Shown: one piece after another, positions 1-45,469 of the stretch
Layout: every line of letters begins with the position of its first letter
Numbering within the stretch: the stretch's first letter is position 1
Assembly: GCA_030695565.1 (NCBI GenBank)
Contig: JAUYRZ010000080.1
Span: 1 to 45,469 of the forward strand
Source: Archangium sp.
GTDB taxonomy: Bacteria > Myxococcota > Myxococcia > Myxococcales > Myxococcaceae
Reading direction: 5' to 3'
Length of the DNA stretch: 45,469 nucleotides
Position numbers and translations under genes: made by a program
Notes under the pieces: model-generated
What the model was told of the DNA's origin: nothing
The model's input: only the letters and a program-made list of their open reading frames with translations
Databases searched by the model: none

Positions 1-1
1 C

Positions 2-88
2 GTGTCGTCGACCTCCGCGATGGGCCCTTCGCTGGCGCTGATGGCTTTCCTGCTGCTGCGAGCCAGAAGCCGCCGCCAACGGGACTGA
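2..88 (+). CDS. C-terminal end of a surface protein with a MYXO-CTERM-like tail (5' truncated by window)
   Basis: Only the last 28 codons lie in the window, in frame 2, ending in TGA at 86-88. They encode a short hydrophobic stretch (PSLALMAFLLLRA) followed by a basic tail (RSRRQRD). This is the transmembrane-plus-arginine end seen in tripartite C-terminal sorting signals such as MYXO-CTERM, which mark proteins for cleavage and surface attachment. The cysteine motif that would confirm MYXO-CTERM would lie upstream of the window edge, so the class is inferred. Nothing can be said about the main domain. The next gene starts 38 bp downstream on the same strand. Confidence 0.5.
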   Translation: MSSTSAMGPSLALMAFLLLRARSRRQRD

Positions 89-126
89 TTGACCCTGATC
101 TGCCAACCCCTTAAGGGTCGGCGCCG

Positions 127-2067
127 ATGCTCCCCCTCGTACTCGTGGCCGTGCTCACTCAGGTCACCCCTGACGCCGGCGTCGATGAAAACGATTCGCG
201 TGGGCTGACCGTGGTCACCGGCTCGCGCACCGAACGTCGGGCCGTCGACAGCGTGGTTCCGACCGAGGTGATCACCCGCGCTCAGATCGAACAGCTCGGC
301 GTGCGTGATCTGCCGCAGTTGCTCCAGCAGCACCCCGGCGTGGAGATGGTCTACACGAACCGGGGCGTGGGCATTCGGCTCCAGGGTCTCGACCCGGAGT
401 ACGTGCTGATCCTGATCGATGGGCAGCGCATCTCCGGCCGCTCGGGTTCGATCACCGACATCTCGCGCTTCAGCCTCCGCGAGGTCGAGCGCGTGGAGAT
501 CGTGAAGGGCCCCGCGGCCGCGCTCTATGGCGCCGACGCGATGGGCGGCGTGGTGAACCTGATCACCCGCCGGCCGCAGAAGCCGCTCGAAGTGAGCCTG
601 CGCGGCATGTTCGGCAGCCTGCTCGAAGGCGACGTGCGCGGGAACGTGGGCGCGAAGCTGGGGCCCTTCGAGCTGCGCGCCGGTGGCGGCTTTCGCACGC
701 GCAACGCGTACTTCTGGCCGGCGTGTGACACCTGCCCCAGCATCGAGACCGCGGGGGCTGCCGTGCGCCGCATCGATGGCGACGTCGAAGCCGCCTACGC
801 GCCCGATGACGATCTGCGGGTCTGGGTGCGCACCGGCTACGTCTTCACCGACTTCACCGCCGTCGACATCAACGACACCAACGCGGTGTTCGACAGGTTT
901 CAGCGCACCGAGCAGTTCGACACCTGGCTCGGCGTGCGGAAGAGGTTCAACGCCTCGACCTCGGCGACGCTGCGCGGGCATTTCGGCCTGTTCAAGGATC
1001 AGTTCCTGCTCGACCAGCGCGGCAGCCGGGCGCTCGACGACTACTCCGCCAACCTGACGCGCCTGTGGGAAGCGTTCGGCCAGGTCGATCACCGCATCGG
1101 GCGCCACACGCTGACCGGCGGTCTCGAAGGGTTCAGCGAGCTGCTCTCTTCGACGCGCATTCAGCCCAGCGACGTGCAGCGCGGCCGCTTCGGCATCTTC
1201 GTGCAGGACGAGTGGGTGCTCGAAGGGCAGGGGCCCCGGGTGTCGATCTCGCCGGGCTTCCGCGCCGACGTCGACACGCAGTTCGGTTGGGCGCCTTCGC
1301 CGCGCCTGGCCGTGAAGGTCGACCCCACTCCCGAGCTCACCTTCCGCGCGTCGTGGGGCCTGGGTTTCCGACCGCCTTCGTTCTCCGAGCTCTACCTTCA
1401 GTTCGCCAACCCCGGCATCGGCTACCTGGTGCAGGGTAACCCCAGGCTGCAAGCAGAACGCAGCGGCTCGGCCAACGTGTCGGTCGACTACCGGCCGCCC
1501 ATCGAAGGCTGGGTGCTCTCGGCGAGCCTCTGGCACACCAGCCTCACCAACCTCATCAACATCACCGCCAACGGCATTCCCAACCCGGATGACCCGGTCA
1601 CCTTCGGCTACGAGAACGTGACCAACGCGTACACACAGGGCGTCGAGTTGAGCGCCCGCACCCGGCTCTCCCGCGGGGCGTACCTCGACCTGAGCTACAT
1701 GGGCCTCGACGCCCGCGACGTCACCCGTCAGCGCGCGTTGGAGGGCCGCTCACCCCACCGCCTCAACGCCAACCTCACCGTGAAGTACCGGCCGGTCGGG
1801 CTGGAGCTGGTGGTTCGCGCGACCTGGCACTCCGAGCGGCCGTATTACATCGGCTCGGGCCTGGGCTTCGCCAACGTGCTGGGGCTCGGAGAGGAGCGGG
1901 TGGTGATGGCGCCCAGCTACTTCGACCTCGAGGCCCAGCTGACCTACGTGTTCCGCTCGTGGCTGCGGGTGTTCGTGAACGGCTACAACCTGTTCAACTC
2001 GGGTGATCAGGACTTCAACCCGAGGCCGCCGCGCGGGGTCATCGGCGGCGTTCAGGTGGAGCTGTGA
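127..2067 (+). CDS. TonB-dependent outer membrane receptor, probably for haem
   Basis: 646 residues, normal for the family. A short hydrophobic N-terminus is followed by a TonB-box-like segment (LTVVTGSRTER, about residues 27-37). Next come a plug domain (about 40-155, with PGVEM, LIDGQR, VERVEIVKGPAAALYGADAMGGVVNLIT) and a 22-strand barrel ending in a short terminal strand. A FRPPSFSEL...NPRL segment near 415-445 corresponds to the FRAP/NPNL box common in haem receptors. The start is fixed by an in-frame stop at 112-114 and an AAGGG ribosome site at 113-117; the signal peptide lacks the usual basic residues. The site lies in a perfect 10-bp palindrome, CCCTTAAGGG, at 108-117. The gene overlaps the HmuY-like gene, so haem or haemoprotein is the likely ligand. 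A vitamin B12 or siderophore receptor cannot be excluded. Confidence 0.85.
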   Translation: MLPLVLVAVLTQVTPDAGVDENDSRGLTVVTGSRTERRAVDSVVPTEVITRAQIEQLGVRDLPQLLQQHPGVEMVYTNRGVGIRLQGLDPEYVLILIDGQRISGRSGSITDISRFSLREVERVEIVKGPAAALYGADAMGGVVNLITRRPQKPLEVSLRGMFGSLLEGDVRGNVGAKLGPFELRAGGGFRTRNAYFWPACDTCPSIETAGAAVRRIDGDVEAAYAPDDDLRVWVRTGYVFTDFTAVDINDTNAVFDRFQRTEQFDTWLGVRKRFNASTSATLRGHFGLFKDQFLLDQRGSRALDDYSANLTRLWEAFGQVDHRIGRHTLTGGLEGFSELLSSTRIQPSDVQRGRFGIFVQDEWVLEGQGPRVSISPGFRADVDTQFGWAPSPRLAVKVDPTPELTFRASWGLGFRPPSFSELYLQFANPGIGYLVQGNPRLQAERSGSANVSVDYRPPIEGWVLSASLWHTSLTNLINITANGIPNPDDPVTFGYENVTNAYTQGVELSARTRLSRGAYLDLSYMGLDARDVTRQRALEGRSPHRLNANLTVKYRPVGLELVVRATWHSERPYYIGSGLGFANVLGLGEERVVMAPSYFDLEAQLTYVFRSWLRVFVNGYNLFNSGDQDFNPRPPRGVIGGVQVEL

Positions 2068-2642
2068 TGAAGCGAATGGTGATTGCCCTGGTGTTGTCTG
2101 GCTGCGCCAACGATCTGCGCGTCGATCATCCCTTCGACGGCGAGACCACGACGGGCCCGCTGGTGGTCGCTTCGGTGCTGGACACCGGCGGCACGCAGCT
2201 CCTCATCGACGCGACGAACAAGATGTCGCAGGTGTACGTCGATCTCGACGAAGGCCGCGAGATGAAGCCTTCCGAAGCGTTCGAGACCAACGGGTGGGAT
2301 CTGTCGTTGCGCCGGTTCGACATCTTCGTGAACAGCGGCGCGAGCGGGCCGACCGGCACCGTCGAGATCGCGGTGCTCAAAGACGTCGACTACGCCTCAC
2401 TCACCCAGGCGCCTGCTGCAGGCTTCACTGCCGATACGGGCGCGCGGGTGTTCAACACCAGCGAAGGCGGCTGGTATTTCTATGACCTGGGCGTGCACAG
2501 GCTGATCACCCGAACCGAGCTGGTCTACGTGATCCACACCTCGGCCGGGGCCTACGTGAAGCTGCGCATGCTCAGCTATTACGACCAGAACGGCACCCCC
2601 GCCTCCATCTCGCTGGAGTACGCGCCGATCGCCGCGCCGTGA
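2067..2642 (+). CDS. HmuY-like haem-binding lipoprotein
   Basis: About 191 residues from ATG at 2067, which overlaps the receptor stop (TGATG). A GTG at 2064 would add one residue. The N-terminus MKRMVIALVLSGC has a clear lipobox (LSGC), so the protein is predicted to be an outer membrane lipoprotein. The body has features of the HmuY family: an early beta region, a GWDLSLRRFDIFVNSG segment around residue 70, and a late WYFYDLGVHRLI...VYVIHTSAGAYVKLRML core. In Bacteroidetes, HmuY takes haem from host proteins and passes it to the TonB receptor HmuR. Translational coupling to the receptor here suggests the same partnership. The family call rests on motif resemblance; haem-ligand residues were not assigned. 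Confidence 0.68.
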   Translation: MKRMVIALVLSGCANDLRVDHPFDGETTTGPLVVASVLDTGGTQLLIDATNKMSQVYVDLDEGREMKPSEAFETNGWDLSLRRFDIFVNSGASGPTGTVEIAVLKDVDYASLTQAPAAGFTADTGARVFNTSEGGWYFYDLGVHRLITRTELVYVIHTSAGAYVKLRMLSYYDQNGTPASISLEYAPIAAP

Positions 2643-2658
2643 CACACTTGGCACCGAG

Positions 2659-3909
2659 ATGACTGCGCCGCCCCTCCGCGAAAAGGAAGCAGCTCGAACG
2701 CCGACCGTCGACGACGTCGAGTTCCGCGCGCTCTACAGGAAGACCAAGTACGTGGTGGAGACGGCCGACGGCTGGTCGTTGGTGATCACCCGCTACCGCC
2801 CGATTCCCCAGACCTTCGCGCAGCCGCTGTTCGGCGAACCGATGCTCTTGGTGCACGGCTTCTGTCAAAACCGGCACGCGTGGACGAGCGGCGAGTTCGT
2901 GAAGAACCTGCTGTTCTTCGGCATCGACATTCACATCCTCGAGCTGCGCGGCCACGGGAAGAGCTCCATCGAGCTGCAACACGAACGCGCCGCGAAGTTC
3001 GGCCGCAAGCCGCCCGCCGACATCGAGTGGGACTGGGACATCGACAGCTATTTTCTCTACGACCTTCCGGCGGCCGTGGCGGGCGTGCGGCGCATCACCC
3101 GGCGCGAGAAGATCTTCTATTGCGGCCACTCCATGGGTGGAATGCTCGGGTACGGCTACGCCGGCATTCACCAGGAGCAGCTCGAAGGCATCATCACCAT
3201 CGGCGCTCCGGCGGAGATCGGCAAAGGCAGCCTCGCGCTGCAGTTGCTCGCCTACGCAGGCCCGGGCATCAGCTCGTCGGTCGACGCGGCGCTGGGCAGC
3301 ATCAACCTGCAGCGCGGGGTGGGGCAGACGCTCTCGAAGTTCGCCTCTCGGTTCACCAAGCGGGTCGCCAACGAGGCGAAGAAGCCGCTCTCGTACCGCT
3401 ACTTGCCGTTGGATGACTGGCTCAAGGCCGCCTCTGATGCGTTGGGTTACGCGGAGCAGAGCCCGGTGCTCAGCCTGGTGGCCAACCGCATCACCTGGCT
3501 CACCCGGTGGGATCGCATGTCGATGTCGGACGTGCGCTGGCTCTTGAAAGAAGGCGGCGAGAAAGAGCCGCGCAAGGTGGTCGACCAGTTCCTGCGCTGG
3601 ATCCGCGGCATGGAGGTCGTCTGCTACCGCACGGGCTACGACTTTCAGCGCGGCTTCTCCAAGTTCAAGCTGCCCATGGCCATCATCTTCGGTGACATGG
3701 ATCCGCTCGCTTCCCTGGCCTCGACGCGCTCGGTCTATCGCGCGGCCAAGAGCGAGTACCTGCTCTGGCGCCCGGTGAAGGGCAACAGCCACATCGAGCT
3801 GACGATGGGGCACGACATCAGGCAGATCTGTTACGACATCAAGAACCTCATCGAGTACGCGAAGACACACCGCGCTCGATCGCCTTCGCTCCCCAGAGTT
3901 CAGGACTGA
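2659..3909 (+). CDS. Alpha/beta hydrolase
   Basis: 416 residues. The fold is clear: an oxyanion-hole strand (LLVHGFCQNRHAW, about 63-75), the turn LRGHGKSS, and the nucleophile elbow CGHSMGG with Ser158. A probable acid lies in FGDMDP (Asp346 or Asp348), and the histidine in GNSHIE (His378). The N-terminal YVVETADGWSLVITRYRP resembles the start of acid lipases. An unusually long segment between the elbow and the acid residue (about 200-340) would form the cap domain. No signal peptide is seen, so it is probably cytoplasmic. The substrate is unknown; a lipase/esterase or polyester-related hydrolase is plausible. It starts 16 bp after the HmuY-like gene and may be co-transcribed. Confidence 0.8.
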   Translation: MTAPPLREKEAARTPTVDDVEFRALYRKTKYVVETADGWSLVITRYRPIPQTFAQPLFGEPMLLVHGFCQNRHAWTSGEFVKNLLFFGIDIHILELRGHGKSSIELQHERAAKFGRKPPADIEWDWDIDSYFLYDLPAAVAGVRRITRREKIFYCGHSMGGMLGYGYAGIHQEQLEGIITIGAPAEIGKGSLALQLLAYAGPGISSSVDAALGSINLQRGVGQTLSKFASRFTKRVANEAKKPLSYRYLPLDDWLKAASDALGYAEQSPVLSLVANRITWLTRWDRMSMSDVRWLLKEGGEKEPRKVVDQFLRWIRGMEVVCYRTGYDFQRGFSKFKLPMAIIFGDMDPLASLASTRSVYRAAKSEYLLWRPVKGNSHIELTMGHDIRQICYDIKNLIEYAKTHRARSPSLPRVQD

Positions 3910-3974
3910 CCCCACCCAGTAAGGGCAGGGTCGAAAAGTGGAGCACCGGCCAGCGATTGCTACGGTGCTACAGG

Positions 3975-5714
3975 ATGACACAGCTCGGACATTCCAACCG
4001 GTGGCTCCCCCTGGCGTTGGCGTTCGTGCCTTTCGTGGTGCTCGCTCAGGATCGCGTTCAGCTCAACTCGATCACGAAGATCGAAGTGAAGGGCAACAAC
4101 GTGGAGATCACCGGCAGCCGCCGGCCGAACTTCACCACCTTCACGCTCTCCGATCCGCCGCGGCTGGTGATCGACATCTCGGAGGCGGTGTTCGCCGACG
4201 TGCCTAAGGAGCTGAAGGTCTCCGATGGAACGATCACCGCGATCAAGACGGCCAGCTACGGCTCGGAGTCGGCGGCGATCGCGCGCATCTTGATCGGCTT
4301 CGAGCACGAGCTGGAGACGGACATCGCCAGCACCGGTACCTCGTTGGTGGTGAAGCTGCCGGCCGACGCGAAGCAGCAGCAGAAGCTGATCGCCGAGAAG
4401 ATCGAGAGCGAGCGAGCGCTCAAGGCGCAGAAGGAGAGCGCAGAGAAGGCCCGCCTCGAGAAGGAGCGCGTCGAGCGTGACGAGAAGGAACGCCTGGCCA
4501 GGGCTGAAGCAGACAGGAAGCGGCTCGAGGCAGAAGAGGCGAAGCAGAAAGCCGACGAGGAGCGCCTCGCGAAGGCGGCTGCGGAGAAGCAGGCCAAAGA
4601 AGAGAAGGAGCGCGTGGCGCGTGAGGAGACCGCGAAGAAGCGTGAGGCCGAAGCGCTCGCGAAGAAGCAGGCCGAAGAAGAGCGCCTCGCCCGCGTCGCT
4701 GCCGAGAACGAAGAGAAGGAGCGCAAGCGCGAGGAGAAGGAAGCGCAGGCGCGCGCCGCGAAGGAGGAGGCCGATCGGAAGGCGAAGGAGCTGGCCGAAC
4801 TCAAGCGCAAGGAAGCCGACGCCCGGGAAGCGCGCCTGACCGCCGAGCGTGAAGAGAAAGAGCGCCAGGCCAGGGCAGAGGCGGATCGGAAGAAGGCCGA
4901 AGCCGAAGAGAAGGCAGCCCTTGCTCGCGCCGAGGCAGCGCGGAAGAAGCAGGCCCTCGCCGAGAAAGCAGAGGCCGAACGCGAGAAGAAGGAGCAGGAG
5001 CGGCTGGCGAAGGGGGATGCCGAGAAGGCGAAGGCGGAAGCAGAGCGCAAGGAACAGCTCGCCGCGCTCGAGGCCCGCACCCGCGCGGAAGACGAGAAGC
5101 GCCGCCGCATCGAAGAGGCCGCTGAAGCCAAGCGGCAGATCGAAGCCGACAAGAAGCGCACCGTCTCCGAACGCATCGCCTTCGCTCAGGCCGAGAAGGA
5201 GAAGAAGGCGGCCGCCGCTGAAGAAGAGAAACGCAGAGTGGCCGAAGAGCGCCGGCACGCGGAAGAGGCGAAGAAGCAGTCGGAGGCGCAGAGGCTCGCC
5301 GCGAAGGAAGAAGAACGCGCCCGCCGCCAGAAGGACCTCGAGGTCGCTTCGGCCAGGACCCCGTCACCTTCTGAGCTGGTCGCCTCCACCAAGCAGGCCC
5401 GCATGACCTTCGTGGGCTTCAAGCAACAAGAAGGCGTGGGGCGGATCTTCTTCCGGACCTCGTCTCCGGTTCACTATCGGGTGGGCGAAGAGAACGATCG
5501 CCAGGTGATCATCACCCTGGAGAACACCGAGATCAGCCTGCCCAACAACCAGCGCATCATCGACGCGTCGTTCTTCGACACGGCCGTCTCGCTGGTGCGC
5601 CCCGAGGAGCAGGGCAGCGGGGTGAAGGTCACCATCAGCCTCAAGCAGGCCGTCGCCTATCGCGCGAGCCAGGCCGGCAATGAGCTGACGCTGGAATTCG
5701 AACGCCCCGAGTGA
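3975..5714 (+). CDS. AMIN-domain envelope protein with long charged helix
   Basis: 579 residues from ATG at 3975; an in-frame TTG at 3957 would only extend the N-terminus. Residues 1-26 form a signal peptide ending LA before Gln. Residues about 30-125 resemble an AMIN domain (ITKIEVKGNNVEITGS, PPRLVIDIS, ARILIGFE). Residues about 132-455 are an almost unbroken run of Lys, Glu, Arg and Ala, typical of a single alpha helix or a TolA-like helix. Residues about 474-579 form a second AMIN-like beta domain (MTFVGFKQQEGVGRIFFRTS, VIITLENTEISL, VTISLKQAVAY). AMIN domains bind peptidoglycan or secretins. A 320-residue straight helix would be about 48 nm. The gene ends 15 bp before lptD, suggesting an operon and an envelope role; the function is unknown. 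Confidence 0.72.
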   Translation: MTQLGHSNRWLPLALAFVPFVVLAQDRVQLNSITKIEVKGNNVEITGSRRPNFTTFTLSDPPRLVIDISEAVFADVPKELKVSDGTITAIKTASYGSESAAIARILIGFEHELETDIASTGTSLVVKLPADAKQQQKLIAEKIESERALKAQKESAEKARLEKERVERDEKERLARAEADRKRLEAEEAKQKADEERLAKAAAEKQAKEEKERVAREETAKKREAEALAKKQAEEERLARVAAENEEKERKREEKEAQARAAKEEADRKAKELAELKRKEADAREARLTAEREEKERQARAEADRKKAEAEEKAALARAEAARKKQALAEKAEAEREKKEQERLAKGDAEKAKAEAERKEQLAALEARTRAEDEKRRRIEEAAEAKRQIEADKKRTVSERIAFAQAEKEKKAAAAEEEKRRVAEERRHAEEAKKQSEAQRLAAKEEERARRQKDLEVASARTPSPSELVASTKQARMTFVGFKQQEGVGRIFFRTSSPVHYRVGEENDRQVIITLENTEISLPNNQRIIDASFFDTAVSLVRPEEQGSGVKVTISLKQAVAYRASQAGNELTLEFERPE

Positions 5715-5729
5715 CACAAACGCCCGGGC

Positions 5730-8288
5730 ATGCTCGGGCTGTGGGTGGCACTCGTGTTGATGGCGCCGCCGGAGACGGTGGAGATCCAGCTGAACGCCGA
5801 GCGGATGCTGCACGACGGTCAGAAGGACCTGACCACCGCTGAAGGCCGGGCGAAGCTGGTGACCGAGGGCGCGGCCATCAACGCCGATCGCATCGTCTAC
5901 GACCGCAACCGCAACGTGGCCACCGCGACCGGGCACGTGGTCGCGCGCATGACGCAGGGCGGGCGCATGGTGGTGATCGCCGACCTGATGACCCTGCGCT
6001 TCGACGACCAGCAGCAGGTCAAGGAGGTGTTCCTCTACGACGGGCAGGCGCTCTCGAAGAAAGACGTGAGCGCAGATGCCTTGCTGGCCGCGGAGACCGC
6101 GGAGGCCGCGAAGAAGGTGGGCGTCACCCAGGCGCTCCTTCAGGGAAATCACCTGGTGCGCGATGGCACCCGGTGGGCCGTCGATGAGCTCGAGCTGGTG
6201 CCCTGCGAGTGTGATTTCGAGAACCCCTCGTGGTCGATCACCACCAGCTCGGCCATCATCGATACCGAGGCAGAGCGGGTCTCGGTCACCAGCCCCGTGT
6301 TTCGCGTGAAACACATTCCGGTGTTGTGGTTGCCGTGGCTGTCGTTGCCGCTGACGGATCGACAGAGTGGGCTGCTGTTCACGCGGCCCAACTTCTCGCC
6401 GCTCAATGGCTTCAGCCTCGAGCAGCCGGTGTTCTTCACGCTCGGTCGAAGTGCAGACATCACCGTCACGCCCGGCTTCTTCACGGGCAGTCCGGGCGTG
6501 GGTCGCGCGGGGGTGACCGGCGGCCCCACCGCCACCGGAGTCGCGGGACCCAAGCTCGCGGCTGAGTTCCGGTACACGCCCTCGAGCCGCGCGTCGGGTC
6601 GTTTGTTGGCCGGTGTGCTCTACGACTTCCGCAGCAAGCGCGACGTGCAGGTCGCGACGCTCCGTGATCCCTCGGGTGCGCCGCGCGGGCTGCGCGGTGA
6701 GCTGGGGTGGCAACACACGCAAGACTTCGACAAGGGCTTCGGGACGCGCGTCGATCTGAACGTGCACTCTGATGGCGACTACAACCGCGACCTCACCGTC
6801 GACATCATCGCGAGTGCAGCCACGTATCTGCGGAGCACGGCCAGTGTGTTCCACCGCGGCGACGATCACTACGTAGGGCTCGATGTCGGCCTTCGACAGG
6901 ACATTCAATACGGCTACGACCTGATCGGGCGCGGCACGCTGATCAACACGGTGGAGGGCAATACGGCAGGGCGAGACCCCGTCGTTCCGTTGGCGACTCG
7001 GCCCGTCGGAAGGTTTGGCCCGGGCACGCTTCAACGACTGCCGGCGGTCACCTTCGGCTGGGCGCCGACCAGGCTGCTCGGGCCTCTTCGCTTCGATGTC
7101 GAAGGTGACGCGGTGCGCTTGGCGCCGTTGTTTTCCAAGACGGGCGATGAAGGCGCGGCGGCAGCCGAGGGGGCGGTGCTGAGCGAGACGTTCGGGACCG
7201 CGGTCGAGCGGCTCTTCAGCCCCAGTCCGTCCGGCCCGCCAGGGGGCACTCGCGAAGGCGTCGGCGATCGCATCTGGCAGCCGGGCGAGCGGCAAGGGCG
7301 CGACCGGTTGATGGTCCTGCCGCGCATCTCTCTGGCGGCTCAGCCGCTCGGTGCATTGTCGGTGAGCGCGTTCGTGGCGTGGCGTCAGCTGGCCTGGGTG
7401 GGCGAGCAGACCGGTGACACCTGGAGCCGCGGCTATCTGGTTGCCGGCGGGCGCCTCGAGACCGAGCTCTCCCGCACGTTCGGATCGTTGCGGCATGTGA
7501 TCCAGCCGCTCGCGGAGTTGCGCGCCATTCCGATCGGGCACGAGGGGAAATCAGACGCCGCTTTCGTTCCCTACGACGCGGTCGACGCGGCGGTGCCTGG
7601 AGTGACGCCGCGTTTTCAAGGCGTGATCGAGCTTCGCCAGCGGCTGGTGGCCCGTGATGGCACCGAGGTGCTGCGCCTCGACGTGGGGCAGGGCTTCGAA
7701 GCGAGTGGGGCGACGTACAAGGATGTCACTCCGACCGTGGGTGAGAGCTTCGGCCGGCTGGGCACCCGCATCGGTTGGTTCTCGGCGCAGGGCATTCTGA
7801 GGCTCGACCCGATCCCCAAACGTTTTGCCGTCGTTCCCCTCGAGCCGGAGATCACCGTGACTCGCGCCGCCGGCCGGGCCGAGCTCAGCGATGGCCGTCA
7901 CGGCGCCTACGTCGGCTACGAACAGCTGCTGATGGAGGGCACCGCGCGATCCCGCCAGCCCATCGATCTGCTGTTCTTGATCGATCGTGGCTACACCTCA
8001 GCGACTCGGGTGCGGCAGCTGACCTTCGGCGCCTTCTGGGACTTCGGGCCGATCAGCCTCCGCTATGACGCGCTGGTCGCGGAGGCGGTGATCAAGCCTG
8101 TCGTCGAACCGCAGTTCGCGTTCGCCCAGCACAGCGCTGGCATCGGCATCTCGCCGGCGTGCGATTGCTGGCGGGTTGACGTGGTGGCCACTCAACCGAT
8201 TCCGACGGACGGGGTGACGCCGTTGAAGTTTCCCCAGCTTGGCTTCAACGTGACCATCTCCAAGTTCGGCACGATCGGGTCCCGGTAA
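5730..8288 (+). CDS. lptD: LPS-assembly protein LptD
   Basis: 852 residues, in the normal range for LptD. LptD is the outer membrane barrel that, plugged by LptE, inserts lipopolysaccharide into the outer leaflet. A short signal-like N-terminus is followed by an OstA/LptA-like beta-jellyroll (about 20-160: AERMLHDGQKD, TEGAAINADRIVYDRNRNVATATGHV). The barrel domain begins with the typical HIPVLWLPWLSLPL and RQSGLLFTRPNFSPLNGFSLEQPVF (about 193-235). The protein has exactly four cysteines, as two CxC pairs: Cys159/Cys161 and Cys811/Cys813. They are placed to link the periplasmic domain with the barrel, as the E. coli disulfides do. The gene follows the AMIN-domain gene by 15 bp. Its start is supported by operon spacing rather than a strong ribosome site. 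Confidence 0.88.
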   Translation: MLGLWVALVLMAPPETVEIQLNAERMLHDGQKDLTTAEGRAKLVTEGAAINADRIVYDRNRNVATATGHVVARMTQGGRMVVIADLMTLRFDDQQQVKEVFLYDGQALSKKDVSADALLAAETAEAAKKVGVTQALLQGNHLVRDGTRWAVDELELVPCECDFENPSWSITTSSAIIDTEAERVSVTSPVFRVKHIPVLWLPWLSLPLTDRQSGLLFTRPNFSPLNGFSLEQPVFFTLGRSADITVTPGFFTGSPGVGRAGVTGGPTATGVAGPKLAAEFRYTPSSRASGRLLAGVLYDFRSKRDVQVATLRDPSGAPRGLRGELGWQHTQDFDKGFGTRVDLNVHSDGDYNRDLTVDIIASAATYLRSTASVFHRGDDHYVGLDVGLRQDIQYGYDLIGRGTLINTVEGNTAGRDPVVPLATRPVGRFGPGTLQRLPAVTFGWAPTRLLGPLRFDVEGDAVRLAPLFSKTGDEGAAAAEGAVLSETFGTAVERLFSPSPSGPPGGTREGVGDRIWQPGERQGRDRLMVLPRISLAAQPLGALSVSAFVAWRQLAWVGEQTGDTWSRGYLVAGGRLETELSRTFGSLRHVIQPLAELRAIPIGHEGKSDAAFVPYDAVDAAVPGVTPRFQGVIELRQRLVARDGTEVLRLDVGQGFEASGATYKDVTPTVGESFGRLGTRIGWFSAQGILRLDPIPKRFAVVPLEPEITVTRAAGRAELSDGRHGAYVGYEQLLMEGTARSRQPIDLLFLIDRGYTSATRVRQLTFGAFWDFGPISLRYDALVAEAVIKPVVEPQFAFAQHSAGIGISPACDCWRVDVVATQPIPTDGVTPLKFPQLGFNVTISKFGTIGSR

Positions 8289-8361
8289 GCCTTGACCGGG
8301 GGGGGGCATGCTTCGAGAATGCGCCCCTGTTTTCCCTCGCAGAGTCAGGGAGTCGAAGCGA

Positions 8362-9969
8362 ATGCGCATGCGCCTGAAGGTGCTGGTCGGTCTGATGTCT
8401 GTCTGTCTGCTCCCGGCGTGTGGGGGCTCGGCTGGTCCCGCGTCGATGGAATACGTCGAGGTGCTGCCGGCCCAGCCGAAGATCGGCGATGTGGCGACGG
8501 TGCGCTTCAAGTTGCTCGATGAGCGCAGCATTCCGCTCGCAGGCGCCACGGTCGAGTTCAAGCTCGAGTCCGCCAACAGCGGCGTGACGCTCAGCCCTCC
8601 CACGGCCGTCTCGATTCGAGGCAGCGGCTACGCGGAGACCCAGGTCATCGCCAGCTCGCGCGTGAACTCGGTCATCGTGTCGGCCACCTCCGGCGGCAAG
8701 AAGGTGTTCTCGCCGCCCATCACCTTCGCCGGCTCCGTGCCCAGCGGCCGCCAGTTGACCTTCCAGTGCGGCCCCATCGCAGGTGATGGCTCGGGTGGGC
8801 GTCACGCCATCGGTGCGTTCGATGGCACCCGCCACCTGATCGCCGGCTCGCAGCTCGACTGCACCGCCCACGTCGGCGATCGCAACGGCGATGGCGTGGC
8901 CGACGCTCTGGTGTCCTTCATGACGGAAGCCGGCACCATCGGCGCGACCGGCCTCTCCAAGGCTGACCTCGTGGGTGATGCGACGGTGGTCTACAAGACC
9001 TCATTGCCGTTGCCCGAAGACGTGATTCCCGACGTCTTCAAGTGGACGACCGCGGTCGACGACGTGTCGAACACCGGCGAGTACCTCGCCCCGTTGTGGA
9101 TGCACCCGTACGAGTGGGTCGAAGATCCGCGCACGCTGGCTTTCTCGGCCAACCCCTTCACGTACACCCTGCGTGAGCCGCGCCGCCCCGACCCCATCCG
9201 CCTCAAGATGGATGGCAGCGGCCGCTACGAGAACAACCCGCGCGACAACCTGGTGAGCATGATCGCCATCACCTCAGGTGAAGAGGGCTTCGACGACACG
9301 AACAACAATGGCCAGTACGACGAAGGCGAAGACTACGACGACCTCACCGAGCCCTTCGTCGACTCCAACGACAACGGCACGTGGGACTCGAACGAGCGCT
9401 TCATCGACGTGAACGGCAACCGCGATTGGAACGGCAAGAACGGCAAGTGGGACGCGAACACGCTCATCTGGAAGCAGGAGCGCATTCTGTGGACGGGCGT
9501 GCCCGCGACCGAAGACACCAGGCCGGTGGTGCCCGGGGTGATCGGCCACCGCCCCGTCTTCGCCCCGATCACCCAGATGGGTGCGATCAACCTGGTGTGT
9601 GGCGGCTCGCCTTGCACGGCGGCAGGCCCAGAGCAGTACGTCGCCGCCTATCTGGCCGATCCCTGGTTCAACTCGTTGGCTCAGAACGGAGACTCCGACA
9701 AGTGCGAGATCGACACCGAGGACAGATCGCCGGTCGTCGCCAAGGTCGAGTCGGGCTCTGGTTTCGCGTTCACCTACCCACCGGGCCGCTACCTGCTCTT
9801 CACCGTCAGAGACGCGCGTGATCCCAACGCGTCGCCGCTCGAACAGATCCCGCGCCGCATTCCAGCCATCCCCTTCCGTGCGACGATCGGCTGCACGTAC
9901 ACCTCGGCGCCGAAGGCGTCGTACATCCTGAAGATCGCCGTCGGCAGCATCACCGGCACCATCGAGTGA
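8362..9969 (+). CDS. Large lipoprotein with Ig-like and calcium-loop-like motifs
   Basis: 535 residues from ATG at 8362, chosen because MRMRLKVLVGLMSVCLLPAC is a full lipoprotein signal with Cys20 as the lipidation site. An AGGGA ribosome-site-like sequence lies upstream. Residues about 30-130 look like a bacterial Ig-like domain (VRFKLLDERSIPLAGATVEFKLES, YAETQVIAS). A second such segment with DRNGDGVADALVSF lies near 170-200. Around 312-368 there are consecutive Asp/Asn-rich loops (DTNNNGQYDEGED, DSNDNGTWDSNERF, DVNGNRDWNGKNGKWD) that resemble EF-hand or dockerin calcium loops. Four later cysteines may form disulfides. Anchored to the outer membrane or surface; function unknown. It begins 73 bp after lptD and may share its transcript. 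Confidence 0.72.
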   Translation: MRMRLKVLVGLMSVCLLPACGGSAGPASMEYVEVLPAQPKIGDVATVRFKLLDERSIPLAGATVEFKLESANSGVTLSPPTAVSIRGSGYAETQVIASSRVNSVIVSATSGGKKVFSPPITFAGSVPSGRQLTFQCGPIAGDGSGGRHAIGAFDGTRHLIAGSQLDCTAHVGDRNGDGVADALVSFMTEAGTIGATGLSKADLVGDATVVYKTSLPLPEDVIPDVFKWTTAVDDVSNTGEYLAPLWMHPYEWVEDPRTLAFSANPFTYTLREPRRPDPIRLKMDGSGRYENNPRDNLVSMIAITSGEEGFDDTNNNGQYDEGEDYDDLTEPFVDSNDNGTWDSNERFIDVNGNRDWNGKNGKWDANTLIWKQERILWTGVPATEDTRPVVPGVIGHRPVFAPITQMGAINLVCGGSPCTAAGPEQYVAAYLADPWFNSLAQNGDSDKCEIDTEDRSPVVAKVESGSGFAFTYPPGRYLLFTVRDARDPNASPLEQIPRRIPAIPFRATIGCTYTSAPKASYILKIAVGSITGTIE

Positions 9970-10012
9970 TTGCCTGAGGGCTTGATTCGGCTACTGTCGC
10001 GGCGCGCTGATT

Positions 10013-10030
10013 CTGGAATCAACATTCCAG
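10013..10030. promoter_or_regulatory. Palindrome upstream of tetR-family gene, candidate operator
   Basis: CTGGAAT-CAAC-ATTCCAG is a perfect inverted repeat with 7-bp arms and a 4-bp spacer, 28 bp before the GTG start of the TetR-family gene. TetR repressors commonly bind such palindromes upstream of their own gene. That this regulator binds it is inference. Confidence 0.5.
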
Positions 10031-10058
10031 TTCGAGCGCGCTGAAAGGCAGAAAGCCC

Positions 10059-10778
10059 GTGGCCGAGAAGGCGCAGTCAGCAGCAAAACCGGGGGCGAAG
10101 AAGCCCCCGTCGAGGGCAGAGCGCGAGGCGGATCGCCGAAGGGTGATTCTCCGCGCCGCCGTCGAGGTGTTCTCCCGCAAGGGCTACCACGGCTGCCGCA
10201 TTCAGGACGTCGCCAAGGAGGCGGGCGTCGCGTACGGCCTCGTGTACCACTACTTCAAGAACAAGGATGAGCTGCTCGAGTCGGTCTTCGCGAGCGGTTG
10301 GCAGAACTTCCTGGGCCGGGTGCAGGCGGAGATCGCCACCGATCAACACGTGGCCGATCGGGTGCGCGGCGTCGTGCACGTCGCCTTCGAGGCCTACCGG
10401 CGCGATCCGCGCGGCGTGAAGGTGCTCATTCTCGAAGTCGGCCGCAGCCCGGCGGGGGGCGCGGTCAACCGGGGTGGAGCGTTCTCGTCGGTGATCATCG
10501 CCGCCTCGCAGATGTTCACCGAAGCGCAGCGCCGCGGTGAGATCCCCACGCACCTCGAGCCCACCTTGTGCGCCACCATGTTGTTCGGCTCGATCGAGAT
10601 GGGCCTGACCAGCTTCGTGATGGGGCTGCTCGACAAACGCGACGACGAAGCGATCGACCGCGCGCGCGACCAGGTGGCCGAACACTTCCTCAACGGTCTG
10701 ACCGGCGCGCGGCCGCGAGCCACTCCGATCCCTCCGCCGGTTTCCGCGAGCCGGCCGCGCAGCCGCCCGACGAGCTGA
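10059..10778 (+). CDS. TetR-family transcriptional regulator
   Basis: 239 residues from GTG at 10059, with a GAAAGG ribosome-site-like sequence about 12 bp upstream. A basic, Ala/Lys/Pro-rich leader of about 20 residues precedes the helix-turn-helix domain. That domain (about 24-75: RRRVILRAAVEVFSRKGYHG, IQDVAKEAGVAYGLVYHYFKNKDELLESVF) is a textbook TetR_N sequence. The C-terminal helical domain would bind a ligand and dimerise. The crotonase-family gene starts 9 bp downstream, so the regulator probably controls fatty-acid or acyl-CoA metabolism and its own operon through the palindrome at 10013-10030. The ligand is unknown; an acyl-CoA is a reasonable guess. Confidence 0.9.
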   Translation: MAEKAQSAAKPGAKKPPSRAEREADRRRVILRAAVEVFSRKGYHGCRIQDVAKEAGVAYGLVYHYFKNKDELLESVFASGWQNFLGRVQAEIATDQHVADRVRGVVHVAFEAYRRDPRGVKVLILEVGRSPAGGAVNRGGAFSSVIIAASQMFTEAQRRGEIPTHLEPTLCATMLFGSIEMGLTSFVMGLLDKRDDEAIDRARDQVAEHFLNGLTGARPRATPIPPPVSASRPRSRPTS

Positions 10779-10787
10779 GAGACGCCC

Positions 10788-11570
10788 ATGACCGAGACGA
10801 CGACCGAGGTCCGTTACGAAGTCGAGGGCGGCATTGCCCGGCTCACCATCGATCGGGAGGCCGCGCGCAACGCGCTCTCGCCGGGCGTGGTGCAGGGGCT
10901 GATGGCGGGGCTCAAGCGCGCTGAAGACGACCCCCGCGTTCGCTGCATCGTGGTGACCGGCGCCGGTGATCGCGTGTTCTGCGCCGGTGGTGACCTGGGG
11001 GGCATGGCCGACGGCTTTCTCGACGGGCACGAAGGCCGCCGCGCGTATGGCGCGTTGTTGATGGCCTTTCAGCAGGCGAAGAAGCCCACCGTGGCGCGCA
11101 TCAACGGCCACGCGTTGGCGGGCGGGCTGGGCCTGGTGCTCGCCTGCGATCTGGCCGTGACCATCGACACAGCGGGCTTCGGCACGCCGGAGATCGATCG
11201 CGGCCTCTTCCCCATGATGGTGCTCGCGTTTCTCCAGCGGCACGTGGGGCGCAAACGCGCGCTCGAGCTGTTGCTCACCGGCGATCGGCTCACCGCCGCC
11301 AAAGCCCTGGAGTGGGGCCTGGTGAACCAGGTGGTTCCCCCTGCCGAGCTCGACACCGCGACGAACGCGCTGGCGGCGAAGCTGGGGGGCAAGAGCCTCG
11401 CCATTCTCGCGTTGGGGCGGCGCAGCTTCTTCACTGCCGAAGATCTCCCCCTGCAGCAGTCGGTGGAGTTCCTCTCAGCGCAGCTCTCACTCAACGTGCT
11501 CGCGGAAGACGCGGCCGAAGGCGTTACGGCTTTCCTGGAGAAGCGGCCGGCGAAGTGGGGCGATCGCTGA
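10788..11570 (+). CDS. Enoyl-CoA hydratase/isomerase (crotonase) family protein
   Basis: 260 residues, the standard length. The CoA-binding loop RVFCAGGDLGGM and second oxyanion-hole segment INGHALAGGLGLVLACDL are clear, as are FGTPEIDRGLFP and the C-terminal TGDRLTAAKALEWGLVNQVV. By-eye alignment to rat mitochondrial enoyl-CoA hydratase keeps the glutamate in PEI (equivalent to Glu164). The Glu144 position, however, is glycine, so simple hydratase activity is doubtful; an isomerase or other crotonase reaction is possible. It is not a convincing MenB. Cytoplasmic. It follows the TetR gene by 9 bp. Its last 47 bp overlap the 3' end of the opposing M23 peptidase gene. Confidence 0.85.
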   Translation: MTETTTEVRYEVEGGIARLTIDREAARNALSPGVVQGLMAGLKRAEDDPRVRCIVVTGAGDRVFCAGGDLGGMADGFLDGHEGRRAYGALLMAFQQAKKPTVARINGHALAGGLGLVLACDLAVTIDTAGFGTPEIDRGLFPMMVLAFLQRHVGRKRALELLLTGDRLTAAKALEWGLVNQVVPPAELDTATNALAAKLGGKSLAILALGRRSFFTAEDLPLQQSVEFLSAQLSLNVLAEDAAEGVTAFLEKRPAKWGDR

Positions 11571-12387
11571 ACTCGAGGCGCAGCAGGCTCTCGGGATCGA
11601 TCCACCGGCCGTCGAGCTTCACCCCGAAGTGCAGGTGCGGCCCGGTGACCCGCCCGCTCTGGCCCACCTTGCCCAGCGGCTGACCCCGCACGACCCGCTC
11701 CCCCTGCTTCACGGAGAAGGCCGACATGTGGAAGTACGAGGTGAACAGCCGGCCCCCGTGGTGGAGGATCACCGTGCCGCCCGAGCCGAAACAATCGCGC
11801 ACCAGCACCACCTCGCCGTCATTGGCCGCGGTGATGGGGTCGCCGGTCTCGCCGTTGATGTCGGTGCCGAAGTGTTGGCTCTTCTTCTTGCCGTTGAAGA
11901 GGCGCAGATCGCCGAACGGCGCGCCCACGCCATCGAGGCGGGGCCAGGCGAAGCGGGCCTCGAAGATCCACGGCTCGAAGTCGCGATCGAAGGTCTCGTC
12001 GAACGCCTTTTGATCCTCCGCCGAACGGAGACGGTCTTTCTTCGAGATGCTGGTGAAGCGTTTGCTCACCGTCAGCTGGCGTCTGCGGAAGTCGGGCTTT
12101 CGCACCTCGAGTTCACCATCCACGCGCTGCTTGCCGGCGGTGCTTTCACCGGTCACCTCCAGGCCCATCACGCCCGGTTTGTGATCGACCGACAGGCCCG
12201 TCAACGAAACCCAGCGGTCGCCATACGGCAAAAAAACGAGCTCCGCCGAGCCGAGCTGGCCCGACGGAGCTTCGGTTGCGCCCGTGACTTCCACGAGCAC
12301 GGCGTCACCGGGCCGCGCCACACCGGGTTGGATGCGGACCTCGAGGCCCGCGACCACCACCAGCGTGAGCAGCGCCCCCACGATCAC
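11524..12387 (-). CDS. M23-family metalloendopeptidase (LytM-like)
   Basis: 287 residues from GTG at 12387. A hydrophobic N-terminus (VGALLTLVVVAGL) suggests export, followed by an Ig-like beta segment (about 16-95). The C-terminal M23 domain (about 160-265) has the zinc motif H172-x3-D176 (HFGTD) and HLHFG with His251 and His253, plus Gly-rich turns. Such enzymes cut peptidoglycan cross-bridges; with all zinc residues present, this one is predicted to be active. The start is uncertain. The codons just upstream encode RRRS, a good signal-peptide n-region, but contain no ATG, GTG or TTG and run into a diverged repeat copy (12398-12463). The 3' end overlaps the crotonase gene by 47 bp, tail to tail. 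Confidence 0.82.
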   Translation of the reverse strand: MIVGALLTLVVVAGLEVRIQPGVARPGDAVLVEVTGATEAPSGQLGSAELVFLPYGDRWVSLTGLSVDHKPGVMGLEVTGESTAGKQRVDGELEVRKPDFRRRQLTVSKRFTSISKKDRLRSAEDQKAFDETFDRDFEPWIFEARFAWPRLDGVGAPFGDLRLFNGKKKSQHFGTDINGETGDPITAANDGEVVLVRDCFGSGGTVILHHGGRLFTSYFHMSAFSVKQGERVVRGQPLGKVGQSGRVTGPHLHFGVKLDGRWIDPESLLRLEFSDRPTSPAASPGKP

Positions 12388-12397
12388 GGAGCGACGC

Positions 12398-12463
12398 CGG
12401 TAGCAAGGGAACGCTGCGCGAGACAGACCGCAGCGAAGCGGAGAGCTGGCCGAGGCGGCGCGA
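12398..12463. repeat. Diverged copy of the 85-bp repeat family
   Basis: In plus-strand order this stretch carries CCGG, GGGAACGCTG, GCGAG, CGAAGCGGA and GCCGAGGCGG, spaced much as in the intact units at 20597-20766. It lies in the 82-bp gap between the M23 gene and the upstream lipoprotein gene. Identity is partial, so the relationship should be checked by alignment. Confidence 0.5.
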
Positions 12464-12469
12464 GCAAGG

Positions 12470-14092
12470 TCACGGCACGATGTTGATGGTGCCGTTGACG
12501 TCAGCGCCGACCGGCGAGCCCCAGGCCGTCTGGTAGCTGTCGGAGCTGCTCTGATCCTTCGCGAAGACCACCCGCATGCCGGTGCTGGCCTGGATGAAGT
12601 TGGTCGCGGGGAAGGTGGTGATCGTGATCGCCCAGCGGCTGCTGTAGCCCGACGCCTTGCAGGTGAAGCTGCCCATGGTCGGATCGGTGGCCGTCAGCTG
12701 CTCATTGTTGGTGATGACGAAGCCGGTGTTGGCCGGGCCGTTGAACTCGCCGTTGCCCGTCATGCCGCCGGTCACGCCGTCACCGTTCAAGTCGGTGTTG
12801 ACGACCGCGCGCGCGACGGGGCCACCCTGCGAGATGATGGGCGTGTCGAACAGCACGTTGAGCGTGTCGTTGGGCTGCAGCGAGCCGGTCATCGTGTTGC
12901 CCATCGCCTTGCGAACCTGGAAGGCGGCGGTGGTGCTGAGCGGGCGGGGCGCGGTGGCGTCGATGGCGAAGAAGTAGCCCACGAAGTCGGTGGTGACGCC
13001 GGTGTCGAGACCGGTCGCGCGCACGATGATGTTGTAGCGGTTGCCCAGGGTCCACGCGGCGGTGGGGGCGATGGAGAGCACGTTGGGCGCCCGCTGCGTC
13101 ACGGAGACCGCCACGTTGGTCTGGCAATCCTCCTGCACCACCTTGACCAGGCGGGTGGTGTCGACCTGGGTGATGGGCTGGTTGAAGACGAGGGTGATGG
13201 GATCGTTGGCCTTCACCGCGTTGCGGTACGGGGGCGAGAGCGCGGCGGCGAACGAGTCGAGGTTGGTGGCCACGATGGCCAACGGCCCGGCCGTGAGGCG
13301 CGCGTCGCCCAGGATGATGGTGCGATCGGGGTTCTGAAAGAGGCCCTGCGCCGAGTAGGTGCTGAGGGTGCCCAGCGCGTCGGTGCGGCCGTCGTTGTCT
13401 TCATCGAGCGCGCCGATGGTGAGCGCGTAGGTGACGTTCGAGCTCAGGGCGCTGATGCGCGCGAGCTCGGCGAGGTCGGGCGTACCGGTGAAGGTGAGCA
13501 GGCCGTTCTCGTCGACGTCGGCCGCGGCGCTGAACGTGCCCACGCCGTTGCCGTACTGGCCGTTGAACGACTGGAACGCGGTGGGCGAGACCTCGAGGTA
13601 CGCCTTGGCGCCCTTCGCCGGGCGGCCCTGCGCGGTGTAGATGCGGAACTTCAAGGTGCCGTTGAGCTGCGAGAGCGTCAAGACGCCCGCGTTGCCGTTG
13701 CCGTTGTTGATGGGAAAGTTGCCGCTGTTGCCGGGCACGTTGCTGTTGAGGCGCGCGGTCGAGTAGCCGGTCTTGCTGAAGACGAGCTGGGCAGCCGAGC
13801 CGCCGGGAACGTCCTTGAACGTGTAGGCGCCGTCGGCGTTGGTGGTCGCCTTGTAGCTGCGGCTGGCGTCAGCGCCATTACCGAGCACCATCACGACCTG
13901 CACCCCGTCGATACCGGTGGAGTTCGCGGTGACCACGATGCCCGAAACCGTACCGACCGGAGTGGACGGCGCGATCTGTGAGACCGAGTCGGGCTCGCGA
14001 ACACCGTCGACGACGCCGTCGTTGTTCAGATCTTCTTTCGGGGCGCACGCGCACAGCGCGATGGCCACACTGGCCGTCAGAATTCGGTACAT
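12470..14092 (-). CDS. Lipoprotein with carboxypeptidase-regulatory-like and Big_5-like domains
   Basis: 540 residues. The signal MYRILTASVAIALCAC has a lipobox (LCAC, Cys16). The start is supported by an AGGAG site 10 bp upstream. A short DLNNDGVVDG loop (about 21-30) resembles a calcium-binding repeat. Residues about 46-115 match a carboxypeptidase-regulatory-like fold (GTVSGIVVTANSTGIDGVQVVM, TNADGAYTFKDVPGG). Residues about 280-385 resemble a Big_5/SbsA Ig-like domain (KANDPITLVFNQPITQVDTTRLVKV, WTLGNRYNIIVRATGLDT). The rest is beta-rich. Predicted to be an outer membrane or surface adhesive or scaffold protein; no catalytic motif is seen. Divergent from the lipoprotein at 14192, and upstream of the M23 gene on the same strand. 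Confidence 0.75.
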   Translation of the reverse strand: MYRILTASVAIALCACAPKEDLNNDGVVDGVREPDSVSQIAPSTPVGTVSGIVVTANSTGIDGVQVVMVLGNGADASRSYKATTNADGAYTFKDVPGGSAAQLVFSKTGYSTARLNSNVPGNSGNFPINNGNGNAGVLTLSQLNGTLKFRIYTAQGRPAKGAKAYLEVSPTAFQSFNGQYGNGVGTFSAAADVDENGLLTFTGTPDLAELARISALSSNVTYALTIGALDEDNDGRTDALGTLSTYSAQGLFQNPDRTIILGDARLTAGPLAIVATNLDSFAAALSPPYRNAVKANDPITLVFNQPITQVDTTRLVKVVQEDCQTNVAVSVTQRAPNVLSIAPTAAWTLGNRYNIIVRATGLDTGVTTDFVGYFFAIDATAPRPLSTTAAFQVRKAMGNTMTGSLQPNDTLNVLFDTPIISQGGPVARAVVNTDLNGDGVTGGMTGNGEFNGPANTGFVITNNEQLTATDPTMGSFTCKASGYSSRWAITITTFPATNFIQASTGMRVVFAKDQSSSDSYQTAWGSPVGADVNGTINIVP

Positions 14093-14191
14093 GTTTTTGA
14101 TGCTCCTGTGGGGTTGAGACGACGCACTTTCGCCTGCACAGCGCAGAGGTCAAGCGCCGAACACCCAAGTCTGGGGTTAAGCTGCGCGGCT

Positions 14192-15061
14192 GTGAGATTG
14201 ACCCCCAGGTTGGCCCTGTTCGTCGGCGTCGTGGTGGTTCTCTCGTGGGTCTCCTGCGGCGGCACCAGTGTCGACGGCGCGGTGGGGCCGACCGGTGGCG
14301 ACGTGTGTCTGCCCGACAACAAGGTCTGCATCAGCGTGCCCATCGGAGGGCTGGAGACGCAGGAGATCTTGCGCATCGCTCCGGGCGCCGACGTGCCAGG
14401 TGGCGCGCTCAGCGACGGCTACGACATCAGCGGCGTCGGCAGCGCGCCCATCGTGTTCGTCAAGCCGGCCACCGTCTCGTTCTCGCTCGAGCTGGTGCGT
14501 GCAGGCACCCTGGAGAACGAGAACCTGCTGCGCATCTACACCCGCGAGCGCCTCGAGAGCGGTGAGCTGGGTGAGTGGCAGCCGCTGGAGAACGCCTTCG
14601 TCGATCGCGTGCGCAACGTGGTGCGGGGCGACACGCGGCACCTTTCGCCGTTCGCGGTGCTCCGTTCGGATCGCCTGGTGGATGGTGGCGATCCGTTTGA
14701 GATCGACGGAGGCAGTCGCGACGGCTCGGTGATCGTGGTGCCTCCGTTCGACGGCGGCCGGCCTGACGCGGGCAGGCCCGACGCGGGGCGTGATGCAGGT
14801 GTTCCCGACTCGGGCACGCCGGACGCAGGTCGAGATGCCGGCCCGCCCGACTCGGGTACGCCCGATGCGGGCACTCCCGACGCGGGCTTCGACGCTGGCG
14901 TGGATGCGGGCTTCGATGCGGGCGTGGACGCTGGGGTGGACGCCGGGCTCGACGCTGGCGTGGACGCGGGAGTCGACGCAGGCATCGATGCCGGAGCGGA
15001 TGCAGGGAGCGACGCCGGTTCTGTTGATGCAGGTGAAGATGCGGGCGTCGACGCCGGGTGA
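14192..15061 (+). CDS. Lipoprotein with ZU5-like segment and Asp-Ala-Gly spacer tail
   Basis: 289 residues from GTG at 14192, chosen because MRLTPRLALFVGVVVVLSWVSC is a lipoprotein signal. The lipobox WVSC has Trp at -3, which is unusual. Residues about 30-150 are a compact beta domain resembling ZU5-type modules (GPTGGDVCLPDNKVCISVP, VFVKPATVSFSLELV, RHLSPFAVL), with one pair of cysteines. From about residue 191 to the end the protein is built of PDAG/DSGTPDAG and then DAGVDAG/DAGFDAG repeats, a flexible acidic spacer common in myxobacterial surface proteins. The repeats sit at the C-terminus with no domain after them, so the tail may simply extend outward. Function unknown. Confidence 0.72.
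   Translation: MRLTPRLALFVGVVVVLSWVSCGGTSVDGAVGPTGGDVCLPDNKVCISVPIGGLETQEILRIAPGADVPGGALSDGYDISGVGSAPIVFVKPATVSFSLELVRAGTLENENLLRIYTRERLESGELGEWQPLENAFVDRVRNVVRGDTRHLSPFAVLRSDRLVDGGDPFEIDGGSRDGSVIVVPPFDGGRPDAGRPDAGRDAGVPDSGTPDAGRDAGPPDSGTPDAGTPDAGFDAGVDAGFDAGVDAGVDAGLDAGVDAGVDAGIDAGADAGSDAGSVDAGEDAGVDAG
14762..15058 (+). repeat. DAG-coding tandem repeat tract
   Basis: About 297 bp of imperfect 9-18 bp repeats (GAC GCG GGC / GAT GCA GGT variants) encode Asp-Ala-Gly units in the lipoprotein at 14192. Synonymous codons vary, so the protein repeat appears to be maintained by selection and not by recent slippage alone. Confidence 0.8.
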
Positions 15062-15082
15062 TTTTGATTCGGCCCTTTTCCT

Positions 15083-15126
15083 GGTCACTCCGCCTCGGCG
15101 CATCTTCCGCTTCGCTTCAGCTGCGG
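15083..15126 (-). repeat. Inverted partial copy of the 85-bp repeat family
   Basis: The reverse complement of this 44-bp stretch matches the junction region of the 85-bp units (GCAGCTGAAGCGAAGCGG, then AAGATGCGCCGAGGCGGAG) with a single visible mismatch. It lies between the convergent ends of the DAG lipoprotein gene and the sigma54-activator gene. Confidence 0.75.
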
Positions 15127-15154
15127 CGCCGTTCCTGACTCGAAGGGAGAGGGG

Positions 15155-16489
15155 TCAGTCGCTGGCTTTGAGCCCGTACTTCGCGACGAGGCGGTGCACG
15201 TAGTTGCGCGCGATGCCGGCCTCGCGCGCCATCTGCGAGATGTTGCCGTTGCACTTCTCGAGCAGCGTCACCAGGTACTCCTTGGTGAAGCTCTCCACGA
15301 GGCGCTCCTTGGCCTCCTTGAAGGGCAGCTCGGTGATGTCATCGCTCGAAGAGAGCGCCCGGGCGGCGGCCTGCGACTCCTGCGGCATGGGATCGACGTC
15401 GGCGCCGGCGAGGCTTCGTTCGACGAGGTTGCGCAGCTCCCGCACGTTCCCCGGCCAGTGGTACGCCGCGAAGCGGGCCATCAACGCGCGCGGCAGCTCG
15501 AACTCGCCGCGGCCCATCTGCTTGACGAAGTGCTGGGTGAGCATCTGCAGATCGTCGAGGCGATCTCTGAGCGGCGGCACGCTCACCAGCACGACCGCCA
15601 GGCGGTAATACAAGTCACTGCGAAAGCGGCCCTGCGCGACCTCGGTCTCCAGATCGCGGTGCGTGGCGGCCACCACGCGCACGTCGACCTTGCGGTGTTT
15701 GTCTTCACCCACGCGGCGCACGGTGCCTGCTTCGAGCACGCGCAGCAGCTTGGGCTGCAGCTCGAGGGGCAGCTCGCCGATCTCATCGAGGAAGAGCGTG
15801 CCGCCGTCGGCCTCGAGGAACGCGCCGTTGCGATCGCTGATGGCGCCGGTGAACGAACCACGCACGTGGCCGAACAGCTCGCTCTCGATCAGCGTGGGTG
15901 CGACCGAGCCGCAGTCGACCACCACGAAGGGCCGCGTGCCGCGTTTGCTCTTGGCGTGAATGGCCTTGGCCATCACTTCTTTGCCAGTACCCGTTTCCCC
16001 CAGCAGCAAGACCGTGGAGTCGGAAGGCGACACCTTGTCGAGGATGCCGAAGAGCTGCTTCATCGCCTTGCTCGCGCCGATGGCCGAACCGAAGACCGCC
16101 TGCTCAGCGGGCTTGCCCAGGTCAGCCTCGACCATGCTCACCTTGAGGATGGTCTTCCCCAGGCTCAAGGTGGCCTGATCTTCGACGATCACCTCGGTGA
16201 TGCGCGCGCCCCCTAAGTACGTGCCGTTGGTCGACTCGAGATCCTTGACCCGCACGCCGTCGGGCCGCGCGGTGAGTTCGACGTGGTACCGGGAGACGGT
16301 GGTGTCGGTCAGGCTCAGGCCTGCATCGGGGTGCGAGCCGACCATCAACGAGCCTTCGATGGCGCGCGTGGTGCCCATGCCGGGGCCCCCGATGATCGCG
16401 ACCTGGTACTTGCGCTCTTTGAGGGTGCCTGACGCGCGATCCAGCCGGAGCAATGCCGAGGGGGACTGGAGCGGTTCGGTGGCTTGCAT
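15155..16489 (-). CDS. FHA-domain sigma54-dependent transcriptional activator
   Basis: 444 residues with three domains. An FHA domain (about 28-115: GS at 51-52, SRYH 66-69, NGT 88-90) binds phosphothreonine. The AAA+ sigma54 activation domain (about 132-365) has Walker A GETGTGK 164-170, the L1 loop GSFTGA 211-216 (Ser in place of the usual Ala), Walker B LFLDE 232-236 and WPGNVREL 345-352. A Fis-type helix-turn-helix lies at about 411-440. FHA-linked activators are a hallmark of myxobacteria and are driven by Ser/Thr kinases. No kinase gene is nearby, and no clear -24/-12 promoter was found in the window, so the targets are unknown. Divergent from icd across 134 bp. Confidence 0.92.
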
Positions 16490-16553
16490 CAGCTGTGGTG
16501 ACTACACCGATGCGCGGGGTGCGACAACGCCGTCGGACACCGTGATCTTCCGG

Positions 16554-16582
16554 TTGACGATTGCACCCGAGAGGCAGACATT
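16554..16582 (+). promoter_or_regulatory. Candidate sigma70-type promoter of icd
   Basis: TTGACG at 16554-16559, a 17-bp spacer and GACATT at 16577-16582. The -35 is a good match and the -10 weak (three of six positions). It would give a leader of about 35 nt before the icd ATG, with an ACGGAG ribosome site at 16608-16613. Confidence 0.35.
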
Positions 16583-16623
16583 CCGCGCGCGAAATCACCC
16601 CACACTGCACGGAGTCTTCCAAC

Positions 16624-17910
16624 ATGGCGAACGGCGAGAAGATCACGCTGGTCAACGGCAAACTGACGGTCCCGAACAACCCGATCATCCCCTTCATCGA
16701 AGGCGATGGCACCGGCCCCGACATCTGGAAGGCCTCGGTCGCCGTCATCGACGCGGCCGTCGAGAAGGCCTACGGCGGCAAGAAGAAGATCGAGTGGCTC
16801 GAGGTGCTGGCCGGCGAGAAGGCCTTCAAGCTCAAGAACAACTGGCTGCCCGAAGAGACGCTCCAGGCATTCCGCGACTACCTGGTGGGCATCAAGGGCC
16901 CGCTCACCACGCCCATCGGCGGCGGCATCACCTCGCTCAACGTCGCGCTGCGCCAGAAGCTCGACCTGTACGTGTGCCTGCGCCCGGTTCGGTACTTCAA
17001 GGGCGTGCCTTCGCCGGTGAAGACGCCTGAGAAGGTCGACATGGTGATCTTCCGCGAGAACACCGAAGACATCTACGCGGGCATCGAGTTCGAGGCCGGC
17101 ACCGATCGCGCGAAGAAGGTGCTCGAGTTCATCAAGACCGAGTTCCCGAAGGACTACGCGAAGATCCGTTTCCCGGAGACCACGGGCATCGGCATCAAGC
17201 CCGTCTCGAAGGATGGCACCGAGCGCCTGGTGCGCGCGGCCATCAAGTACGCGATCGACTTGAAGCGCAAGTCGGTCACCTTCGTGCACAAGGGCAACAT
17301 CATGAAGTTCACCGAAGGCGCCTTCATGAAGTGGGGCTACGCCGTTGCCGAGGCGGAGTTCGGCGACAAGGTCTACACCTGGCAGCAGTGGGAGAAGACC
17401 AAGGCCGCCAAGGGTGAAGACGCGGCCAACGCCGAGCAGAAGGAGCAGCTCAAGGCCGGCAAGATCCTGATCAAGGATTCGATCGCCGACATCACGCTGC
17501 AGCAGGTGCTCACGCGCCCCGACGACTTCGACGTGATCGCCACGTTGAACTTGAACGGCGACTACCTCTCTGACGCGCTGGCCGCTCAGATCGGCGGCAT
17601 CGGCATCGCGCCGGGCGGCAACATCAACTACCTCACCGGCCACGCCATCTTCGAGGCCACGCACGGCACGGCGCCGAAGTACGCGAACCTCGACAAGGTC
17701 AACCCCGGCTCCGTCATCCTCTCGGCTGAGATGATGCTGCGTCACCTGGGCTGGCACGAAGCGGCCGAGCTGATCTTGAAGGGGATGGACCTGGCGATCG
17801 GCCAGCGCACCGTCACCTACGACTTCGCCCGTCTCATGAAGCAGGAAGGCCTGAACCCGACCGAGCTGAAGTGCAGCGAGTTCGGCCAGGCCATCATCAA
17901 GAACATGTGA
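16624..17910 (+). CDS. icd: NADP-dependent isocitrate dehydrogenase
   Basis: 428 residues from ATG at 16624, preceded by an ACGGAG ribosome site. It converts isocitrate to 2-oxoglutarate in the TCA cycle. The sequence matches the E. coli-type dimeric enzyme: [14 protein letters not shown] near the N-terminus, and [29 protein letters not shown], where the serine corresponds to the phosphorylatable active-site serine. Further matches are [64 protein letters not shown] and the [10 protein letters not shown] segment. An insertion rich in Lys, Ala and Glu (about 255-285) is a charged surface loop also seen in homologues. It begins the icd-mdh cluster, with a 37-bp gap to mdh. Confidence 0.95.
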
Positions 17911-17947
17911 GCGCGTCGCCTCACTCACCAGAACAGGACCGAAAATC

Positions 17948-18964
17948 ATGAAAGCTCCCGTCAAAGTCGCAATCACTGGCGCCGCTGGCCGCATCGGCAC
18001 GCAGCTCCTCTATCGAATCGCTGCCGGCGAAATGCTCGGCAAGGATCAACCGGTCATCTTGAGCCTGCTCGAGGTGCCCGACATCAAGGACGCCGAAGGC
18101 AAGGTCACCTTCAGCGCCATGAAGGGCCTCAAGGGCGCCCTCATGGAGCTCGACGACTGCGCGTTCCCGCTGCTGCAGGGCGTGACCGCCTCCGACGACG
18201 CCAAGGTGGCCTTCAAGGACATCGACGTGGCGTTGCTGGTCGGCGCGACGCCGCGTGGTCCGGGCATGGAGCGCAGCGATCTGCTCCAGAAGAACGCAGC
18301 CGTCTTCATCGCGCAGGGCCGCGCGCTCAACGAAGTGGCCAAGCGTGACGTGAAGGTGCTCGTGGTCGGTAACCCCGCCAACACCAACGCGTACATCGCC
18401 ATGAAGAGCGCGCCGGATCTCAAGCGCGAGAACTTCACCGCGATGCTGCGCCTCGATCACAACCGCGCGCTGACCCAGCTCGCGAAGAAGACGGGCAAGC
18501 CGGCCGACAGCTTCGAGAAGCTGATCGTCTGGGGCAAACACTCGCCCACGATGTACCCCGACATCCGCTTCGCCACCTCGGGCGGCGCTTCGGTGAAGGA
18601 GCTCTCGAAGGACGAGGCCTGGCTCAAGGCCGAGTTCATCACCACCGTCGGTCAGCGCGGCAAGGCGATCATCGACGCGTCGGGCATCTCGTCGGTGCCT
18701 TCGGCGGCCAACGCGGCGCTCGATCACATGCGTGACTGGTGGCAGGGCACCGGCAGCAAGTGGACCACCATGGGCGTGCCCTCGAACGGCGAATACGGCA
18801 TCCCCAAGGACATCATCTACGGCTTCCCCACCATCTGCTCGGGTGGCGGCAAGTACGAGATCGTCAAGGGGCTCGATATCGACGAGTTCTCCAAGGGTAA
18901 GATGGCCGCCACGCTCAAGGAACTCGAAGACGAGCGCGACGCGGTGAAGACCCTCCTGGGCTGA
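17948..18964 (+). CDS. mdh: Malate dehydrogenase
   Basis: 338 residues, with an ACAGGAC ribosome-site-like sequence upstream of ATG. It interconverts malate and oxaloacetate with NAD(H). The N-terminal Rossmann motif [36 protein letters not shown], the Arg-Leu-Asp-His segment MLRLDHNRA and the catalytic histidine region [16 protein letters not shown] identify the cytosolic-like (type 2) malate dehydrogenase family; usual length is about 325-335 residues. It lies 37 bp after icd and is followed 30 bp later by the TIGR02996 protein. The two TCA genes are therefore probably co-transcribed. Confidence 0.95.
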
Positions 18965-18994
18965 TTCACTTTTTGGAAAGGAGAGCGTGGAGCG

Positions 18995-20101
18995 ATGAAT
19001 CGCGAAGCGGCTCTCCTGGAACAACTGGCGGAGCGACCTGATGATCGGGCGCTCCGCCTCGTTTTTTCCGACTGGCTTCAGGAGCAGGGCGACGAGCGCG
19101 GCGAGGTGATCGCCTTGTGGGCCCGGGGCAATCTGTCGCTCACCGAACGGCGGCGGGTGGCCAGGCTCACCACGACCCACGGCGGGGAGTGGTTGGGACC
19201 CCTGGCCGCGCTCGCCGACCTGCACCGCACGCGCTTCGTGGGCGGGTTCGTCGACGAGCTGGTGTGCGCTCCCTCTCGGCCCTCGGAGCTGTTCGCCGCG
19301 CTCAACGGAGACGTCCGGCTGGCAACGGTGAAATCGTTCGTGGTCCCTCCTACGCAGGCGCCGGCCAGGCTCGGTGCGTTCCTCTCGAGCCCGGTCTTGC
19401 GTCACCTCCAGAAGCTCGAGCTGGGCTCGTCCGACTGGCAGGACCTGTTTTTGACGCCTCCGCTGGCCACGACGTTGGCGCCTCCGCGGGTGGTGGTCGG
19501 CAGCTGGGGCGTGTTCCACAAGGAGCTCGCCCCGCTTTCCAGCGTGAAGCTCTTCCAGCAGGCCAGCTCGCTGGCGCTTTCCACCACCGAGTTCATCAAC
19601 CCGTTGGTGGTCGCTGAGATTCACGAGTCGGTGCTCTCTCAATCCAACGCGCTGCAGGGCTTCGAAGAGCTGATGCTCGCGGCGCGCTACGTGGTCTTCG
19701 AAGGCGCCGCCGACTGGTTGCTGGCGTGCGATCTCGACCGCCGTGCCACGGGCACCGTCTTCCCGCGGCTGCTGCGCTGGGGCGTCGAATCGGGCGAGGT
19801 CGCCTTCGTGCGCACGCGTGAGCCGGGTGGGGCGTTCGACCACCTCACCATCGATCTCTCCGCTCCCGAGTCGGGCGAAAAACGTGCCGTGAGCACCACG
19901 CCCGCAGCCGAAGTGCGCATCGCGAACGCCGCCGCCGTGTTGGTGCAGTTGCGTGAGGCAAAGTTGACCTCGGTGACGGTGAAGCTGCCGGAAGGCGGGC
20001 GGTTGAGAACGCACGAGCGCGGCACGTTGATGGCAGCGGCGCGGCGGTCGGGTTCACTCGAGCACTTCTCCATCATCGGTGAGTCAGCGGTCTTGCCTTG
20101 A
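18995..20101 (+). CDS. TIGR02996 (repeat-companion) domain protein
   Basis: 368 residues. The first 45 (MNREAALLEQLAERPDDRAL, LVFSDWLQEQGDERGEVIAL) are a clear TIGR02996 domain, a short N-terminal module found in many paralogues in myxobacteria, Leptospira and Gemmata, usually before repeats. The rest (about 60-368) is Leu/Val-rich with irregular beta-like segments (FVGGFVDELVCAPSRPSELFAAL, LRHLQKLELGSSDWQDL), as in degenerate leucine-rich-type repeats. No signal peptide or membrane segment, so probably cytoplasmic. It starts 30 bp after mdh with a GGAG site upstream. The function of the family is unknown, and nothing links it directly to malate dehydrogenase except position. Confidence 0.78.
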   Translation: MNREAALLEQLAERPDDRALRLVFSDWLQEQGDERGEVIALWARGNLSLTERRRVARLTTTHGGEWLGPLAALADLHRTRFVGGFVDELVCAPSRPSELFAALNGDVRLATVKSFVVPPTQAPARLGAFLSSPVLRHLQKLELGSSDWQDLFLTPPLATTLAPPRVVVGSWGVFHKELAPLSSVKLFQQASSLALSTTEFINPLVVAEIHESVLSQSNALQGFEELMLAARYVVFEGAADWLLACDLDRRATGTVFPRLLRWGVESGEVAFVRTREPGGAFDHLTIDLSAPESGEKRAVSTTPAAEVRIANAAAVLVQLREAKLTSVTVKLPEGGRLRTHERGTLMAAARRSGSLEHFSIIGESAVLP

Positions 20102-20159
20102 CCGGTCGAGTGCAGCTGAGCAGGATTCAGATTCTGTTTTTCACCCCCACGGAGCGTGC

Positions 20160-20510
20160 ATGACGCCGCAAGATCAGCAGCAGCAGAACATTCAGTCAGT
20201 CGGCGGAGACACGGTTCGCGAGCAGGACAAGATTCAACTGGTGCTCGCGTACCTGGGCCTGCTCTCCCTCATCCCGCTGCTCACCGTGAAAGACAGCGAG
20301 TTCGTGAAGTGGCACGCCAAGCAGGGCCTGGTGTTGTTCATTGGCCTGGTGATCGTGAACTTCCTCCAGGTGATTCCGTTCATCGGCCAGCTCGTCGGCT
20401 GCGTCGCTTTCATCGGCTACGTGGTGGCGGTGATCATGGGCGTCACCAAGGCGCTCAAGGGTGAACGGTTCCCCATCCCGCTCGTGTCGGATCTCGCCAG
20501 CAAGTTCTGA
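20160..20510 (+). CDS. Small DUF4870-like membrane protein
   Basis: 116 residues from ATG at 20160, in the 58-bp gap after the TIGR02996 gene, with an ACGGAGCG ribosome-site-like sequence upstream. A polar Gln-rich N-terminus (about 1-22) is followed by three hydrophobic helices (about 28-42, 52-72 and 74-93). The signature TVKDSEFVKWHAKQGLVLF and the terminal RFPIPLVSDLA match the DUF4870/Tic20-like family of small inner membrane proteins. Their biochemical role is unknown. It ends about 33 bp before a strong terminator, so it probably closes the transcript. Confidence 0.75.
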   Translation: MTPQDQQQQNIQSVGGDTVREQDKIQLVLAYLGLLSLIPLLTVKDSEFVKWHAKQGLVLFIGLVIVNFLQVIPFIGQLVGCVAFIGYVVAVIMGVTKALKGERFPIPLVSDLASKF

Positions 20511-20542
20511 ACTGCTTCAGGTGACGTCGGCCTGAAGGGGGG

Positions 20543-20582
20543 AAAGCCCGGTGACCTCTGGGAGGGGGGCCGGGCTTTTCCT
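20543..20582 (+). terminator. Rho-independent terminator
   Basis: Stem AAAGCCCGG (20543-20551) pairs with CCGGGCTTT (20570-20578) around an 18-nt loop and runs into TTTTCCTTT. It lies 33 bp after the stop of the DUF4870-like gene and probably ends that transcript. Confidence 0.8.
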
Positions 20583-20596
20583 TTGCGGGCCGGAGC

Positions 20597-20795
20597 AGAT
20601 GCGCCGAGGCGGAGCGACCCAAAAACCGGAGCAGAGCCGGTCCAGCGGAACGCTGGGCGAGCGCAGCTGAAGCGAAGCGGAAGATGCGCCGAGGCGGAGC
20701 GACCCAAAAACCGGAGCAGAGCCGGTCCAGCGGAACGCTGGGCGAGCGCAGCTGAAGCGAAGCGGAAGATGCGCCGAGGCGGAGCGACCCAAAAA
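20597..20795 (+). repeat. 85-bp tandem repeat, two exact units plus 29 bp of a third
   Basis: Units start at 20597, 20682 and 20767. The first two appear identical over all 85 bp, and the third stops matching after GACCCAAAAA. Each unit contains a perfect hairpin CCAGCG-GAA-CGCTGG and further GC-rich self-complementary blocks. The array fills the gap between the terminator and the 3' end of the zinc-ribbon gene, in a 340-bp stretch (20511-20850) without a gene. Related partial copies lie at 15083 and 12398. Confidence 0.9.
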
Positions 20796-20850
20796 ACAGC
20801 CCCGGCGCCCATCAAGGGAACCGGGGCTTCGTGGAGAGCGAGACGATCAG

Positions 20851-21201
20851 CTACTTGTCGTCGTCGTCTTCTTCCTCGTCTTCGTCATCATCATCGTCGT
20901 CGTCATCATCATCATCGTCGTCGAGGTCGTCATCTTCCTCGTCGTCGTCCTCATCGTCTTCGATCACCGCAGCGGGCAGATCAGCCGTCTCGATCTCGAG
21001 CGCGACCGAGAACTTCTTGGCGATCGCCGCGACCTGGGTGGTGAGCTCGCCCAACGCCGCGCTGAACTCTTCGTTCGCGGTCTTGGTGAGCTTGTTGTCG
21101 CAGTGAGGGCACGCGAGCTTCTCGGTGGCGTCGATGAGATCTGCGGCGTCGAGGTCGAAGATGCCTTCGCACTTCTGACAGGTGAAATCGATGGTGGCCA
21201 T
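20851..21201 (-). CDS. Small zinc-ribbon protein with poly-acidic tail
   Basis: 116 residues. The N-terminus has two CxxC knuckles (Cys8/Cys11 and Cys31/Cys34), a zinc ribbon with MJ0042-like spacing. A helical, Ala-rich middle (about 40-80) leads to a C-terminal tail from about residue 80 made almost wholly of Asp and Glu, ending in Lys. The tail is encoded by mixed GAC/GAT codons, visible on the plus strand as a TCG/TCA-rich tract. Such proteins could bind nucleic-acid machinery or basic partners; the acidic tail may mimic DNA or act as a chaperone-like segment. The function is unknown. Divergent from the acyl-CoA synthetase gene across 67 bp containing a palindrome. Confidence 0.8.
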   Translation of the reverse strand: MATIDFTCQKCEGIFDLDAADLIDATEKLACPHCDNKLTKTANEEFSAALGELTTQVAAIAKKFSVALEIETADLPAAVIEDDEDDDEEDDDLDDDDDDDDDDDDDEDEEEDDDDK

Positions 21202-21226
21202 GAAGGCGCCGGAGATAACGGCGTCA

Positions 21227-21244
21227 TCGTTGACCTGTCAACGA
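21227..21244. promoter_or_regulatory. Perfect palindrome in divergent promoter region, candidate operator
   Basis: TCGTTGAC-CT-GTCAACGA has 8-bp arms and a 2-bp spacer and lies in the 67-bp gap between the zinc-ribbon gene (minus) and the acyl-CoA synthetase gene (plus). The arrangement suits a dimeric regulator controlling both genes. The binding protein is not known. Confidence 0.5.
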
Positions 21245-21268
21245 CCTTCAAGAACGCTGTGCCCTGAA

Positions 21269-23062
21269 ATGTCTCTCAAGATCCCCAAGACGATGGTTCA
21301 CCAGTTGCACGAAGTGGCCGAGCGGCTGAAGGACGAGCCCGCCCTGTGGACCAAACGGGGTGAGAGCTGGGTGCCCACCTCGTGGCGGCAATACGCGCAA
21401 CGGGTGCGTGATTTTGCGCTGGGGCTCCAGTCGCTGGGCTTTGCCCCGAAGCAGGCGCTCACGGTGATGGGCTTCAACCGGGAGGAGTGGGTGGTCGCTG
21501 CGTTGGCCTCGATGGCCTCGGGCGGCGTGGGCGTCGGGGTGTACACCACCGCGTCGGCCGAGCAGGTGGCCTACGTCACCGGCCACTGCGAGGCCTCCAT
21601 CGCGCTGGTGGAGAACGAGGGCTACCTCGAGACGCTCTTGTCGGTGCGTGGCCAGTTGCCTGCGCTCAAACACATCATCGTGATGGATGCGCCCGCGGTG
21701 CCGCGTGAAGGGGTGCTCACCTTCGCCGAGGTGCTCGAGCTGGGCGCGCGCGCGAACGAAGCCGACTACTACGCGAGGCTCGAGGCGCTCGACCCGCAAA
21801 CGCTGGCGCAGCTCATCTACACCTCGGGCACCACCGGCCACCCCAAGGGCGTGATGCTCTCGCATCACAACCTCTGCTGGACCACGGTTCAGCTCTCGCG
21901 CTGTCACCCGATCGCGCTGGGCGACACCATCGTCTCGTACCTGCCGCTCTCGCACATCGCCGAGCAGGTCTGCTCGATCTACGGGCCGCTCATCAACGGG
22001 CTGCAGGTCTACTTTGCGCAGAGCTTCGAGAAGCTGCCGGAGAACCTGCGCGAGGTGCGGCCCACGTTGTTCCTGGGCGTGCCGCGCGTCTGGGAGAAGT
22101 TCAAGGCGAAGGCGGAAGCCGGCATCGCCACGCAGCCGAAGAACCGCCGCCGGGTGCTCGCCTGGGCCCGCAGCGTGGCCACGCGGTTCCACGACGACGC
22201 GATGTCGCACCGGCAGTCCTCCATCACGTTGCAGGCGCAGTACGCGCTGGCGCAGCGGCTGGTGTTCGCGCCGCTCAAGGCCCGCATCGGCCTCGACCAG
22301 GCGCACCTGCTGGCCACCAGCGCCGCGCCCATCGCGAAGGAGGTGCTGGAGTTCTTCGCTTCGCTCGATCTGCCGATCGCGGAGATCTACGGGCAGTCAG
22401 AGGTGACAGGGCCGACCTCGGTCAGCGCCCGGGGCGCCATGAAGCTGGGCAAGCTCGGGCGCCCCATGCCGGGCGTCGAGGTGCGCATCGCGGAAGACGG
22501 AGAGATCCTCGTGCGCGGCGGCAACGTCTGCATGGGCTACTTCAAGGATGAGGTGGCCACCGCCGAGCTGATTCAGAACGGCTGGCTGCACTCGGGCGAC
22601 GTGGGCGTGCTCGATGAAGACGGCTTCCTGCAGATCACCGGGCGTAAGAAGGAGATCATCGTCACCAGCGGCGGCAAGAAGACCTCGCCCAGCAACCTGG
22701 AGGGGCTGCTCAAGGGCATCGACCCCATCGGCAACGCCATGGTGGTCGGTGACGGGCGCAACTACCTGGTGGCCCTGCTGGCGATCGATCCCGAGCGGGT
22801 GGTCGCCTTCGCGAAGAAGAAGGGGTTCCCGCTGGAGCCCAGGGCGTTGGTAAGCAGCGAGCCTTTCAAGGCCTACCTGCGCGAGGCCATCGACCGCGAG
22901 GTGAACCCGCGGGTGGCGCGTTTCGAGAGCATCAAACGCTTCGAGGTGCTGCCTCACGACTTCACCATCGAAGGGGGAGAACTGACCTCCACCTTGAAGG
23001 TGCGACGGAAGATCGTCGCGCAGAAATACGAAGCGGCGATCGAGCGGCTGTACCTGAAGTAG
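21269..23062 (+). CDS. Long-chain acyl-CoA synthetase (AMP-binding)
   Basis: 597 residues from ATG at 21269; an upstream in-frame ATG at 21182 would overlap the opposing gene and is less likely. The AMP-binding fold is clear: YTSGTTGHPKGVMLSH (P-loop), YLPLSHIAEQ, IYGQSEVTGPTS (adenine-binding), the LHSGDVGVLDEDGFLQITGRKKEIIVTSGGKK hinge and the C-terminal lysine region LTSTLKVRRKIVAQKY. It activates fatty acids to acyl-CoA via acyl-adenylate. Length and the TMVHQLHEVAERLKDEPAL start match the FadD15/AMP-dependent long-chain synthetase group. No ATP-grasp or carrier domain is fused. The 3' end converges on gltA. Confidence 0.93.
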   Translation: MSLKIPKTMVHQLHEVAERLKDEPALWTKRGESWVPTSWRQYAQRVRDFALGLQSLGFAPKQALTVMGFNREEWVVAALASMASGGVGVGVYTTASAEQVAYVTGHCEASIALVENEGYLETLLSVRGQLPALKHIIVMDAPAVPREGVLTFAEVLELGARANEADYYARLEALDPQTLAQLIYTSGTTGHPKGVMLSHHNLCWTTVQLSRCHPIALGDTIVSYLPLSHIAEQVCSIYGPLINGLQVYFAQSFEKLPENLREVRPTLFLGVPRVWEKFKAKAEAGIATQPKNRRRVLAWARSVATRFHDDAMSHRQSSITLQAQYALAQRLVFAPLKARIGLDQAHLLATSAAPIAKEVLEFFASLDLPIAEIYGQSEVTGPTSVSARGAMKLGKLGRPMPGVEVRIAEDGEILVRGGNVCMGYFKDEVATAELIQNGWLHSGDVGVLDEDGFLQITGRKKEIIVTSGGKKTSPSNLEGLLKGIDPIGNAMVVGDGRNYLVALLAIDPERVVAFAKKKGFPLEPRALVSSEPFKAYLREAIDREVNPRVARFESIKRFEVLPHDFTIEGGELTSTLKVRRKIVAQKYEAAIERLYLK

Positions 23063-23079
23063 GTCGCCTCAAATGAAAA

Positions 23080-23106
23080 CGGCCACCTTCCGAGAGAAGG
23101 TGGCCG
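23080..23106 (-). terminator. Rho-independent terminator of gltA
   Basis: Perfect 10-bp stem CGGCCACCTT / AAGGTGGCCG (23080-23089 with 23097-23106) and a 7-nt loop. Read on the minus strand it is followed by TTTTCATTT, so it serves gltA. It may also slow plus-strand transcripts from the acyl-CoA synthetase gene, which lack a T tract there. Confidence 0.85.
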
Positions 23107-23124
23107 CGGGCGGAGCGAATTGCC

Positions 23125-24414
23125 TCAGCGCTTGTCGATGCCGACGTAGTCGCGCTTGCGCTTGCCGGTGAACACCTGGCGGGGGCGAGCGATCTTCTGC
23201 TCGTCGTCGGTGATCATCTCTTCCCACTGGCTCACCCAACCCACGGTGCGGGGAATGGCGAACAGGTTGGTGAAGAAGTCGGCGGAGAAGCCCATCGCCT
23301 CGTAGATGAGGCCCGAGTAGAAATCGACGTTCGGGTAGAGCTTGCGCTTCACGAAGTACTCGTCTTGCAAGGCGATGCGCTCGAGCTCGACGGCGATCTC
23401 CAGCGCAGGGTTCTTGCCGGTGACTTCGAAGACGTCTTCGCACGCCTTCTTGATGACCTTCGCGCGGGGATCGTAGTTCTTGTAGACGCGGTGACCGAAG
23501 CCCATGAGCTTGGTGCCGTCTCCGCCCTTCACGCGGTTGATGAACTCGGGAACGTTCTTCACGTCGCCGATCTCACGGATCATGCGCAGCACGGCCTCGT
23601 TGGCGCCGCCGTGGAGCGGGCCGTAGAGCGCGGTGATGCCGGCCGCGACGGCCGAGTACGGGTCGACTTCCGAGCTGCCCACGACGCGCGTCGCGGTGGT
23701 GGAGCAGTTCTGCTCGTGATCAGCGTGGAGGATGAAGAGCAGGTCGAGCGCCTTCACCAGCGCCGGGTGCGGGCGCCAGTTGGGCTTGCCGATGCTCTTG
23801 ACCATCGTGAGGAAGTTCTCGGTGTAGCCGAGATCGTTGTTCGGGTAGACGTACGGCAGGCCCTGGCTGTGGCGGTACGAGAACGCCGCGAGGGTGGGCA
23901 TCTTCGCGATGAGCCGCATCATCTGGGCGCGGCGCACCTCGCGGTTCTTCACGTTCTTCGCTTCGGGGTAGAAGCTGGAGAGCGCGGCGACGGTCGACGC
24001 GAGCATCGACATCGGGTGCGCGTCGTAGCGGAACCCGTCCATGAAGGACTTGATGTTCTCGTGCACGTACGTGTGCGTGGTGATCTTGGTGGTGAACTCG
24101 TCGAGCTGCACCTTGTTGGGCAGTTCGCCGTTCATCAGCAGGTAGCTCACTTCGAGGTGCGTCGACTTCTCGGCGAGCTGATCGATCGGGTACCCGCGGT
24201 ACTCGAGGATGCCGACGTCGCCGTCGATGAAGGTGATCGCCGACTTGCAGTTCGCCGTGTTCAGGAACGCGGGGTCGTACGACATCAGGCCGAAGTCCTG
24301 ATCGCTGACCTTGATCTTGCGGAAGTCGATGGCCTTGACGCAGCCATTCTCAATCGGCATCTCGTACTGCTTGCCGGTGCGGTTGTCGGTGACGCTCAGC
24401 GATTCCTTGGCCAT
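23125..24414 (-). CDS. gltA: Citrate synthase
   Basis: 429 residues, the length of the hexameric type II enzyme. It condenses acetyl-CoA with oxaloacetate at TCA cycle entry. Catalytic segments are present: ILHADHEQNCSTTATRVVGSS, LYGPLHGGANEAVL (active-site His) and LMGFGHRVYKNYDPRAKVI (His and Arg). The downstream Asp region lies in ALEIAVELE...DEYFVKRKLYPNVDFYSGL. The N-terminal domain (about 1-60) matches the allosteric beta-rich domain of type II enzymes. No Shine-Dalgarno sequence is visible before the ATG; the 14 nt upstream are AAAACTCTGCGGC-like, so leaderless translation is possible. Ends in a strong terminator. Confidence 0.96.
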   Translation of the reverse strand: MAKESLSVTDNRTGKQYEMPIENGCVKAIDFRKIKVSDQDFGLMSYDPAFLNTANCKSAITFIDGDVGILEYRGYPIDQLAEKSTHLEVSYLLMNGELPNKVQLDEFTTKITTHTYVHENIKSFMDGFRYDAHPMSMLASTVAALSSFYPEAKNVKNREVRRAQMMRLIAKMPTLAAFSYRHSQGLPYVYPNNDLGYTENFLTMVKSIGKPNWRPHPALVKALDLLFILHADHEQNCSTTATRVVGSSEVDPYSAVAAGITALYGPLHGGANEAVLRMIREIGDVKNVPEFINRVKGGDGTKLMGFGHRVYKNYDPRAKVIKKACEDVFEVTGKNPALEIAVELERIALQDEYFVKRKLYPNVDFYSGLIYEAMGFSADFFTNLFAIPRTVGWVSQWEEMITDDEQKIARPRQVFTGKRKRDYVGIDKR

Positions 24415-24473
24415 GCCGCAGAGTTTTCACGCGGCCCCGGTACTTTCAACGAAAAAGAGTAGAAGCCCCGGCC

Positions 24474-25154
24474 GTGTCGTCGCGGGCAAAGCTTCTGCTG
24501 CTCATCGTGCTCATCGCGGCCGGGGCCGTTATCGGGCGCAGCTCACTCGGCGCGCACTTCGAAGCGGCCACGGTGATCGCCACGCTGCGCTCGCTGGGAA
24601 ACTCAGCGGCCGCCATCCCCCTCTATTTCCTGATCTTCGGGCTGGCCACGTCGCTCTTCACGCCGGCGGTGGCGATGATGATCACCGCGGGCGTGACCTG
24701 GGGCTTCTGGCCGGGCTGGTTGGTGGTCTGGGGCGCGGCCAATGTGTGGGCCAATGTGCACTTCCTCGTCGGGCGCTGGGTCGCCGGTGACGAGCTCACG
24801 CGCTGGCTGCGGCAACGAGGCGCGGCGTGGCTCCTGCGTGAGCTCGATCACGGCGGAGCGCTCACCACCATCATGGTTCGCCAGCTGCCGTTTCCTTTCC
24901 CGCTGGTGAACCTTGCGGGCGGCGCTTCACCGATGCGCTGGCGCGACTGGGTGGTGGGCAACGCGGTGGGCCTGGTGCCCAACTGCCTCATCTACACGCA
25001 ACTGGCCGCGGCGTTGGCCGACGGGGTCGACGGCGCGAAGGAGGCCGCGGCGTACCGGGTGATCACTGCCGCGGTGGGCGTGATCGCGCTGGGCCTCGTC
25101 TCGCGTTGGCTGCAACGGCGCTTCGCTTTGGCAAAAGGAGCCGCAGCGCAATAG
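24474..25154 (+). CDS. VTT-domain (TVP38/TMEM64, DedA-like) membrane protein
   Basis: 226 residues from GTG at 24474. Hydrophobic helices lie at about 6-24, 45-75, 80-102, 132-150, 155-180 and 190-212. The VTT signature is visible: LFTPAVAMMITAGVTWGFWPGW early, then VRQLPFPFPLVNLAGGASPMRWRDWVVGNAVGLVPNCLIY. The family includes lipid scramblases and undecaprenyl-phosphate or phosphatidylethanolamine flippases, so a role in inner membrane lipid transport is likely, but the exact substrate is unknown. Divergent from gltA across 59 bp. The start has only a weak ribosome site (AGAAG). Confidence 0.85.
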   Translation: MSSRAKLLLLIVLIAAGAVIGRSSLGAHFEAATVIATLRSLGNSAAAIPLYFLIFGLATSLFTPAVAMMITAGVTWGFWPGWLVVWGAANVWANVHFLVGRWVAGDELTRWLRQRGAAWLLRELDHGGALTTIMVRQLPFPFPLVNLAGGASPMRWRDWVVGNAVGLVPNCLIYTQLAAALADGVDGAKEAAAYRVITAAVGVIALGLVSRWLQRRFALAKGAAAQ

Positions 25155-25246
25155 GTCGAGCGGGGGATCTTCGTGAGTCCGGTGAGTTCACGGGTGGAGC
25201 GCAGCAGTGGAGAACGCGCCCCTTCCACCCGAACCCTGGAGCCGCC

Positions 25247-25693
25247 ATGACGTCTCGCCTCACCGCTCTCTTCCTCGCCCTTTCTCTCGCTGCCTGCGGG
25301 CCCGCCACCGAGCAGGGGCCGGAGCAACCGCTCGCTGCCGCGCCGGTCGGTGCCGACACGACCGTGCCTGACGCGGGCGTGGCGCCGACGGGCGACCTGC
25401 CGTGCGAGGTGGCGCAGGTGCTGGCCAAACACTGCCTGAGTTGTCACGGCCCCACGCCGGGCAGCGGCGCTCCCGACTCGCTGGTGACCCGCGCCGATCT
25501 GCTCGAGGAGAGCTTTCGCGGGGGCACGCTGGGCGCGCGCAGCGTCGAGCGGATGAAGGACACGCAGTTTCCGATGCCTCCGGCGTACGCAGGGCCGCGC
25601 GCCACGGCCGCCGAGATCGCGGCGGTCGAACGGTGGGTCGATGCCGGTCAGCCGGCCGGCACCTGCTCGAGCACCACCAGCGCGACGCCCTGA
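25247..25693 (+). CDS. Mono-haem cytochrome c-like lipoprotein
   Basis: 148 residues from ATG at 25247, chosen for the lipoprotein signal MTSRLTALFLALSLAAC (Cys17) and a CTGGAG ribosome site. A Pro/Ala-rich linker (about 20-50) leads to one CxxCH haem motif, CLSCH at 63-67, in the context VLAKHCLSCHGPTPGSG. FPMPP gives Met110 as a candidate distal ligand, and EIAAVERWVDAGQPAG is the usual C-terminal helix of small c-type cytochromes. Cys53 and Cys140 may form a disulfide. Predicted to be anchored in the outer membrane facing the periplasm and to carry electrons. No redox partner gene is adjacent, and no peroxidase domain is present. Confidence 0.78.
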   Translation: MTSRLTALFLALSLAACGPATEQGPEQPLAAAPVGADTTVPDAGVAPTGDLPCEVAQVLAKHCLSCHGPTPGSGAPDSLVTRADLLEESFRGGTLGARSVERMKDTQFPMPPAYAGPRATAAEIAAVERWVDAGQPAGTCSSTTSATP

Positions 25694-25835
25694 GGTCTGC
25701 AGGGATGCCCGACGGCGCTTGAAGACCGCGGTTCAACCTGGATCCCGGCCAACTCAAGGGCTCGCCTGGAGAAACTGCCAACGGAATTGACAGCCGCCGG
25801 ACGATCTCGGGCTTGGCGCGGGACGACAAGTTCGC

Positions 25836-26630
25836 ATGCGCCTCACTGCCAACACGTCCTCTGCGGCACGCCGGGAGCCGCCCCGCGCCTCGCGCCTCGA
25901 GATCGCCACGTACAACGTGCTCTTCAAGACCTCCGACGCGCAGACGAAAGAAGACCTGAGCCGCCTGATGCGCCGCAACGGCGTCATCAACCTGCAGGAG
26001 TTCAATGCCGGCCACCGGGACCTCTTCACGTGGATCGGCAACCAGGGCTGGGGCCACGTCAGCGCCAAGGGCTGGGCTGAGGAGCCCATCATCTGGGACC
26101 GCCGGAAGTACCAGAAGGTGGACTCCGGCCAGCACCGCATCAACGACGCCGTCGACGGCATCGCGGGTCGCAAGACCTACCCGGCGCACAACGCGACCTG
26201 GGTGCGCCTGAAGGATCGCAAGACCGGCAAGGTCTTCACCACGGTCTCGGTTCACACCATCGCGCACAACCGGGGCCCGAAGCTGACGCCGCTGGTCGAC
26301 CGCGTGTCGAAGCACCAGTTCAGCGAGTTGGCGAAGCTGACCGAACGCTTGTCGAAGCACGGGCCGGTGATCATCGGCGGCGACCTCAACACCAGCCCGA
26401 GCCGGGGCACCTGGCCCCGCAAGATCCTCGAAGCGGCTCACCTGCGTTCGAACTGGCAGCAGCTCGGCCGCAAGGGCCTGGGCCCGGGCGGCACGCACGG
26501 CCCCTCTTTCATCGACCACTTCCTCACCCAGACCACCATGAAGGACAAGCTCAAGCTGCTCTCGCACGACATCGTGCGGGGCGGGCACTCGGACCACAAC
26601 GCGGTGGAGGCCGACTACCGGCTGAAGTGA
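25836..26630 (+). CDS. Endonuclease/exonuclease/phosphatase (EEP) family protein
   Basis: 264 residues. The EEP fold is shown by LEIATYNVLFKT (about 21-32), NLQEFNAGH with the metal-binding Glu, TTVSVHTIAHN, the VIIGGDLNTSP Asp/Asn pair and the final GGHSDHNAVEADY. It hydrolyses phosphodiester or phosphomonoester bonds with Mg2+. The substrate could be nucleic acid, inositol phosphate or a lipid. The N-terminus (MRLTANTSSAARREPPR) has no hydrophobic segment, so export is not indicated. The 142 bp upstream (25694-25835) contain only a weak TTGAA/TTCAA inverted repeat and nothing else I recognise. Confidence 0.82.
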   Translation: MRLTANTSSAARREPPRASRLEIATYNVLFKTSDAQTKEDLSRLMRRNGVINLQEFNAGHRDLFTWIGNQGWGHVSAKGWAEEPIIWDRRKYQKVDSGQHRINDAVDGIAGRKTYPAHNATWVRLKDRKTGKVFTTVSVHTIAHNRGPKLTPLVDRVSKHQFSELAKLTERLSKHGPVIIGGDLNTSPSRGTWPRKILEAAHLRSNWQQLGRKGLGPGGTHGPSFIDHFLTQTTMKDKLKLLSHDIVRGGHSDHNAVEADYRLK

Positions 26631-26669
26631 CGGCGAGCGTCAGGTTCAGATCGAAGTGCGAGAGGCCCT

Positions 26670-27125
26670 TCAAGCAGCCCGCGCTCCGCGGCCGACCCTG
26701 CCCAGGTGCGTCGCGCCGAACCCCGTCGAGTACTTGAGCCCGTACCCCGCCATTCGATCGAAGCCGATGTGAGCCACCCAGATGAGGGTGAGCAGCCACG
26801 TCATCGGAGCGCCCCAGAGCAGGCCGAGCGCGGCCAGCAGCAGCGGGCCCATCAGGCTGTGCCCCGCGTTGTAGACGACCGCGCCCACCTTCGTGCCCGC
26901 GAGGTACCCGAGCAGCGAGAGGTCGGGCACGAGGAAGAGCGCGGCGAAGAGCCCCCAGCCTCCACCCAGCGCGTGGAAGCCGGCGAGGGCCGCGGCGAAC
27001 ATCGCCAAGCCCTCGAGCCGGAGCAGCAGCTTCGGGGTCCCGTGCACGGAGCCCGGCAGCTCGGCCGCGCGGCCCGGCTCGAGGTGAACGGCGGTGGTGG
27101 TCGCGGTGGCGGTGGCTGCGGTCAT
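26670..27125 (-). CDS. DUF4260-like membrane protein
   Basis: 151 residues from ATG at 27125, supported by a GAAGGA ribosome site 9 bp upstream. An in-frame ATG at 27134 overlaps that site and is less likely. A Thr/Ala-rich N-terminus (about 1-30) precedes three or four hydrophobic helices (about 38-55, 55-78, 85-105 and 105-120). Conserved-looking features include LLLRLEGLAMFAAALAGFHAL, FLVPDLSLLGYLAGTKVGAVVYNAGHSLMGPLL and WVAHIGFDRMAGYGLKY, typical of DUF4260 proteins. Divergent from the LysR gene, its likely regulator. The function of the family is unknown. Confidence 0.75.
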   Translation of the reverse strand: MTAATATATTTAVHLEPGRAAELPGSVHGTPKLLLRLEGLAMFAAALAGFHALGGGWGLFAALFLVPDLSLLGYLAGTKVGAVVYNAGHSLMGPLLLAALGLLWGAPMTWLLTLIWVAHIGFDRMAGYGLKYSTGFGATHLGRVGRGARAA

Positions 27126-27209
27126 GGCGTGCATTCCTTCGGGTTCGTTCGCCGGGAGTGGCGTTCGATGAAGCCACCATGCGCTCCCCGGCCGCATGTC
27201 ACCATTGTC

Positions 27210-27239
27210 CAAATGAGTTGAGTCGCTCATCATCATTTG
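27210..27239. promoter_or_regulatory. Candidate LysR operator in divergent gap
   Basis: CAAATGA (27210-27216) and TCATTTG (27233-27239) form an inverted repeat spaced 16 bp, enclosing ATGAG/CTCAT arms (27213-27217, 27226-27230). The site ends directly at the LysR start codon and lies 85 bp upstream of the DUF4260-like start. The size and AT-rich character suit a LysR-type site. Confidence 0.45.
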
Positions 27240-28133
27240 ATGAGCACGCCCGAGCCGTCGTGGGAGCTGTACGAGACCTTTCTCTCCGTGATGCGCACCG
27301 GGAGCCTCTCGGGGGCGTCCCGCTCGCTCTCCGTCGCCCAGCCCACGGTGCGACGCCGCGTGGAGGCGCTGGAGCGGGCGCTGGGCGTGGTGCTTTTCAC
27401 GCGCGCACCCAACGGGCTGGTGCCCACCGACGCGGCGCGCGCGACGCAGCCACACGCAGAGGCGATGTCGGCGTCGGCCCGGGCGCTCGTTCGCGCGACC
27501 TCGGCCCCGCTGGAAGCGGAGGAAGGCACGGTGCGAGTCACCGCGAGCGAGATCATCGGGCTCGAGGTGATTCCTTCGACGCTCGGTCCGCTGCGCGCGA
27601 AGTGGCCCGCGCTGGCGCTCGAGTTGGCTTTGTCGAACCGGCTGGAAGATCTGCTCCGGCGCGACGCAGACGTGGCGGTGCGGATGACGGCGCCGACCCA
27701 GGCCTCCCTGGTGGCGCGGCGGGTGGGGGTGATCCCCCTCGGGCTGTTCGCACACGAGGACTACCTGGCCGACCACCCCCCGCCACGGCAGCCCGAGGCG
27801 CTGCTCAAGGGCCACGCGCTCATCGGCGCCGATCGCGCCCAGGACCAGCTTCGATTGCTGGCCAGCTTCGGGGTGGCGGCCCGCGCGAAGGACTTCGCCA
27901 TTCGCACCGACTCAGACGGAGCCCAGCTCGCGGCGGTGCGGGCTGGGCTCGGCATCGGGGTATGCCAGGTGCCGCTCGCGCGGAGGACGAAAGGCCTGCG
28001 GCGCGTGCTCCCGAGCATCGAGTACCCGCTCGAGACGTTCGTGGTGATGCATGAGGATCAACGCAGCGTGCGACGCGTGCGAATCGTGTTCGAGCACCTC
28101 GTCGCCGCGCTCGGCAGGTATCTGAAGGGGTGA
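27240..28133 (+). CDS. LysR-family transcriptional regulator
   Basis: 297 residues from ATG at 27240; a TTG just before it would add one residue. The winged helix-turn-helix at about 8-65 (WELYETFLSVMRTGSLSGAS, VAQPTVRRRVEALERALGVVLF) is canonical. The C-terminal substrate-binding domain is complete, ending in a normal ...YPLETFVVMHEDQRSVRRVRIVFEHL segment, so the protein is full length. It lies divergently to the DUF4260-like gene and probably controls that gene and itself through the palindrome in the shared gap. Effector unknown. Directly after its stop, in the same frame, lies a Cys-rich coding remnant. Confidence 0.9.
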   Translation: MSTPEPSWELYETFLSVMRTGSLSGASRSLSVAQPTVRRRVEALERALGVVLFTRAPNGLVPTDAARATQPHAEAMSASARALVRATSAPLEAEEGTVRVTASEIIGLEVIPSTLGPLRAKWPALALELALSNRLEDLLRRDADVAVRMTAPTQASLVARRVGVIPLGLFAHEDYLADHPPPRQPEALLKGHALIGADRAQDQLRLLASFGVAARAKDFAIRTDSDGAQLAAVRAGLGIGVCQVPLARRTKGLRRVLPSIEYPLETFVVMHEDQRSVRRVRIVFEHLVAALGRYLKG

Positions 28134-28337
28134 AACCTCGCGTGCGTCGCGACCTGCACCCCGACCAACACCACGGTGGCGATTGCGCTGACCGCTTGTG
28201 ACGCTGACGGTCAGGACCCGACCAAGATCGCCGCCGCGAACGTCGACGCGTGCCTCACCGAGGCCAAGAAGAGCAGCTGCACCGAGCTGAGCTGCGCGTG
28301 CCAGGCCGAGCGCACCACCACGATGTGCACCAAGTAA
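28134..28337 (+). pseudogene. 5'-truncated remnant of a small Cys-rich protein gene
   Basis: Reading in frame directly after the LysR stop gives 67 codons ending in TAA at 28335-28337. They encode a Cys-rich peptide (NLACVATC, LTACDADG, DACLTEAKKSSC, ELSCACQAERTTTMCTK) with about ten cysteines. No ATG is placed to begin it; only a GTG at 28176 would remove the first part. A strong terminator follows 40 bp later, as expected behind a real gene. The simplest reading is the 3' end of a secreted Cys-rich protein gene whose 5' part was lost by deletion at the end of lysR. A short live gene or translational readthrough are alternatives. Confidence 0.45.
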
Positions 28338-28376
28338 CAGCCGCCGCGCGCAGTCTTCTGCGCCTGGCAGCCCCGC

Positions 28377-28410
28377 CCGCCGTCACCGAGAGGTGAACGG
28401 CGGTTTTTCT
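28377..28410 (+). terminator. Rho-independent terminator after the Cys-rich remnant
   Basis: CCGCCGT-CACC / GGTG-A-ACGGCGG hairpin (28377-28403) with a GAGA loop and one bulged A, followed by TTTTTCTCTTT. It would end the transcript of LysR or of the original Cys-rich gene. The remaining 28411-28529 holds no gene I can support, only the presumed recX promoter region. Confidence 0.82.
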
Positions 28411-28529
28411 CTTTCCGCACCAAATGACGCCGTGTCGGTGCGGCGGGTCACGCGCTCGGTGGAGGTGGCGCAACCCAGGCGTACCTGCGCTGATCGTTTG
28501 TCGGTCGGCTGGAGTAGACGTGGGGCCTC

Positions 28530-29360
28530 GTGAAACACCTCTCCGAAAAGTCGCTCACCAACGTCGCGCTGTTCTACCTGCGCAAGCACTCCGCCAGCCG
28601 CAAGGGGCTGGTGCAGATGCTGGAGCGCAAGGTGAAGCTGGCGCTGCGGGCGAAGGGCGGCGACCCGGTGGCGGTGAAGGCGATCGTCGACGGGGTGGTC
28701 GCTCACATGGAGAAGAACGGGTACGTCGATGACGCGCGGTTCGCAGAGTCGAAGACCGCGTCGCTCCATCGGCAGGGCAAGAGCAGCCGGGTGATTCAGA
28801 TGAAGCTGCGCGAGAAGGGCATCGAGCCTTCGCTCGCGGCGAAGTCGGCCATCAGCACGCCGGAGCAGGAGTTCGAGGCCGCGTGCATGTTGGTCAAGCG
28901 CAAGCGCCTGGGGCGCGATCCGGAGCGCAAGCAGAAGGACTTCGCGGTGCTGATGCGGGCGGGGTTTGGCTCTGACCTGGCCCGGCGCGCGCTCGCGGCT
29001 TCGGCTGAGGAAGAGGTGGTCGAGGCGGGGCGGGTGGTGCAGCTCACGCCTCGTTCGGGTCAGGTGCCGCGGTCAGGCGAGACGGGCCAGGTGATCGCGT
29101 TTCCCGGGTCGTTCGTACCGGACGTGGTGGTGGCGAAGAAAGCGGCGCCGGTTCGGGGACTGGAGGATGCGCGCGCTCTCGTGAAGAAGAAGCGGCTCGG
29201 GGTTGATCCCGCGCGTCGGCAGAAGGATCTGGCGGTGCTGATGCGCGCCGGGTTTCGGTTCGACGTGGGGAAGCAGGCGCTCGACAACCCTGTCCCCCTC
29301 GGTGAGAGGGAGAGCGGTGGATTGGGTGAACTGGGGGATTTTGATGAGTCGGACGGCTGA
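28530..29360 (+). CDS. recX: RecX-like regulatory protein with duplicated module
   Basis: 276 residues from GTG at 28530. RecX binds RecA filaments and inhibits them. The first 110 residues match RecX (ALFYLRKHSASRKGLVQMLERKV, VDGVVAHMEKNGYVDDARFAESKTASLHRQGKSSRVIQMKLREKGI). A module at 113-155 (EAACMLVKRKRLGRDPERKQ, DFAVLMRAGFGSDLARRAL) is repeated at 211-251 (ARALVKKKRLGVDPARRQKD, AVLMRAGFRFDVGKQAL), joined by a Pro/Val/Ala-rich linker. The C-terminal tail (NPVPLGERESGG) overlaps a repeat-like hairpin (29296-29310). recA is not adjacent. The stop directly abuts the stop of the opposing ubiE gene. Confidence 0.82.
   Translation: MKHLSEKSLTNVALFYLRKHSASRKGLVQMLERKVKLALRAKGGDPVAVKAIVDGVVAHMEKNGYVDDARFAESKTASLHRQGKSSRVIQMKLREKGIEPSLAAKSAISTPEQEFEAACMLVKRKRLGRDPERKQKDFAVLMRAGFGSDLARRALAASAEEEVVEAGRVVQLTPRSGQVPRSGETGQVIAFPGSFVPDVVVAKKAAPVRGLEDARALVKKKRLGVDPARRQKDLAVLMRAGFRFDVGKQALDNPVPLGERESGGLGELGDFDESDG
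29296..29310. repeat. Hairpin resembling the CCCTCTCCC repeat family, inside recX
   Basis: CCCTC-GGTGA-GAGGG, flanked by further GAGAG and CCCC bases, encodes part of the RecX C-terminal tail. It looks like a member of the small hairpin family at 36927, 37931 and 45379, but the match is short. Confidence 0.35.
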
Positions 29361-30050
29361 TCAGCTGACCGTGCCGACGTACACGTAGGCCAGACCCCAG
29401 AGCAGTGGGTGAGCCTCGGCCTTCGCGTACTTCCCCGTCTCGTTCATCATCGCGGTGAACCGATCGCCCGCGGGGAACGCGGCCATCGTGCGCGGCAGGT
29501 ACTCATACGCCGCCCGGCTGCCCGTGAGCAGTTGCCCAAGCAGCGGCATGATGTGCTTCGCGTAGAAGCGGAACAACGCGCCGAAGAGCCCCCTGGGTTG
29601 GCCGAACTCCAGCACCACCACCCGGCCGCCCGGCTTCACCACGCGCGCCAGCTCAGCCACGCACGCCTTGGGATCATCCACGTTGCGGATGCCGAATGAG
29701 ATCGACGCCACGGTGAACCGCGCCGACTCGTAGGGAAGCTTCATCGCGTCAGCCACCTCGAACTTCACGTCGAGGCCCGCGTCGGCCGCCTTCCTGGGCG
29801 CGAAGCTGAGCATGCCCGCGTTGAAGTCGGTGCCGATCACCGTGCCCGTGGGACCCACGGCCCGCTTGAAGGCGAGCGCGAGATCGCCCGTACCGGTGGC
29901 GCAGTCGAGCACCGAGTCACCGGCTTGCACGCCCGACCGCTTCACCGCCACCCGGCGCCAGATGCGGTGAACGCCCATCGAGAGCACGTCGTTGGTCGCG
30001 TCGTACCGCGGCGCGATCTGCGTGAACATCTGGTGAACCTGTTCGCTCAT
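29361..30050 (-). CDS. ubiE: Demethylmenaquinone methyltransferase (UbiE/MenG)
   Basis: 229 residues. It performs the last step of menaquinone synthesis, SAM-dependent methylation of demethylmenaquinone. Sequence signatures are [26 protein letters not shown] at the N-terminus, the SAM-binding [13 protein letters not shown], the family motif [37 protein letters not shown] and a C-terminal [16 protein letters not shown]. UbiE also methylates a ubiquinone precursor, but with the men genes next door menaquinone is the product. Its ATG overlaps the aroF stop (ATGA, 30047-30050), so the two are translationally coupled. The 3' end abuts recX tail to tail with no terminator. Confidence 0.92.
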
Positions 30051-30907
30051 GATCCCACCGCGGTGAGGGCCTCGTAGCCCGAGAGTTTCCGGCCCGTCGC
30101 CTGGAGCAGGCCCGGCAACGTCTGCATCAACGAGCCGAACATCGCCGGCGTGAGCGCCTGAGGCCCGTCACACAACGCGGTCTCGGGCGTGGGGTGCACC
30201 TCGACCATCAGCCCATCTGCTCCGGCGGCCGCGGCGGCCAGCGCCATGGGGATCACCAGCGAACGAACCCCGGTGGAGTGCGAAGGGTCGACGATCACCG
30301 GGAGCTTCGAGCGCTCCTTCACCCAGGCCATGCCCGCGAGATCGAGCGTGTTGCGCAGGGTGGTGTCGAAGCTGCGAATGCCTCGTTCGCAGAGGATCAC
30401 CTGGTCGTTGCCGCCATCGAGCAGGTACTCGGCCGCGTGCAGCCACTCCTCGAGCGTCGCGCCGAAGCCGCGCTTGAGCACCACCGGGCGCTGGGTCTTG
30501 GCCACCTCACGCAGCAGCGAGAAGTTGTGCATGTTGCGCGCGCCGATCTGCAGCACGTCGACGTAGTCCATCATCAGCGAGAGCTGGCTGACGTCCATCA
30601 CCTCGGAGATCACCGGCATGCGGTGGCGCTTGCCCTGTTCGGCCAGCAGCTTGAGGCCCATCTCGCCCAGGCCCTGAAAGGCATACGGAGAAGTACGGGG
30701 CTTGAACGCGCCACCGCGGAGCACGTGCGCGCCGGCCTGCTTCACCGCGGTGGCCGACTTCTCGACCTGGTCCGCGTTCTCCAAAGCACAGGGCCCCGCG
30801 ATGACCGTGAAGCGGCCATCACCCAACGTGACGCCCGAGCCGAGCGACACCTGGATGGTCGCTTCGCCCGCCGCTCTCAGTACCTTCGTCGCCTCATGCG
30901 AAGCCAT
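30047..30907 (-). CDS. aroF: 3-deoxy-7-phosphoheptulonate synthase (DAHP synthase, type I beta)
   Basis: 286 residues. It joins phosphoenolpyruvate and erythrose 4-phosphate in the first step to chorismate. Motifs of the AroF/KDO8P-like beta group are clear: [75 protein letters not shown] and [11 protein letters not shown]. There is no fused chorismate mutase and no N-terminal ferredoxin-like regulatory domain, so feedback control by aromatic amino acids through such a domain is not expected. An AGGAG site precedes the ATG. It is coupled to ubiE and divergent from menF, suggesting it feeds chorismate towards menaquinone. Confidence 0.93.
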
Positions 30908-30925
30908 GCGCGCTCCTGTTCAACC

Positions 30926-30945
30926 AGTTCAAGCCGTTTTGAACT
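30926..30945. promoter_or_regulatory. Palindrome between aroF-ubiE and menF operons, candidate shared operator
   Basis: AGTTCAA-GCCGTT-TTGAACT is an exact inverted repeat with 7-bp arms, extended outward to ACCA/TTGGT with one bulge. A further GTTCAA copy lies at 30918-30923. It sits in the only control region (30908-30990) shared by the two halves of the menaquinone locus. No regulator gene is adjacent. Confidence 0.5.
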
Positions 30946-30990
30946 TGGTGATGCATCTATAGCGGCAATGCCTTAGAAGACAACTGCGCC

Positions 30991-32205
30991 GTGGGGAACG
31001 ACCTCGCCAGAATGCAGTACGTGGGCATCGCGCGACCTGCTCACATCGGGGCGTTACTCCGGTTGGGGCCTGAGCCGCTTTCGGTGTTCTGGTCGAACCC
31101 ATCACGAACCCTTCATGTCACAGGGCTCGGGGTCGCAGGAGAGGGCGGCGGCGACGTCACCTGGCTCTCCATGCAGCCTCCGGTCGCGCCGCCGGGGCCG
31201 TGGTTCGGCGGCTGGGCCTTCGACCCCGAACGCGCGTGGGATGGTTTTGACGGCGAGCGGTGGATCCTCCCGGAAGTGCTCGCCTGGTGGGACGGCGCGC
31301 GGCCGTGGATGGCGGCGTTCGGCCCCGCGGGCACCTCGATTCAGGCGCTCGAGGCCCGGCTCGATCGGGTGCAGGAGGTCGAGGCCATCACCAGCTCGGC
31401 AAAGGCGCGGCTGATTCCCGGCAGCCGGAAGTTCTGGGACGCGCGGGTCGAGGCGGCGCTCAGCGCCATCGCGGGCGGCAGGTTCGAGAAGGTGGTGCTG
31501 GCGCGGGTGATCGAGCTCGAGAGCGATCAACCCTTCGCCGAGCGGGCGGTGCTCAAGTCGCTCGAGGCGCGGCACCGGCAGTGTTGGTCGTTCCTGGTCA
31601 GAGGCCGCGATGGGCGGGCGTTCGTGGGCGCCTCACCGGAGTCGTTGTGCGAGGCCTGCGGCAGCTCCTTCTCCACCGATGCGTTGGCAGGGACGGCGGC
31701 GGGCGGCGACGGCTTCCGGCTGATGCAGAGCGACAAGGATCGCCGCGAGCACCAATCGGTGGTGGATGGCATTCGTGAATCGCTCACGCCTTTTGCGGCA
31801 CAGCTCAAGGTGGCGGCGATCCCCCGGGTGAAGGTGTTGGCCAACGTCGACCATCTCTTCACGCCGATCCAGGCGACCTTGAAGCCGGGCATCCGGGCGC
31901 TCGACGTGGCGCGGGCGCTTCACCCCACGCCGGCCGTCGCAGGCCGTTCTCGCGCCGCGGCGCTGGAGTGGCTGCGTGTCAACGAGGGCTTCTCGCGCGG
32001 TTGGTACACGGGCGCAGTGGGCACGATGGGGCCGGGTGGGCTCACCCTCGCGGTCGCGCTTCGTTCAGCTTTGATCTCGGGCGCGCGCGCGCAGGTCTTC
32101 GTCGGCGCCGGCATCGTGGCGGGAAGCACGGCCGAAGCCGAGTGGCTGGAGACGGAGCGCAAGTCGAAAGCGATGCTGCCTGCGCTCGGAGTGCACGATG
32201 AGTGA
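30991..32205 (+). CDS. menF: Isochorismate synthase MenF
   Basis: 404 residues from GTG at 30991; an ATG at 31012 is an alternative. It converts chorismate to isochorismate, the first committed step to menaquinone. The chorismate-binding domain occupies about 140-395: RKFWDARVEAALSAI, FEKVVLARVIEL with the likely catalytic lysine, GASPESLCEACG, DALAGTAAGGDGF, HPTPAVAG, SRGWYTGAVG and the C-terminal FVGAGIVAGSTAEAEWLETE. The N-terminal third is less conserved, as is normal. Gene order with menD argues for MenF and not a siderophore or salicylate enzyme. It opens the six-gene operon, with an 8-bp overlap into menD. Confidence 0.93.
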   Translation: MGNDLARMQYVGIARPAHIGALLRLGPEPLSVFWSNPSRTLHVTGLGVAGEGGGDVTWLSMQPPVAPPGPWFGGWAFDPERAWDGFDGERWILPEVLAWWDGARPWMAAFGPAGTSIQALEARLDRVQEVEAITSSAKARLIPGSRKFWDARVEAALSAIAGGRFEKVVLARVIELESDQPFAERAVLKSLEARHRQCWSFLVRGRDGRAFVGASPESLCEACGSSFSTDALAGTAAGGDGFRLMQSDKDRREHQSVVDGIRESLTPFAAQLKVAAIPRVKVLANVDHLFTPIQATLKPGIRALDVARALHPTPAVAGRSRAAALEWLRVNEGFSRGWYTGAVGTMGPGGLTLAVALRSALISGARAQVFVGAGIVAGSTAEAEWLETERKSKAMLPALGVHDE

Positions 32206-33895
32206 GAACCTCAACCAGCGCTGGGCCGCGACGCTGATCGGCGCGCTGGTGGGTGGTGGCGTGAAGCACGCGGTGATCGCGCCCGGCAGCCGCTCGACGC
32301 CCCTCGCGTTGGCGATCGCGGATCGCCCCGACGTGAAGTGCTGGTCGGTGATCGATGAACGCAGCGCGGCCTTCTTTGCGCTCGGGCTCTCCAAGTCGAC
32401 CGGGACGCCGGCCGCGGTGGTGTGCACCTCGGGCAGCGCGGGTGCGCACTTTCTCCCGGCCATCATGGAGGCCGATCAGGGCGGCACGCCGCTGGTCATC
32501 TTGACCGCTGATCGCCCGTGGGAGCTGCACGGCTTCGGTGCGCCGCAGACCATTCCTCAGGTCGGCATGTTCGGCCGCTACGTGCGCGGGGCCGAGGCGT
32601 TGCCTGCTCCCGATGACGAAGGCCTCACTCACCTCGCTGCGGTCACATCGCGGCTGGTTCACCTGGCGTGCTCGACGCGAGGGGCGGTGCACTTCAACGT
32701 TCCGTTCCGCGAGCCGTTGGCGCCGATCGAGGGCTCGCCCGCGCTGGTGCTCAATCCGGTCTCGACTTCGTTCGCGAAGGTCGCCGCGACGCCGGAGCTG
32801 ACCGTGGTGAACGCGGCGATCGCGGGGGCGCAGCGCGGGCTCATCGTGTGCGGGCCCCGTGAACGGAACGACGACTTCGGAACGTGGGTGCACGAGCTCG
32901 GCACGCGGCTGGGGTTCCCGGTGGTCGCGGAAGCGGCCTCCAACGCGCGTTTCGGTTTTCCCGGGGCGATCACGGTGCTCGACACGTTGCTGCGAAATCC
33001 GAAGTTCGCGGCCTCGATGAAGCCCGACGTGGTGCTGCGTTTCGGAGGCGGGCTGACCGCCAAGGCACCGCAAGCGTGGCTCGACACCTGCGGTGCACGC
33101 ATCTTCCAGTTCACGGACGACGGCGCACAGTTCGATCCCCAGCACCGAGTGGAACAGGTGATCCACTTCTCTCCCTCGCCGCTCGGGGCCAAGGCCTCGG
33201 GGCCGATGGAACAGAGGGGAAATGAGGGTGGGGATGAGGGGAAGACCTGGCACCAAAGCTGGAAGAAGTCGCAAGACGCGGTGATGGGCGCATTGTCGAG
33301 AGTCCCGAAAGAAATCACCGAGCCCCTGATCGCGCGCGAGTTCATCGCCGCGTTGCCGCCGCACACCTCGGTCTTTCTCTCCAGTTCGATGCCGATCCGC
33401 GACGTCGACGCGTTCTCGACGAGTCCGCACCCGCTGCGAGTCTTCACCAACCGCGGGGTGAACGGCATCGACGGCATCACCTCCACCGCTCTCGGAGTCG
33501 CCGCCGGCACGGCTCGCCCGACCGCGCTGCTGATCGGCGACGTGGCGACGCTGCACGATCTCTCTGGCCTGTTGATCGCGCGCCGTCACCACCTCAACCT
33601 CACCGTGGTGGTGGTGAACAACGACGGAGGGGGCATCTTCCATTTCCTCCCCATCGCCGGCCGCACGCCGCACTTCGAAGAGCTCTTCGGCACCCCGCAC
33701 GGAGTCGACCTCACCCACGTCGCCGCGCTGGCCAACGCGACCTTGCACCGCCCGACGGATCTCACCCGCTTCGGCCGCACGGTGACGCGTTGCCTCGAAG
33801 GCGGGCTGCACCTCATCGAGGTCTGCACGCAACGAAACGAAAACGTCGACGCCCACCGCGCGCTCTTCGCGAAGCTCGCTGAGGTGGCGTCATGA
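32198..33895 (+). CDS. menD: 2-succinyl-5-enolpyruvyl-6-hydroxy-3-cyclohexene-1-carboxylate synthase MenD
   Basis: 565 residues, close to the family norm. It is a thiamine-diphosphate enzyme joining isochorismate to the succinyl semialdehyde unit from 2-oxoglutarate. N-terminal pyrimidine-binding motifs are VIAPGSRSTPLALAIA, VIDERSAAFFALGLSKSTG, VCTSGSAGAHFLPAIMEA and ILTADRPWELHGFGAPQTIPQ. The C-terminal diphosphate-binding region is GDVATLHDLSGLLIAR...VVVNNDGGGIFHFLPIAG. Between the domains a Gly/Glu-rich insert (PMEQRGNEGGDEGKTW, DNA about 33213-33243) looks low-complexity and may be a local expansion. It overlaps menF by 8 bp and menH by 4 bp (ATGA). Confidence 0.95.
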   Translation: MSENLNQRWAATLIGALVGGGVKHAVIAPGSRSTPLALAIADRPDVKCWSVIDERSAAFFALGLSKSTGTPAAVVCTSGSAGAHFLPAIMEADQGGTPLVILTADRPWELHGFGAPQTIPQVGMFGRYVRGAEALPAPDDEGLTHLAAVTSRLVHLACSTRGAVHFNVPFREPLAPIEGSPALVLNPVSTSFAKVAATPELTVVNAAIAGAQRGLIVCGPRERNDDFGTWVHELGTRLGFPVVAEAASNARFGFPGAITVLDTLLRNPKFAASMKPDVVLRFGGGLTAKAPQAWLDTCGARIFQFTDDGAQFDPQHRVEQVIHFSPSPLGAKASGPMEQRGNEGGDEGKTWHQSWKKSQDAVMGALSRVPKEITEPLIAREFIAALPPHTSVFLSSSMPIRDVDAFSTSPHPLRVFTNRGVNGIDGITSTALGVAAGTARPTALLIGDVATLHDLSGLLIARRHHLNLTVVVVNNDGGGIFHFLPIAGRTPHFEELFGTPHGVDLTHVAALANATLHRPTDLTRFGRTVTRCLEGGLHLIEVCTQRNENVDAHRALFAKLAEVAS

Positions 33896-34683
33896 AGCTC
33901 GAGACCACCGGCTGGGGAACCGGCCCGACGAAGGCGCTCTTTCTTCACGGCTTCACCGGATCGGCGCGTTCGTTCGATCACCTCGAGCCCCTGCTGGGCG
34001 AGCTGCTGAGCGCCACTTGCGTCACGTTGCCTGGGCATGGCGAAACTCCGGGCGCGAGCTGGGACGACACGGTCGCCGCGATCACCCAGCTGCTCTCGGA
34101 TCGCACCGTGTTGATCGGCTACTCGCAAGGCGCACGTCTCGCGCTCGCGGTGGCCGCGGCTGCCCCGAACCGGGTGGAGCGCCTCGTGCTTGAATCCTGC
34201 GCGCCCGGACTTCGCCGCCGTCACGATCGTGTGCTGAGAAGACGCGCTGACGAAGCGCTCGCCGAGTTGATCAGCACGAACGGCGTCGACGCGTTCGTCA
34301 ATCACTGGGAGTCGTTGCCGATGTTCGACGGTCTGCGCGCGCTCCCCGTGGTCGAGCAGCAGGCGTTGAGAGCGCGACGTTCGAGCCACACGGCCGAGGG
34401 CCTCGCTTCCGCGCTGCGGCAGCTGGGGCAGGGGGCTCAACCCGATCTCTGGCCGATGCTGCAGGGCCTGCGAGTTCCCACCCTGCTCATGACCGGCTCG
34501 CAAGACGCGAAATACACCCGGCTCGCGCGGCAGATGGCGATGGATCTGCCGATGGGTTGGCGGGTCACCTTCTCTGGCTCGGGCCACGCGCCGCATCTCG
34601 AGTGCCCTGCAGCGTATTCGGCCGAGCTGCGATCTTTCCTCGCACCGAAGTGGCTTTCTGAGCCAGAGGGGCTGGCTCCGTGA
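33892..34683 (+). CDS. menH: Alpha/beta hydrolase MenH (SHCHC synthase)
   Basis: 263 residues, the expected size. MenH removes pyruvate from the MenD product. The fold is clear: ALFLHGFTGSARSFDHLEP, CVTLPGHGETPGASW, nucleophile elbow VLIGYSQGARLALAVAA, a cap with the conserved Trp/Met-type FVNHWESLPMF, the LLMTGSQDAKY acid region and FSGSGHAPHLECPAAY with the catalytic His. Coupled to menD by ATGA and to menA by GTGA. Position between menD and menA makes the assignment far safer than sequence alone, since many hydrolases look similar. Confidence 0.9.
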   Translation: MKLETTGWGTGPTKALFLHGFTGSARSFDHLEPLLGELLSATCVTLPGHGETPGASWDDTVAAITQLLSDRTVLIGYSQGARLALAVAAAAPNRVERLVLESCAPGLRRRHDRVLRRRADEALAELISTNGVDAFVNHWESLPMFDGLRALPVVEQQALRARRSSHTAEGLASALRQLGQGAQPDLWPMLQGLRVPTLLMTGSQDAKYTRLARQMAMDLPMGWRVTFSGSGHAPHLECPAAYSAELRSFLAPKWLSEPEGLAP

Positions 34684-35564
34684 GCCGACCTTCGACCCTG
34701 ACAGCCTGGTTCCTCGCCACGCGTCCCCGAACGCTGGTCGCGGGTGTCGTGCCCGTGGCCGTGGGTTCAGCCCTCGCGTATCGCGACCACGTCTTCGCGC
34801 TGCTGCCGGCTCTCGCCGCGTTGATCGGCGCGTTGTTCATTCAGGTCGGCACCAACCTGGTGAACGACTACTTCGATTTCAAGCGCGGGGCTGACACCGT
34901 CGACCGGCTGGGCCCGCCTCGCGCGACGCAGCAGGGCTGGCTCTCTCCGCGGGCTGTCTTCATGGGCGCGATGACCTGCTTCGCGCTCGCGTTCTGCGTG
35001 GGCCTGTATCTGGTGTCCGTCGCGGGCTGGCCGCTGGTGGTGATCGGGCTCTGCTCGTTGACCGCCGGCTACGCGTACACGGGCGGCCCTTTTCCGCTCG
35101 CGTACAACGGGCTCGGCGACGTCTTCGTGCTCGTGTTCTTCGGCTTCGTCGCGGTGGGCGGCACCTACTTCGTCCAGGCGCGCACGTTGCCGGTGACGGC
35201 GTTGCTGGCGGCGATTCCGGTCGGTCTGCTCGGCGTCGCGCTGCTCGCGGTGAACAACACGCGTGACGAGAAGACCGACGCGGCCGCGGGCAAGAAGACG
35301 CTCGTGGTGCGGTTCGGCTCGACGTTCGGCAAGGCCGAGTACGTGAGCTGCCTGGTGGTCAGCGCGCTGCTGCCGCTGGGCCTCTGGCTCTCCGACGCGG
35401 CGAGCCCGTTCGTGATGCTCAGTTGGCTCGCCATTCCGCTGGCGATTCCACCGCTGAAGTTGCTCTTCAATCAGACCGGCGCTGCGTTGAACGCGGCGCT
35501 GGCAGGCACGGCGCGCCTGCAGTTGATCTTCGGACTCCTCTTTGCCGCAGGACTCACTCAATGA
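34680..35564 (+). CDS. menA: 1,4-dihydroxy-2-naphthoate polyprenyltransferase MenA
   Basis: 294 residues from GTG at 34680. It is an inner membrane UbiA-family prenyltransferase that attaches the isoprenoid tail to dihydroxynaphthoate. It carries the two Asp-rich Mg/diphosphate motifs: NDYFDFKRGADTVDRLGPPRA and NNTRDEKTDAAAGKKTLVVRFG. About eight hydrophobic helices are visible, and the start WFLATRPRTLVAGVVPVAVGSA is typical of MenA. It overlaps menH by 4 bp (GTGA) and menC by 4 bp (ATGA). Confidence 0.95.
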   Translation: MSRPSTLTAWFLATRPRTLVAGVVPVAVGSALAYRDHVFALLPALAALIGALFIQVGTNLVNDYFDFKRGADTVDRLGPPRATQQGWLSPRAVFMGAMTCFALAFCVGLYLVSVAGWPLVVIGLCSLTAGYAYTGGPFPLAYNGLGDVFVLVFFGFVAVGGTYFVQARTLPVTALLAAIPVGLLGVALLAVNNTRDEKTDAAAGKKTLVVRFGSTFGKAEYVSCLVVSALLPLGLWLSDAASPFVMLSWLAIPLAIPPLKLLFNQTGAALNAALAGTARLQLIFGLLFAAGLTQ

Positions 35565-36607
35565 AGCTCGAGATCGAGCCCTTCACGCTCTGGCTCAAGA
35601 AGCCCATTCAGACGGCTCGTGGCCCGATGGATGAACGCGTGGGTTTCAAGGTCGCCTTCGTCGCCGACGGCGTGCGGGGTCGTGGTGATGCGATGCCGAT
35701 GGCGTCGTTCGGCACGGAGACCCCCGAAGCCGCGCTCGCTGCGCTGCAACGTTTCGAGATCGTCAAGGCGCCCGACACGGTGGAGGAGATCGCCAAGGCC
35801 ATCGAGGGGCTCGCCTCGACCCCGGCCGCACGGCACGCAGCAGAGTGCGCGCTGCTCGAGCACCTCGCTTTGCGCAAAGGCGTGCTGGTCGCGACGTTGC
35901 TGGGGCCGGTGCTTCGTTCTCATTTCGTGGTCAACGCGCTGCTCGAAGGCGATGACGCCGCGGGGCTCGCGGCGTCGGCTGAGCGTGCCGTGCGTGATGG
36001 CTTCCGCGTGGTGAAGCTCAAGGTCGCGGCGCGCCCCCTCGCGATCGAAGCGCAGCGTTTGCTCGCCGTGCGCCGAGCCGTGGGGCCGAACGTGCAGATC
36101 CGCATCGATGCCAACGGCGGTTGGAGTGAGGCCACGGCCCGCTCCGCGCTGCGCGGGCTCGAGGCGCTGGGGCTCGAGGTGTGTGAGCAGCCCGTTTCTC
36201 CGAACGACGTCGAGGGGCTGCGCCGGCTGCGCCACCTCACGCCGTGCCGGATCGCGGCCGACGAAACGATGCTGCTGTCGAACGTGCTGCCGCGGTTGTT
36301 GGAGAAGGATCCGCGCGCGGCGGCCGACGTGGTGGTGCTCAAGCCCGCGGCGCTGGGAGGCCTGGTGCGGTCGCTCGCGGTCGCGCAGCAGGCGCATGAT
36401 TCGGGTGTGAGCGCGTACGTGACCACGCTGATGGATGGGCCGATCGCGCGAGCTGCGGCGTCGCATCTGGCCGCGGTGTTGCCGAGCGCGAATTGGGCCC
36501 ACGGCCTGTCGACGGTGGAGTTGTTTCAGGGAATGCAGCCCGATCCGTTCACGCCGTTCGAAGGCGAGATCACGCTCCCGCAGGCCACGGGGTGGGGTGT
36601 TCCTTGA
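35561..36607 (+). CDS. menC: o-Succinylbenzoate synthase MenC
   Basis: 348 residues from ATG at 35561, which overlaps the menA stop. It dehydrates the MenH product to o-succinylbenzoate. Enolase-superfamily hallmarks are FRVVKLKVAARP with the KxK base, IRIDANGGWSEATARSAL (first metal Asp), LEVCEQPVSPND (Glu), CRIAADETML (second acid region) and VVVLKPAALGGLVRS (Lys). The N-terminal capping domain (LWLKKPIQTARGPMDERVGF...GRGDAMPM) is complete. It overlaps the menE start by 4 bp (TTGA). A related muconate-cycloisomerase-like activity is excluded mainly by context. Confidence 0.92.
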   Translation: MKLEIEPFTLWLKKPIQTARGPMDERVGFKVAFVADGVRGRGDAMPMASFGTETPEAALAALQRFEIVKAPDTVEEIAKAIEGLASTPAARHAAECALLEHLALRKGVLVATLLGPVLRSHFVVNALLEGDDAAGLAASAERAVRDGFRVVKLKVAARPLAIEAQRLLAVRRAVGPNVQIRIDANGGWSEATARSALRGLEALGLEVCEQPVSPNDVEGLRRLRHLTPCRIAADETMLLSNVLPRLLEKDPRAAADVVVLKPAALGGLVRSLAVAQQAHDSGVSAYVTTLMDGPIARAAASHLAAVLPSANWAHGLSTVELFQGMQPDPFTPFEGEITLPQATGWGVP

Positions 36608-37929
36608 ATCGCGAGTGCCCTGTGGCGCTGGCGGCCCGGGCCCGTCCTGATTCTGTTGCGCTGATCTTTCAGGGGCGCACGTACACGTGGGCTGAGGCCG
36701 ATCGAGAAGTCGCTGCGTTCACCGACTCGCTCGACGTGGCTGCCGGTGATCGCGTCGCGGTGCGTGCGTGGAATTGCCCTGAGCTGGCGTGGCTGTTCTT
36801 CGCGGCTTCCCGGCGGGGCGCGGTGTTCGTCCCCCTGAACGCGCGGCTCACCAGTCATGAGCTCGCGCCGTTGCTCGAGCGGCTCGACGCGAGGGTGTCG
36901 TTTGGAGACTTGCCGGGAGCGCTCTCCCTCTCCCTTCGGGAGAGGCTCGGGGTGAGGGCCTCAGTTGCCTCAGAAGTCGCTGCCGCGCTCTTCACCTCAG
37001 GCACCACCGGAGCCGCCAAGCTGGTCGAGCTGACCCACGCGAACTTCACCGCTTCGGCTCGAGCAAACGCCGAGAGGCTCGGTGGTGAACCCACGCAGCG
37101 CTGGCTGGGAACCTTGCCGCTCTTTCACGTCGGCGGTCTCGCGATGCTCTATCGCTGCGCGCTCTACGGGGCGTCGATCGCGCTCGAGGCGAGCTTCGAT
37201 GCCGAACGCGCGTGCGCCGCGATGGATGAAGGCGTGACCCACGTGAGCCTGGTGCCGACGATGCTCGAGCGCGTGCTCGAAGTGCGTGGTGCGCGCCCGT
37301 TCACCGGCGTGAAGGCGGCGTTGATCGGCGGCGGCCCGATGACCTCGAGCACCTTGCGGCGCGCCCGTGCCGCGGGGCTGCCGGTGCTGCAGACCTATGG
37401 GCTCACCGAGGCGTGCAGCCAGGTCACCACCGAGGTGCCTGAAGAAGCCGATGGGTTGACCGCGGGGCGTCCGATACCGGGTGTGGAGGTGCGGATCACC
37501 GAGCCCGACGAGGGCGGCGTCGGTGAGATCGAGGTCCGTGGGCCCACGGTGGCAAAAGGATTGGGGCCCTGGCTCAAGACCAAAGATCTCGGGTCGCTCG
37601 ATGCACGCGGACGGCTGAGCGTGCGATCGCGCCGGATGGATCTGATTCTGACCGGTGGTGAGAACGTGTACCCGGCGGAGGTCGAGGCCGTGCTCCGGGA
37701 GTACCCCGGGATTCGGGATGTGGCGGTGGTCGCGCGCCCTGATTCTGAGTGGGGTCAGGTTCCGGTGGCGGTGGTCGTTGCTTCTGAATTTGAGGCAGCG
37801 GCGGTGACTGCCTGGGTTCGGGAGCGGCTGGCGGCTTACAAGATTCCCAGAGCCTGGGTTCTGGTCGATGTGCTTCCCCGGAATGCGACTGGGAAACTGG
37901 ATCGATTGGGGCTGTTGAAACTGATCTAG
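36604..37929 (+). CDS. menE: o-Succinylbenzoate-CoA ligase MenE
   Basis: 441 residues from TTG at 36604, chosen because TTGA overlaps the menC stop exactly as in the other men junctions and the next residues (NRECPVALAARARPDSVALI) begin a normal ligase. It activates o-succinylbenzoate to its CoA ester. AMP-binding motifs are AALFTSGTTGAAKLVELTH, LGTLPLFHVGGLAM, LQTYGLTEACSQVTTEV, RRMDLILTGGENVYPAEVE and the terminal LPRNATGKLDRLGLL lysine. Residues about 108-123 (GALSLSLRERLGVRAS) are encoded by a hairpin repeat (36927-36945) inserted in frame before the P-loop. Last gene of the operon; a related hairpin follows the stop. Confidence 0.93.
   Translation: MNRECPVALAARARPDSVALIFQGRTYTWAEADREVAAFTDSLDVAAGDRVAVRAWNCPELAWLFFAASRRGAVFVPLNARLTSHELAPLLERLDARVSFGDLPGALSLSLRERLGVRASVASEVAAALFTSGTTGAAKLVELTHANFTASARANAERLGGEPTQRWLGTLPLFHVGGLAMLYRCALYGASIALEASFDAERACAAMDEGVTHVSLVPTMLERVLEVRGARPFTGVKAALIGGGPMTSSTLRRARAAGLPVLQTYGLTEACSQVTTEVPEEADGLTAGRPIPGVEVRITEPDEGGVGEIEVRGPTVAKGLGPWLKTKDLGSLDARGRLSVRSRRMDLILTGGENVYPAEVEAVLREYPGIRDVAVVARPDSEWGQVPVAVVVASEFEAAAVTAWVRERLAAYKIPRAWVLVDVLPRNATGKLDRLGLLKLI
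36927..36945. repeat. CCCTCTCCC-family hairpin inserted in frame in menE
   Basis: Perfect 8-bp stem CCTCTCCC / GGGAGAGG with a TTC loop, followed by GCTCGGGGTGAGGG, matches the intergenic elements at 37931 and 45379. Translation gives the SLSLRERLGVRAS peptide within MenE. Confidence 0.8.
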
Positions 37930-37930
37930 A

Positions 37931-37951
37931 CCCTCTCCCGCAGGGCGAGGG
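37931..37951. repeat. CCCTCTCCC-family hairpin directly after menE
   Basis: CCCTCTCCC-GCA-GGGCGAGGG starts 2 bp after the menE stop. It pairs over 9 bp with one mismatch but lacks a T tract, so it may weaken transcription or stabilise the mRNA end; it is not a classic terminator. The rest of 37952-38057 holds no gene I can support. Confidence 0.72.
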
Positions 37952-38057
37952 GACACTCGTCGAGCTACGAGCGCGGCTGATTGCTAAATAAGCGCCGCTG
38001 TTCGTCATGAATCGATGAGCTGCACGTCAGCAGCGGCCGCCCTCCACCTGGTGCTCC

Positions 38058-39347
38058 TTGAGTCTTCGTCTTGCTCGATGTTTCGGGTTGGTGGCGCTGG
38101 TCGCGCTTCCCGTGTTCGCCGACACCGCGCCACGCCAGCTCGCTTCCTGGGAGGAAGCGGTCGAGCTGTTTGGCAAGCAGTCGACCGACGTGCAGATCGC
38201 CGCTGAAGAAGTGGTGCGCGCGGCCGGCCGTCGTCGCGTGGCGCTCGGTGCGCTCTTGCCCAACGTTTCGGGTTCTGCGCTGGCTTCGTTCTCGCTGTTA
38301 CCGGCACCGGCCGGTGAAGAGACCACGGCGGCCCTCTTCGGCGCCGCGCCGTACCAGACGCTCGGCCTCGTCGCGCAGCTGGCCGTCATCGACGTGCGCG
38401 CCTGGAATGGCCTTGCGACTGCGATTGACGCGGAGAAGGCCACGAAGCTCTCGGTCTCCGATGCCCGGCGGTTGCTGCTGGTCAACCTGGCGCAGTCGTT
38501 GCTGAGCGCGGTCGCCGCCGAACGGTTGGCCGAGCTGAACGCGTCGGGGCTGGCTGACGCGCAGTCGCGACTCAATCTCTCCGAACGCGCTCACGCTGCG
38601 GGGGCCGCAACGAGCCTGGATCTCGCGCGGCTTCGGCAAGACGTGGCGCTGGCGAAGTCGCAGGTGGTGACGGCGAACGAGACGCTGCGCCAGGCCCGAG
38701 AGACCCTGGGGCTCGCGCTGGGCCTCGATGAAGCAGTCACCGTGGCGCCGGGTTTTCAACTCGACGGGCTCGCCGCTCGGGTTCCCGCCGCGTGCCGGGC
38801 CGTGGCGGGGCTGGACGATCGGCCCGATGTGCAGGCCGCGCTGGCCCGCTTCGAGGTCGCCCATCGCGGGGTGCTCGACGTGAAGTCACAATTTCTTCCT
38901 TCGCTCGCGGTGCGCTCGACCGCCCAGGCGTTCTTCCTCTCAGGTCAGGCCATCCCGATCTGGAACCTGCAGGCAGTGCTGACCGTGCCGATCTTCGACG
39001 GCGGCATCCGCTACGGCCAGCTGCGCGACGCGAAGGCGCAGGAGAAGCAGGCCGAAGCGCGTCACGTCGCCGCCGTGCGCCAGGCCCGGGTCGAGCTCGA
39101 GCGCGCGCGCCGCGGAATCGAGGTGGCTACCGACAGCCGCACCCAGGCCGAAGAAGCGCTCACCCAGGCGGTGCTCACCGAGACCCTCACGCGCAAGGCG
39201 TGGGACGCCGGCATCGGCACCAGCCTCGAGCTCGTCACCGCTGCTTCTTCCGTGCGTGCTCAGCGGCTCACGCTCGCCCTCAAAGACTACGACCTGCTGC
39301 GTGCCCGCGTGGTCGCTCTCTTCGCCCTTTCGGAGTGCTCTCCATGA
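38058..39347 (+). CDS. TolC-family outer membrane efflux protein
   Basis: 429 residues from TTG at 38058. The signal peptide (LRLARCFGLVALVALPVFA) precedes a mature chain starting DTAPRQLASWEEAVELF. Two similar halves with long alpha-helical stretches (IAAEEVVRAAGRRRVALGALLPNVSG and, later, DVQAALARFEVAHRGVLDVKSQFLPSLAV) are the mark of the TolC/OprM fold. LAVIDVRAWNGL and LTVPIFDGGIRYGQLRDAKAQEKQAEARH are the usual strand/helix turns. No lipobox is present, so it is a non-acylated outer membrane exit duct. It overlaps the adaptor gene by 4 bp (ATGA), forming a tripartite pump operon. Confidence 0.88.
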   Translation: MSLRLARCFGLVALVALPVFADTAPRQLASWEEAVELFGKQSTDVQIAAEEVVRAAGRRRVALGALLPNVSGSALASFSLLPAPAGEETTAALFGAAPYQTLGLVAQLAVIDVRAWNGLATAIDAEKATKLSVSDARRLLLVNLAQSLLSAVAAERLAELNASGLADAQSRLNLSERAHAAGAATSLDLARLRQDVALAKSQVVTANETLRQARETLGLALGLDEAVTVAPGFQLDGLAARVPAACRAVAGLDDRPDVQAALARFEVAHRGVLDVKSQFLPSLAVRSTAQAFFLSGQAIPIWNLQAVLTVPIFDGGIRYGQLRDAKAQEKQAEARHVAAVRQARVELERARRGIEVATDSRTQAEEALTQAVLTETLTRKAWDAGIGTSLELVTAASSVRAQRLTLALKDYDLLRARVVALFALSECSP

Positions 39348-40399
39348 TGCGGATTCTCTTCAGCGCCTTGTTCATTCTCGGCTGCACCAGTGCCGGTGAA
39401 GGACCGCCGCCCGAGCCGCCGCCGGTCTCCGTCTCGGTGGTGACCCTCGAGACGCGCCCGCTCGAAGAGACGAGCGACTACCTCGCCTCGTTGGCTTCGC
39501 GCCGCGCGGTGAACCTTCATCCGCAGGTCTCGGGTTACGTGAGGGCGATCAGCGTGACGCCGGGAACGACGGTGAAGGCGGGCGCGGTGTTGCTGCAGAT
39601 CGACGCGAGCGCGGAGCAAGCGGCCTTGCAGAACCTGATGGCCACCCGTGAGTCGTTGGCGGTCTCCTCCTCGTTCGCAAGGCAGCGGCTCGAGCGCAGC
39701 ACCACGTTGCGGAGTGACGGCATCGTCAGCCAGGAAAACGCGGATCAAGCGCGTGCCCAGGCCGAGCAGGCCGAAGCGAGTCTGCGTGCCACCGACTCCC
39801 TCATCGCGGCCCAGCGTGCGCGGGTCGGCTTCTACGCGATCGTGGCGCCGTTCGATGGCGTGGTCGGTCACCTGCCGGTGAAGGTCGGTGACTTCGTGAC
39901 GCCCGCGATGCCGCTCACCTCGCTCACGCAGGATGCGGGGCTCGAGGCGGAGGTCTGGGTTCCGGTGGAGAAGGTGCGTTCGCTCTCCGCAGCGAGCCGG
40001 GTGCGGTTGCTCGATGACGCGGGCCAGGTGCTCGCAGAGAGCGCCGTGGTGTTCGTCTCGCCGCGGGCCGATCCGCAATCGCAGCTGGTGTTGATCAAGG
40101 GTGCGTTCGCCTCGAACACGGCCCTGCGCGCCGATCAGTTGGTGCGCGCCCGGGTGGTGTGGACTCAGACGCCTGGCATCTCTGTACCTGCGGCCGCGGT
40201 GGTGCGCGAAGCCGGTCAGCCGTTCACCTTCGTGGTCGATGGCACCAGGGCGAAGCGTGTTCCCGTGACGCTCGGGGCGCTGCAAGGCGGTGACTACGTG
40301 GTGGTGAAGGGGCTGGAGTCGGGCCAGCGCGTGGTCGTCTCTGGCGTGCAGATGGTGCACGACGGATCCCCGGTTCAGTTGGCGGCGAAGACGCCATGA
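39344..40399 (+). CDS. RND efflux periplasmic adaptor (membrane fusion) lipoprotein
   Basis: 351 residues from ATG at 39344; the next codon but one is also a possible ATG start (39347). The N-terminus MMRILFSALFILGC has a lipobox (ILGC, Cys14), so it is probably anchored to the inner membrane. Domains in order: first beta-barrel/lipoyl half (about 45-90, VNLHPQVSGYVRAISVTPGTTVKAGAVLLQID), a helical hairpin (about 88-155), the second lipoyl half (FYAIVAPFDGVVGHLPVKVGDFV), a beta-barrel (LEAEVWVPVEKVRSL) and the membrane-proximal end (VPVTLGALQGGDYVVVKGLESGQRVVVSGV). It links TolC to the RND pump and overlaps both neighbours by 4 bp. Confidence 0.92.
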   Translation: MMRILFSALFILGCTSAGEGPPPEPPPVSVSVVTLETRPLEETSDYLASLASRRAVNLHPQVSGYVRAISVTPGTTVKAGAVLLQIDASAEQAALQNLMATRESLAVSSSFARQRLERSTTLRSDGIVSQENADQARAQAEQAEASLRATDSLIAAQRARVGFYAIVAPFDGVVGHLPVKVGDFVTPAMPLTSLTQDAGLEAEVWVPVEKVRSLSAASRVRLLDDAGQVLAESAVVFVSPRADPQSQLVLIKGAFASNTALRADQLVRARVVWTQTPGISVPAAAVVREAGQPFTFVVDGTRAKRVPVTLGALQGGDYVVVKGLESGQRVVVSGVQMVHDGSPVQLAAKTP

Positions 40400-43300
40400 G
40401 TCGCTTCTTCATCGAGCGCCCGGTCTTCTCGAGCGTGCTGGCCCTGTTGTTCGTGTTGGTGGGCGGGCTCGCGATCCCCACGCTGCCGGTCTCGCAGTAC
40501 CCCAGCCTCTCGTTGCCGCAGGTCAACGTGACGTCGATCTACACGGGCGCCAGCGCCGAGGTGGTGGAGTCGGCCGTCACCACGCCCCTCGAGCAGCAGC
40601 TCAACGGCGTGGAGGGCATGAAGTACATCACCTCGAGCAGCGGCTCTGACGGGGTGTCCAACATCAGCGTGGTGTTCGATCCGCGCCGCAACGTCGACGT
40701 GGCCGCGGTCGACGTGCAGAACCGCGTGCAGACGGCGACGGCCTTGTTGCCCACCGAGGTGCGGCAGAACGGCATCTCGATCACCAAGACCGCGGGCAGC
40801 TTCGTGCTCGCCGTCGCGATCTTCGATGAAAGCGGGCAATACAACACGCAGTTCATCTCGAACTACGCCGACATCTACATGCGCGACGCGCTCAAGCGCA
40901 TCAAGGGCGTGGGCAGCGTCGAGGTGTTCGGGGCGCGGCGGTTCTCCATGCGCGTGTGGATCGATCCCGCGAAGTTGGCGGCGCGATCGTTGACTCCGCT
41001 CGACGTGGTGGCGGCGTTGCGTGAACAGAACGTGCAGGTCGCCGCGGGTCAGATCGGGCGTCCTCCTGCGCCGGCAGGCCAGGTGCTGCAACTGAACGTG
41101 GTGGCGAAGGGCCGCCTCTCGGAGCCGCGCGAATTCGAAGACGTGGTGCTCAAGACAGGGCCTGGGCCGGGTGCGCTGGTTCGGCTGCGTGACGTCGCGC
41201 GGGTCGAGCTGGGCGCGGAGGATGAGGCGCAGATGCTCCGCTACAACGGGCGCGAGACCTCGGGCCTGGGCATCACCCAGTTGCCCACCGCCAACGCGCT
41301 CGACGTGGCGGAAGGCGTGAAGGCAGAGCTGAGGCGGCTCGAGAAGCAGTTTCCCCGGGGGCTGCACTACGAAGTGGCCTTCGACAGCACCACCGCCGTG
41401 GAGCAGTCGATCGCGGAGGTGTTGATCACCTTGCTCGAGGCGATGGCGCTGGTGGTGATCGTGATCCTCGCGTTTCTCCAGGGGTGGCGAGCCACGCTCA
41501 TTCCCGCGGTGGTGATCCCCGTCTCGCTCATCGGCACCTTCGCGTTCGTGAAGTTGATGGGGTTCTCCATCAACACGCTCACGCTCTTCGGGCTCACCCT
41601 GGCCACCGGCCTGGTGGTCGACGACGCCATCGTGGTGATCGAGAACATCTCGCGTCACCTCGAAGAGGATCACCGCATCACGCCGCTTCAGGCCGCGATC
41701 ACCGGCATGCAGGAAGTGTTCGGCCCGGTCATCGCCATCTCGCTGGTGCTGGTGGCGGTGTTCGTGCCGGTCAGCTTCTTCCCCGGCAGCACGGGCATCA
41801 TCTACCAACAGTTCGCGCTCACCATCGCGTTCTCGGTGGCGATCTCCACGTTCATCTCGGTGACGCTCACGCCCGCCTTGTCGGCCTTGTTGCTGCGGCA
41901 TCCCAGTGGAGAGAAGTGGGTGGGCTACCGCTTGGTCGATCGGGTGCTTCATGCGTTGCAACGGGGGTATGCGCGTGCGCTCGCCACGGTGTTGGCGTGG
42001 CCGAAGGCCGGCATGGTGGTGTTTCTGCTGTGCGTGCTGGCCACCTGGCAGTTGTTCACCCGCGTGCCGACCGCCTTCGTGCCCGAGGAGGATCAGGGCT
42101 GGTTCCTGGTGATCGTCAACGGCCCCGATGGCGCTTCGTTGCAACGCACCGGCAAGGTGCTGGAGCAGGTCGACGCAGTGCTCCACCAGCAGCCCGAGGT
42201 CAGCGGCGTGTTCGCCGTTGGCGGCTTCTCGTTCGGTGGCAGTGGACCCAACCGAGGCATCCTCTTCATCAACCTGAAGGACTGGAAGGAGCGGAAGGGC
42301 CCGGATCATTCGGTCGGCGCGGTGCTCGGCCGGTTACAGGCGCCGCTCGGGGCGATCACCGACGCGATGGTGATGGCGTTCCCTCCGCCCAGTGTCGAAG
42401 GGGTCGGATCCGTCGGCGGTTTCTCACTGCAGTTGGAAGACCGAACGCTGCAGGCCACGCTTCCCCAACTGGCGGCGGCCGCACGCGCCGTGATGGAGAA
42501 GAGCTCGACTGCGCCTGCCATCGCCGGAGCGTTCAGCAGCTTCACGGCGGATGACCCGCAGCTGAAGGTCGAAGTGGATCGCGCGAAGACGCGCGCGCTG
42601 GGCATCGGGGTCGACCAGGTGTTCGGCACGCTCCAGGTCTCGCTGGGGTCGGCGTACGTGAACGACTTCGACTTCGCCAACCGCGCGTACCGGGTCTACG
42701 TGCAGGCCGATGCAGCGTCGCGTGATGAGCCCAGCGACATCGGCGCGCTCTACGTTCGGTCGGCCACGGGTTCGATGGTGCCGCTCGACAACCTGGTGAA
42801 GGTGACGCCCGCGATCTCGGCGCAGGTGATCAACCACTTCAACCTGTTCCGTTCGGTGGAGGTGAGCGGCTCGGTCGCCCCGGGCTTCAGCTCAGGGCAG
42901 GCGCTCAGCTCGATGGAGCGCGTGGCGCGGGAGGCGATGCCCGATGGCTTCGACTTCGAGTGGTCGGGTTTGTCTCAGGAGGAGATCGAGTCGGGTGGCC
43001 AGACGTGGCGCATCTTCGTGCTCGGGCTGCTGTTCGTGTTCCTGGTGCTGGCGGCGCAGTACGAGAGCTTCACGCTGCCCTTCGTGGTGGTGCTCACGGT
43101 GCCGTTGGCGATCATGGGGGCGCTCAGTGCTCAGGCGCTGCGTGGCTTGCCCAATGACGTGTTCTGCCAGGTGGGCATGGTGATGCTGGTGGGGCTCTCC
43201 AGCAAGAACGCGATTCTGATCGTCGAGCTGGCGCGGCGGCTGCGGGTGGAGGGCCAGGACGCCGTCTCGGCGGCTCGGCGGGCGTGTGAGCTGCGGCTTC

Positions 43301-43515
43301 GGCCGATTCTGATGACGTCGATTGCGTTTCTGTTGGGCGTGTTGCCGCTGACGTTTTCGACCGGGGCGGGGTCGGCGGCGCGGCGATCGTTGGGGACTGC
43401 GGTGTTCGGCGGGATGGCGTTGTCGACGGTGCTGACTCTGTTTTTTACGCCGTTGATCTTCGTGATCGTCGACAGGATCACTTCGCGGTCGGGAAGGCCC
43501 TCTCCCCAAGTTTGA
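40396..43515 (+). CDS. RND efflux pump, AcrB/HAE1 family
   Basis: 1039 residues, normal for the hydrophobe/amphiphile efflux family. Twelve transmembrane helices with two large periplasmic loops. The proton-relay residues are present: Asp409-Asp410 in TGLVVDDAIVVIENI and Lys937 in GLSSKNAILIVELA. The N-terminus MSRFFIERPVFSSVLALLFVLVGGLAIPTLPVSQYPSLSLPQV and the KTAGSF and GATGS-like porter segments fit AcrB-type drug or solvent efflux more than metal efflux. Substrates cannot be told from sequence. No repressor gene is adjacent. It ends one base from the stop of the opposing dihydrouridine synthase gene. Confidence 0.95.
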   Translation: MSRFFIERPVFSSVLALLFVLVGGLAIPTLPVSQYPSLSLPQVNVTSIYTGASAEVVESAVTTPLEQQLNGVEGMKYITSSSGSDGVSNISVVFDPRRNVDVAAVDVQNRVQTATALLPTEVRQNGISITKTAGSFVLAVAIFDESGQYNTQFISNYADIYMRDALKRIKGVGSVEVFGARRFSMRVWIDPAKLAARSLTPLDVVAALREQNVQVAAGQIGRPPAPAGQVLQLNVVAKGRLSEPREFEDVVLKTGPGPGALVRLRDVARVELGAEDEAQMLRYNGRETSGLGITQLPTANALDVAEGVKAELRRLEKQFPRGLHYEVAFDSTTAVEQSIAEVLITLLEAMALVVIVILAFLQGWRATLIPAVVIPVSLIGTFAFVKLMGFSINTLTLFGLTLATGLVVDDAIVVIENISRHLEEDHRITPLQAAITGMQEVFGPVIAISLVLVAVFVPVSFFPGSTGIIYQQFALTIAFSVAISTFISVTLTPALSALLLRHPSGEKWVGYRLVDRVLHALQRGYARALATVLAWPKAGMVVFLLCVLATWQLFTRVPTAFVPEEDQGWFLVIVNGPDGASLQRTGKVLEQVDAVLHQQPEVSGVFAVGGFSFGGSGPNRGILFINLKDWKERKGPDHSVGAVLGRLQAPLGAITDAMVMAFPPPSVEGVGSVGGFSLQLEDRTLQATLPQLAAAARAVMEKSSTAPAIAGAFSSFTADDPQLKVEVDRAKTRALGIGVDQVFGTLQVSLGSAYVNDFDFANRAYRVYVQADAASRDEPSDIGALYVRSATGSMVPLDNLVKVTPAISAQVINHFNLFRSVEVSGSVAPGFSSGQALSSMERVAREAMPDGFDFEWSGLSQEEIESGGQTWRIFVLGLLFVFLVLAAQYESFTLPFVVVLTVPLAIMGALSAQALRGLPNDVFCQVGMVMLVGLSSKNAILIVELARRLRVEGQDAVSAARRACELRLRPILMTSIAFLLGVLPLTFSTGAGSAARRSLGTAVFGGMALSTVLTLFFTPLIFVIVDRITSRSGRPSPQV

Positions 43516-43516
43516 C

Positions 43517-44479
43517 TCACTGCATGTGTTCGTTGGCGGGCAGGGCAGCGCCCTTGTCCACGTCGCCGTGCAGGCGGGCCTTCATTCGGCGGAAGCCCTC
43601 CTGGTGCCACTCTCGGAACTTGGGCTTCGAGCCGTACCGTTCGGCGAGGGTGAGGTACTGCGTCTCGGCGGCATCCAGCTCGGCGTCAGACGTCGGCTGG
43701 CCTGAACCTTCTCCCCGCAGACCGCGGAAGACCCAGGGGCTCTTGATCGCACCGCGCGCGATGAGAGCACCGATGGCGCCGGTTTCACGTGACAGGCGAT
43801 CCCAGTCTTCGCGGGTGACCACGTCGCCGTTGCCGATGATCGGGATCTTCGACTGCGCCTGCGCTTCGGCGATCGCGCTCCAGGTCGGCTGGTCGGCGCT
43901 GTTCTGGCGGGCGTGCCGCGCGTGGATGGTGAGGTAGTCGAGGTGCTCGTTCGCCAACTCGACGATGGGCAGGTACACCTTCTGGTCCTGCTCCAGGCGG
44001 TTGAGGCCGAGGCGAATCTTGGCGCCGACCGCACCGATGGGGAGCGAGGTGCTCTTCTTCCACTCCGCGAGCGTCTTGAAGATCGTATCGAGCTTGCCGC
44101 GCCGCTTGAGCAGTGCAGGGCCTGCGCCGATGCGGATCACTTCAGGCGAGGGGCAGCCGAAGTTGAGATCGATCGCGCGGATGTTCTTGAAGTGAGCCAC
44201 CGGCTTCTCGAGCTTCTCCAGCGCTTCCGAGAGTTCCTTCTCGTTGGCCACCATCAACTGCACGCCGGTGAGCACTTCGGGATCGAAGGTGTCGATGAGC
44301 TCGAGGGTGCTCTTGTTGTTCCGGGCGAGGCCGCGCGCGCGGATCATCTCCGTCCAGGTGAGGCTGGCCCCCCGATCCCAGCACACGCGACGGAAAGCGC
44401 AGTCGGACACGCTCTCCAGGGGCGCGAGGATGAAGGGGCTGGAGAGCTCCAGGCTGCCGAGCTTCAACGGCTGAGTCAT
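43517..44479 (-). CDS. tRNA-dihydrouridine synthase
   Basis: 320 residues. An FMN-dependent TIM-barrel enzyme that reduces uridine to dihydrouridine in tRNA. It starts LKLGSLELSSPFILAPLESVSDCAFRRVC, contains the catalytic cysteine in AIDLNFGCPSPEV (Cys109) and has KIRLGLNRLEQDQ, LTIHARHARQNSADQPTWSAI, IPIIGNGDVVTREDW and IGALIARGAIKSPWVFRGL for FMN phosphate binding. The DusA/B/C subclass is not certain. The C-terminal helical domain (REWHQEGFRRMKARLHGD) is present. It follows the AraC-Ogt gene on the same strand with a 58-bp gap, and converges on the RND gene. Confidence 0.9.
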   Translation of the reverse strand: MTQPLKLGSLELSSPFILAPLESVSDCAFRRVCWDRGASLTWTEMIRARGLARNNKSTLELIDTFDPEVLTGVQLMVANEKELSEALEKLEKPVAHFKNIRAIDLNFGCPSPEVIRIGAGPALLKRRGKLDTIFKTLAEWKKSTSLPIGAVGAKIRLGLNRLEQDQKVYLPIVELANEHLDYLTIHARHARQNSADQPTWSAIAEAQAQSKIPIIGNGDVVTREDWDRLSRETGAIGALIARGAIKSPWVFRGLRGEGSGQPTSDAELDAAETQYLTLAERYGSKPKFREWHQEGFRRMKARLHGDVDKGAALPANEHMQ

Positions 44480-44481
44480 GG

Positions 44482-44529
44482 GGAACCGTGCGTACCGTTC
44501 CTCCGCCGGGCAGTCGAGGGCTTGCCCGG
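44482..44529. other. Stem-loops between the ada-like gene and the dus gene
   Basis: CCGGGCA (44506-44512) pairs with TGCCCGG (44523-44529) over a 10-nt loop. Beside it, GGAACCGTGCGTACCGTTCC (44482-44501) is nearly self-complementary. They lie in the gap before the dus start. Attenuation, weak termination or an operator are possible; there is no T tract on the minus strand. Confidence 0.4.
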
Positions 44530-44537
44530 TTTCGGTG

Positions 44538-45323
44538 CTAGGCCAGTTCCTGGGCCAGCAGCGCCGCCTTGCGCTCCGGGCCCCATCGGTAGCCGCCCAG
44601 TGTGCCGGTCGATTGGATCACCCGGTGACAGGGAATCAGGCAGGCCAGGTGGTTCCCGGCGATCGCGCTGGCGACGGCGCGCACCGCGGTCGGCGTCTTC
44701 ACCTGAGTGGCGAGCTGCGCGTAGGTGGCGACTGTACCGCTCGGGATCTGGATCAAGGCTCGCCAGACTGCGACCTGAAGATCGGTGCCGTGCAACACCA
44801 CCGAGAGCGGCTTCGTGAGTCGATCACCTTCGAGCAGGCGCTCGAGCTGGTCGGTCTCCGTCGCCAGACCCCTGGTGTCACGCACCAACGTGCAGCCTGG
44901 CCAGCGTTCTTCGATGCTGTCGAGGCCCGAGAAGGAGATGCCGCACAGGCCGCGAGAGGTCGCGGCGATGGTGAGCTTGCCGAGGCCGGTGTTCGCTTCG
45001 CTCCAGCGCAGGGTTGGGCCGGCTTTGAATTCGCCGGGCGTCATTCGCTCGATGCGCAGCATCGCGTCGTGGAGACGGCCCGGTCCGCTCAGGCCCGCGT
45101 CCCAGGCGGCTTCGAGCACACTTCGCGATCGCAGCAGCGCCGCCTTCGCGGCTTCCACGCTGAGCACCTGGTGGAAACGGAGCGGGGTGACTCCGACGAG
45201 CTTCTGGAAGGTGCGCTGGAAGTGGAAGGGGCTCATGCCCGCTCGGGTGGCCAGGTCGTTCAACACCGGCGGGCGGGCGGCGAGGTCGGGCAGGGTGGCG
45301 GCGATGCGGTCGAAGGCGGTCAT
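44538..45323 (-). CDS. AraC-type HTH fused to methylated-DNA-cysteine methyltransferase (Ada-like)
   Basis: 261 residues from ATG at 45323; upstream in-frame codons encode repeat DNA and are excluded. Residues about 1-100 form an AraC/XylS helix-turn-helix domain (LNDLATRAGMSPFHFQRTFQKLVGVTPLRFHQ...LLEAAWDAGLSGPGRLHDA). Residues about 110-180 are the Ogt N-terminal RNaseH-like fold, and 181-261 the methyltransferase active-site domain with NHLACLIPCHRVI (Cys232). It repairs O6-alkylguanine by transferring the alkyl group to Cys232. Unlike E. coli Ada it lacks the N-terminal zinc domain that senses methylphosphotriesters, so how or whether it activates transcription is open. Confidence 0.9.
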   Translation of the reverse strand: MTAFDRIAATLPDLAARPPVLNDLATRAGMSPFHFQRTFQKLVGVTPLRFHQVLSVEAAKAALLRSRSVLEAAWDAGLSGPGRLHDAMLRIERMTPGEFKAGPTLRWSEANTGLGKLTIAATSRGLCGISFSGLDSIEERWPGCTLVRDTRGLATETDQLERLLEGDRLTKPLSVVLHGTDLQVAVWRALIQIPSGTVATYAQLATQVKTPTAVRAVASAIAGNHLACLIPCHRVIQSTGTLGGYRWGPERKAALLAQELA

Positions 45324-45378
45324 GCGAGCACCGTAAGGAGCCGAGGTTTTGTTGCCCACCCGGTTCTTGCGCTTCTCT

Positions 45379-45451
45379 CCCTCTCCCTGCGCCAGCGGGG
45401 AGAGGGGCGGGGTGAGGGGCCGTTCGGGGTTTGGAGTCGAGCCCCTCACCC
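45379..45451. repeat. CCCTCTCCC-family repeat with nested inverted repeat at right edge
   Basis: CCCTCTCCC (45379-45387) pairs with GGGAGAGGG (45398-45406). Just beyond, GGGTGAGGGGC (45410-45420) and GCCCCTCACCC (45441-45451) form an 11-bp inverted repeat. The stretch 45324-45469 contains no gene I can support, only this element and the ada-like promoter region. Confidence 0.72.
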
Positions 45452-45469
45452 GGCCTGCGGCCGACCTCT

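Follow-up and report, generated by a model that had tools for sequence, protein, structure and literature searches.

A double-AMIN protein with a long charged linker encoded next to lptD in Myxococcota

The way in which outer-membrane channels, or the outer membrane as such, are kept in place against the cell wall is to our knowledge poorly known beyond the Proteobacteria. Among the closest described counterparts of the protein considered here is the pilus secretin PilQ, for which the binding of peptidoglycan by AMIN fragments was reported (available part of PMC5285504) and for which, in M. xanthus, the AMIN domains were described as being required for polar recruitment (available part of PMC10653833). 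A precedent of a different kind comes from TolA and TonB, the middle domains of which were reported to interchange between helical and proline-rich kinds in the course of evolution (excerpt of PMC12204202). For the M. xanthus periplasm a mean width of 32.7 nm was given, with 33 of 34 further species ranging from 21 to 44 nm (excerpt of PMC9603273). Among open-licence PMC papers none was found that joins an AMIN domain with LptD, and the papers of this collection listed for M. xanthus LptD, AMIN domains and single alpha-helices yielded, going by their titles and the beginnings of their abstracts, nothing on such a protein; a preliminary description of the locus had likewise named no system of such make-up as known to it. 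The gene in question lies in a window of 45,469 nucleotides (the whole stretch of DNA that was analysed, contig JAUYRZ010000080.1 of Archangium sp., assembly GCA_030695565.1), the host genome comprising 8.5 Mb in 134 contigs (Table 1).

Table 1. Features at and around the gene of the AMIN protein; positions are those of the window.
Feature	Position	Strand	Remarks
Alpha/beta hydrolase	2659..3909	+	Upstream neighbour; also recurrent at numerous loci within the family and the order
AMIN - long helix - AMIN protein gene	3975..5714	+	579 aa; ATG at 3975, stop at 5712-5714
Signal peptide-like N-terminus, residues 1-25	3975..4049	+	Without Cys; read by eye
AMIN1, residues 26-133	4050..4373	+	AmiC / PilQ-AMIN1 class; PF11741 on the domain alone 35.4 bits at 4086-4352 (Pfam cut-off 20.5 bits)
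K/E/R/A stretch, residues 134-455	4374..5339	+	Single-alpha-helix charge pattern
Possible rod hinge, residues 387-397	5133..5165	+	10-residue pLDDT means 48 and 46
AMIN2, residues about 470-579	5382..5711	+	Class of the last PilQ AMIN; PF11741 on the domain alone 39.3 bits at 5418-5684 (Pfam cut-off 20.5 bits)
Spacer, 15 bp	5715..5729	+	AMIN gene and lptD share one frame
lptD, LPS assembly beta-barrel, 852 aa	5730..8288	+	PF04453, 7.2e-8
Lipoprotein-like protein (by eye)	8308..9969	+	Big_1 match 33.6 bits, just below the cut-off of 34.9

Two AMIN domains around a charged linker

The preliminary description had proposed two AMIN-type domains flanking a Lys/Glu/Arg/Ala stretch, encoded 15 bp ahead of lptD, and these elements were all recovered: the gap is of exactly this length, and over its full length the protein has a PF11741 match of 3e-18 with two stretches, each of which exceeds the Pfam cut-off when searched alone. 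Structure prediction, which had been proposed as a check, gave both AMIN folds, the second one included, together with long helices, whereby the AlphaFold2 model (19 orthologues) has 10-residue pLDDT means of 82-94 in AMIN1 and AMIN2. The AMIN beta-sandwich fold was recognised both in this model and by Foldseek, the four best PDB matches of which were PilQ three times (3jc8, 4aqz, 4av2) and AmiC (4bin, rank 4, E 1.4e-3). Over its full length the model reached a mean pLDDT of 75.2 and a pTM of 0.30, and because of the latter value the placement of the domains relative to each other is undefined. As the N-terminal signal lacks a cysteine, the AMIN protein is probably soluble and periplasmic.

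The two domains were found to belong to different AMIN classes. On PDB sequences the AMIN1 profile finds AmiC (4bin, 2e-8) and PilQ (3jc8, 1.7e-22), and the AMIN2 profile does not find AmiC at E up to 1. On PilQ proteins, AMIN1 scored 61-79 bits with PilQ AMIN-1 (seven PilQs) and AMIN2 33-41 bits with the last PilQ AMIN (nine PilQs). A domain tree of 73 rows and 110 columns, built from 27 chosen loci and nine PilQs, splits AMIN2 and PilQ-AMIN3 from AMIN1 and PilQ-AMIN1/2 with a starred SH-aLRT value of 99, obtained by a quick method on few columns; PilQ-AMIN3 is located on a long branch inside the AMIN2 rows, and the tree is compatible with either direction of descent. Such similarities suggest that the AMIN protein and the PilQ AMIN array have a common ancestry, the two domains of the former matching the first and the last of the array in order. 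A secretin domain was not matched by Pfam in the AMIN protein at E up to 1.

The stretch between the domains had been described as about 320 nearly pure Lys/Glu/Arg/Ala residues, which is borne out: its 322 residues (134-455) consist of 24.8% E, 24.2% A, 15.8% K and 14.3% R, i.e., 79% K+E+R+A, and residues 134-460 comprise 97 K+R and 91 E+D with one Gly and zero Pro. At the i,i+4 spacing, 97 pairs of opposite sign and 8 of the same sign were counted, whereas 2000 shuffled linkers gave 53.7 +/- 5.6 and 53.5 +/- 5.6, respectively (largest opposite count 73, smallest same count 34). Opposite charges at i,i+4, the lack of Pro and the near lack of Gly are all found in the linker, and this pattern is, at the level of sequence, the mark of an ER/K single alpha-helix. 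A coiled coil is disfavoured, as the strongest periods of the AILMVF residues in the linker include none near 3.5; ILMVF alone give a weak period of 3.55 (power 4.0). Recent tandem expansion at the DNA level was rejected, with just three arrays of about two copies being present.

An alpha-helix rises by 0.15 nm per residue, and 322 residues add up to about 48 nm. AlphaFold2 places helices at residues 132-386 and 398-461, with pLDDT below 50 at 388-396; of the two rods that result, one measures about 38 nm and the other about 10 nm. The previously proposed helix near 48 nm consequently holds as a sum, and the model breaks it into two. Its proposed excess over the periplasm holds for M. xanthus, as the longer modelled rod alone surpasses 32.7 nm, and a straight rod of about 48 nm could not stand upright in the M. 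xanthus periplasm as given in the excerpt of PMC9603273.

Linkage to lptD and variation among relatives

In a set of 179 genomes of the phylum Myxococcota (completeness >= 80%), the AMIN2 profile matched 164 (E <= 1e-3, whereby weak matches may be PilQ) and a custom LptD profile 160 (E <= 1e-10), Pfam LptD matching 97. The linkage count drew on 149 (AMIN2) and 148 (LptD) genomes among the matches listed, and AMIN2 was found upstream of lptD, on the same strand and within 4 kb, in 128 of the 140 genomes with both; among the same matches listed, the distance is within 400 bp in 126 of the 128 linked genomes, with a median of 73 bp between matches. Counting with Pfam LptD gives 85 of 94. The linkage is real and old, and the neighbourhood with lptD, for which conservation across the phylum had been named as a check, is indeed conserved. 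In the family, the order hydrolase, AMIN gene, lptD, Big_1-like protein, TetR and enoyl-CoA hydratase recurs at many loci, the lipoprotein-like gene of the window being the downstream neighbour at many of them. Several far families have a protein of AMIN2 alone ahead of lptD, with the order folC-like, AMIN2, lptD in G161; folC-like ligases were seen by eye upstream in 4 of 8 far loci (G161, G073, G178, G170), and in G044 the upstream folC-like ligase has Mur-ligase domains.

The 12 unlinked genomes of the 140, again among the matches listed, are five of genus g8, four of family f3 (G037, G044, G053, G056), G157 and finally G066 and G094, in both of which the AMIN match lies close to the end of a contig. 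Within g8, lptD lies away from the AMIN gene in five of six genomes (G032, G095-G098), in open frames of 807-830 aa, and at the loci read (G032, G095, G096, G098) the AMIN gene adjoins the hydrolase with no full lptD after it, a leftover fragment at the G032 locus matching lptD at 1e-6. At each of the four f3 loci the AMIN gene is followed by a Tad-type operon, comprising a secretin (PF00263 and PF13629) and FHA-T2SSE as well as, in three of the four, Peptidase_A24 (prepilin peptidase), as identified by Pfam at L065 and L083 and by eye at L072 and L080. This distribution suggests that the gene order is old and that in g8, in f3 and in the LPS-less hosts treated below lptD dropped out and the AMIN gene stayed.

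Some further observations concern the lptD side of the locus. From the AMIN stop to lptD (window 5711-5730) one frame runs on without an intervening stop in 30 of 70 linked loci, and the frame offset between both genes is 0 in 37 of the 70; as the loci are related, the shared frame may mean little. The window lptD encodes two CxC motifs (PCECDF, PACDCW), and in an alignment of 25 LptDs the cysteines of the first pair and a single C-terminal one are invariant. In addition to a linked lptD, G013 has a second LptD-like gene in an open frame of 1189 aa.

Sorting of 86 relatives gave 61 two-AMIN proteins, 15 cut by contig ends, which were excluded from the linker statistics, and 10 called AMIN2-only, of which L089 was removed as a divergent AMIN1 is visible by eye; together with G161 and G178 the remaining nine make 11 AMIN2-only proteins. 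As the relatives were all recruited with AMIN2 queries, the universal presence of AMIN2 is partly by construction, and AMIN1-only relatives would be missed outside the window's own genome, in which a search with the AMIN1 profile matched the AMIN protein and a PilQ-like protein only. The AMIN gene is usually single copy, G151 having two. An Archangium MAG is the closest named relative (98% identity over AMIN2), and the 24 loci of the closer named-organism alignment are all from Myxococcales, Myxococcaceae, Archangium(-aceae), Myxococcus or Citreicoccus; the name Myxococcota for the phylum of the genome set follows from such titles.

Across the 61 two-AMIN proteins the linker measures 49-441 aa (median 252), which rules out a fixed-length ruler, and is of the charged-helix or the Pro-rich kind. 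In family f1 all 28 two-AMIN rows are K/E/R/A-rich (0.63-0.84) with Pro+Gly <= 0.10, and beyond f1 helix-type linkers are found as well as Pro-rich ones. An LptD tree was built with 57 rows (58 chosen loci, L049 being too short), to which the labels helix, Pro-rich, mixed and AMIN2-only were assigned by hand; on this tree helix and Pro-rich switch at least 5 times among the two-AMIN rows and AMIN2-only twice; the starred branches alone force 3-4 helix/Pro-rich switches. The labels are clustered on this tree, 0 of 500 shuffles being as low (helix, Pro-rich and AMIN2-only groups). The linker has 44-76% identity in the five relatives that were compared, with 58-97% for the AMIN domains, and falls below either AMIN in all five. 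Given the spread of lengths and the Pro-rich cases, the exact length of the helix cannot matter much, and the linker, as its sequence variation indicates, is a spacer and not a ruler, varying as in TolA and TonB.

Relation to LPS export and likely function

Six genomes (G169, G170-G173, G178; 92-100% complete) were found to be without an LptD match, without LpxC (0/6) and without LptF/G over the cut-off (0/6, with one weak match of 9.5e-4 in G178), Omp85 being present in 6/6; these absences come from profile searches, and the genomes may be incomplete. Each of the six encodes AMIN2 as a stand-alone protein (E 2.5e-30 to 1.2e-19). Omp85-bearing genomes without LpxC and LptF/G are apparently diderm without LPS, and G168, G162, G163 and G166 were also seen to have Omp85, no LpxC match and no LptF/G over the cut-off. 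Eight genomes (G024, G048, G049, G091, G092, G148, G149, G156; 81-99% complete) have LptD without an AMIN2 match, and the AMIN protein and LPS export are separable in both directions. A stand-in for LptE was rejected because LptE (PF04390) was found in 116 of 179 genomes, among them that of the window, where it is on another contig (G000:C72:77933).

The reading we prefer, at a probability of roughly 0.45, is that the AMIN protein is a secreted, wall-binding periplasmic bridge, kin to the PilQ array, which serves general envelope organisation without a strict need for LPS. Following export, the signal would be cleaved; AMIN1 may then grip peptidoglycan, by analogy with the AmiC/PilQ-AMIN1 class, the charged single helix would, going by its pattern and the model, provide a reach of tens of nanometres, and AMIN2 would engage a second site, be it an outer-membrane-side assembly or another wall site. 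As the length of the helix exceeds the width of the M. xanthus periplasm, the rod would have to run parallel to the wall or be bent around residue 390 if the host periplasm is alike. The lptD neighbour would represent old synteny. The retention of the AMIN protein in apparently LPS-less relatives makes a general wall-to-envelope bridge likelier than a part of the export machine, and such a bridge is the best fit to the LPS-less hosts and the displaced loci. However, a linkage with lptD seen in 128 of the 140 genomes, among the matches listed, exceeds the need of a general brace, and the 11 AMIN2-only forms cannot be two-ended bridges.

The preliminary description had proposed a tether from peptidoglycan to the LPS export machine or a brace of the envelope. 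The AmiC/PilQ-AMIN1 class of AMIN1 makes it plausible that one end binds the wall, and of the two proposals the brace is favoured. The export tether has been weakened, since the AMIN protein is kept in six genomes without LpxC/LptD match or LptF/G over the cut-off, stays where lptD has left the locus (g8) and precedes a Tad-type secretin operon in four f3 genomes, and since eight genomes have LptD without an AMIN2 match. Its stricter form, a wall anchor dedicated to LptD, assumes AMIN2 to dock at the periplasmic side of LptD and AMIN1 to sit on peptidoglycan with the helix between, translocons thus being positioned like PilQ. This is the best fit to the linkage, as 128 of 140 genomes (among the matches listed) have AMIN2 ahead of a same-strand lptD at a median of 73 bp, AMIN2-alone proteins keep this place in several far families, and PilQ sets the precedent of AMIN domains placing an outer-membrane channel; it is a poor fit to the six genomes that keep the protein without LpxC/LptD match or LptF/G over the cut-off, to its displacement from lptD in five of six g8 and four f3 genomes and to the eight genomes named above, and we consider it rather unlikely. 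A model of AMIN2 fused to LptD (10 sequences; pLDDT 65.7, pTM 0.43), being without an interface measure, is silent on docking.

In a peptidoglycan cross-brace, both AMIN domains would sit on glycan strands, with the rod connecting strands that are far apart within the wall plane and lptD being merely a co-transcribed neighbour. That both domains are AMIN, that the rod's length exceeds the width of the M. xanthus periplasm (excerpt of PMC9603273) and that copies also occur unlinked and in LPS-less hosts agrees with this idea, but a two-ended brace explains neither the distinct class of AMIN2 (the starred 99 split) nor its occurrence alone in 11 proteins, which renders it improbable. A role as a helper of pilus secretins, be it PilQ or Tad, in their assembly at the wall would account for domains that map in order onto PilQ AMIN-1 and AMIN-3 and for the Tad-type secretin and FHA-ATPase after the gene in four f3 genomes; yet lptD is the usual next gene, the best Tad-secretin match of the window genome is on another contig, > 75 kb from any AMIN match, and G178 has the protein without a PilQ-like second match, so that this role appears very improbable. 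A further reading, doubtful as we regard it, would be a widespread and apparently undescribed wall-anchoring module, namely a secretin-less PilQ-type AMIN array on a single-alpha-helix rod, which positions outer-membrane machines, mostly LptD and in one family a Tad secretin. One conserved gene is present in most of the searched genomes of the phylum, and its naturally occurring forms, be it with AMIN2 alone, with either kind of linker, in LPS-less hosts or at displaced loci, render wall binding, reach and the choice of partner directly testable in cultured Myxococcaceae; a conserved linkage with lptD need not imply a role in LPS export.

Comparison with known systems

In the genome of the window two further proteins (G000 C100:91647-91874, L093; C112:174068-174250, L094) combine a PilZ domain with a C-terminal AMIN, a membrane-helix-like stretch being seen by eye between them, and possibly represent a cytoplasm-to-wall signalling design. 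With LptE and the Lpt machinery the AMIN protein has in common that it is a conserved genomic neighbour of lptD; it occurs, however, without Lpt matches, and LptE is its own gene elsewhere. TolA and TonB resemble it by a charged-helix or Pro-rich spacer between two ends (excerpt of PMC12204202), but they possess an inner-membrane anchor where the AMIN protein has a signal peptide (by eye), and the latter has AMIN at both ends and no Pfam match to a TolA/TonB domain, the C-terminal one included. AmiC, an N-acetylmuramoyl-L-alanine amidase (4bin), shares an AMIN domain of the AMIN1 class, whereas the AMIN protein has no amidase domain match. The PilQ proteins of M. xanthus (3jc8) and N. meningitidis (4aqz, 4av2) differ in that the AMIN protein is separate, soluble-looking and without a secretin domain match, and in that a long helix or other linker takes the place of the middle PilQ AMIN; what both have in common is the N-terminal AMIN array of PilQ, the first and last AMIN of which are matched in order.

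Follow-up and report, generated by a model that had tools for sequence, protein, structure and literature searches.

The window analysed here, a whole contig of 45,469 nucleotides from the Archangium sp. genome G000 (8.5 Mb, 134 contigs, 100% complete), carries related short repeats at gene borders and raises the question of what kind of element they are and how one of them comes to lie between two co-directional genes. An earlier note had described two identical 85-bp units and a partial third at 20597–20795. The two identical units were found again in a sequence check and, with the register set by dispersed single copies (which start with CCGGAGC.. and end with ..GACCCAAAAA), occupy positions 20626–20710 and 20711–20795 on the plus strand, which here is the purine-rich strand. 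The third unit is not a 3′ partial copy: it precedes the two full units and has an internal deletion (20590–20625, plus strand), CCGGAGCAGA being fused to TGCGCCGAGGCGGAGCGACCCAAAAA with the middle of the unit missing. The complete array (20590–20795) is flanked by two separate terminator-like hairpins, from two convergent genes. The inverted copy reported at 15083–15126 is present as a truncated unit containing the 3′ half (15082–15126, minus strand), between an ORF with a D/A/G repeat and a sigma-54 activator gene. The copy at 12398–12463 is also present, but instead of being a diverged copy it represents a second subfamily and has a true extent of 12384–12473, including flanking GTGA tetranucleotides. 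The subfamily of the window array, which is intergenic and includes the truncated copy, is referred to as S1 and that of the copy at 12398–12463 as S2. The gene-border location noted for the window copies holds for most copies of the family.

A search of G000 with the window array returned at least 41 places (best E value 7e-100, far above chance), with at least 48 and 45 in the congeneric genomes G003 (JAUXRX, Archangium sp.) and G004 (VFKJ, Myxococcales), both of which are metagenome-assembled. With an S2 query, G000 yielded at least 52 places, G003 at least 75 and G004 at least 52, a few of them S1 copies that were also matched; all copy numbers are lower bounds, since 40 candidates were scored in each genome. 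Good matches in a search of 99 genomes were limited to these three, i.e. three of the six congeneric genomes, with G001, G002 and G005 as the non-carriers. Weak S1 matches in the family members G027, G044 and G015 were judged to be chance; they align to mutually similar open coding stretches. The repeats form a dispersed, structured and apparently mobile family, as had been proposed, with identical tandem units beside decayed ones and with S2 copies at gene junctions where relatives have no element. No match was found in Rfam 15 at the gathering threshold, and a literature search of open-licence papers returned no description of the repeat family or of relay-preserving repeats. Several G003 contigs start or stop within element arrays (L091, L092, L094 and L095), so that the true array lengths probably exceed the assembled ones.

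The set of copies comprises 237 distinct sequences, 176 of them full length, which were split by the motif GTCTCGCGCAGCG into 75 S1 and 101 S2. The two subfamilies differ in setting and in length. CCCTCTCCC-type hairpin sequence flanks 22 of 84 S1-class arrays on both sides and nine on one side, and was found on both sides of none of the S2 arrays; about a third of the S1 copies are nested in the loops of CCCTCTCCC..GGGAGAGGG hairpins. This hairpin family is itself abundant, with more than 550 pattern matches per genome in G000, G003 and G004. S2 is seldom seen in open intergenic DNA. The S2 core is 79 nt long in 96 of 101 copies, whereas only 49 of 75 S1 copies, which are about equally diverged, have the modal length of S1 (P = 4e-7); S1 lengths vary freely and are not tied to frame.

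An alignment of 40 diverse copies gives a three-way junction that contains a closing helix, a hairpin with a GAA triloop and a second, longer hairpin tipped by GCGAAGC, and this covarying fold is common to S1 and S2. The hairpin CCAGCG-GAA-CGCTGG, pointed out previously, is therefore one of three conserved helices and not the whole structure. Within the junction 92% of cells are paired and 16 of the 21 pairs show two-sided changes. The two-sided changes total 121, compared with 39 ± 5 in shuffled data (0 of 500 shuffles reached the observed value) and 5–17 when the partners are slid. Pairs of the closing helix switch between G-C and A-T with intermediates almost absent. Folded alone, the window array is no better than its shuffles (z = −0.93); folding of a single array is uninformative here, and the structural evidence is the covariation across copies. 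With DNA parameters, folding of the purine-rich strand is more favourable than that of the complementary strand (−17.5 versus −12.3 kcal/mol), and G-U mismatches (9) and A-C mismatches (12) are in balance. These results fit, but do not prove, a constraint that acts on the purine strand as folded single-stranded DNA and not on the mRNA. The earlier note had also allowed for ordinary transcription terminators, which would suit G+C-rich hairpins in intergenic DNA. We regard this as scarcely credible: the T-run is absent, the S1 array of the window already lies between two separate terminator-like hairpins, and S2 lies inside operons, between translationally coupled genes, where termination would silence the next gene.

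The position of S2 is precise. On the strand that codes for the neighbouring genes, S2 has the form NTGA-TC-[79-nt core]-C-NTGA, i.e. NTGA-82 nt-NTGA. In one orientation, it separates two co-directional genes precisely where the stop codon of one meets the start codon of the other: the upstream gene terminates at the first TGA, the downstream gene begins at the second NTG, and a four-nucleotide overlap of a stop codon with the next start codon is seen in the sequence at both ends. The window copy, on the minus strand, illustrates the arrangement, which the earlier note had overlooked together with the in-phase mini-frame. Its 79-nt core (12389–12467) is preceded by a GTGA (12470–12473) in which the TGA stop of the upstream gene overlaps the GTG start of a mini-frame, and is followed by a GTGA (12384–12387) in which the TGA stop of the mini-frame overlaps the GTG start of the downstream gene. 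The upstream gene (12470–14092, 540 amino acids) encodes a protein with a carboxypeptidase-regulatory-like domain and the downstream gene (11524–12387, 287 amino acids) an M23 peptidase. Between them, the relay reading frame (12384–12473, GTG to TGA, 29 codons) has the predicted translation VTLLAPPRPALRFAAVCLAQRSLATGVAP*.

Across the family, 63 of 101 S2 copies have ATGA or GTGA as their right tetramer, and neither is among the common right tetramers of the 75 S1 copies. An A follows the downstream start codon in 65 of 68 cases. In 20 of 29 cases an A stands directly before the upstream TGA, compared with 7.7% A at nearby third positions (P = 2.5e-16); ORFs were defined by open frame alone, and the long chance ORFs of a G+C-rich genome blur the 'upstream gene' calls. 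Where the right N is G, the left N is also G (three of three, Fisher P = 0.007).

Junctions with and without the element were compared for four gene pairs, which we take, from the protein sequences, to be purM-purN, cobA-cysD, a VWA-type pair (L132) and a cytochrome-c-like/engB pair (L184). At purM-purN, a plain ATGA overlap is found in G005 and G001 and two S2 units in G000. At cobA-cysD, the relatives G007, G008 and G059 have a plain ATGA overlap and G000 has one S2 unit. The VWA-type pair has a plain GTGA or ATGA in relatives, and two units in G000 with GTGA at each boundary. The cytochrome-c-like/engB pair shows a plain NTGA in G004, G005, G002, G009 and G006, one unit in G000 and a three-unit array in G003. 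As all four pairs have a plain NTGA overlap when the element is absent, insertion rather than loss is the simplest reading. In the same four of four pairs NTGA stands on both sides of S2 against a single NTGA in relatives, which amounts to a target-site duplication. When flanks were compared blindly for target duplications in general, the signal was weak (the longest match averaged 2.52, versus 1.60 when shuffled), and no clear duplication was seen for S1. The purM-purN junctions of G004, G003, G010 and G002 (L242, L244, L246 and L248) carry four different, unrelated inserts, in which an ATGA..ATGA relay frame spans 33, 20, 28 and 20 codons, respectively, a pattern that would suit a hot spot with selection for coupling.

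The strongly conserved structure of S2 and its fixed orientation and position could also be those of a conserved, non-mobile regulatory element of operons, such as an attenuator or an RNA-processing site. We consider this unlikely, as the gene pairs are functionally unrelated, the same pairs are empty in relatives, the strand opposite to the mRNA folds better, and the balance between G-U and A-C mismatches does not point to selection acting on the mRNA.

With 86 bp from NTGA to NTGA, the first start codon and the second stop codon share a reading frame, which is about 29 codons long. In a simulation in which every stop must overlap the next start, the relay is complete in 52 of 84 S2 arrays; about a quarter of the S2 arrays lack a complete relay and were counted against the relay reading. 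Many of these frame counts are non-independent, since the copies have a common ancestry, and canonical single copies simply inherit one length, so that the informative cases are the non-canonical arrays and the tandem junctions. Among non-canonical arrays, 29 of 41 keep the relay, compared with 3 and 6 after in silico deletion of one or two nucleotides. Tandem junctions with NTGA have a spacing of 86 bp in ten of ten cases, and those without NTGA have a spacing of 87 bp, with in-frame read-through, in eight of ten. Shifts of the left flank are multiples of three or are compensated by one base elsewhere (L121, L130, L131, L185, L189 and L233). Coding selection on the mini-peptide was not found, and the third codon positions vary least: the frame matters and the amino acids of the mini-peptide do not. 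None of the S1 arrays contains a true relay.

These observations are best explained by one family of mobile repeats of about 80 nt, the purine-rich strand of which folds into the three-way junction. S2 inserts where the stop codon of one gene and the start codon of the next, co-directional gene share four bases (ATGA or GTGA), with the tetranucleotide kept on both sides. With 82 + 4 = 86 bp and a stop-free frame, one coupled junction would become two, in the layout upstream gene, NTGA, mini-frame of about 29 codons, NTGA, downstream gene. Ribosomes would finish the upstream gene, restart on the mini-frame, traverse the repeat, stop at the second NTGA and restart on the downstream gene. S1, having its fold in common with S2, inserts into intergenic DNA and hairpin loops. 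Overlaps of the ATGA/GTGA type are the commonest arrangement (Huber et al., PMC6728339), and termination-reinitiation coupling weakens over an intergenic distance of ∼20–40 nt, with loss beyond ∼20–38 nt (Huber et al., PMC10666635). An 80-nt insertion should uncouple a gene pair, a loss that an in-phase mini-frame would avoid. We hold with good confidence that the repeats are a mobile family in which S2 inserts at stop/start overlaps and maintains gene coupling by an in-phase relay. The sequence comparisons show the family, its fold, its insertion sites, the tetranucleotide on both sides against empty sites in relatives, and the frame rule. Beyond these, the S2 relay is presumably translated, an enzyme presumably moves the element in trans, and selection for coupled translation probably determines which insertions survive.

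A more specific reading goes further and takes S2 to be a transposable element specialized for stop-start overlaps, which targets NTGA, has evolved an 82-nt relay body and spreads within operons without uncoupling them, its tandem copies being held in phase by junctions of 86 bp, with stop and restart, or of 87 bp, with read-through; on this we are evenly divided. The strong rival is survival bias, to which we give slightly less than even weight. Here, the repeat would insert anywhere with a 4-bp duplication, tight operons would tolerate insertions at stop-start overlaps alone, and the frame would reflect selection or the luck of an 86-bp length. The unrelated purM-purN inserts of G002, G003, G004 and G010, which are also in phase between two ATGA tetranucleotides, suggest that the host selects for relays generally at that junction. 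However, S1 copies, although folded alike, occupy intergenic DNA and hairpin loops and include no true relay, and S2 is rare in open intergenic DNA. Survival alone predicts an equal spread of S1 and S2, and the difference between them points to a target preference of S2 as well.

A repeat of the REP/BIME type, with a RAYT (Y1 tyrosine) transposase as the partner proposed in the earlier note, was also considered and appears very unlikely. Like REP, BIME and REPIN sequences, the repeat is short, structured, extragenic, of high copy number and clustered in tandem, and its purine strand begins with GGAG, resembling the tetranucleotide of some REPs. A search for Y1_Tnp, positive in five control genomes, nevertheless found none in G000, G001, G002, G004 or G005, two of which (G000 and G004) carry the element, and the sole Y1_Tnp of G003 has no element copy nearby and adjoins a different repeat. 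The fold behind the GGAG is a three-way junction of three helices and not a single REP hairpin, an imperfect palindrome preceded by a GTAG- or GGAG-type tetranucleotide. IS200/IS605-type insertion is not known to leave the target tetranucleotide on both sides, as is seen for S2 at NTGA. The different repeat, GAAAAGCAGCCTGTCCCC, lies downstream of the only G003 Y1_Tnp gene (L267, 884–901), also occurs as the palindromic purM-purN insert of G004 (L242, 1761–1834) and looks like a separate REP/RAYT family.

The family resembles bacterial MITEs (RUP, BOX, ERIC and Correia) in being small, non-autonomous and dispersed, with a probable target duplication, and differs from them in the strict site and phase of S2; the search, which covered Y1_Tnp transposases, turned up no parent insertion sequence. 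A target duplication is seen at S2 junctions only. Terminal inverted repeats were not seen, the ends TCTGGGTCGC.. and ..GGCTCCGCTCC not being mutually inverted in the 176 copies read directly, so that the element is not a classical MITE. Rickettsia palindromic elements are short repeats that carry a conserved reading frame into coding space, which stays open (PMC10969869). S2 is likewise a short repeat with a frame kept open, but those elements are fused in frame within one gene, whereas S2 lies between two ORFs and alters neither protein, its frame beginning on one stop codon and ending on the next start codon. Termination-reinitiation at ATGA/GTGA overlaps (PMC6728339, PMC10666635) is the coupling process apparently retained at S2 junctions. 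In the known cases the genes overlap directly, whereas here the mobile repeat would add an intermediate mini-frame.

If correct, this would be a route by which mobile DNA can inhabit tightly packed operons: landing on the four shared bases, duplicating them and bringing a frame of the right phase. It would also supply dozens of natural experiments on translational coupling, in which the same gene pairs occur with and without a relay of one to four units, and would allow tests in vivo of how strong termination-reinitiation is and over what distance it can act, both of which have long been debated. Fold, target and phase can each be altered easily in a laboratory reporter.

In the window, the ORF beside the truncated S1 copy ends in a long imperfect D-A-G-x repeat (14890–15060; GATGCGGGC..), and the gene for a small zinc-ribbon-like protein directly beside the S1 array ends in a very long run of GAC, GAT and GAG (aspartate/glutamate) codons (20851–20960).
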